The notes under the pieces were generated by a model. That model had not been told where the DNA came from, did no database searches, and was given only the letters and a program-made list of their open reading frames with translations. The position numbers and the translations under genes were made by a program. Below, one piece after another: positions 1-30,147 of a stretch of 30,147 bases of DNA. The DNA comes from a virus. The stretch's first letter is position 1. Each line of letters begins with the position of its first letter. Where the stretch lies: IMG/VR virus record IMGVR_UViG_3300042090_002940, positions 1 through 30,147 of that record, one strand, 5' to 3'.

Positions 1-347
1 CCAAGCTATCTGAAAACACTCGAATATTCTCAGCGCTGGGGCATCGAGCCGATGTTCTCCGACTTCAAGTCGCGGGGCTTCGGCCTCGCCCAAACTCAAA
101 TCCGCTATCCCCTGCGCCTGGGCCGTTTGATCCTCATCATGGCCCTCGCACTCTATTGGGCCGTCTCCGCTGGCATGCTCCACGTCTTGGAAAATCCACT
201 CCCCGCTGAAAAAAAGATCCGAAAAAGCAGAGGCAAAACGTCCGACGCAGTCGGCTCTCCTGGTTCACCCGTGGCCTGCGCTACATCAACAGGTTGCTGA
301 CAAAAGGCCTGCCGTTGCCGAAACTGTGGAGCGTGATGATAAACTGA
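1..347 (+). CDS. IS4-family transposase, C-terminal part, read through a -1 frameshift
   Basis: The frame is open from base 1, so the N-terminus lies outside the window. Its start carries the IS4 YREK signature in exact spacing, Y-(2)-R-(3)-E-(6)-K, in YSQRWGIEPMFSDFK; the E is the third acid of the DDE catalytic triad that cuts and joins DNA. The following hydrophobic stretch (LRLGRLILIMALALYWAVS) is also typical. Reading frame 1 stops at 300 with an unnatural tail, while frame 3 from about 216 to 347 encodes a proper IS4-like end (SWFTRGLRYINRLL, then LPLPKLWSVMIN). The switch can occur at the A-run 209-215. It is either a sequence-level indel making a pseudogene or a -1 ribosomal shift. 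Family assignment is firm; intact function is uncertain. Confidence 0.85.
210..216 (+). other. Candidate -1 slippery heptamer A AAA AAG in the transposase
   Basis: In the transposase frame the sequence reads GCTGA A AAA AAG ATC. This matches the X XXY YYZ rule for -1 ribosomal slippage, and a slip here joins frame 1 exactly to frame 3, which holds the missing C-terminus ending at 347. Slippery A-runs are known in several IS families, but in IS4 elements a frameshift near the C-terminus is not usual, so a simple homopolymer indel is an equal alternative. Confidence 0.45.
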
Positions 348-442
348 TAGGTTCCAAGACGGTTGGGTAGGATGGGTCGTTATAGCCGGATCATTTGAAC
401 TAATAACGGAGTAATATCGCCCCAAGCAATGCATTTTATGAG

Positions 443-853
443 GTGACTGCGGCTGAGGCCGGGAAGATGCCTGCGAAGCTTGCCGGTGAATTCCTTGCGT
501 CGAGAGGGATAAGCGACCCTTCAATTCGGCAGCAGCTCATTGATGGCGGGTTGCGAACGGATCTGCTCGACCCGGATACAACGTCTGCAACGTTACCGAG
601 GTTTATCGACGCGCCAGGGTTTGGTGCCGACGGCGCTGCTCTCGAAACTGAGACGGCACTGGAATCACCGGCCAAGACCTCGCCACCCGCCGTCCCCTCG
701 TCCGCCGGCATCGTGCGCAGCGAAGCAGCGCCGGATCCCCAGCCCGCCGTGGCGCCGGAACCCCGCAGCATGCCGTCGCTGAGGGCGCTCTTCGGCGGTC
801 GCCGGGGTCATATGCGTAATTCGCGGGCACTCGTCCGCGGCCTGCCGAGATGA
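443..853 (+). CDS. Hypothetical protein, possibly the remnant of a gene disrupted at the IS4 side
   Basis: Not recognised. The frame is open from 407, just after the IS4 transposase, to 853. GTG at 443 is the first plausible start but has no clear ribosome binding site; ATG at 467 is an alternative. The first 70 residues look globular (KLAGEFLASRGISDPSIRQQ), followed by a Pro/Ala/Ser-rich linker and a short basic C-terminus (LRALFGGRRGHMRN). The lack of a good start and the direct contact with the insertion sequence suggest that an original 5' part was lost. It lies upstream of the portal gene, where terminase genes are expected, but nothing in the sequence identifies it as terminase. Confidence 0.4.
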   Translation: MTAAEAGKMPAKLAGEFLASRGISDPSIRQQLIDGGLRTDLLDPDTTSATLPRFIDAPGFGADGAALETETALESPAKTSPPAVPSSAGIVRSEAAPDPQPAVAPEPRSMPSLRALFGGRRGHMRNSRALVRGLPR

Positions 854-886
854 GCACATATAGAGAATTATAATGGAACATTTTTC

Positions 887-920
887 TTGACTTTCGGCCC
901 CGGCTGTGGCATGGTGTTCT
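887..920 (+). promoter_or_regulatory. Possible promoter of the head operon
   Basis: TTGACT at 887-892 is a good -35 hexamer and is preceded by an AT-rich stretch (860-886) that could act as an UP element. A weak -10 (CATGGT at 910-915) lies 17 bases downstream. This is the only AT-rich gap in front of the long plus-strand run that begins with the portal gene. The leader to the portal start would be about 220 bases. Confidence 0.3.
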
Positions 921-994
921 CGTAATCTTGAGAATTCCGCCCGCATTGAAGCTCCCGCCCGAACCTGTCGCGGCGGGCTTTGTCGTTTTGGGCA

Positions 995-1014
995 TGTCGA
1001 AGCAATCTTCGACA
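995..1014. repeat. Perfect 8-bp stem-loop in the portal leader, REP-like
   Basis: TGTCGAAG and CTTCGACA form a perfect stem around the loop CAAT. A second, weaker hairpin (CCCGCC at 954-959 with GGCGGG at 972-977, followed by a T-rich CTTTGTCGTTTT) lies just before it. On the minus strand the motif reads CGAAGATTGCTTCG, which resembles short palindromic intergenic repeats of proteobacteria. Together they could act as a leader attenuator or be a repeat remnant. Confidence 0.4.
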
Positions 1015-1146
1015 CCGGCGACCTCTAAGCCATCCCGCTGCCGTTTCTCGATCCGCCGAAACGGCCCTCCGGTGCCCTTGCGCGCCGATGGCGGTACCGC
1101 GGCCGCGTCTGCCGCATATCCGATGCTCCAACCTGTCGAGGCCCGC

Positions 1147-2595
1147 ATGAGAATCGACCTCTTCGAGCGCCATCCCAAGGACAAGGATCTGCCCGAGCGG
1201 GCCTGGCGGCTGGATCTCCTGGGCCGGGTCCTGGACGGCTCGCTCTACGACATACTCGACTATGCCTTTGCCCAGGAGACGAAGGGGCCGAACGGGCTCG
1301 GCGGCGAATATGTTCCCGTGCGCGACCGGCGGCCCTGCATTCGCTATCCGCTGCCGCGGATCGTCGTCGACGATTCGGTGAGCCTGCTGTTCAGCGAGGC
1401 GCATTTCCCGCTGGTGCAATGCCCTGATCCTGACGCCGCGCAGGCGCTGCGCGAGCTGATCCGCGAGAGCGGCCTCAACAGCGTCATGATCGACGCCGCG
1501 ACGCGCGGCAGCGTCGGCTCGGTGGCGCTGAAGCTCCTGATCACGCGCTCCGGCCGAGCCCATGTCGAGGTCATGCCGACCCGTTTCCTTACGCCCGAAT
1601 GGGACCCGGAGGAGCCGAGCGAGCTCCTGCGCGTCACCGAGCGCTACAAGGTGTCCGGCCGCGATCTGGCGCGCAACGGCTATCGCATCGCGGACGAAGC
1701 CGCCTTCTATTGGTTTCAACGCGTCTGGGACCAGGAAGCCGAGGCCTGGTTCCAGCCCTGGCCGGTCGAGGGCACCGGCGCCGATTGCGTGCCGCAGATC
1801 GATGAGGCGCCGGGCCGGACGACACGCCACGGGCTGGGCTTCGTGCCCATCGTCTGGATCCGGAACCTGCCGGGCGGCGACGAGATCGATGGCGCCTGCA
1901 CCTTCGAGCAGGCGATCGAAACTTCGATCGAGATCGACTACCAGCTGAGCCAGGCGGCGCGCGGGCTTCGGTACTCGTCGGACCCGACCTTGCTGATCAA
2001 GGAACCGGCCGGCGTCGAAGGCGGCCCGATCGTCAAGAGCGCCGGCAAGGCGCTGGTCGTGGCGGAAGGCGGCGACGCCAAGCTCCTGGAGATCGACGGT
2101 TCGGCCGCCGGCGCCGTCATCGACTTCGTCCGGGCGCTGCGAGAGCTGGCGCTCGAGGCCATCCATGGCAATCGCGCCAATGCCGATCGGGTCTCCGCCG
2201 CCCAGTCGGGGCGGGCGCTCGAACTGCTCTATCAGGCCGTGATCTGGCTCGCCGACCGGCTGCGGATTTCCTACGGCGAATACGGCTTGCTCACGCTCCT
2301 CGGACTGATCGTCAAGGCGTCGCGGACGCGCCCCTTGCGCATCGGCGGACGAGCCGAATTCCGCTTTCCGGCCGATCTGCCGCTGTCGCTGAAATGGCCG
2401 CCGTTTATCGAGCCCAGCGAGCAGGACCGGCTGGTCGCCGCCCAAGGATTGCTGGCGCTGATCGATGCGCAGATCATCTCGCGCCGGACCGCAACGCAGC
2501 ATGTCGCGGCCGCCCTCGACATCGACGACATACCGGCCGAACAGGCGGAGATCGCCCGCGAGGCCGCGCCGCGGGCGGCGCCGGCCGCCGCCTGA
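1147..2595 (+). CDS. Phage portal protein (SPP1 gp6-like)
   Basis: This 482-residue protein is the likely portal, the dodecameric ring at one capsid vertex through which DNA is packaged and to which the neck attaches. The N-terminal region with LPRIVVDDSVSLLF, the central VMPTRFLTPEWDPEEP block and the long helical C-terminal half fit SPP1 gp6-type portals in length and layout, and the scaffold and capsid genes follow. I chose ATG 1147 because TCGAGG lies six bases upstream and because the residues before it, in an open frame reaching 928, look non-coding. ATG 994 is an alternative without a binding site. The last 20 residues are Ala-rich. Portal identity rests on context plus overall resemblance, since portals are poorly conserved. 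Confidence 0.8.
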   Translation: MRIDLFERHPKDKDLPERAWRLDLLGRVLDGSLYDILDYAFAQETKGPNGLGGEYVPVRDRRPCIRYPLPRIVVDDSVSLLFSEAHFPLVQCPDPDAAQALRELIRESGLNSVMIDAATRGSVGSVALKLLITRSGRAHVEVMPTRFLTPEWDPEEPSELLRVTERYKVSGRDLARNGYRIADEAAFYWFQRVWDQEAEAWFQPWPVEGTGADCVPQIDEAPGRTTRHGLGFVPIVWIRNLPGGDEIDGACTFEQAIETSIEIDYQLSQAARGLRYSSDPTLLIKEPAGVEGGPIVKSAGKALVVAEGGDAKLLEIDGSAAGAVIDFVRALRELALEAIHGNRANADRVSAAQSGRALELLYQAVIWLADRLRISYGEYGLLTLLGLIVKASRTRPLRIGGRAEFRFPADLPLSLKWPPFIEPSEQDRLVAAQGLLALIDAQIISRRTATQHVAAALDIDDIPAEQAEIAREAAPRAAPAAA

Positions 2596-2674
2596 TCGTC
2601 CGGGCCGGCCCTCCCGATAAACCTGCCCGCGCTCGGGCATCGGGACCGATCCTCTGTTCGCATAGGGAGATACA

Positions 2675-3187
2675 ATGACTCCACCCCCCTTCCAGCCGCC
2701 GGAAGGCGGCGAGGGCGCCGTGCCGCCGGCGCTTGCCCCCGACGATGCCGGCGGGTTGCTCGAACGGCTCGTCGGACAGCTCGACCAACGCGACGCCCGG
2801 CTCATGGAGGTGCTGCGCGGCGAAATGGCGGCGTCGATCGAAACGCGGATGAAGGATCGCGGTGGCCCGGCCGAAGGCGTGCGCAATCAGGCGCTGGCTC
2901 TGGCGCTGCGGCTCGCGGCCGAAGAGGCCGGGGCGCATGATGTCGAGATCGTGGATCGGCTGGTCGATCGCCATGGCGTCGTCGTCGACGAGGCCGGCGC
3001 CGTCACCGGCATTCGAGAGGCGGTCGAGCGGCTGAAATCGGCCAAGCCCTTTCTGTTCGGTCGACGGCGCCCGACCGGCGGCACGGCCAAGGCGCCGAAA
3101 CCGGGCGAGGTCAGAACCCGCTCCGCCCGGGATCTCACGCCAGCGGAGTGGCAAGCCGAAAAGCGCCGGCTCGGCGTCCGCGGCTGA
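2675..3187 (+). CDS. Capsid scaffolding / assembly protein
   Basis: This 170-residue acidic, helical protein sits between portal and major capsid genes, the usual place of the scaffold that templates procapsid assembly and is then removed. Residues 1-25 are Pro/Gly-rich; residues 28-115 are charged and predicted helical (LLERLVGQLDQRDARLMEVL). The motif AVERLKSAKPFLFG near residue 120 is typical of GP20-type scaffolds, and the basic C-terminus (LTPAEWQAEKRRLGVRG) would fit the capsid-binding helix-turn-helix of scaffold proteins. The start at 2675 is supported by AGGGAGA eight bases upstream. Confidence 0.75.
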   Translation: MTPPPFQPPEGGEGAVPPALAPDDAGGLLERLVGQLDQRDARLMEVLRGEMAASIETRMKDRGGPAEGVRNQALALALRLAAEEAGAHDVEIVDRLVDRHGVVVDEAGAVTGIREAVERLKSAKPFLFGRRRPTGGTAKAPKPGEVRTRSARDLTPAEWQAEKRRLGVRG

Positions 3188-3296
3188 AGCCCGCCTATCG
3201 CCGGCAAAGCCGAATCCCGCAACGCCCGCACCCCCGGCCTTGGGCAAGCCGCTCGCCGCGCCGTGACGATTCCGGCCCCCGCATCAGGAGAACCCG

Positions 3297-4619
3297 ATGG
3301 GTATCGACGCCTTTCCGGCTGCGCTGCAGCCGATCATTCAGCAGAACTATCTGGAGCGCGCCTTCCAGGAGGCGCTGCAATCGGAGTTGGGATATCGCGA
3401 TGTGGCCGATCGGGAACTTTTCTCGGCCCGCATCGGCGAGACCCTGACCAAAACGAGGCGCGGCCTCAAGGCGCCGGTGACGACGCCGCTCAACCCTGCG
3501 ACCAACACCAATCTCGACAACGGCCTCAACCCGACGACCTGGACGGTCGAGCAATATACGATCACGCTCGGCCTCTATAGTGACTCGATCGACCTCAACA
3601 TGGTGACCGACCGGGTCGGCATCGCCGGGCAGTTCATCGAGAACGCCAAGGTGAACGGCGTGCAGGCGGCGCAATCGCTCGACCGCCTGGCCCGAAACGC
3701 GCTGTTCACCGGCTATTTCGGCGGCAATACCCGGATCCGCGTGACCTTGGGCGCGGCCGGGACGACGGTCTCGGTCGATGACATCCGGGGCTTTCTCAAT
3801 GCGCCGGTGAACGGCGTCATGATCCCGGTCTCGGCGTCCAATACGCTGACGGTTACCGTCGGCGCCGATGTCTACACGCTGATCGGCGCCGCGGCGGACA
3901 CGACCAATGTCTCAACGGCGCCGAACGGCATTTCCGGAACGCTGACCTTCTCCACCAGCGTCACGGTGGCGGACGGCTCAGCTGGCAATACGGTGCAGGC
4001 GGCGAATGCCAGCGCCATCGTGCGGCCGAACGGCCGGGCCAATACTGCGCTGCTGCAGGCGACCGACATGATGACCATGTCGAACGTGCTGGACGCGGTC
4101 GCGACGCTGCGCTCGAACAACGTGCCCACCATCGGCGGCGCCTATAATTGCTATGTCGATCCGGTATCGGGCCGGCAATTGTTCGCCGATCCGGATTTCA
4201 AGCAATTGTTTCAGGGTGCCCGCGACACCAACGAGGTGTTCAAGAAGGCGATGGTGAACGATTTCCTGGGCGTGCGCTTCGTGCCGACCACGGAAGCCTT
4301 TCTGCAGCCCCACCCGACGCTGGCCGGGGTCAAGGTCCGCCGACCGATCGTGTGCGGGCAGGGCGCGCTGGTCGAGGGTGATTTCGAAGGCATGGCGGCC
4401 GACGACGTCCGCCCGGCCGATTGCCTGATCGAGCTGATCGACGGCATCGCGATGGTGACGCGCGAGCCGCTCGACCGGCTGCAGCAGATCATCGCGCAGT
4501 CCTGGTACTGGATCGGCGGGTTCACTGTCCCGACGGACGTCACGACCAATACCAACATCATCCCAACGGCGACCAACTCCGCCTATAAGCGCGCAGTGAT
4601 TATCGAGCATATCGGCTGA
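3297..4619 (+). CDS. Major capsid protein
   Basis: This 440-residue protein is the best candidate for the shell protein of the head. It follows the scaffold gene with a strong binding site (AGGAG, 3286-3290). Residues 1-60 are helical, followed by an extended loop region with TPLNPATNTNLDNGLNPTTW and a beta segment (QYTITLGLYSDSIDL), then a spine-helix-like stretch (IAGQFIENAKVNGVQAAQSL), as in HK97-fold capsids of the P22/N4-gp56 type. Residues of about 150-245 form a Thr/Val/Ala-rich beta insertion (TLTVTVGADVYTL), which may be a surface domain. The C-terminal half (ALVEGDFEGM, REPLDRLQQIIAQSWYWIGGF) resembles the capsid core. No maturation protease gene is seen nearby. Confidence 0.85.
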   Translation: MGIDAFPAALQPIIQQNYLERAFQEALQSELGYRDVADRELFSARIGETLTKTRRGLKAPVTTPLNPATNTNLDNGLNPTTWTVEQYTITLGLYSDSIDLNMVTDRVGIAGQFIENAKVNGVQAAQSLDRLARNALFTGYFGGNTRIRVTLGAAGTTVSVDDIRGFLNAPVNGVMIPVSASNTLTVTVGADVYTLIGAAADTTNVSTAPNGISGTLTFSTSVTVADGSAGNTVQAANASAIVRPNGRANTALLQATDMMTMSNVLDAVATLRSNNVPTIGGAYNCYVDPVSGRQLFADPDFKQLFQGARDTNEVFKKAMVNDFLGVRFVPTTEAFLQPHPTLAGVKVRRPIVCGQGALVEGDFEGMAADDVRPADCLIELIDGIAMVTREPLDRLQQIIAQSWYWIGGFTVPTDVTTNTNIIPTATNSAYKRAVIIEHIG

Positions 4620-4638
4620 AACGCGCCAATTCCCCAAA

Positions 4639-4662
4639 CCCTCGCCCGGTTGCGGGCGAGGG
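4639..4662. terminator. Perfect hairpin after the capsid gene, likely attenuator
   Basis: CCCTCGCCCG, loop GTTG, CGGGCGAGGG: a perfect 10-bp stem twenty bases after the capsid stop codon. The following CCGTACTCTTTCT has only short T-runs, so it would be a partial terminator or an mRNA-stabilising element that keeps capsid expression above that of the next gene. The palindrome also resembles common intergenic repeats of high-GC proteobacteria. Confidence 0.5.
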
Positions 4663-4689
4663 CCGTACTCTTTCTCGGAGCAGCCGCAG

Positions 4690-5079
4690 ATGAGCGATGT
4701 ACACGTCAGTTATGGCCCGGCGCCGATCGAGACGCCGAGCCAAGCCTTGGTCAAGGACGCCAACCGGATCGTCACGGCGACCGATGCGCGCGGGCGCAAA
4801 CTCGGCATTCGGAACATGGCGAATTCGCTGGCCCGGTTCCGGCTGGTGCGCGTGCTGGGTGCCGATGCCTATAATCAGGAGGCGATGGCGCAGGCGCTGC
4901 TCTTCAGTTCGGTGGTTTCGGTGAATGATGATCCGGTGCCGTTTCCGAGGACCGAATTGCAGCTCGAAGCGCTGATCGACCGGCTGGGATTCGATGGGCT
5001 GCGGACGGTCCAGAAGGTGCAAACCGAGGAATTCGGCTGCGGCGCCGGCGGCGACACGGTGGACCACGCAAAAAACTAG
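4690..5079 (+). CDS. Tail assembly chaperone, zero-frame product (lambda gpG-like)
   Basis: This 129-residue protein has the usual chaperone pattern: DARGRKLGIRNMANSLARFRL near residue 40, an Asn in ADAYNQEAM, then FSSVVSVNDDPVPFPRTELQLEALIDRLG, which matches the conserved core of tail-assembly chaperones. Such proteins bind the tape measure and recruit tube subunits during tail assembly and are absent from the mature virion. The stop codon TAG at 5077-5079 directly follows the slippery heptamer A AAA AAC, so a fraction of ribosomes should continue into the downstream frame. Start at 4690 has CGGAG twelve bases upstream. Its position beside the capsid gene, about 5.5 kb before the tail tube gene, is unusual, since it normally lies between tube and tape measure. 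Confidence 0.85.
   Translation: MSDVHVSYGPAPIETPSQALVKDANRIVTATDARGRKLGIRNMANSLARFRLVRVLGADAYNQEAMAQALLFSSVVSVNDDPVPFPRTELQLEALIDRLGFDGLRTVQKVQTEEFGCGAGGDTVDHAKN
5070..5076 (+). other. Programmed -1 frameshift site A AAA AAC
   Basis: In the chaperone frame the end reads GCA AAA AAC TAG, giving the canonical heptamer A AAA AAC immediately before the stop codon. A -1 slip places the ribosome at CTA (5076) in an open frame to 5240. Frameshifting at the G/GT junction is conserved in lambda-like and many contractile tails. Confidence 0.85.
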
Positions 5080-5240
5080 TTCGGGACGACGAGCTGCGCT
5101 GGCGGCTGTGGCTCGTCCATAAGCATGTCCCGTTCGATGTCGCCTTCAGCCTGACGCCGGCCCAGCGTCTTGCCTTCGTCGTGATCCTGGGCCAGTGCGA
5201 GGGCCGCCGGTTCGACTGGAGCCGCCTCGACTGGCAATAG
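5076..5240 (+). CDS. Frameshift extension of the tail assembly chaperone (T part of GT)
   Basis: Read after the -1 slip, this frame adds 54 residues to give a fusion of about 183 residues spanning 4690-5240. The extension begins LVRDDELRWRLWLVHKH and continues with FDVAFSLTPAQRLAFVVILG and a closing FDWSRLDWQ, which resembles the T extension of other chaperones (hydrophobic core, then a Phe-Asp-Trp end). It has no convincing start codon or ribosome binding site of its own, which supports production only by frameshifting. In lambda the T part contacts the tail tube protein while the G part contacts the tape measure; the same division is inferred here. Confidence 0.75.
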   Translation, partial: LVRDDELRWRLWLVHKHVPFDVAFSLTPAQRLAFVVILGQCEGRRFDWSRLDWQ

Positions 5241-5616
5241 GCGCGCGAGCGCGGGCGTCTCGGGCGGCCGCTTTCTTTCATTCAACGAGCTTGACCGCTT
5301 CCCCGCCTCGCATCGCGGGAAAGCGGCGGTTCCATTTCTCCGCAGAGCCGTTCCCGGATATGATCCAAGGTGGCATCGTTTCGACTTGTTTTGTTTCCGG
5401 CGTATCGATGTACCGCAGTGCCGTTCCGGTCGGTCGGATTGGGACGAGACGCCCCGATGAACTCAATGCCCTGAACCTCTGCACCCAGCTTCAAGGCCCC
5501 GCCTTCGCGTTCTATCCCCGATCGTCTGCCTTTGATCGTGTACGACGGCTCGCTGACCGATCGGGGCGGGCGCCGCCCTGTGCGGCTTTACCGATTTCTC
5601 CGAGGAGTATCCGATC
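5241..5616. other. 376-bp gap with no confident gene
   Basis: This gap is long for a tightly packed head operon. It has fewer G and C bases than its neighbours in places (5371-5410 holds a T-rich stretch). CCCCGATCG at 5516-5524 and CGATCGGGG at 5558-5566 form a 9-bp inverted repeat. On the minus strand a 70-codon frame (5282-5494, TTG start) reads like soluble protein in part (IEFIGASRPNPTDRNG), but its start is poor and it opposes every neighbour. A removed or decayed gene is a reasonable explanation. Confidence 0.35.
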
Positions 5617-5940
5617 ATGCCGGCGACCCAGCCGTTTCAGGAAGAATATACGCTTGCCGTCGCGGCGAGCACGTCCGCCGCCAGCACCGCCTTGCCTGCC
5701 GGCGCGGTGACGGCATCGCCGCTCGCGGCCTACGCCGGCGACGCGTTGCTGGTCTTCAATGCGAGCTCCGCCGTCGCCCATGTCTCGGTCAACGGCACGG
5801 CGACCGCTACCAACCTGCCGATCCCGGCCGGAGGCTCCCGCCTGCTCACAATCGGGCCGATGGCGCTGACGGCGTCGGTCGTTCTCGATAGCGGCTCGGG
5901 CACGGTCTATCTGAGCCGCGGCACCGGCCATACCTATTGA
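5617..5940 (+). CDS. Small beta-rich phage protein, possible head decoration
   Basis: This 107-residue protein is rich in Ala, Val, Thr and Ser and predicted all-beta, with alternating strands such as ALLVFNASSAVAHVSVNG and TASVVLDSGSGTVYLSRG. There is no signal peptide or membrane segment. A good binding site (GAGGAG) lies nine bases before ATG 5617. It stands in the head-to-neck stretch after the capsid gene, so a capsid decoration or neck-associated role is plausible, but the sequence alone does not show one. Reading stops four bases before the next gene, so the two are co-translated. Confidence 0.7.
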   Translation: MPATQPFQEEYTLAVAASTSAASTALPAGAVTASPLAAYAGDALLVFNASSAVAHVSVNGTATATNLPIPAGGSRLLTIGPMALTASVVLDSGSGTVYLSRGTGHTY

Positions 5941-5944
5941 CGTC

Positions 5945-6367
5945 ATGGGCATCATCCGCGCGATCGCGCCGCCGCCGCGCTTCCGCCTGATCGCGGGGTC
6001 GGCGCGACGGCGCAAGCTCTCGTCTGTTGCGGGCAACGAAACCGGAGGCCTGGGCATGTATGCGGGCGAGGATTTCACGCCGAGCGGCGCCGGCGAGGTC
6101 GAACGCTACACCTTCGATTTCGCGAGTCTGCTCGCGGCCGGCGAAACCATCGCAGCGGCCACTTGGAGTGCGGCCGTCGACAGCGGCGCGGGCGACAACG
6201 CGGTTGCGTCGCGCCTCATCGGCACGGCCGCCGTCAACGGCGCCGCCGTGTCCCAACTGGCTGGAAACTTCCTGCCCGGCGTGACCTATCGGCTCTATGC
6301 CAATGCTGCGACCAGCGGTGGGCAAACCCTGACGCTGTGGTCGCGCGTCTACTGTCCGACCATCTGA
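5945..6367 (+). CDS. Phage structural protein, similar to Gp77-like fibre-tail adaptor proteins
   Basis: This 140-residue protein has a basic N-terminus (residues 1-30) followed by a beta-sandwich-like domain with the pattern DFASLLAAGETIAAATWSAA, a central SRLIGTAAVNGAAVSQL and a closing GVTYRLYANAATSGGQTLTL. This spacing (an FDF..L..GE.I..A.W opening and a T..GQTL strand) is seen in small Ig-like adaptor proteins of phage tails and fibres. It begins five bases after the previous gene; there is little room for a binding site, so translational coupling is likely. Family link is by pattern only. Confidence 0.65.
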   Translation: MGIIRAIAPPPRFRLIAGSARRRKLSSVAGNETGGLGMYAGEDFTPSGAGEVERYTFDFASLLAAGETIAAATWSAAVDSGAGDNAVASRLIGTAAVNGAAVSQLAGNFLPGVTYRLYANAATSGGQTLTLWSRVYCPTI

Positions 6368-6377
6368 GGGGGCGACC

Positions 6378-6764
6378 ATGTCCTTCAGCGATCAGGAGAA
6401 GACCGATATCCGCCGGTTCTGCGGCTATCCCGTCTTCGGCCAGAGTCCGAACCAGTTCGTCGATTACCGGTTTTTCCAAGCCTATGGCAATCTGGAGTAC
6501 AAGATGAACAATCTGCTGCCCTCGGAGGAAGCGGTCGTGCGGACGGTCTATCTCGCCCAACTTTACGGGCTCGAGACGGCGATCCCGGGCGCCGGTACGA
6601 ATCTCGATACCGACCAAGCCGCGGTCTGGACGCATAACCGCGACGAGGTGCGCGACCGCGCGGCGCTGTTCGACCTTTGGCGCGGCCGGCTGTGCCGTTT
6701 CCTCGGTGTCCCGCGCGGCGAGGGCTTGTGCCCCGTCGACAGCATGCGCGAGATCCTCGTCTGA
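6378..6764 (+). CDS. Phage head-tail joining protein (putative)
   Basis: This 128-residue protein is mostly helical, with DIRRFCGYPVFG at the N-terminus, a middle LPSEEAVVRTVYLAQLYGLE, and a C-terminal RDRAALFDLWRGRLCRFLGV. I do not recognise a named family, but small helical proteins at this place (after capsid, before sheath) usually form the head-completion or connector ring. The start at 6378 follows GGGGGCGACC; the end overlaps the next gene (TGA inside ATGA), which implies coupled translation. Confidence 0.65.
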   Translation: MSFSDQEKTDIRRFCGYPVFGQSPNQFVDYRFFQAYGNLEYKMNNLLPSEEAVVRTVYLAQLYGLETAIPGAGTNLDTDQAAVWTHNRDEVRDRAALFDLWRGRLCRFLGVPRGEGLCPVDSMREILV

Positions 6765-7405
6765 TGGATGGCGCCGCGCTGCAGCAGGCGCTCTACCGCG
6801 GCTATGCGCGTGCAGCCGAGCGGACCGGGCTGCCTTACGCACTGTTCCGTGCCGGCGGGCCGCTCAATCCGATGACGGGCACGCCGCTCGCCATGTTGCC
6901 CGCCGCCTTCAGCCCGCAAGACTACGGCTTCGAGCATCCCCAGGCCTATGGCAAAGCGCTGTGGCAGGCGCTGTTCGACGGCTCGCAGGCGCTGGTCGGC
7001 GATATTCTGGTCGGGCCGAAAACGTATTTCGTCGTTGGATTGCAGTCTCTGCTGCCGATCCTCGTGGTCGAGGCGCCGCACACGGTCGATGTCCGGCGGC
7101 CGTTCCGCGAAAGCGGGGTCGGATACCAGGCGAGCTATGGCGGCTCGACACCGGTGCAGGAAACCATCGTCATGGGCCAATGGCCGGCGTCGATTCTGCA
7201 GGGTTCGCGGGCCGAGAACACCGGCGCCGGGCTGCCGGACGATCTGAAGGCGCCCTATTGGGACATTCTGCTGCCGGAATATCCGGGGGTCGAACTTGTC
7301 ACGTCCGATGTCGTCCAGGATGGGCTCGGGCGCCGCTTCGCCATCGGATCGGCGGAAATCACCCCCTTGGGCTGGCGCCTGACGGCGCTGCAGGAGCAGG
7401 CATAG
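6764..7405 (+). CDS. Conserved phage neck or head-closure protein (putative)
   Basis: This 213-residue protein starts at an ATG that overlaps the previous stop (ATGA). Its central part, GKALWQALFDGSQALVGDIL followed by VGPKTYFVVGLQSLLPILVV, resembles a conserved phage protein found in Burkholderia-type myoviruses where a two-step GD.L.G..TYFV..QQPLLP motif recurs. No membrane segment or catalytic motif is clear. Position between connector and tail-terminator candidates suggests a role in the neck, where the head is sealed and joined to the tail. Function is inferred from order, not shown. Confidence 0.65.
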   Translation: MDGAALQQALYRGYARAAERTGLPYALFRAGGPLNPMTGTPLAMLPAAFSPQDYGFEHPQAYGKALWQALFDGSQALVGDILVGPKTYFVVGLQSLLPILVVEAPHTVDVRRPFRESGVGYQASYGGSTPVQETIVMGQWPASILQGSRAENTGAGLPDDLKAPYWDILLPEYPGVELVTSDVVQDGLGRRFAIGSAEITPLGWRLTALQEQA

Positions 7406-7408
7406 GCC

Positions 7409-8269
7409 ATGGCGACTCTTTCCGATCTGCGGGCCGCGATCGCTGCCGTCATCGGCGGTCTGCTCTACCCGTCCGGTATTCCTGCGGGCACCAACCCGCC
7501 GTCGCCGGTCGCCGGCGCGCCGGTGCGGGTGTTCCAGGGCCGGCCCGAGCGCGAGGGCCTCGACGCCGATATGACGGCGGGCATCGTCGATGTGTCGGTC
7601 TACGTCCTGCCCGGCGCCGTCAATACCAGCCGCTACCCGGTCGTCGACGTCCCGATCGCTATGTCGCCGCCGAGCCTGGTCTGGACGGTGTCCGGGACTT
7701 CGGCGACATTGGGCGGTACCGTGGCGACGCCGCAGAATGTCGGGCTGCTGGTCGACAATCAGGTGTTTCTGTATGCGGTCCAACCCGCCGATACTCTCGC
7801 ATCGATCGCCGCGGCCCTCGCTTCGCTGATCAATGCCGTCCAGCCCGCGAGTGCTGCCGGCGCGGCCGTCTCCGTGCCGGGCAGTCGCTCGATCATCGGC
7901 CGGGCCGGCGGCGTCGCGACGACCCTGCGCGAGGTCGGGCGCGAGAAGGTCACGGTGCAGGTCCAAATCTGGGCGCCGTCCGACGCTCTGCGCAGCGCGG
8001 TCGGCGCCATTATAGAACCAAGCTTGCGCGACTTGCGGCGCCTGGCCCTGGCGGACCGGTCCATCGCGATGATCTGGTTCGGGACGGTTTCCGATACCGA
8101 CGACCTGGAGAAATCGACAATTTATCAGAGAACGATCTGGCTGGACGCCGAATATGCTTCGACGGTCACTTCGTCCGCGGCGCAGATCGTCAGTTTTACT
8201 GAGACGGTGAGAGCAGGGCCGGACATTTGCGGCGTACTGCCGGAGGCCGCTCTTTCATTCGCCCGCTGA
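7409..8269 (+). CDS. Tail completion / tail terminator-like protein (putative)
   Basis: This 286-residue protein begins SDLRAAIAAVIGGLLYPSG, a helix seen at the start of tail-terminator and minor tail proteins, and goes on with strands such as DMTAGIVDVSVYVLPGAVNT. A middle stretch (residues 90-150) looks like a LysM-like or beta insertion (DNQVFLYAVQPADTLASIAA). The final third (KVTVQVQIWAPSDALRSAVG) fits the alpha/beta core of gpU/gpZ-type proteins. It lies three bases after the neck gene and before sheath and tube, the expected place for the protein that caps the tail. About 20 residues at the C-terminus look less ordered. Confidence 0.6.
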   Translation: MATLSDLRAAIAAVIGGLLYPSGIPAGTNPPSPVAGAPVRVFQGRPEREGLDADMTAGIVDVSVYVLPGAVNTSRYPVVDVPIAMSPPSLVWTVSGTSATLGGTVATPQNVGLLVDNQVFLYAVQPADTLASIAAALASLINAVQPASAAGAAVSVPGSRSIIGRAGGVATTLREVGREKVTVQVQIWAPSDALRSAVGAIIEPSLRDLRRLALADRSIAMIWFGTVSDTDDLEKSTIYQRTIWLDAEYASTVTSSAAQIVSFTETVRAGPDICGVLPEAALSFAR

Positions 8270-8500
8270 TTTCCGGGGCGGCCTTCATTCGCTCGCCGCC
8301 GCAAGCGCTGAAGAATTTCCGGCTTTGAAGGGCGCCTCGGTCGCCTCTGGCGCCGTTCACCGTCAAGTAGAAGCTAAATTATATTGTCAGATACGATGTA
8401 AAATCGGATAGGCGTGGAGCTATTGCTTCAATGTAATCTACTTTCTCTTTCCGGCTTGACCGGCGTCTTGGTACTCGCTCTGATCTCAAGGAGTAAAATC
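8270..8500. promoter_or_regulatory. AT-rich leader before the tail module
   Basis: No gene is seen. Bases 8371-8410 hold only 11 G or C in 40, in sharp contrast to the flanks, and include AAATTATATTGTC and TGTAAAAT, so a tail-module promoter is plausible although no well-spaced hexamer pair stands out. GGCGCC occurs twice near 8330-8355 and could pair as a hairpin. The first bases repeat a motif from the end of the preceding gene (TTCATTCGC at 8255-8262 and again near 8284). Confidence 0.35.
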
Positions 8501-8698
8501 ATGTATCGTTACATCGTGCGCGAACCTTTCGGGGGGTTCGCCAAAGGTGAAATGCTGTCTCAGTCGCAGTTCGAGGCCTATGCGGCCAAAGGCGGCCATG
8601 TCGACCATCACACAATCAGGATTCGGGTGGCCGATGAGCCGGCCTCGGCCAAGGATGGCCCCGCGCAGAGTGAAACCGCGCCGGCGACCGCGGTCTGA
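8501..8698 (+). CDS. Small conserved-looking protein before the sheath gene
   Basis: This 65-residue protein starts MYRYIVREPFGGFAKGEMLS, and ATG 8501 is set by a perfect AAGGAG at 8488-8493. The compact N-terminal 45 residues, with two strands and a short helix (QSQFEAYAAKGGHVDHHTIR), are followed by a disordered Ala/Ser/Thr-rich tail. Small proteins of this kind (YR..V..P......G.......F......) often precede sheath genes in myovirus clusters; their role is unknown. It ends 31 bases before the sheath start and should be co-transcribed with it. Confidence 0.7.
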   Translation: MYRYIVREPFGGFAKGEMLSQSQFEAYAAKGGHVDHHTIRIRVADEPASAKDGPAQSETAPATAV

Positions 8699-8729
8699 TC
8701 AGCCCCGATATTGAGTCCAGGAGTCCTTC

Positions 8730-10499
8730 ATGCCCGCAGTCATTACTCAGGCCGGCGCCCTCAATACGACCGCGCTGATCGTTCCCGACGCCTATGTCCA
8801 GATCGTTCCGCCCGCGATCAATTACTTCAACGGTCTGCCTACGAATATCGTCGGCATCGTCGGAACCGCGAACTGGGGTCCGGTCAATACGCCGGTGACG
8901 ATCGGATCGATGCAGGCCTATGCCCAGCAATTCGGCGCCGTACAGGCGCGCAAATACGATATGGGGACGCAGGTGGCCACGGCGGTCCAGCAGGGCGCCG
9001 GCAATTTCCGCTGCGTGCGGGTCACGGACGGAACCGACACTGCCGCCGGCATATCGCTCGGTCTCGCGGGAACCGTCGTTCCTACCGCCGGCGGCACCGG
9101 CAATGCGGTCAACGACGTTCTCACCCTGTCGAACGGCGTTACCGTCAAGGTCGCCACGGTCTCGTCCGGTGCGGTGACGTCGGCGACCGTACAGAATCTG
9201 GGTACGGCCGGCGTGCCGGCGACCGGGTTGACCGTCGTCTCGACGACCGGCGCCGGCACAGGGGCTGTTTTCAGCCTGAACGTGACCAGCCAGGTCACGT
9301 TGACCTCGCTCTATACCGGTACGCTCGGGAACGCGACCCAGATCACGCTGAGCGCCGGCTCGTCTTCTACCGCGGCCAATCCGACCTTCAAACTGACGGT
9401 CGCGATGCCCGGCGTGCAGGAAGTGTTCGACAACATCGCCGGCGCCGGCACGGTGCTCTGGGCCAATCTGGCGAATGCCGTCAACAACGGCGTTTCTGCA
9501 ATCCGTGGTCCCTCGCGCCTGATTCTGGCTACCGCGGGCGGCGCTGCGACCGCGCCCGTCCTTGGAACCGCGGCACTTTCCGGCGGCGCCGACGGCGCCA
9601 CGACGATCACTGCGGCGACGCTGGTCGGTCAGGATGTCATCCCGCGCAAGGGCATGTACGTGCTGCGCACCTTGGGCTGCTCGGTCGCGTGGCTGGCGGA
9701 CGCCGATGACAGCACGCAATGGGCCAACCAAGTCGCGTTCGCGGCCTCGGAGTTCGTCTACGTCATCGGCACCGGGCCGGCCGGCGACACCATCGCCGAC
9801 GCGCTCAGCGTAAAGCAGGCCGCCGGCATCGACAACCCGTGGTTCAAGCTCATGTTCGGCGATTGGATCTACTGGCAGGACAGCGCCAACAATGTCCTGC
9901 GCCTGGTCAGTCCGCAGGGTTTCGTCGGTGGCCTGCTCGGCAATCTGGCGCCGCAGAACTCCACCTTGAACAAGCCGCTCTTCGGTGTCGTGGGCACGCA
10001 GAAGACCGGCAGCGGGACGGCGAGCAACGGCGCCTATGCCTATGCGGAACTCCAGCAGATGATCGGCGGCGGCCTCGACGTGATCGCCAATCCCTGTCCC
10101 GGCGGCAACTACTTCGGTGCGCAGTCGGGGCACAATTCCTCGTCGGACGCGACACGCAATACCGACTCGTATACGCGGATGACCGACTACATCTCGACCT
10201 CGCTGGGTGCCGCTACCGGCGTCTTCGTCGGTCAGTTGCAGACGGCGCAGCAGCAGCTCAATGCCAAGGCCGCGCTCAACGCCTTCTTCCAGTCGCTGCA
10301 GGATGCCGGCCAGATCGGCACCGCGAGCGGCGCCCCGGCCTACAAGGTCACGCTCGACAGTACCAACAATCCGCCGGCCCGCGTCGCGCTGGGCTACGAG
10401 CAGGCCGACATCCAGGTCACCTACCTCAATGTGGTCGAGAAATTCCTGGTCAACTTCCAAGGCGGCGGTTCCGTCCAGATCGCCTCCAACCAGACCTGA
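8730..10499 (+). CDS. Contractile tail sheath protein
   Basis: This 589-residue protein is the sheath subunit that contracts to drive the tube through the host envelope. Typical features are the N-terminal PPAINYFNGLPTNIVGIVGT with NWGPVNTPVTIGSMQAY, the RCVRVTDGTDTAAG strand, and the C-terminal part with the final beta strands (ADIQVTYLNVVEKFLVNFQG) used for donor-strand linkage between subunits. Residues of about 110-215 are a Gly/Thr/Val-rich insertion (GNAVNDVLTLSNGVTVKVAT) of the kind that decorates the outer surface of long sheaths. CAGGAG at 8718-8723 supports the start. The next gene is the tube protein, as in P2. Confidence 0.93.
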   Translation: MPAVITQAGALNTTALIVPDAYVQIVPPAINYFNGLPTNIVGIVGTANWGPVNTPVTIGSMQAYAQQFGAVQARKYDMGTQVATAVQQGAGNFRCVRVTDGTDTAAGISLGLAGTVVPTAGGTGNAVNDVLTLSNGVTVKVATVSSGAVTSATVQNLGTAGVPATGLTVVSTTGAGTGAVFSLNVTSQVTLTSLYTGTLGNATQITLSAGSSSTAANPTFKLTVAMPGVQEVFDNIAGAGTVLWANLANAVNNGVSAIRGPSRLILATAGGAATAPVLGTAALSGGADGATTITAATLVGQDVIPRKGMYVLRTLGCSVAWLADADDSTQWANQVAFAASEFVYVIGTGPAGDTIADALSVKQAAGIDNPWFKLMFGDWIYWQDSANNVLRLVSPQGFVGGLLGNLAPQNSTLNKPLFGVVGTQKTGSGTASNGAYAYAELQQMIGGGLDVIANPCPGGNYFGAQSGHNSSSDATRNTDSYTRMTDYISTSLGAATGVFVGQLQTAQQQLNAKAALNAFFQSLQDAGQIGTASGAPAYKVTLDSTNNPPARVALGYEQADIQVTYLNVVEKFLVNFQGGGSVQIASNQT

Positions 10500-10532
10500 G
10501 TACCGTCGCCCCATCGCAATCAGGAGTGAGCC

Positions 10533-10976
10533 ATGCCGGTCAATGTCGGTCAACCGAACAGTTATAACCTCGGGCGCGACTGCACCTTTACCATCGTCGG
10601 ACCTTCGGGAATCGTAAGCTTCCCGATCACCGAGGGCTCGGCAAAGCAGGAAACCAAACAGGTCCAGAGCCGCCCCTTGAATGGGCCGCCAATCTTCGCC
10701 GAGATCCCCGATGGCTGGAGCGGCAGCTTCAGCTTCGACCGCACCGGCCGGCAACTGGACGATCTCTTCGCCCAGCTTGAAGCGGCGTATTGGAACACCG
10801 GAGCGCTCGCTTCTTTTTCGGTGCTCCAGACGATCGAAAACCCGGACGGCACCGTTGCTCAGTATCAGTTCAAGGCGCTTGCCTGCAAATTCGAGAGCGC
10901 CGGCGACTTCAAAGGTGACGGCAAGGTCGAGCAGAAGGTGACGTTCCGGGGACCGCGGCGCGAAATCGTCCAGTAA
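10533..10976 (+). CDS. Tail tube protein
   Basis: This 147-residue protein directly follows the sheath gene with a CAGGAG binding site. It shows the layout of tube proteins of contractile tails: an N-terminal arm (NVGQPNSYNLGRDCTF), a beta-barrel core with KQETKQVQSRPLNGPPIF and DGWSGSFSFDRTGRQLDD, a central helix (LDDLFAQLEAAYWNTG) and closing strands (QYQFKALACKFESAGDFKGD and KVEQKVTFRG). Stacked hexamers form the inner tube through which DNA passes. Confidence 0.88.
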   Translation: MPVNVGQPNSYNLGRDCTFTIVGPSGIVSFPITEGSAKQETKQVQSRPLNGPPIFAEIPDGWSGSFSFDRTGRQLDDLFAQLEAAYWNTGALASFSVLQTIENPDGTVAQYQFKALACKFESAGDFKGDGKVEQKVTFRGPRREIVQ

Positions 10977-11018
10977 CGGCCGGATACGGCCCCGACCATT
11001 TGTCCTGTCCGGCTTGTC

Positions 11019-11048
11019 GCGGGAGGCCAGTGATAGCCGGCCCTCCGC
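11019..11048. terminator. Hairpin after the tube gene, weak terminator candidate
   Basis: GCGGGAGGCC (11019-11028) and GGCCCTCCGC (11039-11048) form a 10-bp stem with one mismatch and one G-T pair around a 10-base loop. A T-run (CACTTTTTACC) follows only about 20 bases later, so it is not a classical intrinsic terminator. It separates the sheath-tube pair from the AT-rich gene that follows; bases 11060-11110 are AT-rich and may hold that gene's promoter. Confidence 0.3.
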
Positions 11049-11134
11049 GGCAGCCAGGCAACGTTCACTTTTTACCCCTTACGATCGTACCAATAATCCT
11101 GTAATACGCGCCGATCAACCGAGAGGAGCAGAAC

Positions 11135-11740
11135 ATGTGCGGGACCATCTGTCGGGTGCTGCCGGATCGATGGGGTAGATCGGGCGGCGTTTCGGTTTCA
11201 TTCCCCGGAGCCTGTCATGCGATCGTTGCGGCAGTCGCTGCCGCCGGCTTAGCAGCCGGTACGGCCGATGCGGCGGCGCCGTTTGCCGATGCCGGAGGGG
11301 TGCCCGGGCTGCCCGGCTGGCCGCAGGATTTTGCGCTTCGCCTGGCGTTGTACTTGACTATTTCGCTCACTCTGGCGGCGCTGATCTCTCGGGCAATCCT
11401 CTACGGTATACGGCTTTATACGAAGGTTTCGGATCGATATGTCATGCTTGGTCTCGCGCCGATCGTGTTCGGGTTGGCGCTCTTCGGCGTTACGGAGCTT
11501 GCAAACCGCCTTCTGGCTTGGTTGCAATCCGGCCATACCGCGCAAGTTTTGTTGCCGACACTGATTTTTTTGCTCACATGGCCACTTATTGTCGGATTTT
11601 GTTTATTATACGATTTTATGATCGCATGTAGTTTTTTTGCAAGGGCTCCAATTAGTAAATACATTTATATTGTTCTTGGATCAATAGTAATTTTTATCGA
11701 AGTCTTATATTTATTATATGTGACAAATATCGTCGAGTAA
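11135..11740 (+). CDS. AT-rich polytopic membrane protein of unknown function
   Basis: This 201-residue protein has a hydrophobic Ala-rich stretch near residues 25-47 (a possible signal segment) and then about four membrane segments: near residues 68-92, 98-125, 130-160 and 165-195. A strong GAGAGGAG precedes ATG 11135. The 3' half is strikingly AT-rich (16 G or C in 60 at 11641-11700) inside a high-GC cluster, so the gene is probably a recent insertion. It lies between tube and the tape-measure slot, where membrane proteins are not expected. It is not a recognised holin. It ends 56 bases before a gene with a possible peptidoglycan-active domain, which makes an immunity-like or regulatory partner one possible reading. 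Confidence 0.75.
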   Translation: MCGTICRVLPDRWGRSGGVSVSFPGACHAIVAAVAAAGLAAGTADAAAPFADAGGVPGLPGWPQDFALRLALYLTISLTLAALISRAILYGIRLYTKVSDRYVMLGLAPIVFGLALFGVTELANRLLAWLQSGHTAQVLLPTLIFLLTWPLIVGFCLLYDFMIACSFFARAPISKYIYIVLGSIVIFIEVLYLLYVTNIVE

Positions 11741-11796
11741 ACGCGGGTCAATATTGAGAAAACCTAGCGTTTAATCACATAAACGGGAGGCGGAGT

Positions 11797-13971
11797 ATGC
11801 TTGGGAGTTCCACCCTTGCCGTCATGCCTGTCAACCGTAGCATTCAAGCATGGCTCAGTACGCACGCGACTGAAATCGCGGGCATTGCCGATATCCTCGG
11901 CGTGCCCGCGACCTCGATTGCTGCGCCGCTCGTGCAGGAAGCCGGCGGCATCATATTCGACGGCTTCGCGCCATCCGCCCCATTCTTGACCGGGCCGACC
12001 CGGCTCGACGATCCGCTCAGGCTTGACAGTCTCCACGCCTATAAGGAACAGATCTTCGACGAATGGCTGGACGAATGGGTTCAACAGTATAGCCACCAAG
12101 ACATTGCCCAAGACTTTTCCAATAAGTCTTCGGAAATTGCCGGCCGGCCGGGCAGTGTGACGCCGTCGGGTGTCGCCCGGTGGCTCGAGAAAATCACCAG
12201 CCCGACGGCCAACGATCTCGGCTGGGGCAATGTCAATCTCGGCACCGCAATCTCGGAGCTGCAGAACTACTTGCATGACCCGCACTATGCCGGCGATCCG
12301 CTCCATCTGAAGCAATATGAAAGCGACTATCGGGCCTTTGCCCGCGACCTTGTCGACCCTCACGCGGCGGCAAGCTTCGCGATCTCAGGTTTGATCGCGC
12401 GCGAGGGGCAGGACTACTACACCAAGACCTATGGTGAGCAGTACACGACGCTGCCGGACCAAGCCAAGGCGGCGCTGTCGACAACCTACTTCAAGCAAGG
12501 CGACACCAAGATCCGCGAGCATTTCGTGGACCCGATCGCACCGACGGTTCCGGATCCCGCGCGCGGTGATGGCGGGCCCGATATCATGGATAAGGCCAAC
12601 TGGCAGATCCTCCTAAAAAGCCTCGGTATTGCCTCGGAACACGGTCCGCGGCCGCACGCCGATGTCGCTCCGACGGCCTCGGCTGCGCTCGCGGCGAATG
12701 CGTCGGCTCCGATCGCCGACAATTTCCCGCCTGTCCTGGTCGCGCCGCTCACCGCTGTGCCGCCCGCGCCCAAGCGCGTCGAGTTCGACGCCGCAGCCGG
12801 ACCTCAGGAAAGGCGAGAGGGTGATGCTCGCGTCCCGGATGTCGGGGCGACATCTTTCAGTCCGGCGGTTTCCCCGCAGCCGCTTGGTTCCTTGTCGGAT
12901 CTCTATCCACTCGGCGCGGCGCCTGACGATTCCTCGGCATTGAGCATTGCGGGCGCGGGACAAGGGGCTGTGCCCCGCGGTGACGACGACGCAGTCGGAC
13001 CTGGCCTGACAGGCGGCCTGTCCTCGCCGACGCTGCAGATTGCGTTCCCGCAGCGGCCGGTCGGCGACCCGGTCGGGCGCCCCGGCACGACAGGCGCGGA
13101 TCAAAGGGCACCCGAGGCGAAGGCCGAAATCGGTCTGGCGATTCCGCCGCTCGCATCGCGAAAGTCACCGGTACGATCGCCGATGGAGTCCTCGACATCG
13201 GTCCCGCTGCCGCAACTGTCTCTAGGCCCCCCATGGGCTGCGAGACCCGATGGGCCGGCCGGCGCGATATCCGGGTTGCGAAATTCGACGGATTTGAATC
13301 CCGTGACGAAGCCATCCGACGCGGTCGCTCCGCTTCGGCTGCCCGAGCCCGGTAGGCTTGCGGGCGAGGGTGGGCGTCCGCCATGGCCGGCACCGATCGG
13401 CGCGACACTTCTTCCACCCGAAAATTCCAAATATGTACCTGATTCGAGCCTATCGACGGCATCGAGCGCTGTGTCGGCGCCGCCGGGCCTGCCTGGATCG
13501 GGATGGCTAAGCCGTGTCGATCCCTGGTCGCCTGGCTCGATCGATTGGCCGAGGGAGGGTGCGGCCGCGGCCGACCCGGTAGCGACGGCGGTATCGAGGT
13601 CCAGCATGATCACGACCGCGACCGATCCCGGCGGGTTCTCGTCCCACGCCGCACCTGCGCTCTCGATGCCGCCGGCGGAGCGGCGCTTTGGAAATGGCAG
13701 CACCATCCCCCATTCGCCATCTCGCCCCGGTCGGGCGGCCCCGCCGCCGCCCGGGCAGGCGGCCGCGCCGTCATCCGGCGGCGGCGGCGTGCAGGGTGCG
13801 GCTCAGGGCGGTTCCGATCAGACCGAAGTGGAGCTCGATCACCACATGCTCGGCAGTGTCGTCCTGGCAGCACTGGATCGATCGACCGGCGGTCCGAATA
13901 CGGGGCCAGCCTCAGTCAATTCCTCGCAGATCTACACGCCGGCCGGCGTCACCATCAGCGGATACCAATGA
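11797..13971 (+). CDS. 724-residue protein in the tape-measure slot: lysozyme-like N-terminus, disordered C-terminus
   Basis: Residues 1-285 look globular and helical (IAGIADILGVPATSIAAPLV with E48, GNVNLGTAISELQNYLHD near 145-161, GLIAREGQDYYTKTYG near 198-213, ALSTTYFKQG near 227). This set of motifs recalls predicted muralytic domains carried by toxins and tail proteins, but no family is certain. Residues of about 290-660 are Pro/Ala/Gly/Ser-rich and should be disordered, and the end (TEVELDHHMLGSVVLAALDR and IYTPAGVTISGYQ) looks ordered again. Position after the tube and before the hub is that of the tape measure, yet the long helical, coiled-coil character of tape measures is missing. 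GGGAGGCGGAG before ATG 11797 supports the start. It overlaps no neighbour; the next gene begins directly after its stop. Confidence 0.7.
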   Translation: MLGSSTLAVMPVNRSIQAWLSTHATEIAGIADILGVPATSIAAPLVQEAGGIIFDGFAPSAPFLTGPTRLDDPLRLDSLHAYKEQIFDEWLDEWVQQYSHQDIAQDFSNKSSEIAGRPGSVTPSGVARWLEKITSPTANDLGWGNVNLGTAISELQNYLHDPHYAGDPLHLKQYESDYRAFARDLVDPHAAASFAISGLIAREGQDYYTKTYGEQYTTLPDQAKAALSTTYFKQGDTKIREHFVDPIAPTVPDPARGDGGPDIMDKANWQILLKSLGIASEHGPRPHADVAPTASAALAANASAPIADNFPPVLVAPLTAVPPAPKRVEFDAAAGPQERREGDARVPDVGATSFSPAVSPQPLGSLSDLYPLGAAPDDSSALSIAGAGQGAVPRGDDDAVGPGLTGGLSSPTLQIAFPQRPVGDPVGRPGTTGADQRAPEAKAEIGLAIPPLASRKSPVRSPMESSTSVPLPQLSLGPPWAARPDGPAGAISGLRNSTDLNPVTKPSDAVAPLRLPEPGRLAGEGGRPPWPAPIGATLLPPENSKYVPDSSLSTASSAVSAPPGLPGSGWLSRVDPWSPGSIDWPREGAAAADPVATAVSRSSMITTATDPGGFSSHAAPALSMPPAERRFGNGSTIPHSPSRPGRAAPPPPGQAAAPSSGGGGVQGAAQGGSDQTEVELDHHMLGSVVLAALDRSTGGPNTGPASVNSSQIYTPAGVTISGYQ

Positions 13972-14991
13972 ATGAGCATCCTCCCGCAAGCCATCGGCAC
14001 GGCGCTCGCGGTCGGCAATTCGCTGATCGCGGCCGCCAATCCGGTCCAGGCCCCTGGGCAAGGCGCCGGACAGTTTCCCGTCATCCTCGGCACGGTCCTG
14101 CTGCAGGGCTTCGAGGTGCCCGACTCGGCGCCATGGGGTGGCGAGCAGGCGCTGACCGTGCACAAGCTGATCGGCGGTGCGCGCGTCATCGACGCGATGG
14201 GCGTCGACGACCGGGCGATAACCATCAAAGGAACGTTTCTCTCGCCGGACGCCGACAGCCGGGCGCTGCGGGTTGACGTCATGCGCAAGGCCGGCCTGCC
14301 GGTCGTGTTCGGATACGCGAACCATATCTATCAGGTGGTCATCAAATCGTTCGCGCCGGACTTCGAACGGCCAGATCGCGTGAAATACCAGTTGACCCTG
14401 GAGATCCTGCAAGATCTGACGCAGCCGCTGGCCGTTCCTGCACTCTCGCTCGACGGCCAGTTCGGTGCCGCGCTCGGGACGATCGGCGTTGCGCTGAATA
14501 ACCTGGCAGGCGGCGGCGCCCCAGCCGTTTTTGCGACGGCTCCGGCCGCGTTGTCCGCCGTGACTGGCGCGGTCGCCGCTGCGAACAGCCTGGGGCCATC
14601 CGCCGCTCTCGGCATCCCGAGCGCCGTGGCTGGATTGCAGACCGTCATCGCGACCATGATCGCTGCCGTCGCCGGCGGCATCGGCGGTCCGGTTCTGTCC
14701 GCGATCAACACGCCGCTCGCGGTCGCCGGCAGCCTGACCGCCGCGACATCGGCGACTCTCGCCGGCATGTCGGCGGCGATCGGCCAGGGGCAGGCGATCC
14801 TGGCGCCGGCCATGACATATGCCGACCTCCATATCGCCGGTCTTCCAGCCTTCGGCGGCGTCGTTTCGGGCACGACCAACGCCGCCGCTCTCGCCACGAC
14901 CACCACGATAACCGGCGCCCTGCCGCAAATGCACCTGATCAGCGCCAATCTCGGCACGATGCAGCAAAATATCAACGCGGTTCCGGATTGA
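13972..14991 (+). CDS. Baseplate hub-associated tail protein (P2 gpU/XkdM-N type)
   Basis: This 339-residue protein has an N-terminal domain of about 150 residues, FPVILGTVLLQGFEVPDSAP, then GGARVIDAMGVDDRAITIKG and PVVFGYANHIYQVVIKSF with RVKYQLTLEILQD. It resembles the gpU-like or DNA-circularisation-like domain seen just upstream of LysM and gpD genes in contractile tails. The remaining half is Ala/Gly/Thr-rich and helical with low complexity (SAVTGAVAAANSLG, PLAVAGSLTAATSATLAGM). Its start is directly next to the preceding stop codon. It is expected to join tube and hub. The Ala-rich C-terminal half could also reach into the tube. Confidence 0.7.
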   Translation: MSILPQAIGTALAVGNSLIAAANPVQAPGQGAGQFPVILGTVLLQGFEVPDSAPWGGEQALTVHKLIGGARVIDAMGVDDRAITIKGTFLSPDADSRALRVDVMRKAGLPVVFGYANHIYQVVIKSFAPDFERPDRVKYQLTLEILQDLTQPLAVPALSLDGQFGAALGTIGVALNNLAGGGAPAVFATAPAALSAVTGAVAAANSLGPSAALGIPSAVAGLQTVIATMIAAVAGGIGGPVLSAINTPLAVAGSLTAATSATLAGMSAAIGQGQAILAPAMTYADLHIAGLPAFGGVVSGTTNAAALATTTTITGALPQMHLISANLGTMQQNINAVPD

Positions 14992-14995
14992 TCCC

Positions 14996-15193
14996 ATGCC
15001 AACACAAATGACCGTCGTCGGCGGCGATCTCTATCGCATCGCCGCGCAGACCTATGGCGATGCAAGTCAATGGTACCGCATCGCCGCAGCCAACAATCTC
15101 TTCGACCCGATCGTGCCGGGGCCGGTGACCCTGATCATTCCCGACCCGACGACGCAGCCGACGAATGGAGGCATCCTTGGCGGCGATCCCTGA
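14996..15193 (+). CDS. Tail protein X (LysM-like)
   Basis: This 65-residue protein matches P2 gpX and other LysM-type hub proteins: VVGGDLYRIAAQTYGDASQW, YRIAAANNLFDPI and GPVTLIIP reproduce the LysM sequence (D.L..IA...YGD...W..I...N......I..G..L.IP). In contractile tails this domain attaches to the hub and helps link tube and baseplate, and the fold can bind peptidoglycan. It starts four bases after the previous gene, and its 3' end overlaps the start of the hub gene. Confidence 0.85.
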   Translation: MPTQMTVVGGDLYRIAAQTYGDASQWYRIAAANNLFDPIVPGPVTLIIPDPTTQPTNGGILGGDP

Positions 15194-16343
15194 CCTGCTC
15201 ATGCCGGTACCGTCGACGCCGCCGTCCGGCGCCACTGCCCGGCGGCCCATCGCCGTCGTCCGGTTGGACGGCGTCGAACTGCCGGGCGTGCTGGCGGTTC
15301 GTACGTCGAATGTCAGCCATAATTCCGCCGATCAATTCGAGGTGGAATTGCCGTTGCAGATTCAGCCCGGCACGGCGAACTGGGCGGCGTGGGGCGATCC
15401 GAACACGCATTCCGAGATCGAAGTGCTGTACGGAATGCTCGACGCCGCCGGCAACCGATCCGCGCTCAATTCGGCCGTGCTGGGGCCGGTCGATGCGGTC
15501 GCGGTCAGCCAGCCCGAAAACCGGGTCGTGCTGAGCGGGCGCGACTATTCTTCCGTGCTGATCGACACGCAGACCTTCGAGAATTTCTCGAACCAGACCG
15601 CGTCACAGATCGCGACGACGATCGCCGGACGGCACGGCCTCACGCCGGTAGTCCAGGCGACCACGACGCCGGTCGGCCTCAAGAACGAAGACGATCAGAC
15701 CTATTCGCGCGTCACGCGGCGCGAATCCGAATGGGATCTCCTCGTCCAACTGGCCCGCGCCGAGGGTTTCGTCTGCTATGTCCGGGGCAGAAATCTGTTC
15801 TTTCAGCCCGACACCGAGCCGGCGGCGGCGCCCTATCGGCTGGTTTGGGTGCCGCCGCCGGCGCCGGGCGCCAGCCCCAGCAGCAACGTCAAGTCGATCC
15901 GCTTGAACCGCGCCCTGACGCTTGCGCGCAACATCGCCGTGACCGTGGTCTCGCATGATCCGGCGACCGGCAAGGCCGTGACCGCGAGGCAGAGTTCGAT
16001 GCTGGCCGCGCATGCGGCCCGAGGCAATGCGCAGGTCGGGCCGCAATCCTACACGATCGATATTCCTGGCCTGACGCAGGCCCAGGCGGATCAGCGCGCC
16101 CGGCAATTGTTGAAGCAATACGCATTGTTCGAACGCGTGATCGACGTGCAGATGCCGGGCGACCCGTTCCTCCAATTCGAGCAGCCGATCAGGCTGTCCG
16201 GCACCGGCACCGATTGGGACCAGATCTACTATGCCGACCGCATCGAGCGCAGCCTGAGCCTGACGGGAGGGTTCACCATGACGATCCGCGCCAAGAACAG
16301 CAGCAGTGCCGCGAGCACGAGCGGCACGCCGGGTGCGCCATGA
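15177..16343 (+). CDS. Baseplate hub protein (P2 gpD-like)
   Basis: This protein of about 388 residues is the hub that joins tube and spike. Recognisable parts are VRLDGVELPGVLAVRTSNVS with a beta strand for the first barrel, the VVLSGRDYSSVLIDTQTFEN motif, QIATTIAGRHGL, the RRESEWDLLVQLARAEGFVCYVRGR block that is diagnostic for gpD/gp27-type hubs, and the QADQRARQLLKQYALFERVIDVQMPG region before the closing barrel. I chose TTG 15177 because GGAGG (15167-15171) lies five bases upstream; ATG 15165 in the same frame has no binding site. The start is nested in the LysM gene. Confidence 0.88.
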   Translation: MAAIPDLLMPVPSTPPSGATARRPIAVVRLDGVELPGVLAVRTSNVSHNSADQFEVELPLQIQPGTANWAAWGDPNTHSEIEVLYGMLDAAGNRSALNSAVLGPVDAVAVSQPENRVVLSGRDYSSVLIDTQTFENFSNQTASQIATTIAGRHGLTPVVQATTTPVGLKNEDDQTYSRVTRRESEWDLLVQLARAEGFVCYVRGRNLFFQPDTEPAAAPYRLVWVPPPAPGASPSSNVKSIRLNRALTLARNIAVTVVSHDPATGKAVTARQSSMLAAHAARGNAQVGPQSYTIDIPGLTQAQADQRARQLLKQYALFERVIDVQMPGDPFLQFEQPIRLSGTGTDWDQIYYADRIERSLSLTGGFTMTIRAKNSSSAASTSGTPGAP

Positions 16344-16987
16344 GAGGCGTGCTGGCGGCGCAGCAAGCCGTCTCGCTCGCCGCGGCGCCGCGCTTCGCCA
16401 TCGTCGATCGGTTCGACCCGAACACCTATCGGGCGACCGTTGTCCTGGCGCCGAGTTCGGACGGCAAGACGCCGCTCTCGGGTTATCTGCCGGTCCTGAC
16501 CGGGTATATGGGGAATGGCTGGGGCATCGCAGCGCCGCTGCAGCAGGGCGATCAGGTCGTGGTCGTCTTCGTGCAGAACCATCCCGACCAGGGGGTGATT
16601 CTGGGCCGGATCTACGACCAGCCCCATGTGCCGCCGAAACGCGCGGACGGGCAGGCGGCAGCGGCCGGCGAGATCGTGCTGGTTCACGCCTCCGGCTCGC
16701 GGATCCAGGTCACGAACGATCAGAAGGTCTTGATCAACGGCCAGTTGGAAATCGACCTCGCCGCGCCGACGATCGACATCACGGCGACGACCGAAGTCAA
16801 CGTGACCGCGCCTGCGATCAATGTCGGGGCGACCGGCGAGAGCCTGCAGACGCTGATGACCCAGGCGGCACACGATCTGCTGGCCACCCACACCCATTCC
16901 GGCGTGGCCTCGGGCGGTGCGACTTCCGGGCCGATGGTTCAAGGTTTTCCGGCGAATGCGCTGACCTCGGCGCTGAAGGCAGGGTGA
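16340..16987 (+). CDS. Baseplate assembly protein V / spike (P2 gpV-like)
   Basis: This 215-residue protein forms the membrane-piercing spike under the hub. The N-terminal OB-fold is visible in ATVVLAPSSDGKTPLSGYLP, GYMGNGWGIAAPLQQGDQVV and VVFVQNHPDQGVILGRIYD. Residues 110-175 contain the beta-helix repeats (GSRIQVTNDQKVLINGQLEI, LAAPTIDITATTEVNV, TAPAINVGATGE). The C-terminal HTHSG resembles the metal-binding tips of such spikes, where His residues hold an iron. ATGA overlap with the hub gene implies coupling. Confidence 0.9.
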   Translation: MRGVLAAQQAVSLAAAPRFAIVDRFDPNTYRATVVLAPSSDGKTPLSGYLPVLTGYMGNGWGIAAPLQQGDQVVVVFVQNHPDQGVILGRIYDQPHVPPKRADGQAAAAGEIVLVHASGSRIQVTNDQKVLINGQLEIDLAAPTIDITATTEVNVTAPAINVGATGESLQTLMTQAAHDLLATHTHSGVASGGATSGPMVQGFPANALTSALKAG

Positions 16988-16991
16988 TCCG

Positions 16992-17462
16992 ATGTCCGAC
17001 CTCGCCGATCTGTTTCACTATTGGGGCAACGATCTGCAGGAGGGGCCGACCGGCGACTTGGCACCGGCCCTTCGCGCGGATCGGACATCGCAACGGATCA
17101 TCCGGCGCCTTTTGACCAATCCGGGCGGCGGCGACTATCCGTGGGAGCCGAGTTACGGCGCCGGGCTTCCGGCCAAAATCGGCATGAACCTGGATCTGGG
17201 CCATTTGACGGCTTTGGTCATCGGCCAGATCGCGCTCGAACCGACGGTTGCACGCAACCCGGCGCCGCAAGTCACCCTGACTCCGTTCAATGGCGGCGTG
17301 TCGATCGCCGTGGTCTATTTCGACCAGGCCGGCGCGGGGACGCCGCTCAGCTTCAACCTGTTCGCCGCACCGGCGCCGCCATCCTCGCCGCCCGTTGGGT
17401 CGCTCGAGGCGCCGACCCCACCTTCGCCGCACCAATTGCCGCCGCCCGCGCGTCGCGGCTGA
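16992..17462 (+). CDS. Baseplate wedge protein (P2 gpW / T4 gp25-like)
   Basis: This 156-residue protein has the gp25 core: a helical N-terminus (DLFHYWGNDLQEGPTGDLAP), RIIRRLLTNPGGGDYPWEPS with YGAGLPAKIG, which is the conserved basic-Gly-Tyr region of the family, and strands near VTLTPFNGGVSIAVVYFD. It starts the wedge and triggers sheath assembly at the baseplate. The C-terminal 30 residues are Pro-rich and disordered (PSSPPVGSLEAPTPPSP), longer than in most gp25 relatives. Only four bases separate it from the spike gene. Confidence 0.85.
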   Translation: MSDLADLFHYWGNDLQEGPTGDLAPALRADRTSQRIIRRLLTNPGGGDYPWEPSYGAGLPAKIGMNLDLGHLTALVIGQIALEPTVARNPAPQVTLTPFNGGVSIAVVYFDQAGAGTPLSFNLFAAPAPPSSPPVGSLEAPTPPSPHQLPPPARRG

Positions 17463-17554
17463 TCTGCCGCCGCATTCGGCCGGCCGCGGCCGATCCCGCT
17501 CACGCCCGCGCATCGCGCAGCGGCGGCGCCTTTCTCATGCCCTGGGGAATCTCG

Positions 17555-18697
17555 ATGGCGATCATCGGTCAGAGCTTCAAACAATTCGTCACCGGCATGG
17601 TCGCAGGCGCGAAGGCCGCCGCGACGGTGACGCTCGACTTCACCAGCGGGTCGATCAACCTCGCCCTGATCCAATCGGTCGCCGCCGTGGCGCTGTGGCT
17701 CGAAGGACTCGTCCTGCAGGTCCTGGCGCAGTCGCGAGCGGCGACGAGCCAGGGCGCCGATCTCGACAGTTGGATGGCGGATTTCGGCTTCGCCCGGCTC
17801 GCGGCCGTGCCGGCGGCCGGCCAAGTCACGTTCTCGCGGTTCCAGCCGACCGCCGCGGCCGTCGTTCCGGTGGGATCGAGCGTCGCGACCGCGGTCGGCG
17901 GCGCGCAATTCACCGTCACGGCGGATCCGACCAATGCGGCCTTCGGCGCCAATGCCGCCGGCAGCGGGTTGCCCGGCTATACCATCGCGCCGGGCGTGTC
18001 GGCGCTGACCGTTCCTGCCGCGGCTGCCGTACCCGGCAGCGCCGGGAACATCCTGGCCGGGGCGATCGCCGTGCTGCTCCAGCCGATCGGCGGCATCGAC
18101 ACGGTGACGAATGCATCGGCATTCGTCGGCGGGAGCGATCCGGAAGGCGACGGCGCCTTCCGCACGCGGTTTCAGAGCTTCATCGGCGCCTTGCAGAAAG
18201 GCACGGACGCGGCGATCGCCTTTGCCGTGAACGCGCTGCCGCAAACCGGCCTGACCTTTCAGATCCTCGAATCGACCAACCCGGCGCTGGCGGTGCAGAA
18301 CGGCTATGTGACCGTCTGCCTCGACGACGGGTCGGGCGATCCACCGGCCTCGCTGCTCCAGGCGGCGATCGCGGCGATCGAGGCCGTGCGCTGCGCCGGC
18401 ATCACGGTCGGCGTCATTCCGCCGACCATCCTGCGCGCCAATGTGGCGATGACCTTGACGAGCATCGTCCAGGCCAACCACGCCGCCGATGTCGCGGCGG
18501 TGACGAACGCCCTTACGGCCTATCTCAACGCCGTGCCGGTGGGCGCGCCGCTGCCGTTCTCCCGATTGACGCAGATTGCCTATGACGCGTCGGCGAACAT
18601 CTCCAATGTGACCGGGGTCACGCTCAATGCCGGCACCGCCGATCTGGCCGTCACGACGGTGCAGGTCGTCAAGGCCGGCACTTTGGCGGTGGCGTGA
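17555..18697 (+). CDS. Baseplate J protein (P2 gpJ-like)
   Basis: This 380-residue protein resembles gpJ/gp6 baseplate wedge proteins. Features include SQGADLDSWMADFGFARLAA with GQVTFSRFQPTAA, the typical LDSWMADFGF..RLAA.PA.GQVTF start of the beta domain; VPGSAGNILAGAIAVL; GGSDPEGDGAFRTRFQSFIG; and a C-terminal AYLNAVPVGAPLPFSRLTQI with ISNVTGVTLN. ATG 17555 is preferred to ATG 17537 because GGGGA lies six bases upstream. It forms the ring that opens during contraction. The 92 bases before it hold no gene. Confidence 0.88.
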   Translation: MAIIGQSFKQFVTGMVAGAKAAATVTLDFTSGSINLALIQSVAAVALWLEGLVLQVLAQSRAATSQGADLDSWMADFGFARLAAVPAAGQVTFSRFQPTAAAVVPVGSSVATAVGGAQFTVTADPTNAAFGANAAGSGLPGYTIAPGVSALTVPAAAAVPGSAGNILAGAIAVLLQPIGGIDTVTNASAFVGGSDPEGDGAFRTRFQSFIGALQKGTDAAIAFAVNALPQTGLTFQILESTNPALAVQNGYVTVCLDDGSGDPPASLLQAAIAAIEAVRCAGITVGVIPPTILRANVAMTLTSIVQANHAADVAAVTNALTAYLNAVPVGAPLPFSRLTQIAYDASANISNVTGVTLNAGTADLAVTTVQVVKAGTLAVA

Positions 18698-18698
18698 C

Positions 18699-19364
18699 AT
18701 GATCGGCGATCAAGCGGATATCGTCGCCCGGCTCTATCGCTGGCTGCCGGCGCGCTGGGTTCCGACCGGCCCCGGCACCTTGGTCTATGCCGTCGTCTCG
18801 GGTTTTGCCACGGCGCTGTCCGGTGTCCATGCGCTGCTGGCCTATGCGGCGCAGCAGGTGCGGATCCGGACGGCGACGGATGGCTGGCTCGATCTGATCG
18901 CCGGCGACTATTTCGGCCCCTCGCTGCCGCGCAACGCGGGCGAGCCCGATCCGCTCTATTCCGCGCGGATCCGCCGCGAGATCATGCGCGAGCGCGTCAC
19001 GAGAGCGGCGATCGACCGGGTCGTCTTCGACACGACCGGCAATCACCCGATCATCGTCGAGCCGAACCGGACATCGGATATCGGCTGCTGGGGGCAAGGC
19101 TTCGCCTGGCATAGCGGCAGCTACGGATCGAAGGGCCTGCCGTTCCAGGTCTTCGTCACCACGCCGCGCCAGAATCCGATCCCGTTTCCGGAAATGGCCG
19201 GCTGGCGCGTCCCGGCCGGCGCGTACCGGCAGCCCTTTGCCGTCTATGCGCTGCCTTCGATCTTTCCGCCGCCGCCGGCGCCGGACGCCGCGATCATCGC
19301 CGCGATCGAGCGGGTCCGCGCCGCCGGAATCACCGTGTGGCTGCAACTCACCAATCAGCCGTGA
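18699..19364 (+). CDS. Baseplate / tail protein I-like
   Basis: This 221-residue protein follows gpJ by one base, the place of gpI in P2-type baseplates, where it forms the outer wedge together with gpJ. It begins MIGDQADIVARLYRWLPARW, has a helical middle (SGVHALLAYAAQQVRIRTAT, DGWLDLIAGDYFG) and a GCWGQGFAWHSGSYGSKGLP stretch, and ends in a helix (AAIIAAIERVRAAGITVWLQ) as in other tail I-like proteins that close with a RV.AAGI....L motif. The sequence is divergent from P2 gpI, so the link rests mainly on order. Confidence 0.7.
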   Translation: MIGDQADIVARLYRWLPARWVPTGPGTLVYAVVSGFATALSGVHALLAYAAQQVRIRTATDGWLDLIAGDYFGPSLPRNAGEPDPLYSARIRREIMRERVTRAAIDRVVFDTTGNHPIIVEPNRTSDIGCWGQGFAWHSGSYGSKGLPFQVFVTTPRQNPIPFPEMAGWRVPAGAYRQPFAVYALPSIFPPPPAPDAAIIAAIERVRAAGITVWLQLTNQP

Positions 19365-19427
19365 CCGCGGCCGAACCCCCCGGTTCCGCCCGACCCGCAC
19401 CGCCCCTATTCGCCTGAGAGGCCCGGA

Positions 19428-21524
19428 ATGGACAGACAACAAGTCTATGCGCTCGCGATTCCCTACGAAACCGATTTTCTGGCCGCGCAGCGCTTTACCC
19501 AGGAAGGCCTCGGCCTGCTCGCTCAAGACCTGCTGGGCTTGGGGCCGATCGCCGCGGGTCTGGCCTGTACCCCGACATCGCCGGCTTCGCTCGCCGTCGT
19601 GGTCGGGCCGGGCCGCCTCTACCAGCAGAGCTTTCTCGACGCCTCGGCCTATGGCCAGATCGCGAACGGCAACCCGGCCGGCGGCCTGTCGGCCGACACC
19701 AACCCCAATCATCAGGTCCTGAAGCAGGGGCTGCTGCGCGACCCGGTGACCCTGTCCTGCCCGGCGCCGCAGACCAGCGGCGCCACCGTCAGCTATCTGA
19801 TCGAGGCGCAGTTCCAGGAAACCGATACGGGCGCTTCGGTGCTGCAATTCTTCAACACGCAAAACCCGTCGACGCCGCTGGCCGGACCGCCGAACAGCCC
19901 CGGCGCCACCCTGCCGACCGTCCGGTCCTGCGCCTGCGTGCTTCAGGTCAAGGCCGGCACGCCGGTGACCTCGGGTACGCCGATGGTGCCGATCGCCGAT
20001 GCCGGCTGGGTCGGGCTCTATGTCGTGACCGTCGCCAATGGCCAGGCGGCGATCACCGCCGGCAATATCTCGGTGCTGTCCGGCGCGCCGTTCCTGACCC
20101 AGACCTTGCCGCAGCTCGGCAGCGCACCCGGCAGCTACGCCGTCGATGTCGGCACCACGGCCAACACGATCACGGCCAATCCCGTGCCGGCGATGACGGG
20201 ATATGCCGTGGGCGCGGTCCTGCGCATCCTGCCGGCGAATGCCTCGACCGGACCGGTGACCGCCAATGTCAACGGGTTGGGCGCGGTCAGCGTCACGCGG
20301 CCGGACGGCACTCCCTGCGTCCCGAACGACATCCGGATCGGCAAGGCCTTCGACGTGGTGATCAAGACCGGCCCGGTCATGCAGATGCTGTCCTGGCCGC
20401 AGATGGGCGACGGACCGAAGAACGCCATCGCCGGCGCGGCGCATGCCTTCGCCGTGGCCGACGCCGGCAATGCGACCTGGCGGTCGAATGGCGGTGCCGC
20501 GATGACCGACACGCTGCCGGGCGCCGGCGCCGGCGCGCTGCCGGCCGGCTGGGCCGCGACGATCATCAATGCGGATGCGACCGGGCTGCTGGCGATTCAG
20601 GTCGGCACGGGATCGACGCTCGCCGGGCCCAGCGTGTCGAACGGATATATCGTGCTGGGCCCGGGACAGAAGGTTGCGGTGACATGCGACGGGACGAATT
20701 ATCAGTGCTTCAGCGCGTTTGAACGGGCGAAACTGACGGCGAATACGACGCTGTTCGTGAGCCCGTCGGGGAGTGATACGGGGAATGTGGGGATCGTGTC
20801 GGGGAGTCCGTTTGCCTCCATTGGCCGTGCCTATTCATGGGCTCAGTCGGCGCTTGATCTGAACAGTTTTCAGCTCACTGTCTCAGTAGCTCCAGGCTCT
20901 GGTGGAAGCTATTCGACTACAAATTTATTCACCGGCCCACTGATCGGTCAAATAAATCCAGTCATCATCAATGGATCTGCGACAGTATCGACCATAATAG
21001 GGGGCTCTTCTAATGGAGTTGCGAGTTTTGATGCTAGTGGAGGCGCTGTTGTGCAGGTACAAAATATGTCCTGTGGCCAGACTGGAGCGGCAGGCGTAGG
21101 CCTACTTGCATCTGGTCCTGGGTCGATTATCCATGTTGGCACCGGTATGGCGTTCACGGCATGTGCTCTATACGTGATGGAAGCAACATTCGGCGCTGCT
21201 ATCGCAATAGATCAAAGTTACGCTGCCACGGGAAATGGATCGGCACACTGGAGTGCGTCGTACAACGGTCAAATATTTTGGACAAGCACAACATTGACTG
21301 TAACACTTACGGGAACTCCATCCTATAGTAATGCATTCGCCGTAGCCGTCGGTATGGCAAATATTTCCCCTCTGGTAAATGGGGCGTTACCAGTATTTTC
21401 TGGGGCAGCATCTTCTAGTACAGTTAGGTATTCTATTAGCTCAAACGCAACAATTAACACAAATGGTGCCGGATCGACAGCCCTTCCTGGCGGTTCGACC
21501 GGCACCGGATCGGGGTACTTCTAA
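19428..21524 (+). CDS. Tail fibre / tailspike with beta-helix tip
   Basis: This 698-residue protein is the probable receptor-binding fibre. Residues 1-300 carry attachment-type modules (QQVYALAIPYETDFLAAQRF, then SLAVVVGPGRLYQQSFLDAS). Residues 300-440 are a Gly/Ala-rich beta region. From about residue 442 (LFVSPSGSDTGN, then SPFASIGRAYSWAQSALDLN) the pattern is that of a pectate-lyase-like right-handed beta-helix. The end is Ser/Thr/Gly-rich. Base composition changes at about 20815: 47 of 60 bases are G or C at 20521-20580 but only 24 of 60 at 20941-21000, so the tip has been acquired separately. GAGAGG precedes ATG 19428. The target receptor cannot be read from the sequence. Confidence 0.8.
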   Translation: MDRQQVYALAIPYETDFLAAQRFTQEGLGLLAQDLLGLGPIAAGLACTPTSPASLAVVVGPGRLYQQSFLDASAYGQIANGNPAGGLSADTNPNHQVLKQGLLRDPVTLSCPAPQTSGATVSYLIEAQFQETDTGASVLQFFNTQNPSTPLAGPPNSPGATLPTVRSCACVLQVKAGTPVTSGTPMVPIADAGWVGLYVVTVANGQAAITAGNISVLSGAPFLTQTLPQLGSAPGSYAVDVGTTANTITANPVPAMTGYAVGAVLRILPANASTGPVTANVNGLGAVSVTRPDGTPCVPNDIRIGKAFDVVIKTGPVMQMLSWPQMGDGPKNAIAGAAHAFAVADAGNATWRSNGGAAMTDTLPGAGAGALPAGWAATIINADATGLLAIQVGTGSTLAGPSVSNGYIVLGPGQKVAVTCDGTNYQCFSAFERAKLTANTTLFVSPSGSDTGNVGIVSGSPFASIGRAYSWAQSALDLNSFQLTVSVAPGSGGSYSTTNLFTGPLIGQINPVIINGSATVSTIIGGSSNGVASFDASGGAVVQVQNMSCGQTGAAGVGLLASGPGSIIHVGTGMAFTACALYVMEATFGAAIAIDQSYAATGNGSAHWSASYNGQIFWTSTTLTVTLTGTPSYSNAFAVAVGMANISPLVNGALPVFSGAASSSTVRYSISSNATINTNGAGSTALPGGSTGTGSGYF

Positions 21525-22021
21525 TGCTTTATAATACAGACAATTGGTACTGGGCAGTCGAAGGAAGCGTCGGACATATTTGGTCGAGCGCTCGTCTTGG
21601 CTATGTTGCGACCTCCGATGCGGCTTATGCGACATGGCTTGCCGCCGGCAATACGCCGACAGTTATTCCTAGCACCACCGATCTAGTCGGTGTAATGCAG
21701 CAACAAATTTTGTTGGCTCTTCGAGCGGCGGGGCTGTCTGTGCTGTCGACCGCAGCACCGGCTTTCAACGGAATCTATGCTCTTGACAAGAGTTCCCAGA
21801 CGGATATTGCTGGGATCGCGGCAGGCAAGGGACTTCCGGGTGGCGGCGTGACCTTCAGCTATGCGACATTGAGCGGAACACCCATAGCTTTTAATGCGAT
21901 AGAATTTTCCAACTTTGCATCGGCGGTGGAGGGATACATCTACGCATTTAGCCAAGCGCTTGTGGCGCTCATTGCGGATGCGTCAGCAACGCTGCCATCC
22001 CAGCCTCTGACTATTCCTTAG
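21524..22021 (+). CDS. Tail fibre-associated protein (fibre chaperone-like)
   Basis: This 165-residue protein starts at an ATG that overlaps the fibre stop (TAATG). The N-terminus, WAVEGSVGHIWSSARLGYVA with DAAYATWLAAGNTPTVIPS, is a pattern seen in small proteins after phage fibre genes, including those annotated with DUF4376-type domains, which act as fibre chaperones or as attached subunits. Residues 60-165 are helical with mixed polarity. The gene shares the AT-rich character of the fibre tip, so the tip and this gene were likely acquired together. Confidence 0.75.
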   Translation: MLYNTDNWYWAVEGSVGHIWSSARLGYVATSDAAYATWLAAGNTPTVIPSTTDLVGVMQQQILLALRAAGLSVLSTAAPAFNGIYALDKSSQTDIAGIAAGKGLPGGGVTFSYATLSGTPIAFNAIEFSNFASAVEGYIYAFSQALVALIADASATLPSQPLTIP

Positions 22022-22086
22022 GTCGCCCCACGAACTCTCAATGATAGGGTGCGGGTACGCCAAATATTACAAAATTCATTTGTTGG

Positions 22087-22115
22087 TTGACGAGGGAGGA
22101 AATTTAGTATGTAAA
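22087..22115 (+). promoter_or_regulatory. Possible promoter of the surface-modification genes
   Basis: TTGACG at 22087-22092 has a candidate -10 TATGTA at 22108-22113 (15-base spacing) or TGTAAA (17-base). The surrounding 22060-22120 is AT-rich. An own promoter would fit cargo genes that are expressed in the lysogen, separate from the late tail operon. The 140-base gap holds no other feature. Confidence 0.3.
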
Positions 22116-22163
22116 AACGAGTAGCCGGGCGGCCTCTCGTAACGGCATACCCGGAGTAAACAG

Positions 22164-23549
22164 ATGGCATTCCTCGTCTCGTCGGCATTGTTCGGATACT
22201 TCTGGGTTGTCGGATTCGCTGTTCTTGACCTTCTCTATCGCCGCGACGATCGTGTTCGAACAATGCTGATCGCACCAGCAGCCGGGCTGGTGATTACGCT
22301 CTATGGAAACTATATATTCAGCCGATCCGGGCTGTCGATAGGTGCGATTGCGACGCCATTTGCTATCGTTCTCTTTGTCGCTGCCGTTGGAATCCTGGGC
22401 TGGCGCCGGCCGCTTCTGCCAGGACGCAGCGGCGTGCACTACTTCCTGATCATGGCCGCGTCGCTTGTCGCTTCGGGCTGGCCGCTGTTCGAACTCGGCT
22501 TCGACTGGCTGGCTCATTTCAATCCCGACGCTGGAAACTATATCCTGGATGCGCATCGGCTTTTTCGCCGACCGTTCATCGAGGTTCCGGACGCGGGGGA
22601 ATTTCTCCGACAATCGGATTGGAGCAGTCAGTATATTTATTTTCCAGCTATCGGCGCTCGGGTCGGAACTGACTTGGTGTTTGCTTGGGTTGTCGCGGTA
22701 TCTGGCCTCGATGAGACCTCAGCCTATATGCCGCTACTGGTGGCATTACATGTAGCCGCGACCAGTGCGGCTACGGCGTTAATCGGACCTGCGTATCGAT
22801 CCGCGCGGCTGCTTAGCGGGGCGCTGTTGGCTGTATGCGCACTCTCGAGCGTCGGGGTGGCGCTGCAATTGCTCGGGCAGGAGCAGGGCTTGGCGTGCCT
22901 AATTCTGTCGTGTGTTCTGCTTCTGACCCCGTTCTATCGGCTTTCGCGCGGCTCTCTGGCGCGTCACATATTCCTCTCGGGGTTGGCAGGCGCCGGGTTC
23001 CTCCTCAGCTATCCGGAATTGCTACCCTTTCTCGGCCTCAGCTTCCTCATCTACCATGGAATTGGAATCAAAGAATTTCGTCAGTATTGGCGCTCGGCCT
23101 TGATTGCCTGTGTTGCAGTTGGCGCGTTAGTGAGCGCGCTTGTAGCGCCAGATGTATTGGGTCTCCTGCGATACCTGTTCTCACAAGCGAGTGCGGGCGC
23201 CGCTAGCCAACGGCACCCGGAGCTATTCCCGTACCTTCTGATTCCCAATGGAGTCGCTGCGGTCTGGGGCCTCCGGACCTATGCGCCCGGCGGTCCTTCA
23301 TTGATCGCGCCGAATATTGCCATTGCACTGGGTTTTCTCCTTTCCATTTTTGCCATATTCGGTGCCGGATGGATGACTCTACGGCGTGAAGCCTGTGGCA
23401 CAGTCCTTACTGTGATGGGAATATTGTCTGCCATACTACTATTTGATGAAGCGGGTTTTGGCGTCTTTAAACTCGCCATGTACGCGCAACCCTTCCTCGT
23501 GGGAACTTTCGTGCTGTCACTATGTCGCGTTCTCAAGGTGGCGCGATGA
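22164..23549 (+). CDS. Polytopic membrane protein, possible GT-C-type glycosyltransferase
   Basis: This 461-residue protein has about eleven hydrophobic membrane segments spread over its length. The first large loop contains FDWLAHFNPDAGNYILDAHR, and an Asp at this place is compatible with the acidic residue of GT-C glycosyltransferases, which use lipid-linked sugars on the periplasmic side. Phage-carried proteins of this type (as in O-antigen glucosylation) alter the host surface. No named family is certain. It precedes a membrane-anchored periplasmic protein and overlaps it (ATGA), so the two are one unit. Its lower GC than the tail genes supports cargo status. A flippase or polymerase is the alternative. 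Confidence 0.6.
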   Translation: MAFLVSSALFGYFWVVGFAVLDLLYRRDDRVRTMLIAPAAGLVITLYGNYIFSRSGLSIGAIATPFAIVLFVAAVGILGWRRPLLPGRSGVHYFLIMAASLVASGWPLFELGFDWLAHFNPDAGNYILDAHRLFRRPFIEVPDAGEFLRQSDWSSQYIYFPAIGARVGTDLVFAWVVAVSGLDETSAYMPLLVALHVAATSAATALIGPAYRSARLLSGALLAVCALSSVGVALQLLGQEQGLACLILSCVLLLTPFYRLSRGSLARHIFLSGLAGAGFLLSYPELLPFLGLSFLIYHGIGIKEFRQYWRSALIACVAVGALVSALVAPDVLGLLRYLFSQASAGAASQRHPELFPYLLIPNGVAAVWGLRTYAPGGPSLIAPNIAIALGFLLSIFAIFGAGWMTLRREACGTVLTVMGILSAILLFDEAGFGVFKLAMYAQPFLVGTFVLSLCRVLKVAR

Positions 23550-24961
23550 GCTGGACGTGGCGGTTTGCTATCGCGTTAATTGTTGTCGGGTTATTGGGCT
23601 TTGCAAACCTCTCAACTCAGCGCGCGTATCTATCTGACACGCTACATCAAGGCTGGTCACCGATGCTGGCGCAATTACGGCGCCTGACGAATCTTCCGGC
23701 TGGCATCCCTGTAATGATCGGCTTACAGGACTTTCCAAAGCCCGATCTGGTCGCGCTCTATTCTCTAGGTCATCCGGCTTGGTCGCTTGGCGGGCGGATC
23801 ACGACACCCTCGCAGCCTCTCCCGCCTGGCACGGAAATCGCCGATCTCATCGACAAATTGCTCGCCTCCGGCAAGCCGCTGTCCTTCGAACTGAGCCCCG
23901 GCGGCCTGCGTCACAAGTTCCAGCGCTTCGATCCGCTGAACGGCGGTTCCGTCGCGTCGGCGGTTGTCGTGCTGCCGGCGCGGGACGAGAGCGTCGTGAA
24001 CGCCAGCCAGAGCCGGCCGCAGAGCGGTCACCTATATGCAGCACCCTTGGCCGATCTCCACAACACTCTGGTGCTGATGGATACCGATCTGGCGCACTGG
24101 ATCATACCCGGGGGCCTTGCCGACACGGCGCTGTGGCAATGGGAGGGCGATTTCGCCGGGTCGCCGAACGGGATTCAGGGCGTCGGCCGCCACTTGCTGT
24201 TCGAGGTATTGAATCCGGTCCCCGGCTCGCGCCTGCTGCTCGACTTCACCTCGGGCGGGTTGGCGCAGCAGGGGCTGGCGCTGCCGCCGGCGGCGGCGTT
24301 CGGTACCGAGCGGCTCGATCTCGGGCTGGCCGGCCACGGCGCCGGGCGGGTCTTGTCCGCGCCGATCGAGCCGCGGGAGATCGACGGCCACTACTACCTC
24401 GCCATCGATATGGGCGTCGATGCCGGGCAATTCCTCGGCGAGCGGCAGGGCCTGGCGGCGCTCTACAACACCAATCTGCGCGATGATCCGCGCCGGCTGG
24501 TGGGGTTCGTCCGGAACATTTCCCTGCTGACCCCGGACGAGGCGGCGGCGCTCGATCCGCCCGGCGCGGTGGCGCGGCTGCCGGCCGATCTGATGGCGCC
24601 CGGCCTGCTGTTCAGCGGCATATCGGAGGATGGCTGGCTGGCCGACAAGGCGTGGTTCCGCCTGGGCTTGCCGGGGCCGAGCAACCGGCTGCGCATCGCC
24701 GGTGAGATTCCCGGATTCAGCCCGAAGATTCTCGGCGGCATCGTGCGGCTTTTTGCCGACGGCACCAAGATCGCCGAGGCCAAGCTGATCGCGGGGCAGT
24801 TCGATCTGACCTTTCCAATCCCGGAGGCGTCGGGCCCGCGGATCATCGCCCTCGAATTCAGTGAATTCGACCGCCTGCCGCCGCCCGACGGCCGCGTCGT
24901 GTCGATCCATCTGGAAACGCTTGCGCTCGGCCAAGTGCAGGCCGCGGAGACCGGGCGCTAA
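23546..24961 (+). CDS. Membrane-anchored periplasmic protein with sugar-binding-like C-terminus
   Basis: This 471-residue protein starts at ATG 23546, overlapping the preceding stop, with AAGGTGG upstream; ATG 23522 would add eight residues. Residues 4-27 (WTWRFAIALIVVGLLGFANL) form one membrane anchor, and the remainder should lie in the periplasm. Two beta-domains are visible, around residues 175-270 and about 365-460; the last one (RIAGEIPGFSPKILGGIVRL, FADGTKIAEAKLIAGQFDLT, then GPRIIALEFSEFDRLPPPDG) resembles jelly-roll modules that accompany surface-glycan enzymes. A role with the upstream membrane protein in modifying a lipid-linked sugar is inferred. I see no glycosidase motif. From about 23800 on the GC content rises back to the level of the tail genes. 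Confidence 0.55.
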   Translation: MSWTWRFAIALIVVGLLGFANLSTQRAYLSDTLHQGWSPMLAQLRRLTNLPAGIPVMIGLQDFPKPDLVALYSLGHPAWSLGGRITTPSQPLPPGTEIADLIDKLLASGKPLSFELSPGGLRHKFQRFDPLNGGSVASAVVVLPARDESVVNASQSRPQSGHLYAAPLADLHNTLVLMDTDLAHWIIPGGLADTALWQWEGDFAGSPNGIQGVGRHLLFEVLNPVPGSRLLLDFTSGGLAQQGLALPPAAAFGTERLDLGLAGHGAGRVLSAPIEPREIDGHYYLAIDMGVDAGQFLGERQGLAALYNTNLRDDPRRLVGFVRNISLLTPDEAAALDPPGAVARLPADLMAPGLLFSGISEDGWLADKAWFRLGLPGPSNRLRIAGEIPGFSPKILGGIVRLFADGTKIAEAKLIAGQFDLTFPIPEASGPRIIALEFSEFDRLPPPDGRVVSIHLETLALGQVQAAETGR

Positions 24962-25058
24962 GGCGCACCGGCCGCGCCGCCGCCCGGCGATCGCCGCCTG
25001 ACCGATTGACCAGGAACGAGATCCGGCGCCCGGGCGTCCGCGTCCGCGCGCCCGCTGC

Positions 25059-25098
25059 GGCATCTCGGCCCCGGCATCTCGGCCCCGGCATCTCGACC
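25059..25098. repeat. 14-bp tandem repeat before the endolysin
   Basis: GGCATCTCGGCCCC occurs at 25059-25072 and 25073-25086 exactly, followed by a partial third copy GGCATCTCGACC to 25098. The repeat lies in the 161-base gap in front of the endolysin and ends 24 bases before its start, so copy number could influence leader length or structure. It may also be plain replication slippage. Confidence 0.8.
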
Positions 25099-25122
25099 AT
25101 TGCCGTGCTCAGGAGAAATCTC

Positions 25123-25869
25123 ATGTCCGCCATCACACCCGCGCTCCGGGCGGCGATCCTGGCTGCGCTGTTCCATCATGAATGCGGCGGCCGAGACGAT
25201 GTCGCCTATCGGCTTTCCTTCGCGAGACTCGGCAAGAGCGGCGGATCCTTCGGTAAATTGCAGGCGGATTGCCATGCTGACCCTATTGCCCGGACGGTGA
25301 TCGGACAGATCCTGCGCGGCGCCGGCATGCCGGCCGATCGGGCCAGGCGAATCCTCGAAATTCTCGTCGCGGCGCTGCCGCGCGGGTGGCCCGGGGCGGC
25401 TGCGGATCTGGCCGCGATCAACGCCGCGATTGCGGCACCGGCCGGGCGAAAATCGGTCGATGCGCTCGACCAGACGATCCTCACCGGGCTGGTCGCGGAT
25501 CTCGAGCACTGTGCGGCGGCCGCGGCCCGGCGCGGCGCGACGGTCGAACCGGCGGCGCTGATCGCCATGGCGCTGTGGATCAATCAATTCGGCCGGCCGA
25601 CCGAGCTCCTGCGCTGGCTCGGCGGCGGCGCCGTCACGCTGGGCGGCCGCGAGATTGCGCCGCCGCCGGGGGCTGCGGTGACCGAGGCGCAGTTCATTTC
25701 CGGCTATGTCGCGTTCGTCCCGTTCGAAACGGCGCATCCCGGCCAGATCGCCGCGCTGCGCGACGCCGTCGCCGTCGGTGTCGCGGCGCTGTCGACATCG
25801 CCGCGGCTGCGGACGGCGCCTCCGGCGGCATCGGCCGAAATCTCGAATCAGGTCGGAGGAACACAATGA
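25123..25869 (+). CDS. Endolysin-like protein (putative peptidoglycan hydrolase)
   Basis: This 248-residue protein carries the pattern HHECGGRDD (E20, D25, D26) followed by GKSGGSFGKLQAD (residues 37-49), as in lysozyme-like enzymes where a Glu at the end of the first helix starts cleavage of the glycan and a nearby acidic residue assists. A helical domain follows, with MALWINQFGRPTELLRWLGG near residues 148-165. It has no signal peptide, so it would need a holin to cross the inner membrane. AGGAGA lies before ATG 25123. The small membrane protein and lipoprotein behind it make a lysis cassette. Family is inferred from motif and context. Confidence 0.6.
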   Translation: MSAITPALRAAILAALFHHECGGRDDVAYRLSFARLGKSGGSFGKLQADCHADPIARTVIGQILRGAGMPADRARRILEILVAALPRGWPGAAADLAAINAAIAAPAGRKSVDALDQTILTGLVADLEHCAAAAARRGATVEPAALIAMALWINQFGRPTELLRWLGGGAVTLGGREIAPPPGAAVTEAQFISGYVAFVPFETAHPGQIAALRDAVAVGVAALSTSPRLRTAPPAASAEISNQVGGTQ

Positions 25870-26042
25870 TGGAAAGAATCCTGCTGCTGAAATTTCTCGC
25901 CGGCGGCGTGCTGTTCGGCATGCTGTTCGCGCTCGTCATCCTGGACAAGATGCCTGCGGCGAGTTTCGAGGCCTTGGCGATCGGCGCGTTGGGCGCGATC
26001 GGCGGCCATGTCACGGCCCGGCTCGGCGCCGGCCAATCCTGA
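25866..26042 (+). CDS. Holin-like small membrane protein
   Basis: This 58-residue protein has one clear membrane segment near residues 7-26 (LLKFLAGGVLFGMLFALVIL) and a second, weaker one at about 33-51 (SFEALAIGALGAIGGHV), with a short polar C-terminus. Size, position after the endolysin and the overlap of its ATG with the preceding stop (ATGA) suit a holin that forms inner-membrane lesions to release the endolysin. GGAGGA at 25855-25860 supports the start; ATG 25869 is an alternative. Holins are too diverse to assign a class. Confidence 0.6.
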   Translation: MMERILLLKFLAGGVLFGMLFALVILDKMPAASFEALAIGALGAIGGHVTARLGAGQS

Positions 26043-26082
26043 CCCATCGCGGCCGATCGGCGCATCGGCCCCCTCATTTTCC

Positions 26083-26116
26083 GTTTCGGAGATAATGCAG
26101 TTTCGGAGACTATGAA
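26083..26116 (+). repeat. Duplicated binding site with a six-codon mini-ORF
   Basis: GTTTCGGAGA occurs at 26083-26092 and again at 26100-26109, each followed by a start codon at the same distance. The first ATG (26095) opens a mini-ORF of six codons (MQFRRL) that ends in TGA overlapping the ATG of the lipoprotein gene at 26112. A coupled leader peptide or a 17-bp tandem duplication both fit. Confidence 0.55.
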
Positions 26117-26483
26117 CATGACCCGACATCCGGGCGCGCTCGCGCTCGTCCTCGCCGCCCTCGCGCTGGCCGGCTGCGGTATCACCCCGGCCAATCCGTT
26201 CACGGAATTCGCCCCGCTCACGACCAAGATCGCGGCCTTTACCGCTGCCGACGTCCAGACCGCGCTCGACGACGCCAACAAGAACGACGACGTCGTCGGC
26301 GCGCTGTGCTGGGGCACGGTACAAAAGGCGCTGCCGGCGCTGCAGCCGCCAAAGGCGGCGGGCGGCGCCACCGCGATTCAGCTCGGCCGCGATGTTCAGC
26401 GAAAGCTGCCCGACATCGCCGATGCCTGCGCCAACATCCTGCCGACCGGCCTGGTCTCGCTTGCCGGGCTGGTCGGCGGGTAA
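26112..26483 (+). CDS. Lipoprotein of the lysis cassette
   Basis: This 123-residue protein begins with a lipoprotein signal: basic N-terminus, a hydrophobic LALVLAALALAGC core and a lipobox LAGC with Cys at residue 22. After cleavage the acylated protein would sit in the outer or inner membrane on the periplasmic side. The mature part is helical with few motifs (AADVQTALDDANKNDDVVGA) and has two or more Cys. A spanin-like function in lysis is tempting because of the neighbours, but it lacks the coiled coil of o-spanins and the C-terminal membrane segment of u-spanins. Confidence 0.65.
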   Translation: MNMTRHPGALALVLAALALAGCGITPANPFTEFAPLTTKIAAFTAADVQTALDDANKNDDVVGALCWGTVQKALPALQPPKAAGGATAIQLGRDVQRKLPDIADACANILPTGLVSLAGLVGG

Positions 26484-26565
26484 TTCCCGGCGCGGCTTTC
26501 CCGGTGAATTCGGCCATGCCGTTCCAGACACAGAACCATTTTCTCCAGACTGTGGAGGTCGGGCG

Positions 26566-27498
26566 ATGACGACGGTGTTGTTCGCAACGAACAGGCTTGC
26601 CGATTCCTCCGTCCCGGGCGGCTTCGGCGCGCTCATGGCGCAGGAAGGGCCGGCCAACATCACCTACGGCACCGCCGCGGTCGAGAACGGCCGGCTCGCC
26701 GCGGTAGCCGATATTCAGCCGGGCCATTGGCCGGACGCGACCCTGGGGATGATTGCCCGATCGCCGGTGTCGCTGGTCACGGTGCACGGCTTCGATTACA
26801 GCTTCGAGGACTCCCTGATCCGCGCCGCGTCGCTCGGCGATCTGTACGGCGTCAAGACCGTGATCGCGCCGTGCTGGCCGTCGGCGGGCAGATTGATCGA
26901 ATTCGGCCTGCCCGATGACGCCTATCTGCACGACCAGAAGATGGCGGCAGCCTCGGGACCGGCGATCGCCCATATGCTGACGACGCTGGCGCTGATCCGC
27001 GGCTATCAGGCGCCGGGCGCGCGCATGACCGGGCTGTTTCACTCGATGGGCAGTTTCGTCCTGGGCGGGGCGCTCGACGCGCTGGATGCGTTCGGCATGC
27101 CGCCGGCCCCGCTGTTCGACGACGCGCTCCTGGCCGCTGCCGACGAGCGCGCAGACAGCTTCGATCTCGCGGACCATGCGCGTCTCGGCCGGTTGTCGCG
27201 GGTTGCCGTTCGGCAAACCCTTTATTTTGCGCAGGACGACGAGGTGCTCGCTCTGTCGGCGGCGATCAACGGCGCGGCACGGCTGGGGCAAGACGGGCCG
27301 ATCGATCGTCAAAATGCAGATTTGTTCCCGCCGGAAATCTTCCGGTTCGTCGATTGCACGGCGAGTGATCCGGTCGACCTCGACCCGGATGACAGTCACC
27401 AATATTACCGGAATTCACCGGTTGTCGTCGCGGATATCGCCGCGGTCGTCACGGGCAGGGCCGCGGCGGCAACGAGCGCCGAAAGATCTGCCGCGTAA
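26566..27498 (+). CDS. Alpha/beta-hydrolase fold protein (DUF900-like)
   Basis: This 310-residue protein opens with LFATNRLADS, followed by VSLVTVHGFDYSFEDSLIRA, a strand-plus-oxyanion region typical of this family, and the nucleophile elbow GLFHSMGSFVL with Ser160 in H-S-M-G. An acidic residue near 225 (FAQDDEV) and a His near 278 (DDSHQYY) could complete the Ser-Asp-His triad. No signal peptide is visible, so it acts in the cytoplasm or after lysis. GGAGGTCGGGCG before ATG 26566 supports the start. It closes the lysis region before the strong terminator. A lipase or esterase role is inferred from the fold; the substrate is unknown. Confidence 0.7.
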   Translation: MTTVLFATNRLADSSVPGGFGALMAQEGPANITYGTAAVENGRLAAVADIQPGHWPDATLGMIARSPVSLVTVHGFDYSFEDSLIRAASLGDLYGVKTVIAPCWPSAGRLIEFGLPDDAYLHDQKMAAASGPAIAHMLTTLALIRGYQAPGARMTGLFHSMGSFVLGGALDALDAFGMPPAPLFDDALLAAADERADSFDLADHARLGRLSRVAVRQTLYFAQDDEVLALSAAINGAARLGQDGPIDRQNADLFPPEIFRFVDCTASDPVDLDPDDSHQYYRNSPVVVADIAAVVTGRAAAATSAERSAA

Positions 27499-27588
27499 TG
27501 CCGCCCGGCGCCTGAAGTCCTTGCCGCGACTGCTGGCGGAATCCGTCCGGTCGTCATCCGCCCCGGCATGTACTGCACTCGTCGTTAC

Positions 27589-27634
27589 GCCCGCGCCGGC
27601 CCCAAAAGGGGCCGGCGCGGGCTTTTTTTTGTTT
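27589..27634 (+). terminator. Strong intrinsic terminator closing the phage block
   Basis: A perfect 15-bp stem (GCCCGCGCCGGCCCC / GGGGCCGGCGCGGGC) with loop AAAA is followed by eight T residues and a further TTTT. It lies 90 bases after the last phage-side gene and is the clearest terminator in the window. It separates the phage operon from the chemotaxis gene. Confidence 0.95.
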
Positions 27635-27829
27635 TGGCCATGCGGGCCGGGGGGTCGCTCGGCACGGCGGCCGGGCAGCCGGCGCGGCACAGCCGCGGTT
27701 GCCGCGAACGAATTTGGCGTTTAGAGTTGTGCCGGTTGGGAATATCGTTGGTGGCGTCCGAACTCGGCCGCAGTGCGGTCCCGCGGCTCGGGACTGATCG
27801 CTCCGCTAGCCAATAAAGGCGATTCGACA
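27635..27829. other. Gap between terminator and chemotaxis gene
   Basis: No gene is seen. This gap, together with 27499-27588, is where the right prophage boundary would be expected, because the genes before the terminator are phage-like and the genes after it are chromosomal. I see no tRNA gene and no direct repeat that would mark an att site, and no convincing promoter for the chemotaxis gene. Confidence 0.5.
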
Positions 27830-29518
27830 GTGCAGCTCAAAGATCTAAGTATCTTGGCGAAGATCGCGATTCCGGCGAGCGTTCTGGCGCTCGTTTCGGT
27901 CCTGATCGCGGTGTACGCGACGCTGTCGGTGGAGCATTTCGCGATGACGGTCGCCAGCCAGGATCGAATCGCGGCGAGCCTGAAATTCGCCTTGGAGGCG
28001 CAAAGCGCGTTCAACAGCGTCGCGGTCAGCGAAAAGAATGTCATCCTGACCGGCACCGAAGCGAGCGTCGCAAAGGGGCACATCGCCCTCTATGACCAGG
28101 CTGTCGAGGCGACCCTGCAGGCGCTCGACCAGCTTTCGTCGGTCGTCGACACGCAAGAGCGGCGCGACTTGATCGAGACCACCCGCGAAAATGTGCGAAA
28201 GCGTCGGGAGGTCAGCCAGTCGGTCTTTGCTCTGGCCGGCCAGGGCAAGACCGCCGAGGCTTTCGCGATGTCGAGCGTCGAAGCGGCAAAGTATCGCAAG
28301 GCGGCCAGCGAAGCCGTGAATGCGCTGGTCAAACTCAATGACGGCGATCTGCAAAGGATCGGCCGCACGGCCGAGGCGCAGACGGTTCGCAACCGCATCA
28401 TCTTGTGGGCCGGATCGGCCGGCGGACTCATCATCGCCTTCGCCGTGACCGGCTGGATCGTCATCACCCAGATCGTGCGGCCGGTGCGCGGCATTACGGG
28501 GCAGATGGAGCGGCTGGCGGCGGGCGATCTTGCCGGCGAGGTGCCGGATGCGGGGCGGCGCGACGAGGTCGGCGCCCTGGCCCGTTCGTTGCAGGTTTTC
28601 AAGCGCAATGCGGTCGAGCGGCGCGATTTGGAGGTGGCGCAACGCGAGGAGCAGGGCCGCAAGGAGGCGCAGCAGCAGGCCGTTGCGGGTTCCATCGCGT
28701 CTTTCGATGGCGCCGCGCGGCAGGCGCTGCAAGCACTCGACGGCGCCGCTGCGGAGATGCGCAGCACAGCCGAAGAGTTGAGCGCAACGGCAGGCCAGAC
28801 ATCGACACAGGCCGTCGCCGTCGCCGCCGCGTCGGGGCAGGCGGCGGCGAATGTCCAGACCGTTGCCGCCGCGACGGCCGAGTTGGCCGCTTCCATCGGG
28901 GAGATCAGCCGGCAGGTCAGCCAATGCGCGACGATCGCCGGCGATGCGGTCAGAGAGGCCGACCAGGCCGGCGGGACGGTTCAGAGCCTCGACGTGGCGG
29001 CAACACGCATCGGCGAGGTTGTCGGGTTGATCAAGACGATCGCCGCCCAGACCAATCTGCTCGCGCTCAATGCCACGATCGAGGCAGCGCGGGCCGGCGA
29101 ACACGGCAAGGGCTTCGCGGTCGTTGCCAACGAAGTCAAGGCGTTGGCCAATCAGACGGCGCGCGCGACCGGCGAGATCGAGGCTCAGGTGGCGGCGATT
29201 CAGCAGGCGACCGGCGCGGCGACCGGTGCGATCCGGGGGATCGGCGGCACGATCTCCGAAATCAGCCAGATCACGACCACGATCGCCTCGGCTGTCGAGC
29301 AGCAGGGGGCGGCAACCCGCGAGATCGCCCGCAGCGTCGACGACGCGGCGCGCGGCACCGGCGAAGTCTCGCTCAATATCGCCGGGGTCACCGGCGCTGC
29401 GCAGCATTCCGGCGAAATGTCCGCGCGCGTGCTGTCGTCGGCCGCCGGGGTTACGCGCCAGGCTGAGCGGCTGCGCGCCGAGGTCGACAGCTTTCTCGGC
29501 CGGATCCGGAACAACTGA
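27830..29518 (+). CDS. Methyl-accepting chemotaxis protein
   Basis: This 562-residue protein is a membrane chemoreceptor. Membrane segment 1 lies at about residues 10-33, then a helical periplasmic sensor region of about 155 residues (a four-helix-bundle type by its length and charge), segment 2 at about 190-213, a HAMP region ([20 protein letters not shown]) and the cytoplasmic signalling domain. The conserved hairpin tip, [20 protein letters not shown] with [20 protein letters not shown], lies near residues 400-435 and binds CheA and CheW. I chose GTG 27830, which gives [14 protein letters not shown] as in related receptors; a GTG at 27773 would add a non-conserved leader. It is a chromosomal gene, not a phage gene, by context. 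Ligand is unknown. Confidence 0.9.
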
Positions 29519-29579
29519 ACGGCGTGTGTGCGGTAGAACGCCGTGGTGCCGGACCGGCGGACGGGGTACGATACCGGCT

Positions 29580-29999
29580 ATGATCGCCATCATCCCCGGT
29601 CTCGCGATCGGCGAGGACGAAATCGATGAAAGCTTCGTCCGTGCCTCCGGGCCCGGTGGGCAGAACGTCAACAAGGTGTCGACGGCGGTTGAACTGCGCT
29701 TCGACGTCCGCCGTTCGCCCTCGCTCCCGGAATATGTCCGTGCCAAGCTCGCGACCCTGGCCGGCCGCCGGTTGAACGGTGACGGCGTGCTGGTCATCCA
29801 GGCCCAGCAATTTCGCTCTCAGGAGCGCAACCGCCAGGACGCGCTCGACCGGCTGGTGGCGTTGATCCGGGCCGCTGCGCACCGCGAGGCGCCGCGCCGG
29901 CCGACGCGCCCGACTCTGGGTTCCAAACGGCGCCGGCTCGAGGCCAAGAGCCAGCGTGGCGCGCTGAAGCGGCTGCGCAGTACCGGCCCGGACGACTGA
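29580..29999 (+). CDS. arfB: Peptide chain release factor homologue ArfB
   Basis: This 139-residue protein rescues ribosomes stalled on mRNAs without a stop codon, by hydrolysing the peptidyl-tRNA. It has the catalytic GGQ motif at residues 26-28 in SGPGGQNVNKVSTAVELRF, a context shared by ArfB/YaeJ and release factors, and a basic C-terminal tail (KRRRLEAKSQRGALKRLR) that enters the empty mRNA channel. It lacks the codon-recognition domains of RF1/RF2, as expected from its short length. It stands 61 bases after the chemoreceptor stop and is a normal chromosomal gene. Confidence 0.95.
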   Translation: MIAIIPGLAIGEDEIDESFVRASGPGGQNVNKVSTAVELRFDVRRSPSLPEYVRAKLATLAGRRLNGDGVLVIQAQQFRSQERNRQDALDRLVALIRAAAHREAPRRPTRPTLGSKRRRLEAKSQRGALKRLRSTGPDD

Positions 30000-30054
30000 A
30001 CGCCGCACGATATCGTGCCGACCGAGGCTGGCCGGCATGGCGGGCTTGCTCTAA

Positions 30055-30147
30055 GAGGCTGACCCAAAAAGATGTTGAGTGATTTCAGTATCTTGTGATT
30101 CGATGTTGTTGCGAAGAACGTCGAAGGGCACAAGATGATGTGGACTG
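30055..30147 (+). mobile_element. Left end of an IS5-like insertion sequence (cut by the window)
   Basis: GAGGCTGACCCAAAAAG at 30055-30071 looks like a terminal inverted repeat, preceded by CTAA (30051-30054), which fits the CWAR target duplication of the IS5 group. An AT-rich leader with GAAGG precedes a coding start at 30135 (MMWT), the common beginning of IS5-type transposases. The right end lies outside the window, so the pairing of repeats cannot be checked. Confidence 0.65.
30135..30147 (+). CDS. IS5-family transposase, first codons only
   Basis: Only MMWT is visible before the window ends. Transposases of several IS5 subgroups begin with MWT or MMWT after an AT-rich leader like the one here, and the inverted repeat lies 80 bases upstream. 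ATG 30138 is an alternative start. Confidence 0.55.

Follow-up and report, generated by a model that had tools for sequence, protein, structure and literature searches.

The window, the whole stretch of DNA that was analysed, comprises 30,147 nucleotides of an IMG/VR virus record and covers the greater part of the structural region from a phage with a contractile tail; the portal, major head protein, tail sheath and baseplate proteins were recognised in it. The tail sheath matched 80 viral loci, the closest at 74 % (L002/G001), and also 18 loci in Acetobacteraceae or Rhodospirillales genomes such as Acidocella, Acidisoma and Acetobacter. These genomic matches suggest that the host probably belongs to the Acetobacteraceae-type or Rhodospirillales group, and the element is a prophage related to Acetobacteraceae phages. 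By eye, the first 400 nt resemble what is left of an IS4-like transposase, and none of the genes was recognised as a terminase; the prophage record therefore looks truncated at its left end. At the right end, positions 26392–30038 encode a DUF900 alpha/beta hydrolase, a methyl-accepting chemotaxis protein and an RF-1-domain (ArfB-like) protein, and this part is probably host chromosome past the prophage. A second low-GC patch (0.48–0.52) was observed at 11135–12000 near a possible tape-measure gene, and the ORF at 11135–11740 within it had no PHROG family match.

The genes of interest, here called P1 and P2, lie downstream of the tail fibre genes among the following features.

19428–21524, + strand: tail fibre, with a conserved N-terminal domain common to relatives and an exchanged distal tip
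20769–23789, + strand: block of foreign codon usage, delimited by change points in the codon log-ratio, comprising the fibre tip, the fibre-assembly gene, P1 and the first ~81 aa of P2
21524–22021, + strand: fibre-assembly-like protein (DUF4376-related), with a weak DUF4376 match below the cut-off
22022–22163, + strand: intergenic region before P1, with no consensus promoter and an RNA hairpin that encloses the P1 start
22164–23549, + strand: P1, polytopic membrane protein of 461 aa, from its intact ORF, topology analysis and match to a fused homolog
23546–24961, + strand: P2, predicted membrane-anchored periplasmic protein of 471 aa, from an ATGA overlap, an upstream AAGGTGG and a match to the same fused homolog
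25123–25869, + strand: putative lysis gene, by position only

An earlier note on this DNA had described two overlapping genes, the first encoding a polytopic protein with an acidic loop and the second a membrane-anchored periplasmic protein, and this description was borne out. Both ORFs were intact. Hydropathy at a loose threshold gave 12–15 transmembrane (TM) segments for P1, and the loop formed by residues 111–161, placed between TM4 and TM5, was acidic (7 D/E, 4 K/R) and predicted to be periplasmic by the positive-inside rule. The ORF of P2 was first listed as 23522–24961; an internal ATG at 23546 overlaps the P1 stop by 4 nt (ATGA) and has AAGGTGG just upstream, so this is the likely start, and P2 translation is likely coupled to that of P1. 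The predicted topology of P2 was one N-terminal TM helix followed by about 445 hydrophilic residues on the periplasmic side, arranged as a central domain and one C-terminal module (PGLxxSGIxEDGW ... RLPxxDGRxVSxxL). A perfect 14-bp tandem repeat in 2.7 copies, CGGCATCTCGGCCC, follows P2 at 25058–25095, ahead of the next gene.

The pair had also been credited with a possible promoter of its own, which was not recovered. The scan covered sigma-70-type sites, so that a promoter of another type would be missed, and found no site on the + strand at 21400–26200; the total number of sites found (1) corresponded to the shuffle mean of 1.1. A TTGACG near 22085 is separated from TATGTA by a spacer of only 15 nt. 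In the predicted hairpin at 22085–22185 the upstream region pairs with the first P1 codons, enclosing the start codon (z=−2.05; 9 of 200 shuffles folded equally well).

The context of the pair was determined by comparison with related phages. Relatives matched at most residues 1–252 of the tail fibre, and the tip was 42 % identical to that of the phage at L131 and ~31 % to that of Acidovorax phage AP1. The fibre-assembly protein had 41 % identity to its counterpart in L131 and 30 % to a gene of L082 that does pass the DUF4376 cut-off. In L082, the closest phage relative, a short gene with a predicted membrane product comes after the DUF4376 fibre-assembly gene and precedes a GH108 lysozyme; P1/P2 are missing there, in agreement with the view of the pair as cargo. 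A D12 DNA adenine methyltransferase (L131:9399–10220) occupies the position of P1/P2 in L131, and phage AP1 has a small gene, a holin and a lysozyme after its fibre-assembly gene. What follows the fibre-assembly gene therefore differs between these phages. The pair had been placed between fibre and lysis genes, and the upstream half of this placement holds, with the fibre and DUF4376-like genes in position; the downstream gene at 25123–25869 is a lysis gene by position alone, having no NCBIfam or PHROG match and, in a longer reading of the same frame, no Pfam match.

The profile search of both proteins that had been proposed recognised no family. P1 and P2 had no Pfam match even at E=10 and no PHROG or NCBIfam match above chance. 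GT-C and CBM profiles likewise gave no match to P1, P2 or the fused homolog even at E=10; Wzy family profiles and PADLOC defence models did not match P1 or P2, and PDB sequences gave no match of note. Single-sequence AlphaFold models reached pLDDT 42 for P1 and 38 for P2, too poor for fold comparison, because no alignment was available for folding. Searches for relatives drew on samples of genomes and viral records and are incomplete in that sense. No P1/P2 relatives were found in the sampled viral contigs, plasmids and phage genomes (pattern scans, with tblastn in plasmids and phages), no P1 relative in a pattern scan of genome contigs, and no P1 in 19 related phage records. Searches with P1 and P2 in 398 Acetobacteraceae-family genomes and with P2 in 385 genomes of the class gave chance matches only. 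Weak genome matches at E of about 0.001–0.01 were rejected as chance, the frames being antisense to or unrelated to real genes. A module perhaps resembling the P2 C-terminal module was seen in a two-domain glycosyltransferase of the Acetobacteraceae family (L117:1501–1770), at a profile-comparison probability of only 17 %.

A search with P2 of 399 genomes of the phylum gave one strong match (E=3e-40), in another Pseudomonadota genome (G832, contig C26). The matching ORF (L127:10334–13507) encodes a protein of 1057 aa with 12 predicted TM segments. Residues 1–453 of this protein align with P1 except its end (28 % identity over 450 aa, E=2e-37) and residues 556–912 align with P2 (30 % identity over 369 aa, E=6e-42). 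P1 was absent from the query yet matched the same ORF in the right order, and the match therefore constitutes independent confirmation. Residues in the loop region of P1 that are common to the homolog were N120 (of an N120-x-D122 motif), D122, Y126, E140, D152 and R166. The P2 alignment begins at residue 124 of the long P2 ORF, and the first ~115 residues of P2 could not be aligned with the homolog beyond the position of the hydrophobic segment. Residues 912–1057 of the homolog repeat the P2 C-terminal module, giving two copies against one in P2. A profile search of 227 Acetobacteraceae-family genomes and of the class to which G832 belongs yielded no additional homolog. Since the homolog is colinear with P1 followed by P2, the alignment indicates that P1 and P2 are two halves of one protein, split into two genes. 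The break is placed in a loop that joins the last two helices and is predicted to be cytoplasmic. We favour a true two-gene form over a single gene broken by a frameshift because of the ATGA overlap, the ribosome-binding site and this position of the break; the pair comes from one record only, and a sequencing error keeps a small probability. The fused homolog led us to abandon the idea of P2 as a periplasmic partner protein in its own right, and with it the suggestion that P2 is an unfamiliar partner in serotype conversion, since it corresponds to the C-terminal half of one protein. The sugar-binding-like beta modules assigned to P2 were not confirmed; a C-terminal module does recur, but no fold could be identified from the pLDDT 38 model.

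The neighbours of the fused homolog were GT2 enzymes, a GtrB/ArnC-type undecaprenyl-phosphate sugar transferase (a GT2 with E=1e-56 to sll0501 structures), WbqC, a DegT aminotransferase, an MBOAT acyltransferase, a carbamoyltransferase and a hexapeptide transferase. Judged by this gene content, the locus is a surface-polysaccharide cluster, and the surface-glycan role of P1/P2 is therefore supported, indirectly. The earlier note would have taken kinship with a chromosomal pathway that has no bearing on surface glycans as a refutation of surface modification; the sole real homolog found, lying near a GtrB/ArnC-type enzyme, points the other way, and it is the two-partner arrangement that has been replaced. 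A lysogenic conversion gene (moron) would be cargo that related phages lack at that site, driven by its own promoter and expressed in the lysogen; P1/P2 would be a candidate by their absence from the closest relative and their foreign codon usage, and no promoter was found.

Synonymous codon usage was scored against the resident structural genes. The score changed from +0.43 to −0.58 at about 20769, inside the fibre gene (T=13.3, p about 2e-4), and from −0.38 to +0.36 at about 23789, inside P2 (T=6.3, p about 2e-4), so that both breaks fall within genes and not between them. Beyond its first ~81 residues P2 has resident-like codon usage. Most resident genes had no codon break; the two exceptions, the portal and a baseplate gene, shift only near their annotated starts and are probably wrong start calls, codon usage at 928–1153 for the portal ORF and at 18627–18696 for the baseplate ORF suggesting that the starts were called too far upstream. 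One reading of the block is an exchange between two phages that both carried P1/P2 at this position, another is two separate acquisitions, and composition by itself cannot decide between them. The block suggests that the receptor-binding tip and the glycan enzyme were exchanged together. A more specific proposal, tentative and in our view rather doubtful, is that the fibre tip, assembly protein and membrane half (P1) are transferred from phage to phage as a single cassette whose breakpoints lie within the fibre gene and within P2, so that a phage swapping its tip would also gain the enzyme for the matching receptor glycan, with the resident acceptor-binding half (P2) retained; splitting of the ancestral fused enzyme would permit such swapping. 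If tip and enzyme travel together, a change of host range and the masking of a receptor would be linked in one recombination event.

We consider it on balance somewhat probable that P1 and P2 together make up one envelope enzyme, each supplying half, which modifies a host surface glycan as a GT-C-like transferase with an acceptor-binding half. P1 would be a GT-C-like membrane glycosyltransferase whose polyprenyl-phosphate sugar donor is made by the host and used on the periplasmic face, with catalysis through the acidic loop between TM4 and TM5 and D122 or D152 as candidate catalytic residue. The N-terminal helix, at the position of the last helix of the fused homolog, would hold P2 beside P1, and the periplasmic modules of P2 would bind the acceptor polysaccharide, as do the carbohydrate-binding modules of EmbC and GT136 enzymes. 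The resulting change in the glycan may remove or mask the receptor of the carrier phage or of competing phages. The donor would have to come from the host, since none of the genes in the window was recognised as GtrA/GtrB-like. The transferase chemistry, donor, acceptor, receptor change and timing of expression are what we infer from these comparisons. The TM counts of the fused homolog (12) and P1 (12–15 by hydropathy) are in keeping with the 7–13 helices of GT-C enzymes, and the homolog lies within a surface-polysaccharide locus. In known GT-C enzymes the acidic loop usually follows TM1. Its position after TM4 in P1 and the absence of a match to GT-C profiles are real weaknesses of the GT-C model; the single homolog, the unrecovered promoter and the need for a host donor count against the model too. 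The GT-C-like label given to the loop was not confirmed, because of the position after TM4.

The same observations can be read without GT-C chemistry, with P1/P2 acting on a surface polysaccharide as an O-antigen polymerase (Wzy-like), a ligase or another glycan-processing membrane enzyme. The polytopic form with a long periplasmic loop, the homolog in a polysaccharide locus and the lack of a GT-C family match would all suit this, and there is a precedent in Pseudomonas phage D3, which reportedly acquired an O-antigen polymerase. There was no match to a Wzy family either, and a periplasmic C-terminal half of ~500 residues fits a GT-C enzyme with a carbohydrate-binding module better than a typical Wzy; we regard this reading as unlikely. 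Still less probable is that the pair is a passenger: part of a bacterial glycan locus that recombination brought along and that has lost its function, or is no longer under selection, in the phage. Sporadic distribution with a single distant homolog is what a passenger would show, and the transposase-like fragment and truncated left end mark the record as incomplete. Against this, the two ORFs are undamaged and meet in an orderly ATGA junction, and P2 stays in frame and homologous on the longer side despite the codon break, which suggests exchange between functional copies.

A further possibility concerns timing and is compatible with the proposed enzyme activity. The pair may be expressed with the late operon and mask receptors, so that progeny avoid re-adsorbing to debris or infected siblings. 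P1 and P2 are oriented like the late genes, no promoter of their own was found and P2 is likely coupled to P1 in translation, all of which accord with a late-lytic function. On the other side, foreign codon usage and a closest relative that lacks the pair are what independently acquired cargo typically shows, and a sigma-70-type scan would not reveal other promoter types. We give late-lytic expression an appreciable chance while thinking it the less probable case.

Enteric gtr operons are the best-known case of receptor modification encoded by phages. If the preferred reading, a split glycan-modifying transferase, is true, P1/P2 would represent a different, unnamed enzyme family, split in two genes, with a comparable function in bacteria of the acidophilic or acetic-acid type. 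A family of chromosomal proteins that stands unannotated in polysaccharide loci would also gain a functional context.

Among known systems, the O-antigen polymerase (Wzy-beta) of phage D3 resembles P1 in being a polytopic phage protein; it is a single protein altering the O-antigen and has no sequence match to P1/P2, and it is not known to have a large periplasmic partner domain. The gtrABC operons of P22, SfV, SfII and others are, like P1/P2, phage-carried, with a polytopic enzyme and probable surface-glycan modification, and in P22 such phage-encoded modification alters phage susceptibility (PMC3688519). These operons have three genes, for a GtrA flippase, a GtrB undecaprenyl-phosphate glucosyltransferase and a serotype-specific GtrC, whereas the window has two genes, with no gtrA flippase or gtrB synthase recognised, no Gtr family match and a second periplasmic protein instead; the GtrB/ArnC homolog sits near the fused homolog in G832 and not beside the phage genes. 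EmbC and the founder of GT136 are GT-C enzymes with periplasmic carbohydrate-binding domains, the latter modifying the finished O-polysaccharide (PMC3044687, PMC11127046). EmbA/B/C, AftD and Citrobacter ORF12 (GT136) share with P1/P2 a polytopic part with a periplasmic loop and a C-terminal extracytoplasmic domain; they differ in that there is no detectable sequence similarity and in that P1/P2 are split, with the acidic loop of P1 after TM4. The fused homolog itself is encoded in a low-GC bacterial locus (39 % G+C) with no prophage sign in the 19 kb read, and is one chain with two C-terminal modules where P1/P2 are two chains. It is alike in being colinear with the whole of P1 and the greater part of P2, in the acidic-loop residues and in the EDGW ... 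DGR module.
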